Below, in pieces: positions 1 to 51,312 of a DNA stretch of 51,312 nucleotides (position 1 is the stretch's first letter; each line of letters begins with the position of its first letter). The position numbers were made by a program, and so were the translations under genes. The notes below the pieces were generated by a model that saw only the letters and a program-made list of their open reading frames with translations, did no database searches and was not told where the DNA came from. Source of the DNA: Bacteroidota bacterium (GTDB taxonomy: Bacteria; Bacteroidota; Bacteroidia; UKL13-3). The DNA lies in NCBI GenBank assembly GCA_013298895.1, contig JAAFJM010000021.1, forward strand, positions 1 through 51,312, given 5' to 3'.

Positions 1-421
1 TGGCTACATCAATATTTTGTTTGGCAAAATAATTAAAACATAAAGCCACTGTCCACTCAAAAAAGGATGGACTTATTTCATCAAAAATGCTTTTATACTG
101 AGCTACAAACTCCACTATTTCTTGCTCAGGAATCATTTCACCATTAATTTTTATGCGCTCTCTAAAATCTTTTAAATGTGGTGAAGTGTATAATCCAACT
201 CTTAAACCATTTTCTTGCAAAATAGAAGCTAACAGATGGCTAGTAGAACCTTTTCCATTGGTACCTGCTACATGAATTGTTTTAAATTGATGTTGTGGAT
301 TATCTAATGCGTTGCAAAGAGCCACAGTATTGGTTATGTCTTTTTTATAAGCTGCCGCACCAATGCGTGTAAACAAAGGCAATTGTTGGTATAAATAATC
401 TAAGGTTTGTTGGTAGTTCAT
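1..421 (-). CDS. folC: Folylpolyglutamate/dihydrofolate synthase, N-terminal part (window edge)
   Basis: This is the first 140 or so residues of FolC, which joins glutamate to dihydropteroate and to folates in the cytoplasm using ATP. The start is the ATG whose complement lies at 419-421, giving MNYQQTLDYLYQQLPLF. The phosphate-binding loop AGTNGKGSTSHL is visible about 50 residues in, followed by GLYTSPHL and a FRERIKING-type segment, all typical of the Mur-ligase-like FolC family. The rest of the gene lies to the left of the window, so its end cannot be judged. It lies about 90 bases downstream of dprA on the same strand, so folC may be read through from dprA. The spacer is a repetitive A/T-rich stretch built from GATTGAAA-like words. 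Confidence 0.93.
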   Translation of the reverse strand, partial: MNYQQTLDYLYQQLPLFTRIGAAAYKKDITNTVALCNALDNPQHQFKTIHVAGTNGKGSTSHLLASILQENGLRVGLYTSPHLKDFRERIKINGEMIPEQEIVEFVAQYKSIFDEISPSFFEWTVALCFNYFAKQNIDVA

Positions 422-514
422 TTTTTTGGTTGATTGAAAAATTACAAGATTGAAAGATTAGAAAATTGAAAGGTTGTAATTTTCTGTCGTCTATGGTTTA
501 AAAACTATTGTTTA

Positions 515-1624
515 TTAAGCCATTTCATACACCTTGCCAGGTAAGGAACGAATAATTCCTTTAAATTCTAATTCTAGTAATTTAAATGAAAGCAATCCGT
601 TATCAAATCCCAAATCAAAGGCTATTTCATCAATGGCTATTTTATTTTTTTGTTTAATATAATTTACAATTTTGTTATCGTCTGTGTCTAAATCTAAGTT
701 TAAACTTTGCTGCTTTGGCTTTTTGATTTTCTTGGTTTCTAAATCCCAATTCATTAGTTCTAACAAATCAGCAGTTTTGGTTATCATGCTTGCTTTATTA
801 GATTTGATTAAATAATTACATCCTTGAGCATATTGGTCAGAAATTCGGCCCGGTAAAGCCATAATATCTTTGTTATAACTATTGGCTATTTCGGCTGTAA
901 TCATAGAACCACCGCGTGTAGCTGTTTCCACCACTACCAATACATCGCACATGCCAGCTACAATCCTGTTTCTTGCGGGAAAATTATTAGCATCAGGCCT
1001 CGTTTTACTCAAATATTCAGTTAAAAGTCCACCATTTTCTATCATTTGTTTGGCTATTGTTGCATGGCCTCTTGGGTAAATTTCATCTAACCCATGAGCT
1101 ACAACACCAACAGTTGGTATCTTTTGATTTACGGCTGCTTTATGACTTTGAAAATCTATGCCATAAGCCAAGCCACTTACAATTAAAGCACTGGTTGCTT
1201 TTAACTCTTCCACCAAATTATCTGTAAATGCTTTACCATATTCGGTGGCATTGCGTGTACCAATAATAGATACAACTTTTGAATTGTTTAAATCGGCATT
1301 GCCTTTATAAAACAACAAAGTAGGCGCATCTTCAATATCTTTTAGTCGATTAGGGTAATCTTTGTCTAGATAAAAAAGCGGTTTTATTTTAAATTTTTCA
1401 ATAAATAAAAGTTCATCTTCTGCACGCTTAAAGTCTTTAAAAGTAGCGATACTTTCGGCTGTGGTAGCACCAATTCCGGGTATTTTGAGCAATTTTGATT
1501 TGCTTTGTTTAAACACATTTTCAACTCCACCGCAGTAACTAATTAAAGTTTTAGCAGTTACATTGCCCACATTTGGAATTTGCTTAATAGCTAATTGATA
1601 AAATAATTGACTATTAGCACTCAT
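515..1624 (-). CDS. dprA: DNA-processing protein DprA
   Basis: DprA binds incoming single-stranded DNA and loads RecA during natural transformation; it is also widespread in species not known to be competent. At 369 residues it has the full three-part layout. An N-terminal helix-hairpin-helix-like region (about 1-75, with KIPGIGATTAES) comes first. A Rossmann-type DprA core follows (about 80-290), with SIIGTRNATEYG, SGLAYGIDFQSHKAA, GLDEIYPRGH and ETATRGGSMITAEIA. Last is a C-terminal winged-helix domain (about 305-369). The ATG directly follows the stop of the upstream epimerase gene with no spacer, so the two are almost certainly co-transcribed and perhaps translationally coupled. Nothing in the catalytic-like core looks damaged. 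I see no other competence gene nearby. Confidence 0.95.
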   Translation of the reverse strand: MSANSQLFYQLAIKQIPNVGNVTAKTLISYCGGVENVFKQSKSKLLKIPGIGATTAESIATFKDFKRAEDELLFIEKFKIKPLFYLDKDYPNRLKDIEDAPTLLFYKGNADLNNSKVVSIIGTRNATEYGKAFTDNLVEELKATSALIVSGLAYGIDFQSHKAAVNQKIPTVGVVAHGLDEIYPRGHATIAKQMIENGGLLTEYLSKTRPDANNFPARNRIVAGMCDVLVVVETATRGGSMITAEIANSYNKDIMALPGRISDQYAQGCNYLIKSNKASMITKTADLLELMNWDLETKKIKKPKQQSLNLDLDTDDNKIVNYIKQKNKIAIDEIAFDLGFDNGLLSFKLLELEFKGIIRSLPGKVYEMA

Positions 1625-2506
1625 TTAGCTGGTAAAATTTAAATAATACGATGCTTCAAAAGTATCGCCTTCTGGTAACCTAATGATTCCTTTTTTATCG
1701 GCAATATCTTCTTCAAAACCAACCTCATCAGCATAGCCTAACCAAGGCTCTAAACACACAAAATTGTGGTTTCCTTTTTTTGCCCAAATGCCTAAATCGG
1801 TAAAATCATTAAACGAACACGAAACTTTAAAATTCGAATTTTTATGGTTTAAACTAATTGTTTTGCTAGCGCAATTTTTTATTACAATGGCGTCTTTATC
1901 AAATACTTCTTCGCTTAAGCTCAACTTATGATTGATTAATGGTAACGTTTCGGTTTTATTATTAAACAAACCATCGGCTAATAAATGACGTTCAATTGAA
2001 TTGCCTTCAAAAAAATCAATTTCAAACTCGTTTAAATTAGCTACTGGCAGCATAAAACCTGGGTGCGCACCAATGCTAAAAGGCATTTCTAAAGCAGATT
2101 TATTTACAATTTTATAGGTAACTTTTAGTTGATTAATTTCATTAGTAAATCCATAAATAATAAATAATTCAAATTGGAATGGATATTTTTCTAAAGTTTG
2201 TTCGTTGCTTTTTAATAAAAATTGCAATTCAGTTTCGGTTTTATTTACCAATTCAAAATCACAATCGCGCGCAAAACCGTGTTGACTCATTTCGTACAAA
2301 CTATTGTTAATATGTACTTTATTGTTATTCAATTTCCCAACAATTGGAAAAAGTATCGGTGCATGCCTATTCCAAACAGCTGGATTGGCATTCCATATAA
2401 ATTCATAATGGTTATTTAATTGTAATACAGAAGCTAACTCAGCCCCCATTTTATTTACTTGGATTTTTAAAATACTATTTTCAATGCTAAAAATTCTGTT
2501 ATCCAT
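1625..2506 (-). CDS. Aldose 1-epimerase family protein (LacX-like)
   Basis: A 293-residue cytoplasmic protein of the galactose-mutarotase fold, expected to interconvert alpha and beta anomers of a hexose or hexose phosphate. Recognisable elements are the early LKIQVNKMGAELASV strand, NRHAPILFPIVG, the histidine in HGFARD, the second histidine in IGAHPGFM, and a late acidic residue in FVCLEPWLGYAD. These match the catalytic His/His/Glu arrangement of the family. Length and lack of a signal peptide point to the LacX-like branch rather than to secreted GalM. It is the first gene of a minus-strand run continuing into dprA and folC. The 120-base gap before it is shared with the divergent mini gene at 2626. 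Substrate is not predictable from sequence alone. Confidence 0.85.
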   Translation of the reverse strand: MDNRIFSIENSILKIQVNKMGAELASVLQLNNHYEFIWNANPAVWNRHAPILFPIVGKLNNNKVHINNSLYEMSQHGFARDCDFELVNKTETELQFLLKSNEQTLEKYPFQFELFIIYGFTNEINQLKVTYKIVNKSALEMPFSIGAHPGFMLPVANLNEFEIDFFEGNSIERHLLADGLFNNKTETLPLINHKLSLSEEVFDKDAIVIKNCASKTISLNHKNSNFKVSCSFNDFTDLGIWAKKGNHNFVCLEPWLGYADEVGFEEDIADKKGIIRLPEGDTFEASYYLNFTS

Positions 2507-2625
2507 TTCAGTTTATTTTTATTTCAATAATAAATACATTTTCAAAAATATGTGAATAAGGCATAATTTTTTTTGGTTTTAAAAAAATATATTTGAAGTG
2601 TTAAAAACTAGCTAATTAAATTATT

Positions 2626-2784
2626 ATGTTCAGTATTACCCGATTTATAAAAGTAGTTGTAGTAACTTTTATACTAACCTACGTTGTTGTGGCTTTCCAA
2701 TCAATTATTGATGGGTTTGACTTTACAGTTGAATCAATTGAATATATCTTAAAACCAATAAAAGCTATATTTAAGGGTTTGTAA
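2626..2784 (+). CDS. Mini membrane protein, 52 aa, unknown
   Basis: A short open frame starting MFSITRFIKVVVVTF and ending YILKPIKAIFKGL. Residues 8-24 are strongly hydrophobic (one predicted membrane span), followed by an acidic stretch around DGFDFTVESIEY and a basic end. It lies in the gap between the epimerase gene and the THX gene, in the orientation of THX. No family is recognised. Support is limited to the clean ATG-to-stop frame, a plausible one-span protein composition and a position between well-spaced genes. The stop overlaps the predicted -33 element of the THX promoter. It could be a real small protein or a chance frame in AT-rich DNA. Confidence 0.45.
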   Translation: MFSITRFIKVVVVTFILTYVVVAFQSIIDGFDFTVESIEYILKPIKAIFKGL

Positions 2785-2807
2785 CCTTAAATATTTTGTT
2801 ACATTTG
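2779..2807 (+). promoter_or_regulatory. Bacteroidota-type promoter for THX and tRNA-Leu
   Basis: TTG (2779-2781), an 18-base spacer, then TACATTTG (2800-2807) match the -33/-7 consensus TTG-N19-TAnnTTTG used by the Bacteroidota primary sigma factor. The -7 box ends 27 bases before the THX start codon, giving a short leader. Transcription would run through THX and the tRNA to the terminator at 3061. Confidence 0.6.
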
Positions 2808-2834
2808 CAAAAATTAATTTTAAAAAATACAACA

Positions 2835-2951
2835 ATGGGAAAAGGTGATTTAAGATCGAAAAAAGGTAAAATGAAAAACAAAAGCTTTGGTAAATTACGT
2901 AGCAAACGTGCATTATCAGCTAAAAACAGAATACATACCAAAGCTGCTTAG
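2835..2951 (+). CDS. 30S ribosomal protein THX
   Basis: A 38-residue, very basic protein starting MGKGDLRSKKGKMKNKSFG. The MGKGD...S.KGK......G..R pattern is that of bTHX, a small peptide first seen in the Thermus small subunit head, where it sits among rRNA helices and stabilises them. Bacteroidota commonly carry a THX gene of this length. It has its own promoter (2779-2807) and is followed after 6 bases by tRNA-Leu(GAG), so the two probably share one transcript. The C-terminal extension (about ten residues beyond the conserved core, ending RIHTKAA) is longer than the Thermus peptide. It is small enough to be missed by automatic gene calling. Confidence 0.85.
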   Translation: MGKGDLRSKKGKMKNKSFGKLRSKRALSAKNRIHTKAA

Positions 2952-2957
2952 GCTTAG

Positions 2958-3041
2958 GCTTCGGTGGTGGAATTGGTAGACACGCCACCTTGAGGGGGTG
3001 GTGCTTGCAAAGGTGTAAGAGTTCGAATCTCTTCCGGAGCA
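2958..3041 (+). tRNA. tRNA-Leu (anticodon GAG)
   Basis: Complete cloverleaf with a long variable arm as expected for leucine tRNA. The acceptor stem GCTTCGG pairs with CCGGAGC; the anticodon stem is CCACC/GGTGG with loop TTGAGGG, giving anticodon GAG (codons CTC/CTT). The T loop is TTCGAAT. The discriminator is A at 3041 and CCA is not encoded. It lies 6 bases after the THX gene. Confidence 0.96.
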
Positions 3042-3060
3042 CTGTTTAAATAATATTTTC

Positions 3061-3095
3061 AAAGCAGCACTTTTTTATAAAGTGCTGCTTTTTTT
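3061..3095 (+). terminator. Rho-independent terminator after THX-tRNA-Leu
   Basis: A 13-bp perfect inverted repeat (AAAGCAGCACTTT and its complement) with a short loop, running into a T tract at 3089-3095. It ends the THX-tRNA transcript and separates it from the M20 peptidase gene. Confidence 0.85.
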
Positions 3096-3149
3096 GTAAT
3101 ATACCAAAACTATCATTGCTTTAAATTTTAAATAAATATTTAAATTTTT

Positions 3150-4346
3150 ATGACCAATCAAATTATTGATCAAATAAAACACCTTGCAGAAAACAATCGT
3201 TCAAAGTTTATTGAGATGAGGCACCATTTACATGCCAATCCTGAATTATCCTTCGAAGAGTTTGAAACAAGTAAATTTGTGAAAAACCATTTGCTCAAAA
3301 TTGGAATCACCGATATTGAGCATGTAGCTAATACAGGTATTGTAGCTTTAATTAAAGGTAAAAATCCCGAAAAGAAAGTTATTGCCTTAAGAGCCGATTT
3401 AGATGCTTTGCCAATTTTGGAGCAAAATGATGTTACTTATAAATCTAATAATTTAGGAGTTATGCATGCTTGCGGTCACGATGTGCATACAACATGTTTG
3501 CTAGGTGCTGCTGAAATATTATTTTCTTTAAGAGAAAGTTTTGAAGGAACAATCAAACTTATTTTTCAACCAGGTGAAGAAAAACTACCAGGTGGTGCGA
3601 GTTTAATGATAGCTGAAAATGTGTTGGAAAATCCAACACCTGAAGCTATTTTTGGCCAACATGTTATGCCATTGATTCCAGTTGGTAAAGTTGGCTTTAA
3701 AAGTGGTCTATACATGGCCAGTAGTGATGAAATTTTTATTAAAGTAATTGGTAAAGGTGGGCATGGTGCCATGCCTCATCTTAATATTGATCCAATTGTA
3801 ATTGCGGCTCAAATTATCATTGCATTGCAGCAAATAGTTAGTAGAATGGCATCTCCAATTATTCCCAGTGTTTTATCGTTTGGTAAAATAATTGCCAATG
3901 GCGCCACCAATGTAATTCCAAATGAGGTTTTGATAGAAGGTACCTTTAGAACTTTGGACGAAAAATGGCGTTTTGATGCACATGAAAAAATGATAAAAAT
4001 GGCGAGTTTAATTGCTGAAGGAATGGGTGGTAAATGTGAATTTGAAGTGAGAAAAGGTTATCCTTTTCTAAGGAATGATGAAGATTTAACATCTTTGGCT
4101 AAACAAGGTGCAATTGAATATTTAGGTAGTGACAATGTAGTTGACTTGGATACTTGGATGGCTGCTGAGGATTTTGCTTATTATAGCCAAATTATACCTG
4201 CTTGTTTTTATAGACTAGGAACAAGGAATGAAAAAAAGGGAATAGTATCATCTGTACATACACCAACTTTTGATATTGATGAAGATGCATTGAGTATAGG
4301 AGTTGGTTTGATGGCTTATTTGGCAGTTAAAAAACTTTCTAATTAG
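3150..4346 (+). CDS. M20 family amidohydrolase/peptidase
   Basis: A 398-residue zinc-dependent amidohydrolase of the M20D type (IAA-amino-acid hydrolase, hippurate hydrolase, N-acyl-L-amino-acid amidohydrolase), expected to remove acyl groups from N-acylated amino acids. Family marks in order: MRHHLHANPELSFEEFET near the N-terminus, HACGHDVHTTCLLG with the metal-binding histidines (about residues 107-120), FQPGEEKLPGGAS with the catalytic/metal glutamates (about 139-151), the GKGGHGAMPH dimerisation-domain motif (about 199-208), and AEDFAYY near the C-terminus. No signal peptide is seen, so it is probably cytoplasmic. The ATG sits 55 bases after the tRNA terminator. A DUF1573 gene follows after 8 bases and is likely co-transcribed. 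The exact substrate cannot be told. Confidence 0.92.
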   Translation: MTNQIIDQIKHLAENNRSKFIEMRHHLHANPELSFEEFETSKFVKNHLLKIGITDIEHVANTGIVALIKGKNPEKKVIALRADLDALPILEQNDVTYKSNNLGVMHACGHDVHTTCLLGAAEILFSLRESFEGTIKLIFQPGEEKLPGGASLMIAENVLENPTPEAIFGQHVMPLIPVGKVGFKSGLYMASSDEIFIKVIGKGGHGAMPHLNIDPIVIAAQIIIALQQIVSRMASPIIPSVLSFGKIIANGATNVIPNEVLIEGTFRTLDEKWRFDAHEKMIKMASLIAEGMGGKCEFEVRKGYPFLRNDEDLTSLAKQGAIEYLGSDNVVDLDTWMAAEDFAYYSQIIPACFYRLGTRNEKKGIVSSVHTPTFDIDEDALSIGVGLMAYLAVKKLSN

Positions 4347-4354
4347 ATTTTAAA

Positions 4355-4726
4355 ATGTTAAAAAAAATAATAGTTGTTGCTTTTTTTATTTTAAGTAAAA
4401 TAAGTTACTCACAAAACAAATTACCTGAATTAACTTTTGAAAACAAAATACACAATTTTGATACTATTACATACAATGAGCCAGTAAATTGTAGTTTTAA
4501 ATTTAGAAATACTGGAAAAGCTGATTTATTCATAAAAAATATTATAAGTACATGCGGTTGTTCTGTTCCGGAGTGGAATAAATTACCATATAAGAGAAAG
4601 GCCAAGGGAGTTATTAAAATAACTTTTAATGCAAGAACAAAAGGTAGTTTTTTTAAAACATTATTGGTTGAAACAAATGGTAAAACACCCAGCCAAGCTA
4701 TTACGATAAGAGGATATGTAAAATAA
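4355..4726 (+). CDS. DUF1573 exported protein
   Basis: A 123-residue protein with an N-terminal signal peptide (MLKKIIVVAFFILSKISYSQ) followed by one DUF1573 domain, an immunoglobulin-like beta-sandwich (ASH/PapD-like) common in Bacteroidota. Typical marks are FENKIHNFDTI, FKFRNTGKADLFI and the STCGCSVPEW cysteine turn, then GVIKITFNARTKGSFFKTL. The family has no established function; such proteins are thought to be periplasmic or outer-membrane-associated. It follows the M20 gene by 8 bases and ends at a strong bidirectional terminator whose stem begins inside its stop codon region. Confidence 0.88.
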   Translation: MLKKIIVVAFFILSKISYSQNKLPELTFENKIHNFDTITYNEPVNCSFKFRNTGKADLFIKNIISTCGCSVPEWNKLPYKRKAKGVIKITFNARTKGSFFKTLLVETNGKTPSQAITIRGYVK

Positions 4727-4761
4727 AAAAGCCCCACAAATTTAATTTGTGGGGCTTTTTT
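4725..4761. terminator. Bidirectional terminator
   Basis: An 18-bp perfect inverted repeat with a GC-rich centre (GCCCCACAAA), A tract on the left and T tract on the right, so it can stop transcripts from both sides. It lies between the convergent DUF1573 and T9SS-protein genes. Confidence 0.9.
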
Positions 4762-4778
4762 ATTTTGTGTTATTATAA

Positions 4779-6551
4779 TTATTCTTGAATCATTAATTTA
4801 ACAGTTGCTGTTTGATTGTTGCTGTTTACCACATTTACAAAATAAACACCAGCTTTTAATTCATTACGTTCAATTTTTAAGGTAGCTAACTCGTAGTTGT
4901 TGTAAGTACGAACTACTTTACCAGCTAAATCTAAAATGTTTACAGTATGAGATGCAGCATTATCACTGAATGCTAATACTGAATAATCATTAGTAGGGTT
5001 AGGGTATAATTTAACATTATTAGCCAAAACTTCACTTACATTAGTTCCTGGAATAAAGCCAACTTTACAACCATTGAATTGGTAAGAAATTGTAACGGGT
5101 GTAGCTTCTGTTCTTACAAAAGTTCTGTTAAATCCACCAACACCGTTAGGCTCAACGCAACCGCGTGATAAACTATCTGGGTATGATTCTTCATTAGTTT
5201 TAACGGTAACATCACCATTCATAAATTTATAAGAAATTTTACCTGGGCAAATTGAATCAATTGTAACAGAGTATACACCTGGTTTACCTGCAATTTGAGT
5301 TAACTCAACTGCACCTGATTGCCATTGTGGTTTTGTGAAATCACCAATTAAGTATATTTTAGAAGCAGGTGGTGGAGCTGTAGGGCTTGTAAAATCAACA
5401 ATGAAAGTTACTTTAGAAGGAGCAGGTTTGCTAGGGCAATTACCAACTACTCTAGAACCAAAACAAGTAATTTTAGTAGTATCGTTTTTAGTTAAAGGTA
5501 AAATTCTATTGTCGCCACCTTCCCAATTTGTATTTCCATTTTTATGGAAACGGTATTTGAAATTAACTTCACCAGAATCTAAACCAGCAACAGTTAAAGC
5601 ATATATTTTAGAAGTTCCAACTTGATTCATTTTTAAACCAGCACCAAAACCAGTTAATCTTGCACCAGCACCAGCAACTGTTACTGAGTCAAAACCACCA
5701 TCACAATTTGAGTTACTCATATCAACTTGAAACATGTATGAATATGCTGGTATTGGGGCAGAAGGACAAGCACTGCATGAACCAAAGCAAATTCTAGCTA
5801 AAGCAGTTGATGCACTACCAGGTTGGAAAAAACGATTTGAGTTTCCACCACCTTTTTGGCAAGCAGAAGGAATTGCTTCTTCTGCTGGTCCCCAAGCGTT
5901 ACCATTTAAATATTTCCATTCAACACCGTCAGTATTACCTACATAAGCAATATATTCATAAACTTTATTTTTATCTGAATACAAATTAGACATTCTGGTT
6001 TCATTTGGTTTCCAATCGCCTGATGCTCCATTTGAACCTTGGAAATTACCTGCAATATAAACACCATTAGCACTTACTGCTGTTTCTTTTTGTAAATCTA
6101 CTGCGAAACGTAATGCAATTTTACCAGCTGGTGCTTCTCCACCAAATAAAATAGCAGGTAAAATAGTTGTATCATTTGCTAATGAATCAATATAAACCCA
6201 ACGATTACCGTTTTGTCCACCGTTTGCAGCTGATTCAACTTTTGAAATGGCTGGAATAGACTCTTCTCCTGGTCCCCAGTTGTTATCATTTATAAATTTA
6301 AATTCGTATACAGCCTTTGCAGGAATATCAACAATTACGGAATAAATATTTCCCGAACCACCATTAGTCATAGCGGTCTCACTTGGTTTCCAATTATCTG
6401 AAGCACCTGCAGCTTTTTGAAAATTTCCTGCAATGTGCAATCCATTAGGACTGATTGTTTTTCCAGTCATATCAACTTGGAATTTAACTTTTTTAGCAAA
6501 TAAACCGCTTGTTGCGGCTATTGCTGCTGTCATTAGTAAAAACTTTTTCAT
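4779..6551 (-). CDS. T9SS-exported protein with four glucan-binding-like repeats
   Basis: A 590-residue surface or secreted protein. I chose the ATG at 6549-6551 (MKKFLLMTAAIAATSGLFA signal peptide); a longer frame from 6581 would put ten residues before the signal. After the signal come four related beta-sandwich domains at about residues 20-138, 143-258, 270-367 and 379-482. Each begins with a K-V-x-F-x-V-D strand and a G-(N/D)-F motif (for example HIAGNFQ, YIAGNFQ, YLIGDFT) and carries NWGPGEE- or AWGPAEE-like turns. This resembles the glycogen-binding/CBM48-like E-set fold. Residues about 514-590 (VKLYPNPTNDYSVL... to the end) form a T9SS type A sorting domain. Divergent neighbour of a T9SS-exported amylase, so a starch-capturing role is inferred. 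No catalytic domain is visible. Confidence 0.8.
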   Translation of the reverse strand: MKKFLLMTAAIAATSGLFAKKVKFQVDMTGKTISPNGLHIAGNFQKAAGASDNWKPSETAMTNGGSGNIYSVIVDIPAKAVYEFKFINDNNWGPGEESIPAISKVESAANGGQNGNRWVYIDSLANDTTILPAILFGGEAPAGKIALRFAVDLQKETAVSANGVYIAGNFQGSNGASGDWKPNETRMSNLYSDKNKVYEYIAYVGNTDGVEWKYLNGNAWGPAEEAIPSACQKGGGNSNRFFQPGSASTALARICFGSCSACPSAPIPAYSYMFQVDMSNSNCDGGFDSVTVAGAGARLTGFGAGLKMNQVGTSKIYALTVAGLDSGEVNFKYRFHKNGNTNWEGGDNRILPLTKNDTTKITCFGSRVVGNCPSKPAPSKVTFIVDFTSPTAPPPASKIYLIGDFTKPQWQSGAVELTQIAGKPGVYSVTIDSICPGKISYKFMNGDVTVKTNEESYPDSLSRGCVEPNGVGGFNRTFVRTEATPVTISYQFNGCKVGFIPGTNVSEVLANNVKLYPNPTNDYSVLAFSDNAASHTVNILDLAGKVVRTYNNYELATLKIERNELKAGVYFVNVVNSNNQTATVKLMIQE

Positions 6552-6670
6552 TATATATATTATATTTTTTAGTGAGAGCAATTTACAATATTATTACTCA
6601 AAAAAACAAACGACATAGATTATTTTACAAAAAAAAACTATTTTAGCAGTCAAAATTAACAAGTTACATT

Positions 6671-9517
6671 ATGCACAAATTTTTAAAAAACAAGTTCAAA
6701 TCATTGTTATTAGTCGTCTTTGCAAATGCATTAGGATTCAATGCAGTAAGGGCTCAAATTGTTACTATCAATCCTACATTTGCAACTCCAGAAACCAATG
6801 GAGTAGTTTTAACTTACAATGCAGATCAAGGTACTGCAGGTTTAATTGGCCAATCAACAATATATGCCCATACAGGTGTCATCACTAATTTAAGTAAATC
6901 TAATAGCGATTGGCAATATATATTGACTAATTGGACAACAAACCTACCAAAAGCTTTATTAACAAGGGTTGGAACCTCTAATGCTTATACTTTAAATATT
7001 GGAAACATAAGAAGCTTTTATGGTGTACCAGCTAATGAGCAAATACTTAAAATTGGACTTGTTTTCAGAAATGCTGATGGAAGTAAAGAAGGCAAAGCTA
7101 CTGGAGGTGGTGATATTTTTATTGATATTAACCAAGGTTCATTTCAAGTAAAAATAAATAATCCAATTAAAGGAACTTTTTATAATTTAACAGATAATGT
7201 TAACATCAATTGTTCCTCATCTGACTTAGGCGATTTGAAATTATTTGCCAATGGCAATTTGTTGAAATCTGTAACCAATGATAGTACTTTAAGGTACAGC
7301 GGTTTGTTTAATAATTTAGGAACTGGTAAAATAAAATTAGTGCTTGAAGGTACTAAAGGTAACAACAAATACTATGATACCTCTTATATCATAAGTAGGC
7401 AAGCTTCTAACATAGCTGCTTCACCCGCAGGTATTCAAGATGGTATTAATTATGTAAATGACAACACAGTTATTTTACAATTATTCGCGCCAAACAAAAA
7501 TTACGTTTATGCGCTAGGTGATTTTAATAATTGGGAGTTTGATAATAATTATTTATTGAATAAAACTCCTGATGGTAATAGGTATTGGATTCAAATTAAT
7601 GGTTTGACCAAAGGTAAAGAATATACATTTCAATATTGTATTGATGATGCTCAAATGAGAGTAGCTGATGTATATGCCGATAAGGTTTTAGATCCGTTCA
7701 ATGATCAATATATTCCAGCAATAACATATCCTAATTTAATAAAATATCCTGTCGGAAAAACAACAGAGGTAGTTTCGGTTTTACAAACAGGCCAAACATC
7801 TTTTAATTGGACAGCTCCAAGCTTTACAAAACCAACAAACGATAAGTTAGTAATATATGAGTTATTGTTAAGAGATTTTATTGGTCGCCATGATTTTCAA
7901 ACATTGAAAGATACGCTATCATATTTACAAAGATTAGGTGTCAATTGTATTGAGTTAATGCCAATAAATGAATTTGAAGGTAATGAAAGTTGGGGATACA
8001 ATCCTATGTTTTATTTTGCCTTAGATAAATATTATGGAACCAAAGATGCTTTTAAACAATTTGTTGATGAATGCCATAAAAGAAAAATGACCGTAGTGTT
8101 AGATATTGCTTTAAACCACTCATTTGGTCAAAATCCACAAGTTAGAATGTATTTTGATAAAAATGCTGGTCAGTATGGCCAACCTACAGCTAATAATCCA
8201 TGGTTTAATCAAGTTGATAAGCATCCATTTGGTGTGGGTTATGATTATAACCATGAAGCTCAACCAACAAAAGATTTCGTAGATAGAGTTTTAAAATATT
8301 GGATTACCGAGTATAAAATAGATGGTTATCGTTTTGACTTATCAAAAGGATTTACACAAAATAATACTTTAGGAAATGTTAGCGGATGGAGTGCTTATGA
8401 CCAAAGTAGGATTAATATTTGGAACAGAATACGTGGTGAAATTATTAAGTATTCACCTGATGCCTATTTAATTTTGGAGCATTTAGGTGATAACTCAGAA
8501 GAGAAAGTTTTAGCAAATGCAGGCTTTATGCTTTGGGGTAAAATGACGGAGGCTTATGCCGAAGCTAATATGGGTTACAATAATTCAAAGGCAGATTTAA
8601 GTTGGGGTAATTATAAAAACCGTCAATTTACATTTCCTAATTTAGTTACTTATGCCGAAAGTCATGATGAAGAAAGAATAATGTACTCCACTTTACAATT
8701 TGGCAACACTTCTGGTTCATACAGTGCAAAAGATTTAAATACGGCTTTAAAAAGAAGTGAAGCCTATCACGCTTTATTAATACCTCAAAAAGGACCAAAA
8801 ATGATTTGGCAAGGTGGAGAGTTGGGTTATGAAATTTCAATTAATACCAACGGAAGAACCGGTAATAAACCATTTAATTGGTTATACCAAAGTAATATTA
8901 ATAGAAATTCTGTTTACAACTCAATAAGTAAACTAGCAAAACTTAAGCAGCATGTTTCATTTATTTCAGATGATTATTCATACAATGTGGCTGGTACCGG
9001 GAAGTTTTTAAAAGTTAACCATGATAGTATGAACAGCATTATTGTAGGAAATTTTGATGTTGTTAATTTAAACATTACCCCTGTATTTCAGCGCACAGGT
9101 TGGTGGTATAATTATATGACTGGTGATTCTATAAATGTAACAGATGTAAATAGAAATATTCCTTTAAGCCCAGGAGAGTATGTAGTTTATACAGATAAAA
9201 ATTTAAATAAAATACCTACAAATAATGGTGGAGGAACCTCAATTGGTCAAATTGAGATGAAAAATAATGTAAAAATTTATCCTAATCCTGCTTTTCAAAA
9301 TGTTACAGTTAACATTGATTTTAAAAATTCATCTGACTTAGAATTAGCAATTTATGATTTAGTTGGAAAAAAAGTGTATGAATATCAAAATAAAAATCAA
9401 TACTTTTATGGGGAACAAAAGTTTGAATTGAACCTGAATAATTTGCCAAAAGGAATGTATATTATCGAAGTAATTAATGCTGATGGTAAATTCAATAACA
9501 AATTACAATTGAACTAA
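6671..9517 (+). CDS. T9SS-exported GH13 alpha-amylase
   Basis: A 948-residue secreted or surface-bound alpha-glucan hydrolase. Order: signal peptide (about 1-29, ending NAVRAQ), two N-terminal beta-sandwich regions, of which the second (about 250-355, YALGDFNNWEFD) looks like CBM48/E-set, and then the GH13 barrel from about residue 395 (VIYELLLRDF). All four GH13 regions are present: DIALNH (478-483), DGYRFD with nucleophile Asp556, LILEH with acid/base Glu603, and ESHDEE with transition-state Asp666. A T9SS type A sorting domain closes the protein (about 865-948, VKIYPNPAFQNVTV). It lies between a divergent T9SS glucan-binding-like protein and the susCD pair and has its own terminator. Neopullulanase or pullulanase-like activity is an alternative that the sequence does not exclude. 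Confidence 0.93.
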   Translation: MHKFLKNKFKSLLLVVFANALGFNAVRAQIVTINPTFATPETNGVVLTYNADQGTAGLIGQSTIYAHTGVITNLSKSNSDWQYILTNWTTNLPKALLTRVGTSNAYTLNIGNIRSFYGVPANEQILKIGLVFRNADGSKEGKATGGGDIFIDINQGSFQVKINNPIKGTFYNLTDNVNINCSSSDLGDLKLFANGNLLKSVTNDSTLRYSGLFNNLGTGKIKLVLEGTKGNNKYYDTSYIISRQASNIAASPAGIQDGINYVNDNTVILQLFAPNKNYVYALGDFNNWEFDNNYLLNKTPDGNRYWIQINGLTKGKEYTFQYCIDDAQMRVADVYADKVLDPFNDQYIPAITYPNLIKYPVGKTTEVVSVLQTGQTSFNWTAPSFTKPTNDKLVIYELLLRDFIGRHDFQTLKDTLSYLQRLGVNCIELMPINEFEGNESWGYNPMFYFALDKYYGTKDAFKQFVDECHKRKMTVVLDIALNHSFGQNPQVRMYFDKNAGQYGQPTANNPWFNQVDKHPFGVGYDYNHEAQPTKDFVDRVLKYWITEYKIDGYRFDLSKGFTQNNTLGNVSGWSAYDQSRINIWNRIRGEIIKYSPDAYLILEHLGDNSEEKVLANAGFMLWGKMTEAYAEANMGYNNSKADLSWGNYKNRQFTFPNLVTYAESHDEERIMYSTLQFGNTSGSYSAKDLNTALKRSEAYHALLIPQKGPKMIWQGGELGYEISINTNGRTGNKPFNWLYQSNINRNSVYNSISKLAKLKQHVSFISDDYSYNVAGTGKFLKVNHDSMNSIIVGNFDVVNLNITPVFQRTGWWYNYMTGDSINVTDVNRNIPLSPGEYVVYTDKNLNKIPTNNGGGTSIGQIEMKNNVKIYPNPAFQNVTVNIDFKNSSDLELAIYDLVGKKVYEYQNKNQYFYGEQKFELNLNNLPKGMYIIEVINADGKFNNKLQLN

Positions 9518-9539
9518 AATTTCGTGTTTATTCACACTA

Positions 9540-9573
9540 AGTAACAGCAATTTATAAGTTGCTGTTACTTTTT
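9540..9573 (+). terminator. Terminator after the amylase gene
   Basis: An 11-bp perfect inverted repeat (AGTAACAGCAA / TTGCTGTTACT) with an 8-base loop, followed by a short T run. It separates the amylase transcript from susC, so susC probably has its own promoter or depends on readthrough. Confidence 0.8.
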
Positions 9574-9602
9574 ATTAATAAAAATTTGAATTAAATAAAT
9601 AT

Positions 9603-12600
9603 ATGAAGAGAAAATTACTATTAACCATCGTAAGTTTTTATCTCGTTACCCAAGTTTTTGCTCAAAGCATTAAAGGAAGGGTTGAAGATGAAAAAAAGAT
9701 TCCTATTGTAGGAGCAACAGTTATTATTGAGGGAACAAAGAAAGGTTCTTTTACTGATGCACAAGGTACTTTTGAAATCAAAGAAGTTAAGGCAGGAAAA
9801 TACAAATTAAAGATATCAAGTTTAGGTTCTAATCCTGGTTACAAAGAAGTGGAAGTTGGCGCTAATGGCGCATTTGTGAATATTCAACTAAAAGAAGATC
9901 AAAAAAAGTTAGATGAAGTTGTTGTTGTTGGTTATGGTGTGCAACGTAAACGTGAAATAACTGGATCAGTTGCTCAAATAAGTGGTAAAAGTTTAAATGA
10001 CATGCCAGTTCCTAGTTTTGAATCGGCATTGCAAGGAAAATTGGCTGGTGTAAATGTTACAACAGGTAGTGGTTTGGCAGGTTCAGGCGCTGTGGTGCGT
10101 ATTAGAGGTATTGCTTCTATTGGTGCTGGTGGCGATCCATTATATGTAGTTGATGGAATTCCAATAACACAAGATTATTTTTTAAATGGCAATGGTGGTG
10201 GTATGAATAATAATCCATTGGCTACTATCAACCCCAATGATATAGAAACAATTGACGTTTTAAAAGATGCAGGAGCAAGCGCAATTTATGGTTCAAGAGG
10301 AGCAAATGGTGTAATTTTAATTACAACCAAAAGAGGTAAAAAAGGAAGTAAAAAAGGGCCTAATGTTAACTTCTCGGCTACGGTTGGAACTTCGCAACCT
10401 ACAGCATTACCTAATATGTTAAACACCTCTCAATATTTACAATTACGTCAAGAAGCTTGGGAAAATGATGGTGGAACTGGACGTGTTTGGTTACCTGGTT
10501 ATTCATCTGCTCAATCATCAGCAGCAGCTCGTGAAGCTGCTTATAATAAGGCAAGTCAATACAATACTGATTGGGTTAAGTTAACTACAAGAATTGGTTT
10601 TAAGCAAAATTATGATTTGTCGATAAGTGACATGTATAAAAAAATTAGTTACTATGCTGGTATTTCATACAGTAATAACGAAAGTTATTTGGTAGGAAAT
10701 AGCTATAATCGTTTGGCAGGTCGTTTAAATCTAGACTTTAGAGTGAGTAAAAAAATTAAAGTTTCAACAAATTCAAGCATTGCTCAAGGTAATAATTTTA
10801 GAGTAAACAGTGCTTGGGCAGGTGGATTAGGTTCAGCTATGAGTACTGCTTTACCAATTTACCCTGTAAGATACAAAGATGTAAATGGTGGAGATAGTGC
10901 TTATTTTAGAGGAGGTGATAATCCATTAATTGCTCAAGAACAAAAAGTTTGGAGAGTAGGTGAAACTAGGGTAATTAATAATGTGGCAATTGATTATAAC
11001 CCAATCAAAAATTTATATTTTAGAGGTCAAGGTGGTTATGATTACATGCAATTATTGGATGACCAATATAACAGCCCACAATTATTAAATATTGCAGATT
11101 CTATTGGTGGAAATGCAAACAGAACTGGAACATTTACCAACAACTTAAATTATTTTGTTACTGGTACATATAACTACAACCCTAACGATTATAATAAATT
11201 TAGTTTTATGGTTGGTAATGAGTTTCAAAAATCAACAGCTTCAGTAAGAACTCAAAGAACTGAAAAAACCTCTGGTCCTTTTTATGATAAAACGCCAGAT
11301 TCATTATACCAAAATCAAGTATCTCCGGGAAGTGCTTGGGCCTTTTTAAGTTATTTTAGTCGTGTAAATTATTCATTTAAAGATAAGTATTTTGCACAAT
11401 TAATTTTACGTGCTGACTGGTCATCGCGCTTTGGCGAAAACTATCGTGTAGCATTTATGCCTGCAGTTTCGGCAAGTTGGGTATTAAGCGAAGAAAAGTT
11501 TTTACGTAATAATAAAAGAATATCGTTCTTAAAATTAAGAGCTAGTGCTGGTAGAAGTGGAAATTCGAATATTAATGGAAATGCTCGTTTTTTAACTTAC
11601 CGAACAGATGGATTTTATAATCAACAAGCAATTACATACCCTACTCAAGCTGCTAACCCAAATTTACGCTGGGAAACATCATTTATTTGGGATGCAGGAT
11701 TGGAATTAGGTTTGTTTAATGATAGAATTTTTGCAACTGTTGATTACTTTGACAGAAGAGTTTCTGATGCTATTATTGAAAATTTAGCAATTTCACCTTC
11801 TACAGGTATGGATAATTATACCGCTAATGTTGGAAGAATAACCAATAGAGGTTTAGAATTTGGAATTAAAACTAGAAATTTAGTTGGTAAATTCAGATGG
11901 AGTACTGATTTTAATATTACGAAAATTTGGAACTCAATTGATGATATTGGAGCTTATTCGCAAGATGCTGTGGGTGGCGGAACAAATGACACACGACCTA
12001 TTATTGGAAGCCCTATTGGAACCAATTACCTAGTAAGATTTAGTCATATTGACCAACAAACAGGTTTGCCAGTTTATTTAGATTTAAATGGTAACCCAAC
12101 AAGTAAATGGGATATTGCCAATAGAGTAGGTGCGGGAAGTGTTTTACCTGATGCTTCAGGTGGATTAACAAACACTTTTTCTTATAAAGGATTTGACTTA
12201 AGTGTTTTAATTAATTTTGTTATTGGTGGAAATATTTACGAATCATCTGCAAAACGCCAATTAGGTGTAGTAACTGATTGGAATATGAGAACAGATATAT
12301 TCGACAGATGGCAAAAACCTGGAGATAATGCTCAATTTGCACGTTTAACATTAAATGAGGCAAACTATGGTTCTAACACTGTTTGGATTAATACTACACA
12401 GTTTTTACATGATGCTTCTTTTGCTCGTTTACGTAACATTACTTTAGGCTATAATTTACAACCTAAAGCAATCAAAAAACTTAAACATGTACGTTCTGTT
12501 CGTATGGCTGTTATTGCAACTAATATTTTAACAGTTACAAAATACCCAGGTTTAGATCCTGAAATAGCTCGTGATTTTGAGAATGCTACAGATAGAAATA

Positions 12601-12674
12601 TGAGTCCTAATATTACTTATTTAACTCCTCCTCAAGAGCGTACTTATTCATTTCAAATCAATGTTGGATTTTAA
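9603..12674 (+). CDS. SusC-like TonB-dependent outer-membrane transporter
   Basis: A 1023-residue outer-membrane receptor that imports oligosaccharides using TonB energy. Signal peptide at 1-20 (ending VFAQ), a carboxypeptidase-regulatory-like domain at about 22-95 (SIKGRVEDEKKIPIVGATV), then a TonB-box-like DEVVVVGYG segment and plug (about 105-235, with VRIRGIASIGAGGDPLYVVD and IYGSRGANGVILITTKRG). The 22-strand barrel runs to the C-terminal phenylalanine (TYSFQINVGF). Length and layout are normal for SusC (RagA/SusC family). A susD gene follows after 19 bases. The adjacent amylase predicts malto-oligosaccharides as cargo; this is inference from context. Confidence 0.96.
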   Translation: MKRKLLLTIVSFYLVTQVFAQSIKGRVEDEKKIPIVGATVIIEGTKKGSFTDAQGTFEIKEVKAGKYKLKISSLGSNPGYKEVEVGANGAFVNIQLKEDQKKLDEVVVVGYGVQRKREITGSVAQISGKSLNDMPVPSFESALQGKLAGVNVTTGSGLAGSGAVVRIRGIASIGAGGDPLYVVDGIPITQDYFLNGNGGGMNNNPLATINPNDIETIDVLKDAGASAIYGSRGANGVILITTKRGKKGSKKGPNVNFSATVGTSQPTALPNMLNTSQYLQLRQEAWENDGGTGRVWLPGYSSAQSSAAAREAAYNKASQYNTDWVKLTTRIGFKQNYDLSISDMYKKISYYAGISYSNNESYLVGNSYNRLAGRLNLDFRVSKKIKVSTNSSIAQGNNFRVNSAWAGGLGSAMSTALPIYPVRYKDVNGGDSAYFRGGDNPLIAQEQKVWRVGETRVINNVAIDYNPIKNLYFRGQGGYDYMQLLDDQYNSPQLLNIADSIGGNANRTGTFTNNLNYFVTGTYNYNPNDYNKFSFMVGNEFQKSTASVRTQRTEKTSGPFYDKTPDSLYQNQVSPGSAWAFLSYFSRVNYSFKDKYFAQLILRADWSSRFGENYRVAFMPAVSASWVLSEEKFLRNNKRISFLKLRASAGRSGNSNINGNARFLTYRTDGFYNQQAITYPTQAANPNLRWETSFIWDAGLELGLFNDRIFATVDYFDRRVSDAIIENLAISPSTGMDNYTANVGRITNRGLEFGIKTRNLVGKFRWSTDFNITKIWNSIDDIGAYSQDAVGGGTNDTRPIIGSPIGTNYLVRFSHIDQQTGLPVYLDLNGNPTSKWDIANRVGAGSVLPDASGGLTNTFSYKGFDLSVLINFVIGGNIYESSAKRQLGVVTDWNMRTDIFDRWQKPGDNAQFARLTLNEANYGSNTVWINTTQFLHDASFARLRNITLGYNLQPKAIKKLKHVRSVRMAVIATNILTVTKYPGLDPEIARDFENATDRNMSPNITYLTPPQERTYSFQINVGF

Positions 12675-12693
12675 TTAGTAAAGAAAGTAGAAA

Positions 12694-14115
12694 ATGAAAC
12701 ATACATATAAAATAATATCAGTTTTAAGTTTAATTATATTTTTTAGTTCATGTACTAAATGGACAGAAATTAAACCAGAAGGATTTTTACTTGAAGATGA
12801 AGCCGTTAAAAGCGGACAAGATGTTAAACGTATTGTTAATTCAACATACGATGCCTTAGCAAATCGTTTAAATGGAAGTGCACAAATTTATAATGATTTA
12901 TTAGGTGATGAGTTAGCAGATTATAATATTACAGGCGATAGACGTGAAATGTACACAAGAGGAGTTATTCCTTTTAATAGTACTTCTAATGATAATTTTA
13001 GAGGAATTTATCGTTGTGTATTCAGAGCAAACACTTGTTTGGATTATATTCAAAAATTCAATGATTTATCGGCAACTGAAAAAAGCACTTTGGAAGGTGA
13101 AATTAAATTTATAAGAGCACTTTCTCATTTTGAAATTGCTAAATTATATGCACATCCAATGGGTACTTCCTCATTGGTTAATGCCAATGCAGCACAATCA
13201 GGTATTCCTTTAAGAAAAACGGTTACCATAGATCCTGTATTAAGAAGTTCAATAGCTGAAACTTATGCTTATATAGCGGAAGACTTAATTTCAGCAATTT
13301 CTTTATTACCTGAAAATCATCCTTCAAATACTACCAAAAAAGTATATGCAGATAAAGATGCAGCTAAAGCACTTTTAGCTAAAGTTTATTTTCAAAGTAA
13401 TCAATACCAAAAAGCAATTGATGTATTAAATGGTTTATTGGTTAACACGAAGTATAAATTAAGTGATAGCTTAAATCATTTTGATAATGCAAGTTTTAGC
13501 GGTGAGTATTTATTTCAATTTGTAAGTACAGGAACTGGAGATAATAGAGCATCAGCATACACTGGAAATTACAGAACCGATAATGTGGCTGTTCCTAATT
13601 TACAATTATCAGCTTTAGCATACAATTTCATGAAACAAGATACAACAGATAAACGTTTGGGTTTAATTAAAGTTATTAATAAAGGTAAGCCAGAAGAGGT
13701 GTATGGTTCAATGAAATTTAACAAAGATTTTTTTGATGTACCATATTTGCTTTTAACTGATATGTATTTAATGAGAGCTGAGGCACTTGCTATTACAAAT
13801 CAAAATTTGCCTACTGCTGCCGATGATTTGAATAAAATAATCAATCGTTCGTATTTGAATGCGACCGCAAAAATTTTAACAGGAGCCGAAATAGCTGATG
13901 TAATTAAAGCAAGGGCTAGAGATGAGCGTAGAAGAGAGTTTTTATTGGAAGGCGATAGAATTCAAACCTTTAAAAGAATTGGAGCAAATGGTGAAATACA
14001 AGTACCAAACACTATGAGAAATGCTGCTTTTAATTGTAATGGATTAATTTTCTCATATCCTCAAACAGAAGTAACAATAGGTTTTGCACAAAACCCATTA
14101 CAAACTTGTAACTAA
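12694..14115 (+). CDS. SusD-like surface glycan-binding lipoprotein
   Basis: A 473-residue lipoprotein with lipobox around Cys20 (IIFFSSCTKW). It forms the lid over the SusC barrel and binds oligosaccharide at the cell surface. Typical SusD marks are the VKRIVNSTYDALANRL helix, FIRALSHFEIAKLYAHPMG (TPR-like helix that contacts SusC), AKALLAKVYFQSNQYQKAIDVL, YLLLTDMYLMRAEALA and RDERRREFLLEGDRIQTFKR. The last of these is the very conserved C-terminal SusD/RagB signature. It lies 19 bases after susC and 18 before a small lipoprotein gene, so the four-gene operon susC-susD-lipoprotein-exported protein ends at the terminator at 15521. Confidence 0.96.
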   Translation: MKHTYKIISVLSLIIFFSSCTKWTEIKPEGFLLEDEAVKSGQDVKRIVNSTYDALANRLNGSAQIYNDLLGDELADYNITGDRREMYTRGVIPFNSTSNDNFRGIYRCVFRANTCLDYIQKFNDLSATEKSTLEGEIKFIRALSHFEIAKLYAHPMGTSSLVNANAAQSGIPLRKTVTIDPVLRSSIAETYAYIAEDLISAISLLPENHPSNTTKKVYADKDAAKALLAKVYFQSNQYQKAIDVLNGLLVNTKYKLSDSLNHFDNASFSGEYLFQFVSTGTGDNRASAYTGNYRTDNVAVPNLQLSALAYNFMKQDTTDKRLGLIKVINKGKPEEVYGSMKFNKDFFDVPYLLLTDMYLMRAEALAITNQNLPTAADDLNKIINRSYLNATAKILTGAEIADVIKARARDERRREFLLEGDRIQTFKRIGANGEIQVPNTMRNAAFNCNGLIFSYPQTEVTIGFAQNPLQTCN

Positions 14116-14133
14116 TTTAAATATTAACTAAAA

Positions 14134-14613
14134 ATGAAAAAAGCAATAATTATAGCAAGTATATTTTTAAGTATAATAGCTTGTAAAAAAGAAATAAAAG
14201 ATATTGGAACTCCATCAAGTAAATTAGATGGAATTCAAGCAAAATGGGGATTAACTAGTTGCACCATGATTGATGAACTTTCATTGGTTAAAGAAGCAAC
14301 TTCAATGGGCGAGTTTCTTACCGCTAAAAAAGCACCAAATATTACTTTTGAAACTGTAGGTGGTATTAAAAAATATACTGTTGATACAGCAAATGTATTG
14401 GTTAATTTTTTCCAAGCACCTTCAGGTACTTGGAGTTTTGATAATGATGAATACCCAACAATGGTTAAGTTTATACCTGATGGTGGAGTGGAATTTAGCC
14501 TTCCTTTAGGAGCTACTGTAAGAACTGTTGACACTTTTTTAAAGTTGCGTAAACCAGTATATTGCGGTGGAGAACTTAAGTTTTCGTATGTATTAGAGTT
14601 TGAAAGAAAATAA
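14134..14613 (+). CDS. Small lipoprotein of the susCD operon
   Basis: A 159-residue predicted lipoprotein with lipobox LSIIACKK (Cys17). The mature part is beta-rich, with strands such as ITFETVGGIKKYTV, GTWSFDNDEYPTMVKFI and LKFSYVLEFERK, and two cysteines (44 and 143). The pattern of a short lipoprotein with a KWGLTSCTMIDE opening and a W-S-F-D strand is reminiscent of the lipocalin-like lipoproteins (DUF5004-type) often found downstream of susD, but I cannot confirm the family. Its place, 18 bases after susD, suggests a SusE/SusF-like accessory role in holding glucan at the surface. That is inference from position. Confidence 0.65.
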   Translation: MKKAIIIASIFLSIIACKKEIKDIGTPSSKLDGIQAKWGLTSCTMIDELSLVKEATSMGEFLTAKKAPNITFETVGGIKKYTVDTANVLVNFFQAPSGTWSFDNDEYPTMVKFIPDGGVEFSLPLGATVRTVDTFLKLRKPVYCGGELKFSYVLEFERK

Positions 14614-14631
14614 ATTATAGGAGAAAAATAA

Positions 14632-15495
14632 ATGAAAAGAATACTAACATTAATTATAGGCTTTAGTTTAATTTCTGCTAAAGTTTTTGGACAAGCTAAT
14701 TGGATTGAACCTGAAAATCCAGATGTAACAAAAAAAATCAGAATTTATGTTGATTTAACAAAAACCACTAATAGAAGTTGTGCTGATAGTACTGGTCCTT
14801 TTTATATTTGGACTTGGTTGCCAAAAGAACATCCAGTGGGACATCCACTTAGAAATGGATTTGGTGAAAAAGAATGGCAGAATTCAAATGATGCATTAAA
14901 AATGACCAATGATGCTGCTAAAGGTCCATTGGTTTGGTATTACGAAATGGTACCAACCGAATTTTATGAAGTGCCTGCAGCTGATGTTTATAAAAAAGGA
15001 ATATCACTTTTGGTAAAAACTAAAAATGGTGGAGGTTATGGTGCTCCAGATGTAAAAACTGAAGATTTGAATTTTACAATAGAACCGCCAAAAACTGATA
15101 GAGGAGCAATTTATTCAGCACCTAGTTCAATGGCTTTAAATGAAGTTGCCAATATTATTTACGATAATAACTTTGAATTAAATGACTCTATGACCAATGT
15201 TTCAAATGATGATTTGTATGCGTGGGTTAGTGCATCAATTAAGGATACCGTAACTAGCATTACTAGAACTTTTGCACCATCTTCCTTTTTTAATGTAGCT
15301 TCTAACCCTGACTTGAAGTTAATTAAAGTAGATGCGAAAAAATACAGATTATCTTTTATACCTAGTAAATTATTTAATGTTACTTCTAGTAAAGAGGTGA
15401 TTACTCAAATAGAAGTTACAGTAAGAAGAGGTAATTATGCTGGTCCAAATGACAAAAGTGAAGCACAACCTAAGTTGAAATTTGCTTGTCAGTAA
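14632..15495 (+). CDS. Exported protein of the susCD operon, unknown family
   Basis: A 287-residue protein with a signal peptide (about 1-20, cleavage near VFGQ) and no lipobox, so periplasmic or secreted. The mature part starts with a beta-rich, tryptophan-rich region (WIEPENPDVTKKIRIYVDLT, YIWTWLPKEHPVG, KEWQNSNDALKM, WYYEMVP) that reads like an E-set or CBM-type sandwich. A second region (about 155-287, ending in ITQIEVTVRRGNY and PKLKFACQ) follows. The aromatic residues could form a glucan-binding face. I do not recognise the family. It is the last gene of the operon; a terminator follows 25 bases on. It lacks a T9SS sorting domain, unlike the amylase and the repeat protein. Confidence 0.6.
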   Translation: MKRILTLIIGFSLISAKVFGQANWIEPENPDVTKKIRIYVDLTKTTNRSCADSTGPFYIWTWLPKEHPVGHPLRNGFGEKEWQNSNDALKMTNDAAKGPLVWYYEMVPTEFYEVPAADVYKKGISLLVKTKNGGGYGAPDVKTEDLNFTIEPPKTDRGAIYSAPSSMALNEVANIIYDNNFELNDSMTNVSNDDLYAWVSASIKDTVTSITRTFAPSSFFNVASNPDLKLIKVDAKKYRLSFIPSKLFNVTSSKEVITQIEVTVRRGNYAGPNDKSEAQPKLKFACQ

Positions 15496-15520
15496 TTAAT
15501 TGATAAAAAATAAATTATTT

Positions 15521-15553
15521 AAAATGCAACTTCCAAAAAGAAGTTGCATTTTT
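15521..15553 (+). terminator. Terminator of the susCD operon
   Basis: A 12-bp perfect inverted repeat (AAAATGCAACTT / AAGTTGCATTTT) with loop CCAAAAAG and a trailing T run, 25 bases after the last gene of the operon. Confidence 0.85.
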
Positions 15554-15577
15554 GTTTACTGAAAATTCTAATAAATA

Positions 15578-16195
15578 TTGAAACAATTCATCAGACAAAA
15601 TAGTTGGTTTATAGTTGGTTATTTTGTAGTTCTAACAGTAGCTTCATTGTTTTTATTGTTATCTAGTAGCGAAACTGTTACTTTAAGCATTAACCAAATG
15701 CATGGTGTAGCTTTAGATGAAATATTTAAATTTACTACCCATTTTGGTGAAGCTTGGTTTGGTGTTCCTATTTGTATTTACTTGTTAATTGTTAATAAAA
15801 AATGGGGCATAACAGCCACTTTTGTTGGCATAATAAGTACTTTAATTACCCAGTTTAATAAGCATTTTGTTTTTGATAATGCATTGCGTCCTTCGTTATT
15901 GCTTAAAGATTATAAGCTTAATTTTGTGGATGGAGTTGAAATTTTGCAATACAATAGTTTCCCTTCAGGGCATACCACTTTTGCTTTTGCTATTTTTACT
16001 TGCTTGGCATTGTTTTATAAAAAACCTTGGCAACAGTTGTTCTTTTTATTTTCTGCGGTTGCTGTTGCTTTTTCTCGTATTTACTTATTACAACACTTTT
16101 TGCGTGATACCGTTGTTGGTTCGTTAATAGGCGTTTTTTGTGCTTTGGTTTGCTATTGGTTTATCATTGAGCAAAAAAGCAAAACCACTAAATAG
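15578..16195 (+). CDS. PAP2-family membrane phosphatase
   Basis: A 205-residue integral-membrane phosphatase with about six predicted spans. The three PAP2 signature blocks are intact: K95...R104-P105, SFPSGHT (127-133, catalytic His132) and SRIYLLQHFLRD (Arg167, His173, Asp177). Such enzymes remove phosphate from undecaprenyl pyrophosphate, phosphatidylglycerol phosphate or lipid A on the outer face of the inner membrane. The start is TTG at 15578 (MKQFIRQNSW); no ATG lies upstream in frame before the terminator, and the first membrane span needs this N-terminus. An ArnT-like glycosyltransferase begins 6 bases after it, which favours a lipid A or undecaprenyl-phosphate-linked role. Confidence 0.88.
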   Translation: MKQFIRQNSWFIVGYFVVLTVASLFLLLSSSETVTLSINQMHGVALDEIFKFTTHFGEAWFGVPICIYLLIVNKKWGITATFVGIISTLITQFNKHFVFDNALRPSLLLKDYKLNFVDGVEILQYNSFPSGHTTFAFAIFTCLALFYKKPWQQLFFLFSAVAVAFSRIYLLQHFLRDTVVGSLIGVFCALVCYWFIIEQKSKTTK

Positions 16196-16201
16196 TTTAC
16201 T

Positions 16202-17845
16202 ATGATTAAAAACCTAATTGCTAAATATCCATATTGGTTTGTAACACTTTGGGCTGTTATGTTATTCATACCTTTTTTGGGTAATGTGCATCTTTTTGAT
16301 TGGGATGAAATAAACTTTGCCGAAAATGCCCGCGAAATGCTGTTAACAGGCAATTACCAACAAGTTCAAATTAATTTTCAACCATTTTGGGAAAAACCAC
16401 CTTTGTTTTTTTGGTTACAAACCATCAGTTTTAAAATATTTGGCATCAATGAGTTTGCGGCACGTTTGCCAAATGCAATGGTAGGAGTGGTGGTTTTAAA
16501 TGTGGTATTTTATTTAGGCAAAAAGTATTTCGATACCAAATTAGCTTGGATTTGGGTACTTTGTATTACCGGTAGTTTTACACCTCATTTGTATTACAAA
16601 AGCGGAATTATTGACCCTATTTATAACTTATTTATTTCAGGAACTGTATATCAGTTTTTTTTAATTGCCACCGGGAATGAGGTAAAGAAAAAGAATTTAA
16701 ATGCTTTATATGCAGGTTTGTTTATTGGTGCAGCTATTGTTACCAAAGGCCCTGCGGCATTATTGGTGTGTTTGCTTTGTGTATTGGTATATTTAGCTTT
16801 GCATAAATTCAAACCATTTTTTACTTTTAAGCACATTATTATTTGTACTATAACCGCTTTATTGGTTAGTGCTACTTGGTTTGGATTAGAGGTAATTAAA
16901 AATGGACCAACCTTTTTATTAGAGTTTATTTTATACCAAATTGATTTGTTTAAAAACCCTGTTGCAGGCCATGGGCAAGCATTTTGGTACCATCCTATAG
17001 TGTTATTATTGGGTTGTTTCCCTATTTCTATATTTGCTTTAAATGCATTGTTCAAACGCAAATTTGCAAACGATAATGAAGTGCAAATTCAGTTTTTTAA
17101 ATGGAGTCAAATACTGTTTTGGGTGGTATTGATATTGTTTAGCATAGTAAAAACCAAAATAGTTCATTATTCATCGGCTTGTTACTTGCCTTTAAGTTTT
17201 ATTGCTGCGCATACCATTTATAACTATGTGTTCGATAAAAAAGCCGTTGAAAAATGGAAGTTGATAGCAGTGTATATTTTTGGATTAATATTAAGTATAG
17301 CCTTAGGAGTATTGCCTTTAATTGATCTAATTAAAGAAAGCATTATTCCATTCATTGACGATGATTTTGCAGTAGCTAGTTTAAGTGTAAACGCCAATTG
17401 GCAAGGTTTGGAGTTTATAATGGGTTTTATATTTTTATCCATTACCAGTATTGCTGTATTTTATTTATGGCGCAACGAGTTGCAAAAAGGCTTTTACACC
17501 TTATTGGTTTTTATTTCGTTATTTTTACCTGTATATTTAATGTGGGTGGTGCCTAAAATTGAGCAATACAGCCAAGGTCCTGCCATTACCATGTTACAAA
17601 AAATTAGCCACGAAGATTGTTACATTACCACTTTAGGTTATAAAAGTTATGCGCATTATTTCTATGGAAATGTAAAACCTTATAGCAACGATTCGGCTAG
17701 AGATAACAATTGGCTTAAAGCTGGAAAAATAGATAAGCCTGTTTATTTTTTATTGCATGTAAACGATACTCAAAACCATACCAACCCTCAAATGCATTGG
17801 ATAGAAACGCAAGGCGGTTTTATGCTGATGAAAAGAGAAAGGTAG
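16202..17845 (+). CDS. ArnT/PMT-like GT-C glycosyltransferase
   Basis: A 547-residue polytopic membrane protein (about 12 spans, then a soluble C-terminus). The first periplasmic loop has the GT-C acidic signature FDWDEINFAENAREML, followed by WEKPPLFFWLQTISFKIFG, the pattern of ArnT and related dolichyl/undecaprenyl-phosphate-sugar transferases (GT83/GT39-like). These use a lipid-phosphate sugar donor at the outer face of the inner membrane to decorate lipid A or other acceptors. It is 6 bases downstream of the PAP2 phosphatase gene and almost certainly co-transcribed. No arnBCAD-like sugar synthesis genes are in the window, so donor and acceptor are unknown. The following gap is repetitive and carries no obvious terminator. 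Confidence 0.87.
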   Translation: MIKNLIAKYPYWFVTLWAVMLFIPFLGNVHLFDWDEINFAENAREMLLTGNYQQVQINFQPFWEKPPLFFWLQTISFKIFGINEFAARLPNAMVGVVVLNVVFYLGKKYFDTKLAWIWVLCITGSFTPHLYYKSGIIDPIYNLFISGTVYQFFLIATGNEVKKKNLNALYAGLFIGAAIVTKGPAALLVCLLCVLVYLALHKFKPFFTFKHIIICTITALLVSATWFGLEVIKNGPTFLLEFILYQIDLFKNPVAGHGQAFWYHPIVLLLGCFPISIFALNALFKRKFANDNEVQIQFFKWSQILFWVVLILFSIVKTKIVHYSSACYLPLSFIAAHTIYNYVFDKKAVEKWKLIAVYIFGLILSIALGVLPLIDLIKESIIPFIDDDFAVASLSVNANWQGLEFIMGFIFLSITSIAVFYLWRNELQKGFYTLLVFISLFLPVYLMWVVPKIEQYSQGPAITMLQKISHEDCYITTLGYKSYAHYFYGNVKPYSNDSARDNNWLKAGKIDKPVYFLLHVNDTQNHTNPQMHWIETQGGFMLMKRER

Positions 17846-18097
17846 AATTTTGAATTATGAATGTTGGATTTTGAATGTTGAATTATTGCGAAATGCGAAA
17901 TGACAAAAATGCGAAATGAATGTTGAATAGGCAATATGCAATAGACAATTAGCAATAAGCAAATTTTCAATTAGTTCAGTGATTGAAAACAATTATACAA
18001 TTACGTAAAGCATATTAACAATATAACAATTCAACCATACAACAATCACGCGAAGCGTGAAAACAATCTCCCAATCTCTAAATCGAAAATCAAAAAA
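17846..18097. repeat. Repetitive low-complexity intergenic block
   Basis: A 252-base gap made of recurring short words: GAATTATGAATGTTG, TTTTGAATGTTGAATTATT, three copies of GCGAAATG (17888-17895, 17895-17902, 17911-17918), CAATATGCAATAGACAATTAGCAATAAGC and ACAATATAACAATTCAACC. At 18046-18060 it holds the palindrome TCACGCGAAGCGTGA, whose GCGAAGC core is known to form a very stable mini-hairpin. The 16-mer at 17851-17866 recurs exactly at 29589-29604. No gene or clear promoter is visible. Confidence 0.7.
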
Positions 18098-18799
18098 TTG
18101 AAATCCATCATTCTACTTTGGTTATTCCTTTTTGGAAATGTGCTGATGGCGCAGGTGCCTACTAGCAAAACATCGGTTGCTGCTTATGCGCAAAACGAAG
18201 CTACTTTAAAGCAACAATTTGCCAATAAAAAGTTAAAGTGGGGTAGTGCTGTGTTTATACGAATTTACAAACAAAGCAACGAACTACAGTTATGGGTTAA
18301 ACAAAACAATCAGTTTGTATTGTTTAAAACGTATGCCATTTGTTATTACTCGGGTACATTAGGTACTAAAACCAAAACAGGCGATGGGCAAGCTCCTGAA
18401 GGCATTTATAAGGTTTTTCCGCAGCAAATGAATCCTTACAGCAGTTACCATTTATCGTTTAATATTGGTTACCCTAATGCTTTTGATAAAGCCAACGGTT
18501 ATATTGGTAGCCATATCATGGTGCATGGTAGCTGTGTTTCTATAGGCTGTTTTGCTATGACAAACCCTATTATAGAAGAAATTTGGACATTAATGGAAGC
18601 TGCATTTATCCAAAAACAAACGTATGTAAATGTGTTTATTTTTCCATTTAAACTAACCCAAGCTGCTATTGATATCAATGTTACCAATGGTTCGGTAGGA
18701 TTATGGAAACAGCTTTTACCAATAGATAATGCCTTTGACCAAACACATAAAATACCAAATGTAACAGTTAAAGGTAAAAAGTATGTTTTGGTTGATTAG
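18098..18799 (+). CDS. YafK/ErfK-type L,D-transpeptidase-fold protein
   Basis: A 233-residue exported protein with a signal peptide (about 1-18, ending VLMAQ) and a YkuD catalytic domain. The active-site signature HGSCVSIGC (His143 to Cys151) and the earlier RIYKQSNELQLWV and GDGQAPEGIYKV segments match the YafK (DpaA)-like branch. Members of the YkuD fold form or remove cross-links between peptidoglycan stem peptides or bound proteins in the periplasm. The start is TTG at 18098; no in-frame ATG would keep the signal peptide. It stands alone after a repetitive gap, and an outer-membrane barrel gene follows 92 bases later. Whether it makes cross-links or cuts them cannot be told here. Confidence 0.85.
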   Translation: MKSIILLWLFLFGNVLMAQVPTSKTSVAAYAQNEATLKQQFANKKLKWGSAVFIRIYKQSNELQLWVKQNNQFVLFKTYAICYYSGTLGTKTKTGDGQAPEGIYKVFPQQMNPYSSYHLSFNIGYPNAFDKANGYIGSHIMVHGSCVSIGCFAMTNPIIEEIWTLMEAAFIQKQTYVNVFIFPFKLTQAAIDINVTNGSVGLWKQLLPIDNAFDQTHKIPNVTVKGKKYVLVD

Positions 18800-18891
18800 C
18801 GAAGTTTAAAAATCAAATCTGAGTAATAGAAGGATAATATTCCTCAACTATTCACAAAAATGTATTTATTTGTACTGTAACTATTTTAAGT

Positions 18892-19995
18892 ATGGTCTCG
18901 AAAAAAAATATTTTAATAGCAAGTTTGGTAATAGGTTTATCAATTGGTTTTAAGCAAGGTAATGCCCAAACCGATTCAACCAAGAAGGTCAGCTATTCGC
19001 TATTGCCTGTATTGGTAAGCGATCCATTTATTGGCTTTGGATATGGTGTATTAACCAACGTAAATTTTTTGTTAGGTCCTAAAGAAACTACCCGTTTTAG
19101 CAATGCACAAGCTTATGTAATTAATACCACTAACGGACAATTTGCAGCTCAGTTTAATCACCAAATATTTACCAAAAACGAAAACTGGATTTGGCAAGGT
19201 AAACTCCAATATTTAAACTGGCCCGAAAATACATATGGGCTTGGTTCAAACACCAAAAACGAAGTAGCAACCGATAAAGAAAACGTGGCTTATAAAGCTA
19301 TAGAGCTAGAGGAAAGAGTATTGCGAAAGCTAAAAACACATCATTTCTTAGGATTGCAATACCGTCTTTATAATTGTTGGGATTTAAAATCGGATAAAGA
19401 TACTTTGAGTTTTTTTGAAAACAATACCATTGGCACCAAACAGTTTACCGCATCTACAATTGGCGTGCACTATATTTTTGATAGCCGCGATAATGTTCAA
19501 AATGCTTATAAAGGCGAATATTTGGAAGTAGCAATTAATCCATATTCTAAAATATTGGGTAGCACTCAAGATTGGCTAAACATGCGTTTAGATGCTCGCT
19601 ATTATCATCAATTTAAAACTAAACATGACTTGGTTTTTGCTAATAGAATACTATTTGAACAAGCGCTTGGTGATGTGCCTTATATGATAATGCCACAAAC
19701 AGGAAGACAATTTTCCACACGAGGTTATGTGCAAGGTCGTTACAGAGGTAAATTGTTTTTGCATTACGAAGCTGAATTAAGGGCGAACTTATGGAAATTT
19801 ATTGGTGGGGTAGCATTTGCTGGTGTTAATACTTTAAGTGAGCCTAACGATGAAATAAAATACATAAACCCTAATATGGGCGCAGGTTTAAGGTTTAATA
19901 TCAATAAATCACAACGCACCAATATAAGAATAGATTATGCATTAGGGTTAAATAATAATTCAGGTTTGTATTTTCAAATTTGTGAGGTGTTTTAG
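18892..19995 (+). CDS. Outer-membrane beta-barrel protein (Omp85/surface-antigen-like)
   Basis: A 367-residue protein with a signal peptide (about 1-25, ending GNAQ) followed by a barrel made of alternating strands, ending in a C-terminal phenylalanine (GLYFQICEVF). The start of the mature part (YSLLPVLVSDPFIGFGYGVLTN) and the HYIFDSRDNVQNAYKGEYLEV and RGYVQGRYRGKLFLHYEAELR segments resemble the C-terminal barrel of BamA/TamA-type surface antigens. The RGY...G strand is similar to the conserved L6-loop region. No POTRA domain is present, so it is a short stand-alone barrel. Function is not predictable; a porin or an assembly factor relative are both possible. Confidence 0.75.
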   Translation: MVSKKNILIASLVIGLSIGFKQGNAQTDSTKKVSYSLLPVLVSDPFIGFGYGVLTNVNFLLGPKETTRFSNAQAYVINTTNGQFAAQFNHQIFTKNENWIWQGKLQYLNWPENTYGLGSNTKNEVATDKENVAYKAIELEERVLRKLKTHHFLGLQYRLYNCWDLKSDKDTLSFFENNTIGTKQFTASTIGVHYIFDSRDNVQNAYKGEYLEVAINPYSKILGSTQDWLNMRLDARYYHQFKTKHDLVFANRILFEQALGDVPYMIMPQTGRQFSTRGYVQGRYRGKLFLHYEAELRANLWKFIGGVAFAGVNTLSEPNDEIKYINPNMGAGLRFNINKSQRTNIRIDYALGLNNNSGLYFQICEVF

Positions 19996-20493
19996 GTAAA
20001 TAGTTTTTAGTACTCAGTTTTAAGTTCGAAGTGTTTAGGTGCTAAGTTTTATGTTTGTAGTATTTAGGTATTTAATTCTTATCAACTCAATAAACTAATG
20101 AACTCAATTAACCTATTAACTCAAAAATAAAAAGGAGCGGAATAAGCGGTGTGGGTGGATGTTAACTAAATGCGTAAAATTTTAATTTTTTGGTCCAAGT
20201 GGCGAAGGGAAGTGAGAAAGAAAAATTGAAATTTGGATTTAGTGGTGGGATTTTTGCCCAAACAAAAAGTAAAAAGAAGTTTGAGTTTATTTTGTTTGAA
20301 GTACTTAGTTTGAATTTTTTTAGTTCTTAATCAACCTAGTTAGCATATAAACTAAAGGCTTAGACTGCTTCGTTCCTTGCAGTGACGTTTGTTGTGATTG
20401 TTAGTTCATAGTACTTAGTTCTAGTTAACTCATTCAACTTAATTAACTCACTCAGCTAAATTAACCAATCAACTAAAATTATAGTGAAATAAA
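19996..20493. repeat. Composite repetitive intergenic region
   Basis: This long gap contains no credible gene. It is assembled from several word-like repeat types. The TAGTACTTAG/TAGTACTCAG type is near 20009, 20300 and 20409. The AACTCA-(N)-TTAACT type occupies about 20085-20127 and recurs at 20425-20480. A piece at 20363-20387 reads, on the minus strand, like the bacterial dispersed intergenic palindrome CGTCATTGCGAGGAACGAAG with substitutions (ACTGC/GCAGT arms at 20364-20368 and 20379-20383). A further stretch at about 20140-20290 has mixed composition and broken frames. Confidence 0.6.
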
Positions 20494-20557
20494 AAACCAC
20501 ATAGATACAAAGATTACATAGTTTATTAGCTATGTTTACTATGTGCCTATGTGGTTT
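20494..20557 (-). terminator. Large hairpin, probable terminator of trxB
   Basis: Outer arms AAACCACATAG (20494-20504) and CTATGTGGTTT (20547-20557) are perfect complements, and inner arms ACATAG/CTATGT (20516-20521, 20530-20535) extend the structure. On the minus strand the hairpin runs into a T6 tract, about 60 bases past the trxB stop, as expected for a terminator. The ACCACATAG/CTATGTGGT sequence is also of a type I know as a recurrent intergenic repeat in Bacteroidota. Confidence 0.6.
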
Positions 20558-20613
20558 AAATATAGTTTTTTAAGTATTTTAGACGGTCTTTTTTGTGAAT
20601 GTATTTTTAGAAA

Positions 20614-21564
20614 TTACATATCAAAACCCAATGCACCTAAGTATCTTTCAGCATCTAATGCTGCCATACAGCCACTGCCTGCAGCAGTTACCGCTTGGCG
20701 ATAAATTTTATCTTGAGCATCGCCACAAGCAAATACCCCTTCCACTTTGGTTTTGCTAGTTCCTGGAGTAGTAATTAAATAACCAGTTTCATCCATATCT
20801 AAGTAATCTTTAAATATTGCAGTGTTTGGTGTATGGCCAATAGCCACAAAAAAACCACCAATAGCTAAAGTAGTAAGTTCGCCAGTTTTATTATTTTTTA
20901 TTCTAACACCTTCTACTTTATTTTCTCCTAAAATTTCTTCTGTTTCCGAATTGAACAAAATTTCGATATTAGGTGTATTTTCAACTCTATGTTGCATAGC
21001 TTTTGAGGCTTTAAATTCGCCTTTACGAACTATCATATAAACTTTGCTACATATTTTTGCTAGATAACTTGCTTCTTCGCAAGCGGTATCGCCTGCGCCT
21101 ACTATGGCTACATCTTTACCTCTAAAAAAGAAACCATCGCACACAGCACAAGCGGAAACACCATGACCATTTAATTTATTTTCGCTTTCAATGCCTAACC
21201 ATTTTGCGCTCGCACCGGTTGAAATAATAACCGTATCGGCCAACACTTCTTTGTTTTCATCTACTTGAATTTTGTAAGGAGGTTTGCCACTAAAATCTAC
21301 TTTGGTAACCATGCCATAACGAATATCAGTACCTAAACGTTCTGCTTGTTTTCTGAAGTTTTCCATCATTTCTGGTCCCATAATTCCATCGGGGTAACCA
21401 GGATAATTTTCTACATCTGTAGTGATGGTTAACTGTCCACCAGGTTGAGGACCAGTGTACATAACAGGTTTTAAATCGGCACGCGATGCATAAATAGCTG
21501 CAGTATAACCAGCAGGTCCACTCCCAATAATTAGGCAGTGTATATGTTCTAATTGTTCTGACAT
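20614..21564 (-). CDS. trxB: Thioredoxin-disulfide reductase
   Basis: A 316-residue cytoplasmic flavoenzyme that passes electrons from NADPH to thioredoxin. The FAD-binding GSGPAG lies at 14-19, GGQLTITTDVENYPG follows, the redox-active pair Cys139/Cys142 is in SACAVCDGFF, the NADPH-binding VGAGDTACEEA follows it, and the C-terminal FAD motif is VFACGDAQDKIYRQA. Length and order are those of low-molecular-weight bacterial TrxB. It is preceded on the same strand by etfA (65-base gap) and may be read with the etf genes. The large hairpin at 20494-20557 is the likely end of the transcript. Confidence 0.96.
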   Translation of the reverse strand: MSEQLEHIHCLIIGSGPAGYTAAIYASRADLKPVMYTGPQPGGQLTITTDVENYPGYPDGIMGPEMMENFRKQAERLGTDIRYGMVTKVDFSGKPPYKIQVDENKEVLADTVIISTGASAKWLGIESENKLNGHGVSACAVCDGFFFRGKDVAIVGAGDTACEEASYLAKICSKVYMIVRKGEFKASKAMQHRVENTPNIEILFNSETEEILGENKVEGVRIKNNKTGELTTLAIGGFFVAIGHTPNTAIFKDYLDMDETGYLITTPGTSKTKVEGVFACGDAQDKIYRQAVTAAGSGCMAALDAERYLGALGFDM

Positions 21565-21629
21565 TTTAAATATATTTATAATGAGTCAATTTACTTTAAT
21601 AAATAAATTAACCACAGTTTATTCAATAA

Positions 21630-22601
21630 CTAATTAGCTTTAAAAGCCTTAGCTGCTTCTATAATTTTAGGCATTATTTCAAAAGCATCACCAACTATAC
21701 CATAGTCGGCTGCTTTAAAGAAAGGTGCTTCAGCATCTTTATTAATTGCTACAATAACTTTACTTGAACTAACACCAGCTAAATGCTGAATAGCACCTGA
21801 AATTCCAATTGCAATGTATAAATTGGGTTTAATGGTAATTCCTGTTTGACCAACGTGCTCGCTATGTGGTCTCCAATGCATATCGCTTACAGGTTTGCTA
21901 CAAGCAGTAGCAGCACCTAAAGCATTTGCCAAATCTTCTACCAAATGCCAATTTTCAGGACCTTTTAAACCACGTCCACCACTGATAACAATTTCTGCTT
22001 CAGTTAACGGAATTTTACCTGTTACTCTGTTTATTTCTACAGATTTTGTTGTAAAATCAGCATCAGCTAAACCTGCTTCAACGTTCACAATATTAGCTGC
22101 TTGCACATTTTCTAAAGTGTTAAAGGTATTTGGAGTAATAGCTAACACTTTTACCGCTGTAGTTAAATTTATATCAGCAAATGCTTTACCCGAAAATACA
22201 CTTCTACGAACTACAAAACCAGCACTTGTGTTCGGCATTGAAATAACACCACTTGCAATACCCGCTTTTAAACGAGCAGCAACGCGAGGCGCAACTGATT
22301 TACCTGAATAAGTGTTTGAAATAACCACTATGTTTGAACCTTCGGTTGTTGCTGTGTTGCAAATAACTTTAGCGTATGTTTCAGCGTTAAATCCATTTAA
22401 ATTATCATGTTTAATACTAACTATTTTGTTAGCACCAAATTTTGCCAATTCGGCTAATTTATCATCGGCTACATTACCAGGTACTACTGCGGTAACTGTT
22501 CCATTATGTGCTTGTGCAATTTGGCTAGCATAACTCACGGCCTCAAAAGCCGATTTTTTAAAGCTACCATCAATTTGTTCTGCAAATACTAATATATTCA
22601 T
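21630..22601 (-). CDS. etfA: Electron transfer flavoprotein, alpha subunit
   Basis: A 323-residue subunit of the ETF heterodimer, which takes electrons from acyl-CoA dehydrogenases and delivers them to ETF-quinone oxidoreductase. The N-terminal domain begins MNILVFAEQIDGSFKK. The C-terminal FAD-binding domain carries ISGGRGLKGPENW, RPHSEHVGQTGITIKPNLYI, GISGAIQHLAG and VAINKDAEAPFFKAADYGIVGD, the classic EtfA signature. It lies 88 bases downstream of etfB; the spacer contains ATTCAAAATT-type repeats of the same style as other gaps in this window. The pair suggests fatty-acid or branched-chain amino-acid breakdown. Confidence 0.96.
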   Translation of the reverse strand: MNILVFAEQIDGSFKKSAFEAVSYASQIAQAHNGTVTAVVPGNVADDKLAELAKFGANKIVSIKHDNLNGFNAETYAKVICNTATTEGSNIVVISNTYSGKSVAPRVAARLKAGIASGVISMPNTSAGFVVRRSVFSGKAFADINLTTAVKVLAITPNTFNTLENVQAANIVNVEAGLADADFTTKSVEINRVTGKIPLTEAEIVISGGRGLKGPENWHLVEDLANALGAATACSKPVSDMHWRPHSEHVGQTGITIKPNLYIAIGISGAIQHLAGVSSSKVIVAINKDAEAPFFKAADYGIVGDAFEIMPKIIEAAKAFKAN

Positions 22602-22689
22602 ATTTTATTTATTTAAAGATTTGGAAATTGAACGATTTATTGATTTTTAAATTCATTCAAAATTCAAAATTTATCATTCAAAATTTAAA

Positions 22690-23427
22690 TTAGATAATTT
22701 TCGCTTCGTTATGTAAAATTCCGATTAATGAACCTGCTTCTTCTACCGAAATTAATTTAACTGAACCTTTTGGAGCAGGTAATTCAAAACCAACTGCCGC
22801 GCTTGTTAATTCAGAAGCTGTTGGTTCAACCACTTTTAAAGGTTTAGTTCTTGCAGCCATTATACCACGCATATTAGGAATTCTTGGTTCTGTTAACTCC
22901 TTTTGAGCACTAACTACCAATGGTAAATTAGCCGATACTTTTTCTTTTCCACCATCAATATCTCGTTCCATAGTAGCAGTAGATCCATCTACTTCAATGC
23001 TTGTAATTACATTTACCGAAGGTAAACCTAACATTTCGGCCAATAAACCGCAAACTTGTCCGCCATTGTAATCAATGCTTTCGCGGCCAGTAAAAATTAA
23101 ATCAAAATTTTCGGCTTTGGCATAAGCTGCAATTTGTTCAGCTACAAAATAAGCATCGGTAGGTACTGCATTAATACGCACTGCATCAGTAGCACCAATA
23201 GCCAAAGCTTTTCTGATACTTGCTTCTGTATCGGCTAAACCAACAGTAATAGTTGTAACTGTTCCACCTAATTTTTCAGTTAATTCCAAACCACGAGTTA
23301 ACGACAATTCATCGTAAGGATTAATAATAAACTGAACACCCGCTGTATTAAATTGGGTATTGTTTTCAGTAAAAGTTACTTTTGTTGTGGTGTCGGGCAC
23401 ATTGCTAACACAAACTAATATCTTCAT
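22690..23427 (-). CDS. etfB: Electron transfer flavoprotein, beta subunit
   Basis: A 245-residue partner of EtfA that holds AMP in the ETF dimer. It starts MKILVCVSNVPDTTTKV and contains INPYDELSLTRGLEL, GATDAVRI, FDLIFTGRESIDYNGGQVCGLLAEMLGLPSV and LPLVVSAQKELTEPRIPNMRGIM. The last is the conserved beta-subunit signature. A TAATTTTG box on the minus strand (23459-23466) fits the Bacteroidota -7 consensus and lies 32 bases before the ATG, though no good -33 TTG is seen. Divergent to a TPR gene. Order of transcription is etfB, etfA and perhaps trxB. Confidence 0.96.
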   Translation of the reverse strand: MKILVCVSNVPDTTTKVTFTENNTQFNTAGVQFIINPYDELSLTRGLELTEKLGGTVTTITVGLADTEASIRKALAIGATDAVRINAVPTDAYFVAEQIAAYAKAENFDLIFTGRESIDYNGGQVCGLLAEMLGLPSVNVITSIEVDGSTATMERDIDGGKEKVSANLPLVVSAQKELTEPRIPNMRGIMAARTKPLKVVEPTASELTSAAVGFELPAPKGSVKLISVEEAGSLIGILHNEAKII

Positions 23428-23488
23428 ATAATGATAATTTTGTTGTTAAAAAGAGCAGCAAAATTATCTAAAAATTGTTTTTAGCCTA

Positions 23489-23806
23489 ATGCAAAATAAC
23501 AGATTATTAAAACTACAAGAAATGTTGGCAGAAACGCCCAACGATATTTTTCTAAATTACGCTTTGGCTATGGAATACAAAGGACTTAGCCTATTTGATA
23601 AAACCATTGAACAGCTGAATAATGTGCTGCTGCTTGACGAAAATCATGTAGCTAGCTTATACCAATTGGGAGTTTTATTAAGCGAACGCAATGAAAATGA
23701 TAAAGCCATTCTATTTCTAGAAAAAGGTATTGAAATTGCCAAACAGCGAAAAGATTTAAAAACCACTAACGAATTTAGGGCATTAATTGACGAAATTTTA
23801 TACTAA
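23489..23806 (+). CDS. Small TPR protein
   Basis: A 105-residue all-helical cytoplasmic protein with two to three tetratricopeptide units: DIFLNYALAMEYKGLSLFDKTIEQLNNVL (split here as one unit of about 29 residues) and ASLYQLGVLLSERNENDKAILFLEKG. The alternating small/large residues at TPR positions are clear. Such proteins usually act as binding scaffolds. Its TAA stop shares its last A with the ATG of rnhB, so the two are translationally coupled. This arrangement suggests co-expression with RNase HII, but no functional link is known to me. Confidence 0.8.
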   Translation: MQNNRLLKLQEMLAETPNDIFLNYALAMEYKGLSLFDKTIEQLNNVLLLDENHVASLYQLGVLLSERNENDKAILFLEKGIEIAKQRKDLKTTNEFRALIDEILY

Positions 23807-24405
23807 TGGCTTTAACTAAATTTTACCAAACCAAAGTTTTAGAAGCTGGCTGCGATGAGGCTGGACGAGGCTGCTTAGCTGGACCTGTATTTGCAGCAGC
23901 AGTTATTTTAGATAAACATAAGCGAATTAAATATTTAGACGATTCGAAAAAGTTAACACACTCACAAAGGGAAGAATTAAGGTTTGAAATTGAAGAAAAA
24001 GCTTTGGCTTGGGCGGTGGCAAGTTTTACCAACGAAGAAATAGACGAAGTAAATATTTTAAAAGCTTCGTTTTTGAGTATGCACAAAGCCATTGATAATT
24101 TAACCATTAAACCACAGCATTTAATTATAGATGGAAATAGGTTTATTACTTACCCCAATCTAACACACACATGCATAATTAAAGGTGATGCTAAGTTTCA
24201 AAGCATTGCAGCTGCATCTATCTTAGCCAAGACGCATAGAGATGAGTTGATGCTTCAATATCATGCTGAATTTCCTAATTATGCCTGGAACGAGAACAAA
24301 GGCTATGGCACTTTAAAACACAGAGCAGCCATTCAAAAATATGGAATTACACCTTACCATAGAAAAACATTTAGGCTTTTAAAGGAGCAGTTGGAATTGT
24401 TTTAG
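23806..24405 (+). CDS. rnhB: Ribonuclease HII
   Basis: A 199-residue enzyme that cuts RNA in RNA-DNA hybrids and single ribonucleotides misincorporated in DNA. Active-site acids are Asp17 and Glu18 in GCDEAGRGCLAGP, Asp109 in LIIDGN and Asp128 in KGDAKFQSIAAASILAK. The C-terminal [13 protein letters not shown] and [10 protein letters not shown] segments are typical. Translationally coupled to the TPR gene. Oddity: the last 111 bases have a 94% identical second copy at 26909-27019, which is followed by a strong terminator, while this copy has none close behind it. The current 3' end may therefore have been brought in by recombination (see findings). Confidence 0.96.
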   Translation: MALTKFYQTKVLEAGCDEAGRGCLAGPVFAAAVILDKHKRIKYLDDSKKLTHSQREELRFEIEEKALAWAVASFTNEEIDEVNILKASFLSMHKAIDNLTIKPQHLIIDGNRFITYPNLTHTCIIKGDAKFQSIAAASILAKTHRDELMLQYHAEFPNYAWNENKGYGTLKHRAAIQKYGITPYHRKTFRLLKEQLELF

Positions 24406-24452
24406 GGAATTAATTAAGACAATTGAATAATTAACTACTTGGTTTTATAAAT

Positions 24453-26003
24453 CTATTTTACCGGTTTTAATCTTAAATATTGATACTTTTTAGAGTTATT
24501 TGATGCATAAAAAATTATATTATCAGAGTCAAAAAATGAATAACTTAAATCAAATTTTAAGGCTAATTTGTTATAAATCGAATTGTCTACAATAATTTTG
24601 TTTTTGATTAATCCATCTTTATCAATATGTGTTTTAACAAGGCAAATGTTATCAGAAGTGGCCATTAAAACATCAGTAAAATACTCTTTTTTTCTTTCCT
24701 TTGAATAATTATCTTTATTATCAATATAAATTAAATCCAATTCACCTTTTTCATAATTAAACATATTCGAAGTAAAATAATCTGAATTAGTTAACTTAGG
24801 TATAATTTTATTCCAAATTATTTCTCCACTACGATTTACACAAGTTATCATAAAATTACCATGAATTACAGTATTTAATTTACTTGTTGGATATCGAATA
24901 TAATCTGATTCGTAGCTTTTTTTTGTTTTACCGTATGTTGTAATTTTTAAATTCAGTTCAGATACCAGTATAATATTGCCTTCTGCATTTAACCCTCCAA
25001 ATAAAATTTGATGATTAGGTATTTCATAACCATTCATTAAATCTTTTTCCGTCAAAAAATTCAATTTAAATTTATCGCTAAAATCGTTTGTTACCACTAC
25101 TCCAATCTCATCAGAAATTGTACTTAATTCCTGCATAAAAAGACCATCACAACTATTTTGATTTGAAAAAATTTTACTTTCATTTAATGAAATTTTGTAA
25201 AATCCCAAACAATATATTTTATTCTTTATTGTATCTTCTATATATTTAATGGTATGATATTGACGCGAATCAACTTTTGGTTGCTCAAAGGATTTGTGTA
25301 AATTATTATTATAAATATTATAAATTAATCTAAAATTACCTTTACCTTTTACCTTTCCGTTCATAATTAAGCAGCTTATATCAGTTTGTAAATTATGGTA
25401 TTCTTCATAATCTTCCCAATTGAATCCTAAATCTATATTTCTAATTTTAGTTCTTTTTAATTCATGATCAAAAACAATTAATTCAATTTTAGCACTCGAT
25501 TTTAAATTTTCTTTTTCAACCAAATTCCTAATTGCTAATGAAAAATCGTTTTCTGATTTGTTAAAGCAATAAGTGTCTACCAAATCTTTATTTTGAGCAG
25601 TATATAATTCAAACCAATCTTTAGTAACAACTAAATTTTTATCTAATTTTTGGGCAAAAATGGTTGTATTATTTCCATAAATACCTTCAAAAAGTACAAT
25701 TATTTGATTAGAGGAAATATATTTCTCTTTGAAATAGAAGTTATCAAATGACTTTTTAGGCTTTGATAAAATTAGTTCTTTTGTTTTTATTAATTGCTGA
25801 TTAACAACTACAATTTTGTTTACCTCAGAAGGAAATCCAGAATCGTCTAATATATAATTTTCATCAATTTTACCTAAAAAAACTACATTTTTCCAAATAG
25901 AGATTTTTTTTTCAATTGTTCCTGACTCCAATGAATATATTTGCGCATTAACGGATAAAGTTGCAAACAAAATAAAAAATGTAAAACCTATTTTCTGCAT
26001 CAT
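24453..26003 (-). CDS. Exported protein of unknown family, 516 aa
   Basis: A 516-residue protein with an N-terminal signal peptide (MMQKIGFTFFILFATLSVNA, then QIYSLES). The mature protein is rich in Lys, Asn, Asp and aromatic residues and has repeated short beta-strand-like segments each around 40-60 residues apart (for example IWKNVVFLGKIDENYIL, KFKLNFLTEKDL, QILFGGLNAEGNIILVSEL, HGNFMITCVNRSGEIIWNKII). A beta-propeller-like repeat is possible, because the FGGLNAEGNIILV and NFMITCVNRSGEIIWNK blades look related. No sorting domain or catalytic motif is seen. It lies on the opposite strand between the two rnhB tails, inside the suspected inserted segment, and is even more AT-rich than its neighbours. 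Confidence 0.7.
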   Translation of the reverse strand: MMQKIGFTFFILFATLSVNAQIYSLESGTIEKKISIWKNVVFLGKIDENYILDDSGFPSEVNKIVVVNQQLIKTKELILSKPKKSFDNFYFKEKYISSNQIIVLFEGIYGNNTTIFAQKLDKNLVVTKDWFELYTAQNKDLVDTYCFNKSENDFSLAIRNLVEKENLKSSAKIELIVFDHELKRTKIRNIDLGFNWEDYEEYHNLQTDISCLIMNGKVKGKGNFRLIYNIYNNNLHKSFEQPKVDSRQYHTIKYIEDTIKNKIYCLGFYKISLNESKIFSNQNSCDGLFMQELSTISDEIGVVVTNDFSDKFKLNFLTEKDLMNGYEIPNHQILFGGLNAEGNIILVSELNLKITTYGKTKKSYESDYIRYPTSKLNTVIHGNFMITCVNRSGEIIWNKIIPKLTNSDYFTSNMFNYEKGELDLIYIDNKDNYSKERKKEYFTDVLMATSDNICLVKTHIDKDGLIKNKIIVDNSIYNKLALKFDLSYSFFDSDNIIFYASNNSKKYQYLRLKPVK

Positions 26004-26776
26004 AATTAAATTTAGTTAAATCAAATATAATTATTTAGTTTAAATTTTATATTGTAGAATGTTTTATTTTACGAGTATTAATTTAAAAGCCCTTTCATAA
26101 AATTTAAACAAATTTTAATTTAGACTTTTTTAAACAAATAGAACTATTTTTATTATCAAAAGGCTTATCAATAAGCATACTTTTATAATGCAAATTTATG
26201 CAATAAAACCCTGAAATTATGATTTATTATTGTAAATGCAATAAGTTAAAAAAGCGAATTAACGATTTGTTTTAGGAAATGAAAAATGAGAAAAGTAAAA
26301 CACATTGAAGATTAAGACAAGGGAACTTATACAAAACTTTTTATAAAAAATTAAAGGAATTGAAACCTTAAAAATATAGCGATGAAATTGAAAAAGTATT
26401 ATTAAATAAAAATTTACCTGTAGGTATGCACTTTTCTCATTCTTTAAATGAAATTTTAGATTTTTAATATGATTCAACGACAAATTGGATTTGATGCTGC
26501 TTTTGAGGTTGGAGGACCTAGTTTTTAAATATTAAAATGCTTAATTTAAATAGAAAAACTTTTTGCTACCAATTTAAATCCATTTGAGTTTCCAAAAATA
26601 ACTGAAAGTATAGCCGCCTTAGAATTCGGGGATGATTTTTTTTCTCGAAAAATTAACTTTTCAAACATTGATTTAATTATAGTTCAATCTGGACAATTGA
26701 ATTTTGTGTAAACCGATTTTTCCTTTTCGTCTATGCAATTAGATTATCTTGAAAGAGGATTTTCGTATATAATTGA
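26004..26776. other. Decayed, formerly coding DNA
   Basis: About 770 bases without an intact gene but with short runs of protein-like sequence broken by stops and frame changes. On the plus strand, 26379-26467 reads SDEIEKVLLNKNLPVGMHF and ends at a stop. At 26470-26529 is a 19-residue frame starting MIQRQIGFDAAFEVGG. Further on, FPKITESIAALEFGDDFFS and NIDLIIVQSGQLNFV are followed by a stop and then [14 protein letters not shown]. None of these is recognised. The minus-strand open frame at 26259-26483 has no protein-like features and is ignored. The region reads as debris of one or two lost genes. Confidence 0.5.
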
Positions 26777-27019
26777 TGGTATTTAAATTCAAGACTAAAC
26801 ACCATAAGTAGCAAGCCTGTTTCTATAGTTTTAGTAACTAATTTTAAAGATTATAAAAGAAATATTATTTATTATGCTTATAATTTTTATGCCAAAATTA
26901 TTGATAAAAACAAAGGCTATGGCACTTTAAAACACAGAGCAGCCATTGAAAAATATGGAATTACACCTTATCATAGAAAAACATTTAGGTTATTAAAAGA
27001 GCAGTTGGAACTGTTTTAA
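26777..27019 (+). pseudogene. Chimeric remnant ending in a second rnhB 3' end
   Basis: An 81-codon open stretch with no start codon at its head (a stop precedes it). The first half (through [19 protein letters not shown] and [13 protein letters not shown]) is unrelated to RNase HII. From 26909 to 27019 it becomes the last 36 residues of Rnh[18 protein letters not shown] to the end. Against the live gene (24295-24405) there are 7 differences in 111 bases and only one amino-acid change (Gln to Glu); the others are silent or in the stop codon. This silent pattern suggests both tails evolved as parts of working genes before being joined here. It is followed by a terminator after 6 bases. Confidence 0.75.
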
Positions 27020-27025
27020 AACAAA

Positions 27026-27055
27026 AAAACTCCTACTGAATTAAGTAGGAGTTTT
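27026..27055. terminator. Terminator behind the second rnhB tail
   Basis: A 12-bp perfect inverted repeat (AAAACTCCTACT / AGTAGGAGTTTT) with a 6-base loop and A/T tracts on both sides, so it can serve both the rightward rnhB-tail transcript and the leftward Omp28-like gene. Its closeness to the second tail suggests that it was the original rnhB terminator. Confidence 0.85.
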
Positions 27056-27076
27056 GTATAAGAGTTTTCGAATTAT

Positions 27077-27910
27077 TTATTTTTGGTTGGTACTTGCATT
27101 CACAAATTCATATTTTGAACCATTTTTTTTCCAAATTACAAATAATACTTCCATATTATCTTTAACATAATTTTTTGGAATAATTGAAGTGTATGTTTTA
27201 TCAATAGTTTTACCAGATGTTGGGTTTGTAGCAGCTAAATAGCCATAATTTAAACCTTCTAAAGTTTGTCTTAACACATGATGATGTTCAACACCAACAG
27301 AAGGTGTATGTCCTGTTTGTTTTCCAATGGCTTTATCTTCCAATAAATAACAACCTACATAATATTCACCACTGTTTTCTTTAAAAAACTTAGTTCTTGA
27401 ATTGATGTTAATAGTCCAAAAACCTTCCGCATCTTGAGTCCACGATGTTGTAAATCCAACATTTGCTTGAACTGCTGCAGCTGAATGTGCATCAATTGCA
27501 GCTTTACACTTCGCTTTTTCTGATGTTGTATTAACTCCACTAGAACGGTCTAATTGTAAAACATGATTTACAGCGAAAGTTGGGTAGCCCGTAACTCCTA
27601 ATTCTTTGTCCCAAGTAGTAGCTGTAGTAGAAATAAATTCTTCAGCAACAAAGTTTTGACTAAATGTTCCAACATAACATGCTTTTGGAGAGTAATCAAT
27701 AAGCTCCACAGCCATGTCCCAACCCCAACCTCCACAAGGTCCGCATTTTGAACCAGTGTATTTGTTAATTACAGAGGTGTTTGTTTCAGATACAGCAATT
27801 CCTGTATCTGCCGGGGTGGTTTTTGAAGACTCTTCCTTGCTACAGCTTGTTAAAAATAATGATCCTGCTGTTAAAGCAAGCATTGATAATTGTAAAAATT
27901 TATTTTTCAT
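27077..27910 (-). CDS. Omp28-related lipoprotein with thioredoxin-like CGPC site
   Basis: A 277-residue predicted lipoprotein with lipobox Cys23 (LFLTSCSKEES). The mature part opens with a thioredoxin-like domain: TGSKCGPCGGWGW with Cys56 and Cys59, VGTFSQNF, and the cis-proline-type GVTGYPTFAV. A C-terminal beta-rich part (about 150-277, VGFTTSWTQDAEGFW and ISNG-like strands, ending NASTNQK) is typical of the Omp28 family. These are Bacteroidota outer-membrane or surface lipoproteins, first described in Porphyromonas, with an uncertain role in adhesion or thiol chemistry. No operon partner is evident; a terminator lies just after the stop. Confidence 0.82.
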   Translation of the reverse strand: MKNKFLQLSMLALTAGSLFLTSCSKEESSKTTPADTGIAVSETNTSVINKYTGSKCGPCGGWGWDMAVELIDYSPKACYVGTFSQNFVAEEFISTTATTWDKELGVTGYPTFAVNHVLQLDRSSGVNTTSEKAKCKAAIDAHSAAAVQANVGFTTSWTQDAEGFWTININSRTKFFKENSGEYYVGCYLLEDKAIGKQTGHTPSVGVEHHHVLRQTLEGLNYGYLAATNPTSGKTIDKTYTSIIPKNYVKDNMEVLFVIWKKNGSKYEFVNASTNQK

Positions 27911-27978
27911 TTTTTTGTTATTTAATTTTGATGCATATTAAAAATAATATTTTAAAATACAAACTATCAATTGTAAAA

Positions 27979-28644
27979 TTATTGAGTAAAGGCGTATTGC
28001 AACAAATTTGAACCCATTTTTAAGGCTTGAAGTCTTACGGACTCAGGGTCGTTATAAATATCTTGGTCTTCCCAACCGTTTCCTAAATCACACTCATAAG
28101 TATAAAAACATACTACTCTGCCTTTATAAATTAATCCAAAACCTTGTGGTGATTTACCATCGTGCTCATGTACTTTCGGTAATCCTTTATTAAAATCAAA
28201 TTTTTGATGGTAAATAGGATGACTCCATGGTAATTCAACAAACTCTAATTCAGGAAAAACTTTTTTCATTTCTCTTCTAAAAAACAAGTTTAAACCATAA
28301 TTATCATCAGCATGTAAAAAGCCACCTGCCATTAAATAATTACGCAAATTTTCGGCCTCTTGCTTATTAAATACAATATTGCCATGCCCAGTTAAATGAA
28401 TAAATGGATAGTTAAAAATATCTTTACTTCCTACTTCCACAATATCTTCTTCGGGTACCAAACCCACTTTCAAATTATCGTTACAAAATTTAATTAAATT
28501 AGGCAATGAAGTTTTGTTGGCATACCAATCGCCACCACCATTGTACTTAAGTTTAGCTATTTTTACAGTTGGCTTTTGAACAAAAGAAAATGCAATGAAT
28601 AAAAGACTAAAAAAAAGTATGGCTTTAAAATTACGCTTTATCAT
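27979..28644 (-). CDS. DUF4159 exported protein
   Basis: A 221-residue protein with an N-terminal hydrophobic signal or anchor (MIKRNFKAILFFSLLFIAFSF) followed by a DUF4159 domain, which has a glutamine-amidotransferase-like/flavodoxin-type fold. Marks are KLKYNGGGDWYANKTSLPNL, FIHLTGHGNIVFN, LMAGGFLHADDNYGLN and FRREMKKVFPELEFVELPWSHPIYH. The family lacks a defined function; elsewhere it is found near MoxR/vWA modules. The ATG at 28642-28644 is preferred to the TTG at 28651-28653. The gene is followed downstream by the Omp28-like gene and preceded by xerD (31-base gap), all on the minus strand. Confidence 0.85.
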   Translation of the reverse strand: MIKRNFKAILFFSLLFIAFSFVQKPTVKIAKLKYNGGGDWYANKTSLPNLIKFCNDNLKVGLVPEEDIVEVGSKDIFNYPFIHLTGHGNIVFNKQEAENLRNYLMAGGFLHADDNYGLNLFFRREMKKVFPELEFVELPWSHPIYHQKFDFNKGLPKVHEHDGKSPQGFGLIYKGRVVCFYTYECDLGNGWEDQDIYNDPESVRLQALKMGSNLLQYAFTQ

Positions 28645-28674
28645 ATTTAACAATTGAATTTCAAAAATAGGAAA

Positions 28675-29577
28675 TTATACTTTACCTCGTGGATGAAAAT
28701 TTGTAATCACTTCATGCAAATATTCTTTACTAATATGCGTGTAAATTTCGGTAGTTGTAATACTCTCATGACCAAGCATTTGTTGTACAGAACGCAAATC
28801 GGCACCTGCCTCTACCAAACTGGTTGCAAATGAATGACGCAAAGTATGTGGGCTGATATTTTTCTTGATTCCTGCCATAGCAGCCATTTCTTTAATTACC
28901 AAAAAAATATAAACCCTGCTTAGTTTTTTACCTCTTCGGTTTAAAAAAATGATGTCAGTACAATCCTTATCAATGGTTAATTTATTTCGGATGCTATTGG
29001 TATAAATATCAATTTCTTTCAGCGCTCTCTCAGAAATAGGCACCAAGCGCTCTTTATTACCCTTACCAATTACCCTTATAAATTCATCAGCAGCATAAAT
29101 ATCGGTAAGTTTTAAATTAATTACTTCGCTTACTCGCAAACCACAACTAAACATGGTTTCAATGATGGCATGATTTCGAGTGGCTTCATCCTTACTTAAA
29201 TCTAATGTAGCAAGCATTAAATCTATTTCATACACATCTAATGTATCAGGTATTTTACGAGTAACTTTTGGGCTTTCAATTAAAGTAATGGGATTATTTT
29301 TAATTAAATCTTCCATTTCTAAAAAATGAAAAAAAGCTTTTAAACCACTAATAATCCTGGCTTGGCTAGTATTATTTATTCCTAACTCATTTATAAATTT
29401 TAAAAAATCTCTGAAAATAGAAATTGTGAGTTCATTAGGCTGTAATTCAATATTTTTTATATTTAAATACTGGCAAAGTTTTTCTACATCTCTAACATAA
29501 GCTTCAATACTATTTGATGCTAGCGATTTTTCTAACTGTAAATAAGCCTTAAAGCCTGTTATGTATGAGTTCCACAC
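28675..29577 (-). CDS. xerD: Tyrosine recombinase XerD
   Basis: A 300-residue recombinase that with a partner resolves chromosome dimers at dif. It has an N-terminal SAM-like core-binding domain (about 1-90) and a C-terminal catalytic domain with Arg148 (SCGLRVSEV), Lys172, His244-x-x-Arg247 (HTLRHSFAT), His270 (LGHES) and the nucleophile Tyr279 (IYTHIS). All catalytic residues are present. The start is GTG at 29575-29577, giving MWNSYITGF; no closer ATG keeps the N-terminal domain whole. Length and motif order are those of chromosomal XerC/XerD rather than of element-borne integrases, and no attachment site is seen beside it. Confidence 0.92.
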   Translation of the reverse strand: MWNSYITGFKAYLQLEKSLASNSIEAYVRDVEKLCQYLNIKNIELQPNELTISIFRDFLKFINELGINNTSQARIISGLKAFFHFLEMEDLIKNNPITLIESPKVTRKIPDTLDVYEIDLMLATLDLSKDEATRNHAIIETMFSCGLRVSEVINLKLTDIYAADEFIRVIGKGNKERLVPISERALKEIDIYTNSIRNKLTIDKDCTDIIFLNRRGKKLSRVYIFLVIKEMAAMAGIKKNISPHTLRHSFATSLVEAGADLRSVQQMLGHESITTTEIYTHISKEYLHEVITNFHPRGKV

Positions 29578-29588
29578 TTTTAAAATTA

Positions 29589-29604
29589 TGAATTATGAAT
29601 GTTG
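29589..29604. repeat. Dispersed 16-mer shared with 17851-17866
   Basis: The sequence TGAATTATGAATGTTG here is identical to 17851-17866. It lies in the 95-base gap between nadC and xerD, which is made of the same GAATTATGAA-type words as the gap at 17846-18097. Confidence 0.6.
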
Positions 29605-29672
29605 AATTATGAACAAAATAGATTAATTAATTATATACACCTAAAAATATAAACACTTAAACACTTTTTAAA

Positions 29673-30527
29673 CTACGAAACTTTTAAACTTAAATCAATA
29701 CTTTTAGCTGAATGAGTTAATGCTCCAACTGAAATAAAATCAACGCCTGAAGCAGCAAAACTGGCAATGGTTTCTTTGGTAATTCCGCCACTTGCTTCGG
29801 TTTCATACTTGCCATCAATTAAAATTATCGCTTCTTTAAGTAATTCAGGAGTAAAGTTATCAAGCATAATTCTGTGCACTCCACCTTTATTTAATACTTG
29901 TTTTACTTCATCTAAATTGCGGGTTTCAACTTCTATTTTTAAATCGAGGTTGTTTTCCTTTAAGTACTGATGTGTTTTTTCAATAGCTTGGGCAATTCCT
30001 CCAGCAAAATCAATATGATTATCCTTTAGCATAATCATGTCATAAAGTCCAATTCTATGGTTAAAACTACCTCCTACTTTTACTGCATATTTTTCAAATA
30101 AACGCATACCTGGAGTAGTTTTTCTGGTATCTAGCACCTTGGTTTTATAATCTTTAATTAAATTACTAATAAACCTACTCTGAGTTGCCACACCACTTAA
30201 ACGTTGCATAAAATTTAATACCAAACGCTCTGCAGTTAAAATTGAAATAGATTTGCCTTCAACTGTAAAAACTATATCTCCTACTTTTATTTCATCACCA
30301 TCATTAAAATTTGGCTTAAAAACCAAAGCAGAATCTACTTTTTTAAAAATGTATTCAGCTAATGGCAAACCACAAATAACGCCATTGTCTTTAGCCACAC
30401 AATAAGCATTACCAGCTTTTTCTGTGCTAATGCAAGCCAATGAACTATGATCGCCTGAGCCAATATCTTCCCTCAAAGCAATATCAATATATGCTTGTAC
30501 ATCACGGTTTTGTAATAAATTTTTCAT
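29673..30527 (-). CDS. nadC: Nicotinate-nucleotide pyrophosphorylase (quinolinate PRTase)
   Basis: A 284-residue enzyme that converts quinolinate and PRPP to nicotinate mononucleotide with loss of CO2, in de novo NAD synthesis. Marks are REDIGSGDHSSLACI, LTAERLVLNFMQRLSGVAT, TRKTTPGMRLFEKYAVKVGG, HRIGLYDMIMLKDNH, EVETRNLDEV, IMLDNFTPELL and EASGGITKETI with SVGALTHS, i.e. a complete family signature with the active-site Arg, Lys and His residues. nadA and nadB are not in the window. It is transcribed in the same direction as the glycosyltransferase upstream (39-base gap) and xerD downstream. Confidence 0.96.
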   Translation of the reverse strand: MKNLLQNRDVQAYIDIALREDIGSGDHSSLACISTEKAGNAYCVAKDNGVICGLPLAEYIFKKVDSALVFKPNFNDGDEIKVGDIVFTVEGKSISILTAERLVLNFMQRLSGVATQSRFISNLIKDYKTKVLDTRKTTPGMRLFEKYAVKVGGSFNHRIGLYDMIMLKDNHIDFAGGIAQAIEKTHQYLKENNLDLKIEVETRNLDEVKQVLNKGGVHRIMLDNFTPELLKEAIILIDGKYETEASGGITKETIASFAASGVDFISVGALTHSAKSIDLSLKVS

Positions 30528-30566
30528 GGGATATTTTTATAGTATAAATAAAAGATTTTGAACTAG

Positions 30567-31292
30567 TTATCTTTTATAATTTCTAAACAAGCTTTTTATT
30601 TTTAAACTAATTACACCCAAAATGGCTTCTTTAAAAATACCTTTACTCATTTTTGATTCACCTTGTGTTCTATCGGTAAAAATAATAGGAACTTCAACTA
30701 TTTTAAAACCATATTTCGAAGCCGTAAATTTCATTTCAATTTGAAATGCATAACCTCTAAATTTAATTTTGTCAAGTTCAATGGTTTCTAATAAATTACG
30801 TTTATAACAAACAAAACCAGCCGTAGTATCACGAATATTCATGCCTGTAATCATTCTAACGTAACTACTTGCATAATAACTCATTAAAACCCTATTCATT
30901 GGCCAATTTACCACATTAACGCCTGTAATATACCTTGAACCTATGGCTAAATCAGCTCCTTCTTCGCAAGCTTTGTAAAGTCTAATCAAATCATCAGGAT
31001 TATGGCTAAAATCGGCATCCATTTCAAAAATATAATCGTATTTACGTTGCAAACACCATTTAAAACCTTCGATATAAGCGGTGCCTAAGCCATTTTTTTC
31101 TTTACGAGAAAGCAAGTGAAGTCTGTTAAACTCTTTTTGTAAATTTATAACAATATTGCCAGTGCCATCAGGCGAATTATCATCTACAATAAGTAAATCA
31201 AATTCGGGCTGCAAACTCATTACTTTTCTAATGATATTTTCAGCATTATCAATCTCGTTATAGGTTGGTATAATTACTATTTTATTGTTCAT
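30567..31292 (-). CDS. Polyprenol-phosphate mannosyltransferase-like GT2 enzyme
   Basis: A 241-residue GT-A glycosyltransferase of the dolichol-phosphate mannose synthase (DPM1) family. It lacks membrane spans and resembles the soluble DPM type. Motifs are VIIPTYNEIDNAENII, LLIVDDNSPDGTG, FEMDADFSHNPDDL (the metal-binding DAD) and FTDRTQGESKMSKGIFKEA. It transfers a sugar (usually mannose) from a nucleotide donor to a polyprenyl phosphate, making the donor for GT-C enzymes such as the ArnT/PMT-like gene at 16202. That link between the two is my inference. I chose the ATG at 31290-31292; a TTG 12 bases upstream would add MKKF. Confidence 0.9.
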   Translation of the reverse strand: MNNKIVIIPTYNEIDNAENIIRKVMSLQPEFDLLIVDDNSPDGTGNIVINLQKEFNRLHLLSRKEKNGLGTAYIEGFKWCLQRKYDYIFEMDADFSHNPDDLIRLYKACEEGADLAIGSRYITGVNVVNWPMNRVLMSYYASSYVRMITGMNIRDTTAGFVCYKRNLLETIELDKIKFRGYAFQIEMKFTASKYGFKIVEVPIIFTDRTQGESKMSKGIFKEAILGVISLKIKSLFRNYKR

Positions 31293-31372
31293 AAATTTTT
31301 TCAATAATAATCTTAAACGGAATATTTTACAATTTACATTATTATTGAAGCAAAATTTATTACAAAATAGTT

Positions 31373-31864
31373 TTGAACAAAGCAGCTTTTTTTGACCGTG
31401 ATGGTGTGTTAAACCTTGAGATTGGGGACTATATAAAACAATTTAGTGATTTTAAATTATTACCTCATATTTATGAAAATTTAAAGAATTTGCACCAAAA
31501 AGGGTACTTACTTTTTGTAATTACCAACCAAGGGGGCATTGCAAAGCAACAATATGACCATAAAACTTTGGCAGAAATGCATGATTTTTTGCAAGAAGAA
31601 AGCAAAAAAAATGGTTTTAAATTTACCGAAATGTACTATTGTCCGCATCACCCAGAAACAAGTGCTTGCCTTTGCAGAAAACCGGGTAGTTTAATGGTTG
31701 AAAAAGCTATTGCAAAATATAATATTGACCCAAGTAAAAGTTTTATGATTGGTGATAAAGAACGCGATGTAACTTGCGCTAACGGTGCCGGAGTTAAAGG
31801 ATATTTAATTGAACCTAACCAAGATTTTACTTTTATTGTTAACCAAGAAATTGAATTAAACTAG
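31373..31864 (+). CDS. GmhB-like HAD phosphatase (histidinol-phosphatase/heptose-bisphosphatase family)
   Basis: A 163-residue HAD enzyme of the HisB-N/GmhB family, which dephosphorylates heptose 1,7-bisphosphate or related sugars for LPS and glycoprotein assembly. Catalytic Asp8 and Asp10 lie in FFDRDGVLN; the second HAD motif is in FVITNQGGIAKQ, and the last is MIGDKERDVTCA. The family's zinc site is present as Cys90, His92, Cys99, Cys101 (CPHHPETSACLC). The start must be the TTG at 31373-31375, because only it supplies the strand before DRDGV. Divergent from the glycosyltransferase gene; followed by the MORN-vWA gene after 18 bases. Substrate specificity is not certain. Confidence 0.88.
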   Translation: MNKAAFFDRDGVLNLEIGDYIKQFSDFKLLPHIYENLKNLHQKGYLLFVITNQGGIAKQQYDHKTLAEMHDFLQEESKKNGFKFTEMYYCPHHPETSACLCRKPGSLMVEKAIAKYNIDPSKSFMIGDKERDVTCANGAGVKGYLIEPNQDFTFIVNQEIELN

Positions 31865-31882
31865 ATTTTAGTATCTTAATAA

Positions 31883-33052
31883 ATGAAAAATATTTTTTTA
31901 AAATTAGCCTTATTTTTAATAATTAGCTTTATAATAAAAACAGCCAACAGTCAATCATTTACAATGCATGATGGCGATACTATAAACGTAACTGTAGATG
32001 GTAAAAAACAAGGTTTTTGGCGTTACTATTGGCCTAATGGCGACTTAAAGTACGAAGTATTTTACGAAAATAACGAAAAACAAGGTATTGAAATTAAGTT
32101 TTACGATGCGCAAGATTGCATTGAATTAAGCAATACTTTTAAAAATGGTGTGATGGATGGACCAAGTGTTTCATTTTTCCCAAATTGTAGCACCCGTTGT
32201 GAAGAAATTTACCGAGATGGTTTAAAAAATGGCTATGAACGCTGTTACGATGAAGCAGGATTTATGCTTACCGAGGGTAATTTTGCCAAAGGCGAATTAG
32301 TAGGTTCATACGCGCATTACGATAAAAAAGGATATGTAACTTACGAAGCTCCCACCAAAGAGGCGGTTACTACCATTAAGTTTGATAAATTTTTAACTGG
32401 AGAATACAAACTGAAAGATTCTACCATTTTTAGGGCTTTTAAACGTAATCCACATTGGAAAAAAATATCATTGGTAGTTGATATGACGGGTAGTATGTTT
32501 CCATACATTGGTCAGTTATTAATTTGGTATAAACAAAACTATGAAAGCGAAAAAGTAATGTATTATACTTTATTTAATGACGGTGGAGAATTAGCTGATG
32601 AATTAAAGAAAGTTGGATTGGCAGGAGGGGTTTATAGTTTTGAAGCCAAGGATTTTAAAAAGTTTAAGAAAGATATAGATGAAACCCGTAAAAAAGGTGG
32701 TGAACGACAAGGAGGCGATGAGCCTGAAAATGATTTAGAAGCAGTTTATAAAGCCATTACAACTTTAAAGAGTTATGGCGATATTGTGCTAGTGGCAGAT
32801 GATAGTCCTGTTAGGGATATGGCACTTTTAAAACGTATCAAAAAACCCATACATGTGATTATTTGCGGAACAGCTAAAGGAATAAACTCAGAATATTTAA
32901 AAATAGCCTACCAAACTAAAGGAAGCATACATACCGCAAATGCTGATTTGGATATGAAAACAGTAGTTAATGGGCTTGAATTTACAATAGATGACGACAT
33001 TTTTTTATTTAAAAATGGTGAATTTATTTGGATGGATACTGTAGCGAAATAA
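31883..33052 (+). CDS. Exported MORN-repeat plus von Willebrand A domain protein
   Basis: A 389-residue exported protein. After a signal peptide (about 1-23) come about four MORN/YwqK-like repeats at residues 41-150 (FWRYYWPNGDLKYEVFYENN, KQGIEIKFYDA, MDGPSVSFFPN, KNGYERCYDEAG). A vWA-like domain follows at about 193-370: strand KKISLVVDMTGSM supplies a MIDAS-type D200-x-T202-x-S204, acidic GGDEPEND at 277-284 may provide the third site, and IVLVADDSPVRD at 301-312 is a later core strand. MORN-like repeats here are the bacterial toxin_YwqK type; vWA domains bind metal and partner proteins. I have not seen this pairing named. It sits 18 bases after the GmhB-like gene and may share its transcript. 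Confidence 0.7.
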   Translation: MKNIFLKLALFLIISFIIKTANSQSFTMHDGDTINVTVDGKKQGFWRYYWPNGDLKYEVFYENNEKQGIEIKFYDAQDCIELSNTFKNGVMDGPSVSFFPNCSTRCEEIYRDGLKNGYERCYDEAGFMLTEGNFAKGELVGSYAHYDKKGYVTYEAPTKEAVTTIKFDKFLTGEYKLKDSTIFRAFKRNPHWKKISLVVDMTGSMFPYIGQLLIWYKQNYESEKVMYYTLFNDGGELADELKKVGLAGGVYSFEAKDFKKFKKDIDETRKKGGERQGGDEPENDLEAVYKAITTLKSYGDIVLVADDSPVRDMALLKRIKKPIHVIICGTAKGINSEYLKIAYQTKGSIHTANADLDMKTVVNGLEFTIDDDIFLFKNGEFIWMDTVAK

Positions 33053-33065
33053 TTATTGTTTTTTT

Positions 33066-33212
33066 TTAATAAGACTTATCAGAACCGGTATCTACTTTAA
33101 ATTGAATTGGCAAGATTTCAAATGAGTTAAAAGTGAATTGGTGATAACCTCAATCATAGACAATTATGAGTTTGAAAAACAAATAATTGATAAGACAAAA
33201 GAGATATTTTAA
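33066..33212 (+). pseudogene. 3' remnant of an unknown gene with one internal stop
   Basis: One frame reads through RTGIYFKLNWQDFK, meets TGA, then continues VKSELVITSIIDNYEFEKQ to a TAA at 33210-33212. Composition is protein-like on both sides of the stop, which suggests the tail of a lost gene. No family is recognised, and the reading could be chance. Confidence 0.3.
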
Positions 33213-33224
33213 AATTAAATTATT

Positions 33225-33521
33225 ATGTTTAAATTAATTATTAAGCATTCAGTGGTTATTTTTATTGGGTTTCTATTGTTGTTTTTAATCGCATTTTTTC
33301 AAAAAGATGCTGGTGATATAATTTTTATTTTGCTTTCAGTTTTATATGCTTTTTGTTATTTGACTTGCATCATTCTTGTTTATAGAAAAGATTTAAATAA
33401 AATGTTCATTGCTAGTATTTTACTTTGCTTGTCTTTATTAATTATTGGAATAATATTTATTCAGATAAATAATGCAAGAGAAAAAAGTGAAGAGGTGAAA
33501 ATGATAGAAGAAAAACTTTAA
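33225..33521 (+). CDS. Small three-span membrane protein, unknown
   Basis: A 98-residue protein that is almost wholly hydrophobic. Three predicted spans lie at about residues 8-25 (SVVIFIGFLLLFLIAFF), 31-52 (DIIFILLSVLYAFCYLTCIIL) and 61-80 (FIASILLCLSLLIIGIIFI), followed by a charged tail (NAREKSEEVKMIEEKL). It has an ATG start, no recognised domain and no operon partner. It sits inside a patch with remnants of other genes on both sides, so it could be a survivor of a lost accessory segment. Function unknown. Confidence 0.5.
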   Translation: MFKLIIKHSVVIFIGFLLLFLIAFFQKDAGDIIFILLSVLYAFCYLTCIILVYRKDLNKMFIASILLCLSLLIIGIIFIQINNAREKSEEVKMIEEKL

Positions 33522-33560
33522 TAATTACTTCTCAATGACTATTGCAAGACAAATTAAAGT

Positions 33561-33668
33561 ATGTTTGATTTGCGTCTGAATGCTTTCGGACTGGGGCATG
33601 GAAAAAGCCAAAAAAGAATATACCATCACGCAAGTCCAGACCAAATGGTTGAATTACTTTATAAATAA
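33561..33668 (+). pseudogene. Possible C-terminal fragment of a tyrosine recombinase
   Basis: A 35-codon frame whose middle reads FGLGHGKSQKRIYHHASPDQ and continues MVELLYK. The LGH...IYxHxSP spacing resembles the C-terminal catalytic block of tyrosine recombinases, with the LGH histidine and the tyrosine nucleophile; the XerD in this window has LGHESITTTEIYTHIS. The gap between LGH and Y is one residue shorter than in XerD. Nothing upstream encodes the rest of the enzyme. Similarity is short, so this is a suggestion only. Confidence 0.3.
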
Positions 33669-34022
33669 TTTGATTTCTTAGCAGCTTTTAATTGTTTTTT
33701 GGGATAATTGTTGACTATTTTTTGGTTTGAGTTAACTTATTTTGTAAGAATCAAAAATTAAATTGATTGCATATTTACCTGTGGTTGTTACGAATTGTTG
33801 AGAATGAAAGCTACGGATTTAAGGACTATATTTTATTGGCAAACCTACTTTTAGTAATTGTAACAAATAACTAGAAGCCAATAACTCAATATTTAGCTGC
33901 AATATATAGTAACTGAATATTCAATAAATTTTTACCGTTTTGAGCATCAAGTTACTTACTTTCTGCATTATTGCATTTTTGGGCAAGTATTTATTGGATA
34001 ATAGCCTATTTTTAAAATTAGC
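33669..34022. other. Non-coding gap with decayed sequence
   Basis: No intact gene. The stretch from about 33770 to 33880 reads in one frame LWLLRIVENESYGFKDYI then LLANLLLVIVTNN before a stop, hinting at further gene debris. It also holds one copy (33890-33930) of a 41-base imperfect repeat whose partner is at 37512-37552. No terminator or promoter is clear. Confidence 0.4.
33890..33930 (+). repeat. 41-base imperfect repeat, copy A
   Basis: Begins TATTTAGCTGC and ends ATATTCAATAAATT, matching 37512-37552 apart from a few changes and small indels in the middle. In one frame both copies read YLAA-x-Y, then a stop, then IFNK. Confidence 0.5.
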
Positions 34023-34475
34023 TTACTTGGGCTGAGTAGCTTTAATGGCCATTACGTATTTATAAACAGCATCCTTTTGTTCGTTCGATATTTTAGCTTT
34101 TATTGCCATATCATCTACTATAATTTTCCATTTCGGTTCACTATACTCATAAATATTTAACGCATCGTGACATTTTATACAAGCACCCTCTGTATAAATA
34201 GCATAACCATATTTTAACTGTTGTAAAGTGGTCTCTTTGTATTGTAATTGAATGGCTTTTAACTCTTCAATTCCTGGTTCATAAATTCCATTTGTGGATT
34301 TTAATAAAAAAGTATTTGCTGTTTTAGGAGTGGTAGGTGTGGCTAAACTTTTAGATGAATCTAGAGTATAAGTTTGATGCGAAGGAGCATATGTTGTTAT
34401 GTTTTTTTTCATGGTGCTACACGCAACTATAATAATGCTTACAATTGCTATAAAAGTTACTTTGTATGTTTTCAT
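34023..34475 (-). CDS. Haem-binding (cytochrome c-like) lipoprotein
   Basis: A 150-residue predicted lipoprotein (lipobox IIIVACST, Cys19). After a low-complexity Ser/Thr/Pro linker (about 25-60) comes a small helical domain with one haem c motif, CIKCH at 99-103 in GYAIYTEGACIKCHDAL. A possible axial methionine is Met123 in IVDDMAIKAKIS, and a final helix follows. This matches the short mono-haem cytochrome c fold, anchored to a membrane and facing the periplasm or surface. No cytochrome oxidase or biogenesis genes are beside it; the next gene on the strand is a TonB-C protein. An electron-transfer or redox-sensing role is inferred. Confidence 0.75.
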   Translation of the reverse strand: MKTYKVTFIAIVSIIIVACSTMKKNITTYAPSHQTYTLDSSKSLATPTTPKTANTFLLKSTNGIYEPGIEELKAIQLQYKETTLQQLKYGYAIYTEGACIKCHDALNIYEYSEPKWKIIVDDMAIKAKISNEQKDAVYKYVMAIKATQPK

Positions 34476-34542
34476 TTTTTTATGATTATTATGTTTTTAA
34501 ATATTTGATATCGCTATTTTGGGTTAATTATTTTTACCTTGT

Positions 34543-35343
34543 TTAACATCCTCCTCCACCAAATGGAATAATAAACTCTTGTTTTACTTTTATTCCTTTC
34601 GAATTTTTGGCTGGTTTCCATTTTGGCATTTTATTAATTGCTTCAAGTAATAATTGATCTATTTTTACATCAGATGAGGTGTTAAATATTTTACTATTTA
34701 CCACTTTACCCTCTTCGTTAATTGTGAATTTTAAACTGGTTTGTCTAATTTTATCAGTGTTCCCTTTTTGAGTAATTTTATTTAAAAAATTATCATTTAA
34801 GTAGGCCGAAATTTGTTTAAAACCTCCTGGAAATTCTGCTTCCATTGCTGGAACTATTGTAATGGAATATTGCCCCTCCATTATCTTTTTATAAATGTCC
34901 GCAGTATCATAATCTTTGTTTTTAAGTTTGAACTTAATTTTTATTTGTACATCTGAACCCAAATCAGCATTCATTAAAGCACTTTTTTGTTCTTTAGTCA
35001 ATTTATCACTGGTACTTTTATAGGTTGTCAATTTGCCATTGTTAGTAGTTACTATTTCTATAGCAAGATAATCAACTACCATATTATAACCGCCAAGTGG
35101 AAACAAATAACAACCCAATGCATAATCTATTTTTCTTTTTTTTTCCAATTCATTGCGTTGATTATTGGGCATTGCTAAATGACTCCAAATTTGTGGAGAA
35201 ATATCCGTAATAGAATTTACTTCATTCAATTTTTCTTGTTGAATGGTTGGTGTAAATCTTCCATAGTATTCAAACTTTGAATTTTGTGCAAATACTAAAT
35301 TTATTAACAGAAATAAAAACAATGTGATGGTGTAGTTTTTCAT
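34543..35343 (-). CDS. Exported protein with TonB C-terminal-like domain
   Basis: A 266-residue protein with a signal peptide (about 1-19, ending LVFAQ). The N-terminal 150 residues are not recognised (KIDYALGCYLFPLGGYNMVV is the most distinctive part). The last 100 residues are a TonB-C domain: AEFPGGFKQISAYLNDNF, LKFTINEEGKVVNSKIF, LLLEAINKMPKWKPAKNSKG and VKQEFIIPF. Unlike true TonB it has no N-terminal membrane anchor and no proline-rich linker, so it would be free in the periplasm or at the outer membrane. The end GGGGC is odd: a glycine run and a terminal cysteine. It is divergent from the two-component genes at 35478. Confidence 0.75.
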   Translation of the reverse strand: MKNYTITLFLFLLINLVFAQNSKFEYYGRFTPTIQQEKLNEVNSITDISPQIWSHLAMPNNQRNELEKKRKIDYALGCYLFPLGGYNMVVDYLAIEIVTTNNGKLTTYKSTSDKLTKEQKSALMNADLGSDVQIKIKFKLKNKDYDTADIYKKIMEGQYSITIVPAMEAEFPGGFKQISAYLNDNFLNKITQKGNTDKIRQTSLKFTINEEGKVVNSKIFNTSSDVKIDQLLLEAINKMPKWKPAKNSKGIKVKQEFIIPFGGGGC

Positions 35344-35477
35344 TTTGATTTATTTAATTGATGAAACAAAAGTAGTTTTTATAAAAAAGGCTTGGTGTTA
35401 TTGAGAAGTTATTGGTTTGTTATTGACTTGTTAATATTATTATATAGCCTATAAAATGCCTAATTTTGAGACTTCTA

Positions 35478-36725
35478 ATGAAACAGACTCGAACTAAAAT
35501 ATTCATCGTCATTTCTTCTATTTCCTTAATAATTTTGTTAGTTATTCAAGTGAATTGGATATTGCATACTGCTAAAATAAAAGAAGATTTGTTTAATGAA
35601 AAGGCCAATATGGTTCTTTCTAAAACAACTGAAGCTATTCGTTCCGATGAACAAGCATGCAAGGAAATTGGCGCTTGTACTGCAGAAAATGATGAGGGAG
35701 TGGCTGCTAAATTAGGTAAAAACGAAATTCATAAAATAGATTCCCTATTTAAGTATTATATGAAATTCTATAATTTTTATATTGATTATACTTTTGAGGT
35801 TGTAAAACCAAAGGTTAAATCTAATAATGAAACTAGTTTCTCGAATAATATATTTAATAAACCCTTGCAAAATTTAGTAGGAAATAATGGTGTTGAATTG
35901 AAACTAATTTTTCCAGAAAAAAAGCAATTTATCATGGCTGAAATGGGCACCCTATTTATTACTTCTGTGATCCTAATTCTAGTTGTATTTGTTCTTTTTT
36001 GGCGAACCATTTTATCATTGCTAAAAGAGAAAAAAATATGGGAGCATACCACAGACTTCTTAAATAACATGACCCACGAATTTAAAACACCTTTAACAAA
36101 CATAGCTTTAGCTAGTAAAATGCTTATGAAGGATTCAACCAATAAGCAACCTGATAAAATAAAACATTATTCCGAAATTATACTCGAAGAAAATGAGAAA
36201 TTAAACTTACAAATAGAGCAAGTTTTAAGTATGACCGCACTGGAAAGAGGTGAAATTCCTTTACAAAAAATTGAACTAGATTTTCATCAGTTAATCAATG
36301 ATACTTTAAAATGTATAGGTATACAAATTGAGAACCAACAAGGAAATATAAAATTAAATTTGTTAGCTGAAATATTTGTAATAAAAGGCGACAAAACACA
36401 TTTTACCAATGCTTTGTGTAACTTGATTGACAATGCTATCAAGTACGCTAAAGAAAAACCAGACATAACCATTCACACTTACAACAGGGGTAAGTTTTTA
36501 GTAATGGAGGTTTCAGATAATGGAATTGGTATAGAAAAAAAATATCAAAAAAAAGTGTTCGATAAATTTTTTAGGATTCCAACCGGAGATATACATAATG
36601 TAAAAGGATTTGGGTTGGGTTTAGCTTATGTAAAAAAGATTGTTGAAATACATCAAGGAATAATTGAAATAAAAAGCGAACCAAATAAAGGAACAATATT
36701 TACCATTTCATTGCCCAATGTTTAA
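35478..36725 (+). CDS. Membrane sensor histidine kinase
   Basis: A 415-residue sensor kinase. I prefer the ATG at 35478 over the TTG at 35466, because a TAATTTTG promoter-like box (35461-35468) overlaps that TTG. First span at about 9-28, periplasmic sensing region at about 30-155 with two cysteines (61 and 67), second span at about 158-178, then the kinase core. His200 in NMTHEFKTPLTNIALAS is the phosphorylated residue; NLIDNAIKYAK is the N box, DNGIGI the G1 box and GFGLGLAYVKKI the G2 box. No HAMP domain is seen. It overlaps its response regulator by 8 bases. Signal unknown; divergent neighbours encode a TonB-C protein and a haem lipoprotein. Confidence 0.93.
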   Translation: MKQTRTKIFIVISSISLIILLVIQVNWILHTAKIKEDLFNEKANMVLSKTTEAIRSDEQACKEIGACTAENDEGVAAKLGKNEIHKIDSLFKYYMKFYNFYIDYTFEVVKPKVKSNNETSFSNNIFNKPLQNLVGNNGVELKLIFPEKKQFIMAEMGTLFITSVILILVVFVLFWRTILSLLKEKKIWEHTTDFLNNMTHEFKTPLTNIALASKMLMKDSTNKQPDKIKHYSEIILEENEKLNLQIEQVLSMTALERGEIPLQKIELDFHQLINDTLKCIGIQIENQQGNIKLNLLAEIFVIKGDKTHFTNALCNLIDNAIKYAKEKPDITIHTYNRGKFLVMEVSDNGIGIEKKYQKKVFDKFFRIPTGDIHNVKGFGLGLAYVKKIVEIHQGIIEIKSEPNKGTIFTISLPNV

Positions 36726-37419
36726 AGAAAAACACCGCATATTATTAGCAGAAGATGACCTTAACTTAGGAATACTTTTGGTTGATTATTTAGAAACTGC
36801 TAGTTTTGAAATAATACTTTGTAGAGATGGAGAGTTGGCTTTAAAAACATTCCAAGTTAACCGTTTTGACTTATGCCTTTTAGATGTAATGATGCCAAAA
36901 ATGGATGGATTTACCTTAGCTAATGAAATCAGAAGAATTAATAAAAACATACCCATTATTTTTATTACTGCAAAATCTTTAAAACAAGATAAATTAAAAG
37001 GTTACAACTTGGGGGCGGATGATTACATTACCAAACCATTTGATGAAGAAGAATTGCTTTGGAAAATAAAAGCGGTTATTCGTAGAGTCAAGGAAAATAA
37101 AGAGGAAAATCAGTCGGAAATTATTTCAATTGGTCAATATATATTCGACTTTAATAATCAGTCTTTATCCTTAAATGGTCTCACAAAAAGAATCACAGAA
37201 AAAGAAAGTGATATCCTTAATTATTTATACAAGAACAGAAATAAGGTTTTAAAACGAGAAGATATTTTAAAGGAATTATGGGGAGAAAATGATTATTTTT
37301 TAGGTAGAAGTTTAGATGTTTTTATCACTAAAATACGCAAATACATAAAAGATGATTCCAATTTAAGTATTGAAAATGTATTTGGAGTTGGGTTTATATT
37401 TAATATTCCAAATAAATAA
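36718..37419 (+). CDS. OmpR-family response regulator
   Basis: A 233-residue DNA-binding regulator partnered with the kinase just upstream (8-base overlap). The receiver domain (about 1-125) has acidic residues Glu12/Asp13/Asp14 in LLAEDDLN, the phosphorylated Asp56 in LLDVMMPKMDG, Thr in FITAKS and Lys in YITKPFDEEEL. The winged-helix DNA-binding domain (about 135-233) has LTKRITEKESDILNYLYKN, LWGENDYFLGRSLDVFITKI and a final VFGVGFIFNI hairpin. Both domains are complete. Target genes cannot be told; the adjacent divergent exported proteins are candidates. Confidence 0.95.
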   Translation: MFKEKHRILLAEDDLNLGILLVDYLETASFEIILCRDGELALKTFQVNRFDLCLLDVMMPKMDGFTLANEIRRINKNIPIIFITAKSLKQDKLKGYNLGADDYITKPFDEEELLWKIKAVIRRVKENKEENQSEIISIGQYIFDFNNQSLSLNGLTKRITEKESDILNYLYKNRNKVLKREDILKELWGENDYFLGRSLDVFITKIRKYIKDDSNLSIENVFGVGFIFNIPNK

Positions 37420-37511
37420 TTTTATTACTCTAAATTTTTTCGAAACTTTAAATTATAAACAAAAAGTATTTACAGAAATTATTTAAATCTATATCAGTAT
37501 GAGGCATACAT

Positions 37512-37552
37512 TATTTAGCTGCTGGATATTATGGCTAAATATTCAATAAATT
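37512..37552 (+). repeat. 41-base imperfect repeat, copy B
   Basis: Partner of 33890-33930. Its start (TATTTAGCTGCTGGATATTA) also encodes YLAAGYY, the same seven residues as codons 12-18 of the arginylyltransferase-like gene 106 bases downstream, with several silent differences, before running into a stop. Confidence 0.5.
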
Positions 37553-37617
37553 ATTGTTGTTTTTGTTTTTTGTTAATAGTTTGCAGCCAGATAAAGCACC
37601 ACCATTAATTACAATAC

Positions 37618-38313
37618 ATGCAAATAATAAAGGGCATCATTTTAGATAGTTATTTGGCAGCAGGATATTACCGCTGGCAAAGCAGTATTTTTACTGATAA
37701 TTGTTGTTACGATGCTGCTTCAGACAATATTGTAGATGTATTTTGGTTAAGAACCAATTTAGCCAAGGTGGGTGAGGTTAAGAGTTTATCAATTTACCGC
37801 AAAAACAAACGCTTTACGGTAAACTTAACCGAGGCAATTATTACTACTGAAATAGAAGAATTATACAAAAAGTACAAAACACATATCACATTCAATGCGC
37901 CTGAATCGGTTAATCAAATACTAAACGGTAATCCTGATGTGGAGCCAACTGCATTATTTGATACCCAAATGATAACCATTAGAGATGGTGAAAAGCTGAT
38001 TGCAGCTAGTTATTTTGATTTGGGCAAATTAACCATGATGGACATTGTTAATTTTTACGACCCCGATTACAAAAAATACAGCTTGAGCAAATACATGATG
38101 TTGCTAAAAATGGAATATGGAATGGCGCAAAATATGACTTATTACTATCCTGGTTATATAGCATTAAACACTATTGTATTTGATTATAAAATCTTCCCAA
38201 ATTCTGATGCTATGGAAGTACTTTTAACGGATGAAAATTGGTATCCATACAACAAATTTGGCAAAGAAGGACTCATTCCTTATGGTTTTTACGCTACGTT
38301 TGAATTGGAGTAA
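37618..38313 (+). CDS. Arginylyltransferase-like (ATE) protein
   Basis: A 231-residue cytoplasmic protein resembling arginyl-tRNA--protein transferases, which add Arg (or Leu in the Bpt class) from tRNA to N-terminal Asp/Glu and so mark proteins for degradation. Matches: SYLAAGYYRWQSSIF (ATE N-domain), YRKNKRFTV, TTEIEELYKKYK, then the C-terminal GNAT-like part IRDGEKLIAASYFDLG, NFYDPDYKKYSLSKYMMLLK and TYYYPGYIALN. The N-terminal cysteine cluster of eukaryotic ATE is reduced to one CC pair (residues 27-28 or so). It stands alone downstream of the two-component genes. Short for the family but similar to other Bacteroidota members as I recall them. Confidence 0.72.
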   Translation: MQIIKGIILDSYLAAGYYRWQSSIFTDNCCYDAASDNIVDVFWLRTNLAKVGEVKSLSIYRKNKRFTVNLTEAIITTEIEELYKKYKTHITFNAPESVNQILNGNPDVEPTALFDTQMITIRDGEKLIAASYFDLGKLTMMDIVNFYDPDYKKYSLSKYMMLLKMEYGMAQNMTYYYPGYIALNTIVFDYKIFPNSDAMEVLLTDENWYPYNKFGKEGLIPYGFYATFELE

Positions 38314-38642
38314 ATGTATAACTGATTTTTATATTTTTAGCTACATTAATTGTAACTGATTACTTTAAAAGTAATACCATTAATTCTTAAAATGACGAAA
38401 TCTAGCGAATGAATAATCATAAAATAGGTTCAACTTGTATTTAATTAGTGGTTACTCAGAATTACAGTAAATTTTTATTGCCATAATTAATTTACGATGG
38501 TATTTTTATTCAAGTTTTATAATTCTTTACGTAAACCAATTTTAAGACAAATCAATTGATAACTTATTTGAAGACATAAAAAAATTTTGTATAGCTATAA
38601 ATGGTTAGTTTTGATTTATGTTGAATGAATAATTTTTATCTT
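38314..38642. other. Intergenic gap, no gene seen
   Basis: An AT-rich 329-base gap with no protein-like frame. It contains a small hairpin, ATTACTT-TAA-AAGTAAT (38359-38375), without a T tract. A TAGTTTTG box at 38606-38613 with a TTG 16 bases upstream is a weak candidate promoter for the lipoprotein gene that follows. Confidence 0.5.
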
Positions 38643-38882
38643 ATGAAACTGCATACCTTAGTTGTTATTTTTGTTTTTGTACTACTAGTTGCATGTGGCA
38701 ATAGCAGTGATTCAGGTAGAGGTAGAAAACCTGTTTATGTAAAACCTAGCGTTGATTATAAGGGTAAATATAGAAAAGGACATCTACGTATGCCTGTAAG
38801 CAACAAAAAGGATGCTATAAAAAGTCAGAATCGTTCGAGGTATTATTACCAAACCAAAGGTAAATACAGACGTAAAAAATAG
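38643..38882 (+). CDS. Small basic lipoprotein, unknown
   Basis: A 79-residue predicted lipoprotein. I chose the ATG at 38643 (MKLHTLVVIFVFVLLVACG, lipobox Cys18) over the one at 38625, which would add a non-signal MNNFYL. The mature part is very basic (YKGKYRKGHLRMP, KSQNRSRYYYQ, GKYRRKK) with several Tyr-Lys/Arg repeats, suggesting binding to a polyanion such as LPS or nucleic acid. No family is recognised. It stands alone. Similar short lysine-rich lipoproteins are common in Bacteroidota and poorly studied. Confidence 0.65.
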   Translation: MKLHTLVVIFVFVLLVACGNSSDSGRGRKPVYVKPSVDYKGKYRKGHLRMPVSNKKDAIKSQNRSRYYYQTKGKYRRKK

Positions 38883-39045
38883 TAGGTAGGTTAATTTGCT
38901 TTTACGTTAAAAACTTAAGACATCATAGAAATAAGCTGCTTATTAAATTTTACTCATCTAATATTTGAACAAATTAGTATAAATAAATTCTATGAAGAGA
39001 GAGAAAAAGGCTAGGAATTTCATTACCTAGATTAGGTAAACTTCG

Positions 39046-39083
39046 AAAAAAAAACCGTAGAATTTTAAATTTTCTACGGTTTT
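39046..39083 (-). terminator. Terminator of tRNA-Leu(CAA)
   Basis: A 12-bp perfect inverted repeat (arms 39051-39062 and 39072-39083, AAAACCGTAGAA and complement). Read on the minus strand it runs into nine T residues (39046-39054). It lies about 50 bases past the tRNA 3' end. Confidence 0.85.
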
Positions 39084-39135
39084 GTCCCCAATTTTCGTAA
39101 AACCCTTATTTTACTGGGGTCTACAGCCTTTTTTG

Positions 39136-39215
39136 TACCCGGAGCCGGAGTCGAACCGGCACGATTTCTCGCTAGTGTTTGAGACTAGTGCGTCTACCAA
39201 TTCCGCCATCCGGGC
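39136..39215 (-). tRNA. tRNA-Leu (anticodon CAA)
   Basis: On the minus strand: acceptor GCCCGGA pairs with TCCGGGT (the first pair is a G-T wobble), the D arm contains GGTAGACGC, and the anticodon loop CTCAAAC gives anticodon CAA (codon TTG). There is a short variable arm, and the T arm is CCGG-TTCGACT-CCGG. The discriminator is A and CCA is not encoded. A terminator follows at 39046-39083. The small open frame over this region on the plus strand is spurious. Confidence 0.94.
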
Positions 39216-39358
39216 ATTGAATTGGGCTGCAATGATAACAAAAAATATCTTTCTGAAAAATTTTTGTAGAAAATAATTTTTACTTATTTATAATACAGTT
39301 GTTAACAGTTTTTTAAACAGGTAATTAAGCGTTCAAAAAAAATCCTTTTCATAATATG

Positions 39359-39388
39359 TTACTATTAATAAATAATTCGGTACTTTCG
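39359..39388 (+). promoter_or_regulatory. Promoter for the DUF5606 gene
   Basis: TACTTTCG at 39381-39388 fits the -7 box TAnnTTT(G/C); exactly 19 bases upstream is TTA (39359-39361) in place of the -33 TTG. The -7 box ends 26 bases before the ATG. Confidence 0.5.
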
Positions 39389-39414
39389 CCCAAAAAAAAA
39401 ATTTAAAAGATTTA

Positions 39415-39981
39415 ATGGAATTAAAAGATATTGTAGCTGTATCGGGCCAAGGTGGATTACACAAAATTATTGGTCGCACAAAAAATGGATTAATTTTAGA
39501 AACAATTGGTGTAGGTAAAAAATTTGCTACTGGTTACCAAGATAGAGTGAGTATTTTAGAAGATATTAGCATGTACACCTTAAGCGGTGATATGAAATTA
39601 TCGGAAGTTCTTTATAAAGCTCATAACGCAGGAAACGTTCCTGCTGCTAAAGATGATGCAAAAACACAACGTAAATTTTTAGTTGATTTGATTCAATTAG
39701 ATAGCGAACGCGTATATGATAGCGATATTAAGAAGTTTTTTACTTGGTTCAATGCTTTGAAAGATGTTTTGGATTTTTCTAAATTAATGGATGAAGAAAA
39801 AACAGAAGCGGTTGAAAATGCCAGTGAAGTGGAAGTAGAAGCTAAAGAAGAAAAACCTAAAAAAGCAGTAGCTAAAAAAACAGCAACTCCTAAAGCAACA
39901 GCACCTAAAAACACTACGCCTAAAACTAGTACAAAAGGAGCAGGAGCTTCAAAAACTACCTACCGTCCAAAATCAGTATAA
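39415..39981 (+). CDS. DUF5606-type protein
   Basis: A 188-residue cytoplasmic protein with a conserved N-terminal 130 residues (MELKDIVAVSGQGGLHKIIG, RTKNGLILETI, KFATGYQDRVSILEDISMYT, VYDSDIKKFFTWFNAL), a family I know as DUF5606, widespread and nearly restricted to Bacteroidota. The C-terminal 55 residues are low-complexity and rich in Lys, Ala, Thr and Pro (KKAVAKKTATPKATAPK), like histone H1-type tails, so nucleic acid binding is possible. It has its own promoter and terminator (40001-40033). Function is not known. Confidence 0.8.
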   Translation: MELKDIVAVSGQGGLHKIIGRTKNGLILETIGVGKKFATGYQDRVSILEDISMYTLSGDMKLSEVLYKAHNAGNVPAAKDDAKTQRKFLVDLIQLDSERVYDSDIKKFFTWFNALKDVLDFSKLMDEEKTEAVENASEVEVEAKEEKPKKAVAKKTATPKATAPKNTTPKTSTKGAGASKTTYRPKSV

Positions 39982-40000
39982 ATAGGATATTTTTTTCTAT

Positions 40001-40033
40001 AAATCCATCTTCACTTTTGAAGGTGGATTTTTT
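40001..40033 (+). terminator. Terminator after the DUF5606 gene
   Basis: AAATCCATCTTCA (40001-40013) pairs with TGAAGGTGGATTT (40018-40030) with one G-T pair, loop of four, then a T tract to 40033. Confidence 0.8.
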
Positions 40034-40142
40034 AGTGAAAAGGAATTATAAATTAAAAGTATGCAGCAAAATATAAATTGGAATAATTAATTAAATTTAT
40101 GTTATTGCTTACAAAAGAAACAAAGAAATAAAACAAAAATTC

Positions 40143-41153
40143 ATGGAATTATATTTAGACTCAGCCAATCTTAAAGAGATTGAAGAAGGCTTTAAATTAG
40201 GCTTTTTAAATGGTTTAACTACCACTCCTACATTTATGCAACGTGAAGGTATTACCGACATTGATGGCATGATTGTAAAACTTTCAAAAATAGTACCTGT
40301 ACTTCAAATTGAAGCTTTAGGTGATACTGCGGAAGATATTTTAAAAGAGGCTCAACGCCAATTAGACTTAGGATTAGATATTAAAAAAACGGTATTTAAA
40401 ATTCCTGTTTCGTTAGAAGGTGTTAGAGCTTGTAAAATGTTACGCGACCATGGAATGATGGTTAACGTACATTTAGTTTATACCTTACAACAAGCCTATA
40501 TGGCTATGCAAGCTGGTGCTACTTATGTATGTCCATTGGTAGGTCGTTTGCAAGATCAAGGACATGATGCATTAGATTTAGTTGCTCAAATTGTTGAAGC
40601 AGTAGATCATTATGGTTACAATACCAAAGTGATGTTCTCATCGGTTCGTACTATGGAGCATATTCGTAATGCATTAAACTTAGGTGTTCATACCATTACT
40701 GTTCCATTAAAAATAATGAAACAATTAACTGAAAATCATTTTACAACAGTAGGAACTGATCAGTTTATTCAAGATACTCGCTTAATGACTGTAAGAGTTA
40801 AAGAAGCTTTAAATGGTATCAATCCAATTGTTGACGGTAATACTAATTTAGCAGAAGCTATTGTTAAAATGACTGAGTATGGCTTTGGTGCAATTACAGT
40901 TGTTAATGCTGATGGAAGCCTAAAAGGTGTATTTACCGATGGCGATTTACGCAGAAAATTAACAGAGGCTGGTAGAGATGTGTTAAGCAAAAACATTGGC
41001 GATTTTACTTACAACCAACCAATCGCTATTGAAGGTGGTGCATTGTTAAACGAAGCTGCTGGCTTATTCAAATCTACTAAAGTTGATACTATTTTGGTTA
41101 CTGAAAACGGTAAGCCAATTGGTATGTTAGATATTCAAGATTTAGAAGCATAG
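40143..41153 (+). CDS. Transaldolase/fructose-6-phosphate aldolase-like enzyme fused to KdsD-like CBS pair
   Basis: A 336-residue cytoplasmic protein. Residues 1-215 form a TIM-barrel of the small transaldolase/FSA type: MELYLDSANL with Asp6, TTTPTF at 26-31, and the Schiff-base lysine Lys86 in VFKIPVSLEG. GATYVCPLVGRLQDQGHDAL at about 125-144 and VMFSSVRT follow at the places expected in FSA. Residues about 225-336 are two CBS motifs; GVFTDGDLRRKL (262-273) and IGMLDIQDL (326-334) closely resemble the CBS pair of arabinose-5-phosphate isomerase KdsD (GIFTDGDLRR in E. coli). In KdsD that module follows a SIS domain; here it follows an aldolase. Ends at its own terminator. Reaction and ligand are unknown; regulation by a nucleotide or CMP-Kdo-like ligand is inferred. 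Confidence 0.85.
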   Translation: MELYLDSANLKEIEEGFKLGFLNGLTTTPTFMQREGITDIDGMIVKLSKIVPVLQIEALGDTAEDILKEAQRQLDLGLDIKKTVFKIPVSLEGVRACKMLRDHGMMVNVHLVYTLQQAYMAMQAGATYVCPLVGRLQDQGHDALDLVAQIVEAVDHYGYNTKVMFSSVRTMEHIRNALNLGVHTITVPLKIMKQLTENHFTTVGTDQFIQDTRLMTVRVKEALNGINPIVDGNTNLAEAIVKMTEYGFGAITVVNADGSLKGVFTDGDLRRKLTEAGRDVLSKNIGDFTYNQPIAIEGGALLNEAAGLFKSTKVDTILVTENGKPIGMLDIQDLEA

Positions 41154-41172
41154 TTTTCTGAATTTAAAACAT

Positions 41173-41210
41173 AAAAAAAGACGTTAATTTTTAAGTTAAC
41201 GTCTTTTTTT
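41173..41210 (+). terminator. Terminator after the transaldolase-CBS gene
   Basis: AAAAAAAGACGTTAA and its complement form a 15-bp stem with an 8-base loop and T tract; the A tract on the left side means it could also serve the minus-strand mini genes ending at 41226. Confidence 0.88.
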
Positions 41211-41225
41211 TGGCCTTCATCTTAA

Positions 41226-41399
41226 TTAAATTAATTCAAGATTTTCTAATTCTTTAAATGATTCGGTTTGTAAAGGTGATAACAACCATGTAAAGAAAAA
41301 AATAATTGAACTTGGTACAAGCAAAATAATATAAACAAATATTGGTATTATGCTTAACAAACCTAGTGAATTATAAATGCTAGAAATTTTGTTTTTCAT
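41226..41399 (-). CDS. Mini membrane protein, 57 aa, paralogue 1
   Basis: A 57-residue frame starting MKNKISSIYNSLGLLSIIP. One or two hydrophobic segments cover residues 13-40 (IPIFVYIILLVPSSIIFFF), followed by TWLLSPLQ and an acidic end KELENLELI. It is clearly related to the next minus-strand gene (41495-41665): both share MK.(K/E)I...Y, a (L/I)P-x-x-VY-x-IL-x-x-P core, TW-x-L-x-P and ELE-x-L. The bases before the ATG are also shared (TTAACATTGCGTTATGAAA here, TTAACATTGTGATATGAAA there), which supports both starts. No family is recognised. It could be a stress-related or toxin-like peptide or a small subunit of a membrane complex; nothing decides this. Confidence 0.6.
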   Translation of the reverse strand: MKNKISSIYNSLGLLSIIPIFVYIILLVPSSIIFFFTWLLSPLQTESFKELENLELI

Positions 41400-41433
41400 A
41401 ACGCAATGTTAAGCCAAAAAAAAATGTGGTTAA

Positions 41434-41460
41434 CATGTTAATTTCTTCAATATTAACATG
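41434..41460. promoter_or_regulatory. Inverted repeat upstream of mini gene 1
   Basis: CATGTTAAT (41434-41442) and ATTAACATG (41452-41460) are perfect 9-bp arms around a 9-base spacer, 35 bases upstream of the start of the 57-aa gene. It could be an operator or a transcript hairpin; TTAACAT also occurs in the leaders of both mini genes. Confidence 0.4.
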
Positions 41461-41494
41461 CCAATGTGAAATGTCTTCTAAAAAGTATTTTGTT

Positions 41495-41665
41495 CTAAAA
41501 ATTTAATGATTCCAATTCATTCATATTAATTGGTTCAATAGGTTTTAAAATCCAAGTTATTGCATAAATTAAAACAAGTGGACCCGATAAAATTGTATAA
41601 ACCATCAATGGTAAAATTGTGGCTTTTCCATTTTTTTTGTAGCAGTTTATTATTTCTCTTTTCAT
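41495..41665 (-). CDS. Mini membrane protein, 56 aa, paralogue 2
   Basis: A 56-residue frame starting MKREIINCYKKNGKATILP, with a hydrophobic core (LMVYTILSGPLVLIYAI), then TWILKPIEPIN and the acidic end MNELESLNF. It matches the 57-residue neighbour downstream along its whole length without gaps in the core, and shares its leader sequence. It lies first on the minus strand, 95 bases before the paralogue and about 110 bases after the start of the thioesterase gene region, so the two are probably read together towards the terminator at 41173-41210. It is too short for usual gene calling. Function unknown. Confidence 0.6.
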   Translation of the reverse strand: MKREIINCYKKNGKATILPLMVYTILSGPLVLIYAITWILKPIEPINMNELESLNF

Positions 41666-41776
41666 ATCACAATGTTAAATCAATAAATTGAGAATACAAA
41701 ACGAAAAATAATTTAAATAGCTTTTTTATTTATTTAAACGGTTGTTTTGTTTATTTTAAAATAAATTACAGAGTGA

Positions 41777-42223
41777 TTATTCTGATATAACAGCCATAAT
41801 GCTATCAGCAAATGCTATTTGAGTTAATCCATTTTCATGCTCAATAAATATCTCTGATTTGCAGAAAATTAGTTTACTACCAACTTTATATACATGCCCT
41901 TTAGCTATGAGTTTATTGCCTTTTCCCGGATTTATATAATTTACTTTTAAATCAACAGTTACCACTGATTGTTCTTTTTTTACTAAAGTAAAAGCTGCAA
42001 ATCCAGTAGTTATATCGGCCATAGTAGCGGTTACACCACCATGAACAAATCCCATTTGTTGTAAATGCTTTTTTTCTAAAGTCAAATGCATTTCAATATA
42101 GCCCGGTTCTATCTTATTAAAATAAAAACCAACATCTTGCATAAAAAGGTTTCCCTTTGATTTTTCTAGTATTTTTTGTTCAAAATCAGGGTATAAAGGT
42201 TTCCAATCAAGGTTTTCTATCAT
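41777..42223 (-). CDS. Hotdog-fold thioesterase (PaaI/YiiD-like)
   Basis: A 148-residue hotdog protein expected to hydrolyse acyl-CoA thioesters in the cytoplasm. The central helix motif is QQMGFVHGGVTATMADITTGFAA, here split as GFVHGGVTATMAD with His and the catalytic-type acidic Asp, followed by strands VVTVDLKVNYINPGKGN and LIAKGHVYKVGSKLIFCKSE. These are typical of the PaaI-like group. No phenylacetate genes are nearby. It is divergent from the DUF3822-rsmD-coaD operon. Substrate cannot be predicted. Confidence 0.9.
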   Translation of the reverse strand: MIENLDWKPLYPDFEQKILEKSKGNLFMQDVGFYFNKIEPGYIEMHLTLEKKHLQQMGFVHGGVTATMADITTGFAAFTLVKKEQSVVTVDLKVNYINPGKGNKLIAKGHVYKVGSKLIFCKSEIFIEHENGLTQIAFADSIMAVISE

Positions 42224-42287
42224 AATTATTAAAATTTATTTACGTTTATGGTTAAAATAAAATATTTTGCGAATGTAAGTCTCGCTC

Positions 42288-43160
42288 ATGCAAACTGAAA
42301 ATAAATTATCATTAGATATTAAACACTACATCGATAGTGACTATAGTGCTGAAAGTAATTTTCGCTACAAATATTATTTAGTAATTGCGCAAAATCAAAT
42401 GATTTCCGTTTTAGCTGATGAACAAATTAATAGAATTGTATCAGTTAAAATTTATGGTAATAAGTTGATTTCTTTTTTAGACATGAGTTATAATGATTTA
42501 AAAGAATTTACTGAAATAACTGACGATTTTCTACCTGCTTATAAGTCAAAAACAGCCATAATAGCCAATGATTCAGGTATACTTGTGCCTGATTCACTCA
42601 ATAATATCAATGAGTTAGAAGCCTATTATAAAATTAATAAAAATACTTTTGAAAATAGCCAAATCCTTTATAATAGAATTGATTTTCAAGGTATAGTAAA
42701 TGTTTTTAATATTAGAAACGAAATTTCAAAATTTATAAGGTTTAATATGCCTTCTGCAGAAATTATTCATCAGTCATTACTATTTATAAAAGCGTGTAGT
42801 TATCTTAATTTCGAACCTTCGGCCAATAACTTATATCTGCATGTTAATGCTGAAAGTATTGAATTATTACAATTTATTGATGGTAATTTAAATTTTTATA
42901 ATAGCTTTAAATTCGATAATCAAACAGATATTGTTTATTATATCTTAGCAGTGGCAGAACAATTGAATATTACCAACGACTTTAGATTAATAATATATGG
43001 TAATATAGAATCGAGTGATTCTTTGTTTGTGCTGTTAGGTAAATATTGTAAAAATATGCATTTAGGTAAACGTAATACCCGTTTTACGGTTCCAATGGCT
43101 TTAGAAAATGTGCCTGAACATTATTATTTTACAGCATTAAATGTTTTGCTTTGCGAATAA
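42288..43160 (+). CDS. DUF3822 protein
   Basis: A 290-residue cytoplasmic protein of the Bacteroidota-specific DUF3822 family, which has the look of an actin/PilM-like ATPase fold without clear catalytic residues. Recognisable parts: KYYLVIAQNQMISVLADE at the N-terminus, NVFNIRNEISKFIRFNMPSA and IIHQSLLFIKACSYL in the middle, NLYLHVNAESIELLQFIDG and FYNSFKFDNQTDIVYYIL later. Its stop overlaps the rsmD start by 10 bases, and coaD follows, an order I know to be conserved in many Bacteroidota. Function is unknown; the fixed neighbourhood suggests a link to ribosome or CoA metabolism but may be only historical. Confidence 0.82.
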   Translation: MQTENKLSLDIKHYIDSDYSAESNFRYKYYLVIAQNQMISVLADEQINRIVSVKIYGNKLISFLDMSYNDLKEFTEITDDFLPAYKSKTAIIANDSGILVPDSLNNINELEAYYKINKNTFENSQILYNRIDFQGIVNVFNIRNEISKFIRFNMPSAEIIHQSLLFIKACSYLNFEPSANNLYLHVNAESIELLQFIDGNLNFYNSFKFDNQTDIVYYILAVAEQLNITNDFRLIIYGNIESSDSLFVLLGKYCKNMHLGKRNTRFTVPMALENVPEHYYFTALNVLLCE

Positions 43161-43690
43161 TAAGTGGCACCCATAAGGGAATTATTATCAATGCTCCCAA
43201 AGGCTTACCCGTAAGACCTACAACGGATAGAGCTAAGGAAAGTCTCTTTAATATTTTGGAAAATAATTTTGATTTTGAGGGGCTCGCTTGCCTTGACTTA
43301 TTCAGTGGAACAGGGAATGTAGCATATGAATTTTGTAGTCGTGGAGCACAAAAAGTAGTAAGTGTTGATTTGGATTTTGGTTGTGTTAAATTCATAAAGG
43401 AAAGTATTACCAAACATCATTTTACTCAACTTACTGCCATTAAACGAGATGCTTTTACCTTTATAAATCAATGTTCTGATAAGTTTGATATTATTTTTGC
43501 AGATGCGCCATATGCATTAGATAAGCTCCCCGTTATTTCGTCACAAATTTTTGCTAAACAATTATTAAATGCTAAAGGTTGGCTTATTGTAGAACATCAA
43601 AGTAATTTAGATTTAAGTAATCAGAGCCATTTTTTTGAAAAAAGAAATTATGGACAATCAACTTTTAGTTTTTTTAAAAATACCATATAA
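43151..43690 (+). CDS. rsmD: 16S rRNA (guanine-966-N2) methyltransferase RsmD
   Basis: A 179-residue SAM-dependent methyltransferase that modifies G966 of 16S rRNA during 30S assembly. The start MRIISGTHKGIIINAP is the typical RsmD opening, so the TTG at 43151 is the true start, inside the last codons of the DUF3822 gene. Next come PTTDRAKESLFNIL, the SAM-binding LDLFSGTGNVAYEFCSRGA, and the target-base motif FADAPYAL in place of the usual DPPY. WLIVEHQSN ends the core. The Pro-to-Ala exchange (DAPY) is a mild oddity but keeps Asp, Pro and Tyr. Coupled to DUF3822 and 8 bases before coaD. Confidence 0.93.
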   Translation: MRIISGTHKGIIINAPKGLPVRPTTDRAKESLFNILENNFDFEGLACLDLFSGTGNVAYEFCSRGAQKVVSVDLDFGCVKFIKESITKHHFTQLTAIKRDAFTFINQCSDKFDIIFADAPYALDKLPVISSQIFAKQLLNAKGWLIVEHQSNLDLSNQSHFFEKRNYGQSTFSFFKNTI

Positions 43691-43698
43691 TTATACCT

Positions 43699-44157
43699 AT
43701 GAAACGTATTGCATTATTTCCTGGAACTTTTGATCCTATTACTATAGGACATGCAAATATCATTGAGAGAGCATTACCTTTATTTGATGAAATTGTGGTT
43801 GGAATTGGTCATAATAGTTCTAAAAGTACACTTTTTACCATTGAACAAAGAACGAAATGGATTGAAGAAATTTTTGCTAATGAAGGAAAAGTAAAAGCTA
43901 TGGCCTACGAAGGGTTAACTGTAACTTTTTGTGAAAAAATCAATGCACAATACATTTTGCGTGGTATCAGAACTATGGCGGATTTTGATTATGAAAAGAA
44001 CATAGCGCAAATGAATAAAATTATTCACCCACAAACAGAAACTGTTTTCTTAATGTGCGATCCTGCCTACACTCCAATTAGTTCGTCTGTTGTACGAGAT
44101 TTGATAAGAAATAATGGAGATACTTCGCAGTTTTTACCAAAAGAAATTAAATGGTAA
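43699..44157 (+). CDS. coaD: Phosphopantetheine adenylyltransferase
   Basis: A 152-residue enzyme that transfers AMP from ATP to 4'-phosphopantetheine, the next-to-last step of coenzyme A synthesis. MKRIALFPGTFDPITIGHAN shows the nucleotidyltransferase T-x-G-H type motif with His18. Substrate-binding ILRGIRTMADFDYE and the C-terminal ISSSVVRDLI motif are both complete. Length is normal. It is the last gene of the DUF3822-rsmD-coaD operon, and a convergent minus-strand gene ends 9 bases away; no clear terminator lies between them. Confidence 0.97.
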   Translation: MKRIALFPGTFDPITIGHANIIERALPLFDEIVVGIGHNSSKSTLFTIEQRTKWIEEIFANEGKVKAMAYEGLTVTFCEKINAQYILRGIRTMADFDYEKNIAQMNKIIHPQTETVFLMCDPAYTPISSSVVRDLIRNNGDTSQFLPKEIKW

Positions 44158-44166
44158 ACAGATTAT

Positions 44167-45672
44167 TTACCTGAGTTTTAACACAACATATTCATTATTT
44201 TCATAGCATACTTGAATTTGATTGTATTTAGTTTTTATGCGATCAGGTTTTGCAATTAATATGTAATCAATTTCTTGATTAGGGTAGTTTGAAAAATCTA
44301 TATTATAAAAGCCTCTCACTGCCGAAGGTAAACAATCTAGTTTTTCAATTTTAGTAAAATCCATTCTGTAATACTTTTCCATGGCTTTTTTCCATGCAAT
44401 TAAATAGTTGGTTTCATGCACAATTGATTTGTAATTTATAGCAGTACTTCTTTGTGCTTCGCAATTGAAAGAATAATCGTTTGGAGGCGTTAAAAACAGA
44501 GCATTTTGGGGTGTATTTTCTTTTATCCAATTATGTGTGTGTTGTAAACTATTTAATTTATTAAATGAGTAATTGTTAAATCTGTAGTTTTCCATTGTCA
44601 TTGATAATAAAAATAGGGCAATAATAGGGTAGGAGATAATTGAAATAATTTTCAAAAATTTTGATGGAACTACTTTTAATAAAATTATGCTACTAAATAA
44701 ACCCAACCAAACAGTGGTTTTATACCATTGAATTTTTCCAATATTGCTATTTGGATTAATAAATAAGATAGCTGCTACTATAATACAAATAGTAACAATA
44801 CTTAAAATGATTGGCACGAAATGAGTGCGTTCAGCTTTGGCTTTAAAAGCTAATATGCCAATAGCTGTTAAGGTAAATATGCCTAATAGCAAATAATCTT
44901 TTACAGGGAAAAGTTTTGGTAAATAATGCAATGCGCCTCTGTATTCAAACAAAATTTTATTGGCTTCAACTTGATTTGATGTGTTGTTATGAGTTTGATT
45001 TAAAAATACTGGAATTAAAATAAATAATGCCAAACCCAAAAAACTTAACCCAAAAGACAGGATGTTTTTTAAGTTAAATTGTTTAGTAATTATTTGTTGG
45101 TAAATAATGTGAATGCCAATAATAAGTGCTACCTGCATGCCAATTAAAGGTTGGAATAAAGCAGCTAAGCCACAAAAAAGTCCTGCAGATAAAAAGTTGT
45201 TTTTAAAATGCGCTATAAAAGCCCAAATACATAATGCTTCAGCTATGCTACTGCCAACTAACATATTATCTTGAAGATAATTACCACCAACTGTTAAATG
45301 TCGAAAAATGAAGAGGTAAAGTAAAACACCTAGCCAAGTTTTAAAGGTATTGCTGTAAAAATGATTTATTAAAAAATAAATTCCGGCAATTGAAACATAC
45401 AAGCATATAAAATAGATAATAAAGCAAGTTTGTGAAACCCCCATAAAAACAGAAAATACATATACCAACCAAACAAAATAATACCTTACTGTAAAAGTGT
45501 TATTATAATAACTTAAAAAAAAATCGTTTGGGTAAAGTGATGGATTAAGCTTTTGGTAAACTTGAGGTAAATGTTCTGCTTGGTCGCCAGTATTAAATAA
45601 ATAACCATTGCATAGTATATAAGCAATGGTTATTAATAAAAATATTAAATATTTAGATTTGAGTGTTTTCAA
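44167..45672 (-). CDS. Polytopic membrane protein (GT-C-like, DUF6798-type)
   Basis: A 501-residue protein with about 11 predicted spans and a soluble C-terminal part from about residue 380. The first extracytoplasmic loop contains FNTGDQAEHLPQVYQKLNPS, an acidic loop in the position of the GT-C catalytic aspartate, and HLTVGGNYLQDNMLVGS occurs between later spans. The C-terminal part has HNWIKENTPQNALFLTPPND and IDYILIAKPDR, as in membrane glycosyltransferases and DUF6798 proteins that end in such a soluble domain. It lies 10 bases after the M1 peptidase gene on the same strand. A sugar-transfer role is a guess from fold-level resemblance. Confidence 0.65.
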   Translation of the reverse strand: MKTLKSKYLIFLLITIAYILCNGYLFNTGDQAEHLPQVYQKLNPSLYPNDFFLSYYNNTFTVRYYFVWLVYVFSVFMGVSQTCFIIYFICLYVSIAGIYFLINHFYSNTFKTWLGVLLYLFIFRHLTVGGNYLQDNMLVGSSIAEALCIWAFIAHFKNNFLSAGLFCGLAALFQPLIGMQVALIIGIHIIYQQIITKQFNLKNILSFGLSFLGLALFILIPVFLNQTHNNTSNQVEANKILFEYRGALHYLPKLFPVKDYLLLGIFTLTAIGILAFKAKAERTHFVPIILSIVTICIIVAAILFINPNSNIGKIQWYKTTVWLGLFSSIILLKVVPSKFLKIISIISYPIIALFLLSMTMENYRFNNYSFNKLNSLQHTHNWIKENTPQNALFLTPPNDYSFNCEAQRSTAINYKSIVHETNYLIAWKKAMEKYYRMDFTKIEKLDCLPSAVRGFYNIDFSNYPNQEIDYILIAKPDRIKTKYNQIQVCYENNEYVVLKLR

Positions 45673-45682
45673 TAGAATTAAC

Positions 45683-48037
45683 CTATTTCTTTTCTTTGGC
45701 TTTTTGCATGAGGTTTAAATCACTGTTATCAAATCGGCCAACACGTTTGGTTTTGAATATGTCAAACCTGCTTTCCACTATTTGATTTGGCCAAGTATTA
45801 TTTTTTTCGTCTATATCGGCCGTTTCCTTGTATGGATCAATTAAAATTGATTTTACTTGTTTTGCTTTTGCAAATGTTTTGGTAAACTTCTGTTCGTTTT
45901 TACGCCAAATATAAGCGCTAATGTATTCTGTTTCGCTTGTTCCATCAGTATAATTCCACTGAATAATAACTGGCATTACACAGCCACCTTTATTTGAAAA
46001 ATGTAATTCGTAATAAAAATTGCTTTCGTATACAGCACTTTCCTCTTGCGTAAGAAGAGTAAGTTTTTCGTTTACGTTTTTGGTTACCGATTCCGGAAAA
46101 TCTTCAGTTTTAGTTTTGTTGTAATAATAAAAATCACGCAAAGTGGTATCTATATCTACATAAAAAGCCATGCCACTTTGTTTATTTCTTAGTTTTGAAA
46201 CATGTTGAAACTCCATTGGAATTTCTCTTCGTTTAATGGTCTCCATTTTTTCAGGAACCACTGTGGTATTGTTTACCCTAATTAAATTTACCGAATCTAA
46301 GCTGATATCCACTGGGTCAATATCGTAAAACCAACCTCTCCAAAACCAATCTAAATCTACACCAGATGCGTCTTCCATAGTTCTATAAAAATCTGATGGA
46401 GTTGGGTGTTTAAATTGCCAACGTTGTGCGTATTGTTTAAAGGCAAAATCAAATAATTCTCTACCCATTACTGTTTCGCGTAAAATATTTAAAGCCGTTG
46501 CAGGTTTTCCATAAGCGTTTGCACCAAAATTATTGATGTTTTCGCTATTGGTCATAATAGGTTCTAGTTGGTCTTTGCTTAATCGCATGTAATCAACTAT
46601 TTTATGCGCAGGTCCGCGGCTACTTGGGTAATTGTTATCAAATTCTTGTTCGGTTAAAAATTGTACAAAAGTGTTTAAACCTTCGTCCATCCAACTCCAT
46701 TGGCGCTCATCGCTATTAATAATCATTGGAAAAAAGTTATGGCCAACTTCATGAATAATTACACCAATCATACCATATTTGGTGCGCTCAGTATAAGTTC
46801 CATCAGTTTCGGTTCTGCCATAATTAAAGCAAATCATGGGGTATTCCATTCCGCTTGCTGCTTCCACGCTTATAGCAGTTGGATAAGGATAATTTATAGT
46901 AAATTTAGAATATGTTTTAATGGTGTGTGCTACTACTTTGGTAGAGTATTTGCTGTATAAAGCATACGATTCTTTAGGATAATAACTCATACACATTATA
47001 TTTTTTTCGCCTTGTTTTATTGCCATGGCATCCCACACAAATTTGCGAGAACTTCCCCAAGCAAAATCGCGCACATTTTCAGCAGTGTAAATCCAAGTTT
47101 TGAAATTGGTTTTATCAGGATTAGCTTCTTTTGCTTTAGCTTCATCGAGGGTTACTATTTCAACTGGACTATTGGCGCTTTGTGCTTTTTTCCATTTGGC
47201 TAATTGCGCAACAGTTAATACTTCTTCGTAGTTTTTGCAAACACCAGTTGATGCAATCACATGGTCGGCAGGTACTTTCATTTTAACTTTAAAATCGCCA
47301 AAGGCTAACGAAAACTCGCCTCTTCCAGTAAATTGTTTGTTGTTCCATCCACCATAATCGTTGTACACACACATACGCGGGTACCATTGAGAAATAGTAA
47401 ATAAACAATTGCCATTATCTTCAAAAAATTCGTAACCACCTCGGCCACCAATTTTCATGCGTTCAGGAATTTTGTAGTTCCATTTAATTTTAAATACAAA
47501 TTTACCTTTGCTTTTTAAAACCTTAGGTAAATCAATGCGCATCATGGTATTGTTAATTGTGTATGGTAAATTATTACCTAAACTATCTGTTACAGAAATA
47601 ATATTTACGCCATAACCATCTAGTTTTTTCTTTACATCTAGCCCAGATAATTCTACATCTGTAATTGGTTTAGAAATTTTACTACCATCAAAGTAGTTTG
47701 ATTCAGTTTTAACATGATGTTCGTTTTCATCTAATTGCAACCATAAATAATTTAAATTATCGGGCGAATTATTGAAATAAGTAATTTTCTCTGAACCTTC
47801 AAGTTTTAATTCTTTTTCGTTTAAAAATGCATCTATTTCATAATCGGCCTTTTGTTGCCAATATTGATTGCCTGGTGCGCCCGAAGCAGTTCTAAAATTA
47901 TTGGCATCTGGCAAAATGGTTCCTAATTGTTCAAACTTGTTTCCATGGTTCGATTTTGGATTGTTTTGAATGTTTTGAGCAAAACACCAATTAAAAACAA
48001 CTAATGAAATTATTGATAGTAAAAGTTTTTTATACAT
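45683..48037 (-). CDS. M1-family zinc metallopeptidase
   Basis: A 784-residue exported aminopeptidase-like enzyme with a signal peptide (about 1-20, ending NWCFAQ). I chose the ATG at 48035-48037; a TTG two codons earlier is less likely. The N-terminal M1 beta-domain (about 50-300) is followed by the thermolysin-like core: substrate-binding SGMEYPMICF (in place of GAMEN), zinc site H429-E430-V-G-H433 in VIIHEVGHNFFP with Glu452 eighteen residues on (SWMDEGLNTFV), and Tyr around AYGKPATALNIL. The C-terminal region carries FWRGWFYDIDPVDI and a beta-rich end. Family members trim peptides in the periplasm or at the surface. Confidence 0.92.
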   Translation of the reverse strand: MYKKLLLSIISLVVFNWCFAQNIQNNPKSNHGNKFEQLGTILPDANNFRTASGAPGNQYWQQKADYEIDAFLNEKELKLEGSEKITYFNNSPDNLNYLWLQLDENEHHVKTESNYFDGSKISKPITDVELSGLDVKKKLDGYGVNIISVTDSLGNNLPYTINNTMMRIDLPKVLKSKGKFVFKIKWNYKIPERMKIGGRGGYEFFEDNGNCLFTISQWYPRMCVYNDYGGWNNKQFTGRGEFSLAFGDFKVKMKVPADHVIASTGVCKNYEEVLTVAQLAKWKKAQSANSPVEIVTLDEAKAKEANPDKTNFKTWIYTAENVRDFAWGSSRKFVWDAMAIKQGEKNIMCMSYYPKESYALYSKYSTKVVAHTIKTYSKFTINYPYPTAISVEAASGMEYPMICFNYGRTETDGTYTERTKYGMIGVIIHEVGHNFFPMIINSDERQWSWMDEGLNTFVQFLTEQEFDNNYPSSRGPAHKIVDYMRLSKDQLEPIMTNSENINNFGANAYGKPATALNILRETVMGRELFDFAFKQYAQRWQFKHPTPSDFYRTMEDASGVDLDWFWRGWFYDIDPVDISLDSVNLIRVNNTTVVPEKMETIKRREIPMEFQHVSKLRNKQSGMAFYVDIDTTLRDFYYYNKTKTEDFPESVTKNVNEKLTLLTQEESAVYESNFYYELHFSNKGGCVMPVIIQWNYTDGTSETEYISAYIWRKNEQKFTKTFAKAKQVKSILIDPYKETADIDEKNNTWPNQIVESRFDIFKTKRVGRFDNSDLNLMQKAKEKK

Positions 48038-48112
48038 ATTCAAATTCTAATTTTTGAGTAAAGCACAACAATAATAAAATTTATTGAATGAAAAGCAGAT
48101 TCAGTTCCTGAT

Positions 48113-48796
48113 TTAATTGTTTAAATAGTTATTTAAAAACACATCGTCATCCGAAATTTTGCCTACCACTTTGTAATCTGACTTTTCTAAAACCACCGAT
48201 TCTGATGCTTTTTCATTGACTACACAAAACGGAAATCGGCCACTGGCGTGTATAAAGCGCACTTCGTTAGTAGAGTCAATATAAATATAACCAGTATGAT
48301 TATCTAACCCAATGATGTAAATTCCTTTCCCTTTTTTGCTGATGCCGTTTATAAAATTTTGCAAACTAAGGCTGTTAAAATGTGTAATATTTTGTTTTTG
48401 AACCAAGCTTCGTATCATTTCTTCTGATGCACATTGGGCTAATTTTACCCTATTTAGTTTAACACCCGCATGGCTTAAAGTAGTGGTTACAAAATAGCCG
48501 CAAGCTATACTGCCATCGCCAGGAGTGGTGGTGTTGCCATAAAACGACCAACGTGTTCCATACCAAAATGGAAAAATATGTTTGGTAAGCGTATTGATTA
48601 AAAACTGCTGCTGTTTTTGTTTGGATAATTTTCTAAATTCATTTTTTTGAGATTTTATATTAGTTAGCTCTTTTTCATACTTTTTGGGTGTAAAATAAAA
48701 GGCATGATAACCCGGTAAAATGGCTTTGTAAGGCGAAAACCAAATTATTATAATTATTACAACTGCTGTAATTAATACAATTTTTAATGCTTTCAT
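48113..48796 (-). CDS. Membrane-anchored NlpC/P60-like cysteine hydrolase
   Basis: A 227-residue protein with an N-terminal membrane anchor or signal (about 5-20, IVLITAVVIIIIIWF). The globular part has the order Cys, His, His seen in NlpC/P60 and CHAP enzymes: GSIACGYFVTTTLSHAG with Cys99 (compare D-C-S-G-F-V in NlpC), IIGLDNHTGYIYID with His167 and RFIHASGRFPF with His183. Upstream FWYGTRWSFYGNTTTPGDG occupies the usual substrate-loop position. Such enzymes cut peptidoglycan stem peptides or amides in the periplasm. Resemblance is weak enough that I give it as likely, not certain. Upstream mazG and downstream M1 peptidase are on the same strand but are separated by gaps. Confidence 0.6.
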   Translation of the reverse strand: MKALKIVLITAVVIIIIIWFSPYKAILPGYHAFYFTPKKYEKELTNIKSQKNEFRKLSKQKQQQFLINTLTKHIFPFWYGTRWSFYGNTTTPGDGSIACGYFVTTTLSHAGVKLNRVKLAQCASEEMIRSLVQKQNITHFNSLSLQNFINGISKKGKGIYIIGLDNHTGYIYIDSTNEVRFIHASGRFPFCVVNEKASESVVLEKSDYKVVGKISDDDVFLNNYLNN

Positions 48797-48916
48797 TTTA
48801 GCCCTAATTTATCAAGCTTGTTCTTCAATTATTAGCCCAAAAGACGTTTGAATTAGAATGATTATTTTCAAAATTGATATCAGAATAATTTCCCAAAATA
48901 ATAATAATAATTGAAT

Positions 48917-49699
48917 CTATTTAAATGTTGATTTACTTTCGTTCCAAATGGCATCCATTTCGTCTAGTGTCATGTCTATCATATTTTTATTCAGCAGTTG
49001 GGCTTTTTCTTCAATAAACATAAACCTATTTCTGAATTTTTTATTGGTGTATTCCAAAGCATCATCGGGGTTTATGCCATTTTTTCGAGCTAAGTTTACC
49101 AATGCAAAAAGTAAATCGCCAAACTCTTTTTCGGTTTTTTCTTTGTTGTTTGGCTTTGCCAATTCAGTTTTAAACTCTTCTAACTCTTCGGTAATTTTAC
49201 CCCAAACTTGGTCAGCAGTTTCCCAATCAAAGCCTACTTGCGCAGCTTTTTCTTGTATGCGGTAAGCTTTTACCAAACTAGGAATGCCATTGCTCACACC
49301 ACTTAATACCGATTTATTCCCCTCTTTCAGTTTTATTTGCTCCCAGTTTTCTTTTACTTGTTCTTCCGTTTCAGCTTTTACATCGCCATAAATATGAGGG
49401 TGGCGAATTATTAATTTATCGCACAAAGTATTTAACACATCCGCTATATCAAAATGATTGGTTTCGCTTGCTATTTTGGCATAAAAAATAATATGTAGCA
49501 ATACATCGCCTAACTCTTTTTTCAGCTCAGGTAAATCATTGTTTAAAATGGCTTCACTTAATTCGTAAGTTTCTTCAATGGTTAAATGGCGCAAACTTTC
49601 TAAAGTTTGTTTTTTATCCCAAGGGCATTTGGCCCTCAAATCGTCCATAATTTCTAAAGTACGCTCAAAAGCCTTTAATTTATCTTGTATCGAATTCAT
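48917..49699 (-). CDS. mazG: Nucleoside triphosphate pyrophosphohydrolase MazG
   Basis: A 260-residue all-alpha NTP pyrophosphohydrolase that turns (d)NTPs into (d)NMPs and PPi, clearing aberrant nucleotides. Two MazG units are present: the first (about 10-110) has LRAKCPWDKKQTLESLRHL, IEETYELSEAI and KKELGDVLLHIIFYA, which supply the metal-binding E-x-x-E and E-x-x-D sets. The second (about 135-240) has IQEKAAQVGFDWETADQVW, KITEELEEF and EFGDLLFALVNLARKNGINP. This is the standard long, chromosomal MazG form. Divergent to the ribosomal protein operon; no toxin-antitoxin mazEF genes are beside it. Confidence 0.96.
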   Translation of the reverse strand: MNSIQDKLKAFERTLEIMDDLRAKCPWDKKQTLESLRHLTIEETYELSEAILNNDLPELKKELGDVLLHIIFYAKIASETNHFDIADVLNTLCDKLIIRHPHIYGDVKAETEEQVKENWEQIKLKEGNKSVLSGVSNGIPSLVKAYRIQEKAAQVGFDWETADQVWGKITEELEEFKTELAKPNNKEKTEKEFGDLLFALVNLARKNGINPDDALEYTNKKFRNRFMFIEEKAQLLNKNMIDMTLDEMDAIWNESKSTFK

Positions 49700-49820
49700 G
49701 TTTTTATTATTGCAGCGGTCAAATATAGAAAATTAGAGCATTAAAGGTAGATTTGCTTCATTCTTAGTATTGTAAAAATGGTTAATAGACCACAAAAAAC
49801 ACTTTTTTTTGAATAAAGGT

Positions 49821-49850
49821 TTGCATTACTAAATAAAATTTCTATTTTCG
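49821..49850 (+). promoter_or_regulatory. Promoter of the rpsF-rpsR-rplI operon
   Basis: TTG (49821-49823), a 19-base spacer and TATTTTCG (49843-49850) are a near-perfect Bacteroidota -33/-7 pair (TAnnTTTC variant). The -7 box ends 32 bases before the rpsF ATG, the best promoter in this window. Confidence 0.7.
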
Positions 49851-49882
49851 CAGCCCAAAATTTTTAAAAATAACAGTTTAAA

Positions 49883-50296
49883 ATGGCAACCAAAACAACA
49901 AAAACTAAAGAAGAGAGTGTTGTCCTTAACAACTATGAGTCTGTGATTATTTTCACACCCGTACTCTCTGAAGAGCAGCTGAAAGACGCTGTAGCCAAAT
50001 ACCGTAAATTAATTACGGACAATGGCGGAGAGCTGATTCATGAAGAAAACTGGGGGTTAACCAAATTGGCTTACCCTATTCAAAAGAAAAGTACAGGCTT
50101 TTACCACATTTATGAGTACAAAGCACCAGCTTCTTTTGTAAGTACCTTCGAATTAGCTTTCAGACGTGATGAGCGCATTATGCGTTTCTTATCAACAGTT
50201 TTAGATAAACACGCAATTCATTACAACGTACGTAAACGCAATGGCGAGTTTAATCAAGGCAAAAATTCACCTAAACAACAGGAGGCTAAAAAGTAA
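49883..50296 (+). CDS. rpsF: 30S ribosomal protein S6
   Basis: A 137-residue small-subunit protein that binds the central domain of 16S rRNA as a dimer with S18. It has an unusual 16-residue Lys/Thr-rich extension (MATKTTKTKEESVVLN) before the usual start NYESVIIFTPVLSEEQLKD. The S6 core follows, with GELIHEENWGLTKLAYPIQK, GFYHIYEYKAP and FRRDERIMRFLSTVLDKHA. A basic tail (VRKRNGEFNQGKNSPKQQEAKK, 22 residues, not all shown as conserved) ends the protein. Its stop overlaps the rpsR start by one base. The promoter at 49821 precedes it. Confidence 0.97.
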   Translation: MATKTTKTKEESVVLNNYESVIIFTPVLSEEQLKDAVAKYRKLITDNGGELIHEENWGLTKLAYPIQKKSTGFYHIYEYKAPASFVSTFELAFRRDERIMRFLSTVLDKHAIHYNVRKRNGEFNQGKNSPKQQEAKK

Positions 50297-50574
50297 TGGC
50301 AAAACCACAAAACAAATATACTGGTTCGTCAGTATTTAATACTACGCCAGATGCTACACAACGCAAAAAATACTGTCGTTTTAAAAAGAATGGTATCAAA
50401 TATATTGATTATAAAGATGCTAACTTCTTATTGAAATTTGTAAACGATCAAGGTAAAATTTTGCCTCGTAGATTAACAGGTACTTCTTTAAAATACCAAC
50501 GTAAAATATCTCAAGCCGTTAAACGTGCTCGTCATATTGCAGTTTTACCTTTTACAGGAGATATGATTAAATAA
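50296..50574 (+). CDS. rpsR: 30S ribosomal protein S18
   Basis: A 92-residue protein, partner of S6 in the 30S platform. The conserved core is KKYCRFKKNGIKYIDYKDAN, LLKFVNDQGKILPRRLTGTS and LKYQRKISQAVKRARHIAVL, then PFTGDM. The sequence has a single cysteine (Cys27 or so) in place of any zinc-ribbon set. Starts on the last base of the rpsF stop codon and is followed after 26 bases by rplI. Normal for the family. Confidence 0.98.
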   Translation: MAKPQNKYTGSSVFNTTPDATQRKKYCRFKKNGIKYIDYKDANFLLKFVNDQGKILPRRLTGTSLKYQRKISQAVKRARHIAVLPFTGDMIK

Positions 50575-50600
50575 TTTAAATTGAAGGAGAAACAACAGAG

Positions 50601-51041
50601 ATGAAAATTATTTTAAAAGAAAACATGAAAAACCTTGGAAAACAAGGTGAAGTAGTAATGGTTAAAGATGGTTACGCAAACAACTTTTTGTTCCCTAAAG
50701 GTATGGCTATTTTAGCTACTCCTGGTAACATTAAGATGATGGAAGAAAACAACCGTCAAGGTGCTATGAAGCGCGAGAAAATGAAAGCTGATGCTTTAGC
50801 TACAAGCGAAAGTATGAAAGATATGGTTATCACTATTGCTACTAAAGCAGGTGCTAACGGTAAAATCTTCGGTTCAATTACTCCACTTCAAGTAGCTCAA
50901 GCGCTTAAAGTTAAAGGTTACGAAATTGACAGACGTAAAATTGAAATTGATGATGTAAAAGTATTAGGTAGCTACGAAGCTATTGTAAACTTACATCGCG
51001 AAGTTTCGGTTACTATTAAAGTCGAAGTAGTATCAGAATAA
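50601..51041 (+). CDS. rplI: 50S ribosomal protein L9
   Basis: A 146-residue large-subunit protein that binds 23S rRNA near the L1 stalk. The N-terminal domain (MKIILKENMKNLGKQGEVVM, VKDGYANNFLFPKGMAILAT) and the connecting long helix (about 45-75, NNRQGAMKREKMKADALA) are typical, as is the C-terminal domain with KIFGSITPLQVAQALKVKGY and IDRRKIEIDDVKVLGSYEA. A purine-rich GAAGGAGAAA lies 11 or so bases before the ATG, one of the few Shine-Dalgarno-like sites in the window. Last gene of the operon; terminator at 51053-51090. Confidence 0.98.
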   Translation: MKIILKENMKNLGKQGEVVMVKDGYANNFLFPKGMAILATPGNIKMMEENNRQGAMKREKMKADALATSESMKDMVITIATKAGANGKIFGSITPLQVAQALKVKGYEIDRRKIEIDDVKVLGSYEAIVNLHREVSVTIKVEVVSE

Positions 51042-51052
51042 TACATTGAAAG

Positions 51053-51090
51053 TAAATCCTCATCAACCTTGGTGGGTGAGGATTTATTTT
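51053..51090 (+). terminator. Terminator of the rpsF-rpsR-rplI operon
   Basis: TAAATCCTCA pairs with TGAGGATTTA perfectly, and the inner bases (TCAACC/GGTGGG) extend the stem with one mismatch and one G-T pair. A short T run follows. Confidence 0.8.
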
Positions 51091-51237
51091 AAATAACTAA
51101 AATCCAAAAAATTGCAAGTATTTGCATAAAAAGTTGTTGTAAAAGACAGTATTTTTATCTTTATTTGCCATCAGTAAAAACAAGTACTTTCAATGTTTTT
51201 AACATTTTAAAAGTAGGTTTTTATATTAAAAAAATAT

Positions 51238-51311
51238 GGTTCCTTAGCTCAGCTGGATAGAGCAACGGTTTTCTAAACCGTAGGTCGAAGGTTCGAGTCC
51301 TTCAGGGACTA
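51238..51311 (+). tRNA. tRNA-Arg (anticodon TCT)
   Basis: Full cloverleaf at the window edge. Acceptor GGTTCCT pairs with AGGGACT (two G-T wobbles), D arm GCTCAGC...GAGC, anticodon stem ACGGT/ACCGT with loop TTTCTAA giving TCT (codons AGA/AGG), T arm GAAGG-TTCGAGT-CCTTC. Discriminator A at 51311; a C at 51312 may begin CCA, but the window ends there. Confidence 0.95.
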
Positions 51312-51312
51312 C

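Follow-up and report, generated by a model that had tools for sequence, protein, structure and literature searches.

A transaldolase-type barrel joined to a KdsD-type CBS pair

The window analyzed here is a stretch of 51,312 nucleotides from a contig of a Bacteroidota bacterium. On its plus strand lies a gene that encodes a transaldolase/FSA-like domain followed by a pair of CBS domains (Table 1). In the protein, Pfam detects TAL_FSA (PF00923) at residues 3 to 201 (E value of 6.6e-35; 121.3 bits, with a gathering cutoff of 27) and two CBS stretches (E value of 6.9e-15), with the CBS pair at residues 229 to 334, in agreement with the two-domain arrangement originally predicted for this open reading frame. 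No match to a SIS domain was found by Pfam in the fusion protein.

The best NCBIfam relatives of the CBS part are KpsF, KdsD, and GutQ. The kpsF model (TIGR00393) matches residues 215 to 329 (6.8e-17) through its profile positions 153 to 267 only, and the fusion scores below the cutoffs of the KdsD, KpsF, and GutQ models. In a PDB sequence search, the top match confined to the CBS part was 4o9k, an entry named arabinose 5-phosphate isomerase, whose CBS pair presumably binds CMP-Kdo. Residues T265, D266, G267, L269, and R270 are conserved in at least 90% of the fusions and likewise in 33 KdsD proteins. Judged by these similarities, the C terminus is a CBS pair of the KdsD/KpsF type, as had been proposed, and the SIS domain is absent.

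An AlphaFold model based on an alignment of 45 sequences has a mean pLDDT of 88.3 and a pTM of 0.59. Its residues 1 to 197 superpose on the transaldolase 3s0c (Z score of 28.8; rmsd of 1.4 over 194 residues), which agrees with the barrel expected at the outset; the structure comparison list was filled by such barrel matches, so the CBS part was barely probed and nothing against it is implied.

Table 1. Features of the fusion gene and of its surroundings, in window coordinates
Feature	Position	Strand	Basis
Whole gene, transaldolase/FSA-like domain plus CBS pair, 336 aa plus stop	40143..41153	+	ORF call, Pfam, homologues
TAL_FSA (beta/alpha)8 domain, residues 1-215	40143..40787	+	Pfam, structure match
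KdsD-like CBS pair, residues 225-336, FTDGDLRR at 264-271	40815..41150	+	Pfam CBS, kpsF model, conserved residues
Lys86, predicted Schiff-base lysine	40398..40400	+	K in 86/86 fusions and 25/25 plain transaldolases
Thr28, fusion-specific change	40224..40226	+	T in 86/86 fusions, N in 25/25 plain transaldolases
His110, fusion-specific active-site change	40470..40472	+	H in 86/86 fusions, T in 25/25 plain transaldolases
GmhB-like heptose-bisphosphate phosphatase	31373..31864	+	PRK08942, 2.9e-43, under cutoff
DUF5606+DUF6852 protein	39415..39981	+	
AT-rich stem with T-runs	41173..41210	-	Terminator-like; 1 found vs 0.6 expected

The DUF5606+DUF6852 protein encoded just 5' of the fusion has no apparent link to Kdo, and 7 of the 86 fusion loci have a homologue of it close by on the strand of the fusion. 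Directly 3' of the gene is the AT-rich stem, and a promoter scan returned 4 sites, with 6.2 expected. The GmhB-like gene in the window, together with GmhA in the genome, fits a heptose-containing lipopolysaccharide.

The fusion as a conserved family

Although 351 of 395 sampled genomes of the phylum show some match to the fusion at an E value of 1e-15 or below, the whole fusion is encoded in only six of them (G000, G091, G146, G190, G292, and G385, from families f1, f3, f9, f11, and f18); outside these six, among the matches listed, the similarity extends little past the barrel. A contig scan yielded 293 relatives, the 213 weaker of which were left out. The best 80 of the 293 all cover residues 1 to 334 or further with at least 77% identity, and nearly all of them stand in records titled Bacteroidetes, Bacteroidota, or subgroups thereof; two with other titles (L062, Saccharibacteria; L102, Azovibrio) were taken as probable mislabelled bins. 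Because the 80 loci and the six sampled genomes all encode the whole fusion, it is not an assembly artefact. With full length in 86 of 86 homologues, the single-frame architecture is upheld, and the transaldolase-CBS fusion is confirmed as a real, conserved family. Carriage on plasmids was considered and rejected, as no single stretch in any of 202 matching plasmid records covers 80% of the fusion. Among the matches listed from the open-license PMC literature, no description of a transaldolase-CBS fusion or of a KdsD replacement was found.

Near-exclusion of KdsD and the fusion

KdsD makes D-arabinose 5-phosphate (Ara5P) for Kdo, and the enzymes that we know of for this step of Kdo synthesis are SIS-domain proteins. 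Whether Bacteroidota with the fusion also keep a SIS-CBS KdsD, a question raised with the original prediction, was surveyed in 56 of the 86 fusion genomes (the six sampled ones and those of 50 of the 80 loci, hand-picked without a fixed rule, with shorter-contig loci mostly left out and 30 genomes outside the search). KdsD exceeds its cutoff in 3 of the 56 (G415, G422, and G426), KdsA in 55, and KdsB in 54, counts that are not independent events, the fusion genomes being related to one another. In the 395-genome sample, KdsD is over the cutoff in 277 genomes and KdsA in 286. If a match with an E value below 1e-40 is taken as KdsD-like (283 genomes, 277 over the curated cutoff and 6 under it), then among the 287 sampled genomes with KdsA such a match occurs in 0 of 6 with the fusion versus 276 of 281 without it (Fisher P value of 6e-10, kinship ignored).

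The genome of the window itself has KdsA, KdsB, KdnB, and WaaA. A single-domain SIS isomerase, of the sort present in Bacteroides, was sought there as a hidden source of Ara5P and rejected, since all five SIS matches are otherwise accounted for (GmhA, MurQ, a PGI/PMI-like protein, and two in one 624-amino-acid frame read as GlmS).

Some genomes depart from this pattern. Five (G023, G200, G272, G303, and G358, the last 66% complete) have KdsA with neither a KdsD-like match nor the fusion, and other Ara5P routes may therefore exist. Three others (G411, G440, and G426, the genomes of L057, L104, and L079) have two KdsA genes each, one typical and one fusion linked, with KdsD in G426 only; two Kdo routes may thus coexist in one genome. 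Both the 3 of 56 genomes that hold the fusion together with KdsD and the typical KdsA without KdsD in G411 and G440 count against the explanation that we prefer, a replacement of KdsD by the fusion.

Operon context and the Kdo8N pathway

The fusion gene often lies in an operon of the form waaA-kdnA-kdnB-kdsA-fusion-kdsC-like-kdsB, the gene order found at locus L111. In the DNA around the 86 fusions, a KdsC-like HAD phosphatase is the commonest neighbor (59 loci), and KdsA is encoded in 43 loci, KdnB in 38, KdnA in 37, KdsB in 27, and WaaA in 10; the first five occur all together in 12. Restricted to loci with sufficient flank, the counts are 49/67 for the KdsC-like protein, 34/71 for KdsA, 33/66 for KdnB, 31/63 for KdnA, 21/65 for KdsB, and 9/63 for WaaA. 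The partners lie on the strand of the fusion almost throughout, and in 43 of the 86 loci kdsA is at most 1.9 kb upstream on the same strand. Sixteen of the 86 loci, the window's own among them, show no partner gene in the DNA examined, which counts against our preferred explanation; the genome of the window scatters these genes over several contigs (KdsA and KdnB on C23, KdsB on C10, WaaA on C1, and the fusion on C14).

On L111, KdsA and KdsB (TIGR00466) exceed NCBIfam cutoffs, WaaA matches PF04413 and is under the NCBIfam WaaA cutoffs, and the KdsC-like HAD phosphatase (L111:7092-7787) is weakly KdsC (6.6e-14), far below cutoffs. KdnA matches PDB entry 5k8b (1.6e-124) and KdnB matches 5k8c (1.4e-125); the entry names make them Kdo8N transaminase and Kdo 8-oxidase, respectively, from an organism that we take to be Shewanella. 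Kdo8N appears as a known Shewanella core sugar in passages of PMC6357163. The operon looks like one for the synthesis of 8-amino-Kdo (8-amino-3,8-dideoxy-Kdo; Kdo8N) in which only a source of Ara5P would be missing. WaaA is present in all six genomes tested for it, including that of the window.

KdnB was found in 54 of the 56 fusion genomes (it is missing from G292 and G413). Of 188 sampled genomes, 15 have it; 3 of these carry the fusion and 12 lack it. Identity to the KdnB of G249, a genome discussed below, is 40 to 53% in the 12 fusion-less genomes versus 64 to 78% in fusion genomes. All 12 have a KdsD-like match, so that Kdo8N may be expected without the fusion, a further point against our preferred explanation. 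In G292 (L005 and L220), the fusion, the fusion-linked kind of KdsA, and the KdsC-like protein are present and KdnB was not found; the module may therefore work for plain Kdo as well.

These data bear on the simplest alternative, that the protein is an ordinary transaldolase of central metabolism, or a fructose-6-phosphate aldolase, with a CBS tail acquired by chance. Its fold and Schiff-base residues are indeed typical of the family, but it reaches only 164.1 bits with the FSA/TalC equivalog model (TIGR00875; curated cutoff, 245.95), and a separate plain transaldolase exists in most sampled genomes and in that of the window, where it shares 35% identity with the fusion. Nor would an ordinary enzyme explain the kds/kdn operon or the near-exclusion with KdsD. 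A plain transaldolase with an odd tail was rejected on the separate genomic transaldolase and the operon and exclusion data, and we consider this reading very improbable.

A divergent KdsA and the exchange in G249

The KdsA encoded beside the fusion differs from that of genomes with a KdsD-like match at fixed positions (among them A47D, R106M, K125H, Q188R, P190Y, and S232C; 43/43 versus 21/21). Positions are in Aquifex numbering, with the ruler checked at 106. The 21 comparison proteins were taken from the better-scoring KdsAs of genomes with a KdsD-like match, and two of these KdsD-like matches, in G238 (1e-46) and G347 (1e-48), are taken to be under the KdsD cutoff; the remaining KdsAs were excluded from the contrast. 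The KdsA of the window's genome carries M106, H125, and R188. We assume that R106M and Q188R lie near the Ara5P site. The parts of PMC6650799 and PMC3052366 consulted do not settle the roles of R106 and Q188.

This special KdsA subfamily is confined to 7 of the 395 genomes, namely the six with the fusion and G249. The latter lacks the fusion (best match, 1.9e-38), has a KdsD match of 3.0e-95 (by score alone), and carries a kdnA-kdnB-kdsA-kdsC-like-kdsB operon. In the KdsA tree, G249 falls within the special group, where its sister is G190 (99/87), a genome with the fusion; the tree carries a long-branch warning on the join of typical and special KdsAs, and the G249-G190 pair is outside the long rows. 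This single case suggests that one and the same special KdsA is supplied either by KdsD or by the fusion, an argument for Ara5P as the product of both.

The altered KdsA and KdsC-like proteins also permit another view, in which the acceptor may be other than Ara5P. The fusion would then make a different aldose phosphate, which the altered KdsA would join to phosphoenolpyruvate to give a Kdo-like sugar, to be aminated by KdnB and KdnA. The fixed differences, the restriction of the special KdsA almost entirely to fusion genomes, and the divergence of the KdsC-like phosphatase all speak for such a change. However, G249 pairs the special KdsA with a KdsD match, all four KdsAs checked retain the NRSS motif, KdsB of L111 (like its WaaA in the Pfam search) exceeds the model cutoff, and KdnA and KdnB closely resemble their Shewanella counterparts. 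We regard a different sugar as unlikely.

The absence of KdsD, the co-occurrence with KdsA and KdsB, the operon, and the exchange in G249 indicate that the fusion most likely supplies Ara5P. The original prediction of an Ara5P source in place of a SIS-CBS KdsD is well supported by the co-occurrence, the operon, and the one KdsD-for-fusion swap, and as to the role by itself, the provision of the KdsA acceptor in KdsD's place, our confidence is high.

Active site and possible chemistry

For the active site, the 86 fusions were compared with 25 plain Bacteroidota transaldolases (that of the window's genome and the 24 best-scoring ones with loci). D6, T26, T27, E57, K86, N108, R135, S167, and R169 are kept in the fusions relative to the plain enzymes; they are presumably Schiff-base and phosphate-site residues, to go by their counterparts in TalB and FSA. 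Thus, of the residues that mark membership in PF00923, the Schiff-base Lys (K86, as originally predicted), the catalytic Asp (D6, likewise), and the water-site Glu (E57) are present in 86 of 86 fusions; the Asn of the TTNPS motif and the catalytic-water Thr have given way to Thr28 and His110 in all 86. The TTTPT motif, which had been read as a landmark of the family, is therefore a deviation from it.

Six differences between the fusions and the plain transaldolases are without exception: Thr28 (for Asn), His110 (Thr), Cys130 (Ser), Leu132 (Phe), Gln137 (Asp), and Ser166 (Ala). In addition, Phe165 of the fusions stands for Val, Ala, or Ser. Positions 28 and 110 presumably correspond to Asn35 and Thr156 of TalB, which we take to be the donor-hydroxyl and catalytic-water residues. 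The changes at His110, Thr28, and Leu132/Phe165/Ser166 suggest that the chemistry of the fusion may have moved, and the larger side chains at 110, 165, and 166 could favor a donor of smaller size, for example glycolaldehyde.

From these residues and from FSA-type chemistry, we infer the product, donor, and CBS ligand as follows. The transaldolase-type barrel would make Ara5P, which KdsA would join to phosphoenolpyruvate. Most likely, Lys86 would bind glycolaldehyde as an enamine, the enamine would add to glyceraldehyde 3-phosphate (G3P) held by Arg135, Ser167, and Arg169, and hydrolysis would release Ara5P. The KdsD-like CBS pair would serve regulation, with CMP-Kdo or CMP-Kdo8N, the end product of the pathway, as its probable signal. 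Ara5P corresponds to fructose-6-phosphate minus C-1, so that replacing dihydroxyacetone by glycolaldehyde as the donor would be a short step. Reaction of glycolaldehyde with G3P would fit the retained Schiff-base residues and the known activity of Escherichia coli FsaA, for which passages of PMC9947464, citing Schurmann and Sprenger, state Ara5P as the only product from these substrates and passages of PMC6900487 report cleavage of Ara5P with a KM of 0.65 mM and a kcat of 3.6 per s. The title of PDB entry 3upb, in our structure match list, describes a transaldolase to which Ara5P is covalently bound.

The source of glycolaldehyde is the weak point of the aldol route, and here the chief rival, an isomerase in a transaldolase fold, has its advantage. 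The barrel would convert ribulose-5-phosphate, a ready precursor, into Ara5P, with Lys86, His110, and Glu57 transferring protons via an enediol. Such an enzyme would fill the same role by other chemistry, so that the exchange of the fusion with KdsD agrees with it equally, and it could account for His110 and the other changes, invariant in the 86 fusions and absent from the 25 plain transaldolases. The Schiff-base set of D6, E57, K86, and N108, kept in 86 of 86 fusions, speaks against it, particularly Asp6, for which an isomerase would have no evident need; moreover, we know of no isomerase in the transaldolase family. We consider the isomerase reading doubtful, though far from negligible.

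For the aldolase reading, the whole statement, that the fusion is a nonhomologous replacement of KdsD in the Kdo8N branch of lipopolysaccharide biosynthesis with aldol chemistry included, seems to us somewhat more probable than its negation. The fuller version, a natural Ara5P synthase that serves Kdo or Kdo8N by a C2 + C3 aldol route and keeps CMP-sugar feedback through a KdsD-type CBS sensor, we hold to be evenly balanced. The original prediction is thus partly supported: its role for the protein stands, and it had missed the Kdo8N-like pathway, the unusual KdsA, and the differences from all 25 plain transaldolases at several active-site residues.

Relation to known systems and implications

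With KdsD, KpsF, and GutQ the fusion shares a C-terminal CBS pair of the same type and an apparent place in the Kdo pathway, and the two are nearly mutually exclusive across genomes; they differ in the catalytic domain, which is SIS in the former and a transaldolase barrel in the fusion. The fold, the Schiff-base lysine, Asp6, and the phosphate-site residues are common to the fusion, E. coli FsaA, and the small transaldolases, whereas the CBS domains and the invariant Thr28, His110, Cys130, Leu132, and Ser166 set the fusion apart. For FsaA, both synthesis and cleavage of Ara5P are known (according to the passages cited above), whereas this activity is a proposal for the fusion. Relative to the Shewanella Kdo8N pathway, the fusion operon has homologues of both enzymes, KdnA and KdnB, but here they are accompanied by the aldolase-CBS fusion and an unusual KdsA.

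Engineered glycolaldehyde routes that combine FsaA and KdsD (the GAA pathway, in passages of PMC9947464, and glycoptimus, in passages of PMC6900487) use the same interconversion of glycolaldehyde plus G3P and Ara5P by a class I aldolase. Those routes are man-made, whereas the fusion is proposed to be a natural, dedicated enzyme that carries its own CBS domains. The fusion would offer a dedicated Ara5P aldolase to the engineering of glycolaldehyde assimilation, for which passages of PMC9947464 name a higher-affinity enzyme as one possible improvement.

Our analysis indicates that, in a Kdo8N-type pathway of Bacteroidota, the fusion most likely does the work of KdsD. The place of KdsD appears to be held by an unrelated fold that carries the same kind of regulatory module; the catalytic domain has apparently been exchanged and the sensor kept. 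Should the aldol route be right, it would point to a physiological pool of glycolaldehyde in these bacteria. The replacement would explain lipopolysaccharide synthesis in Bacteroidota that lack KdsD.
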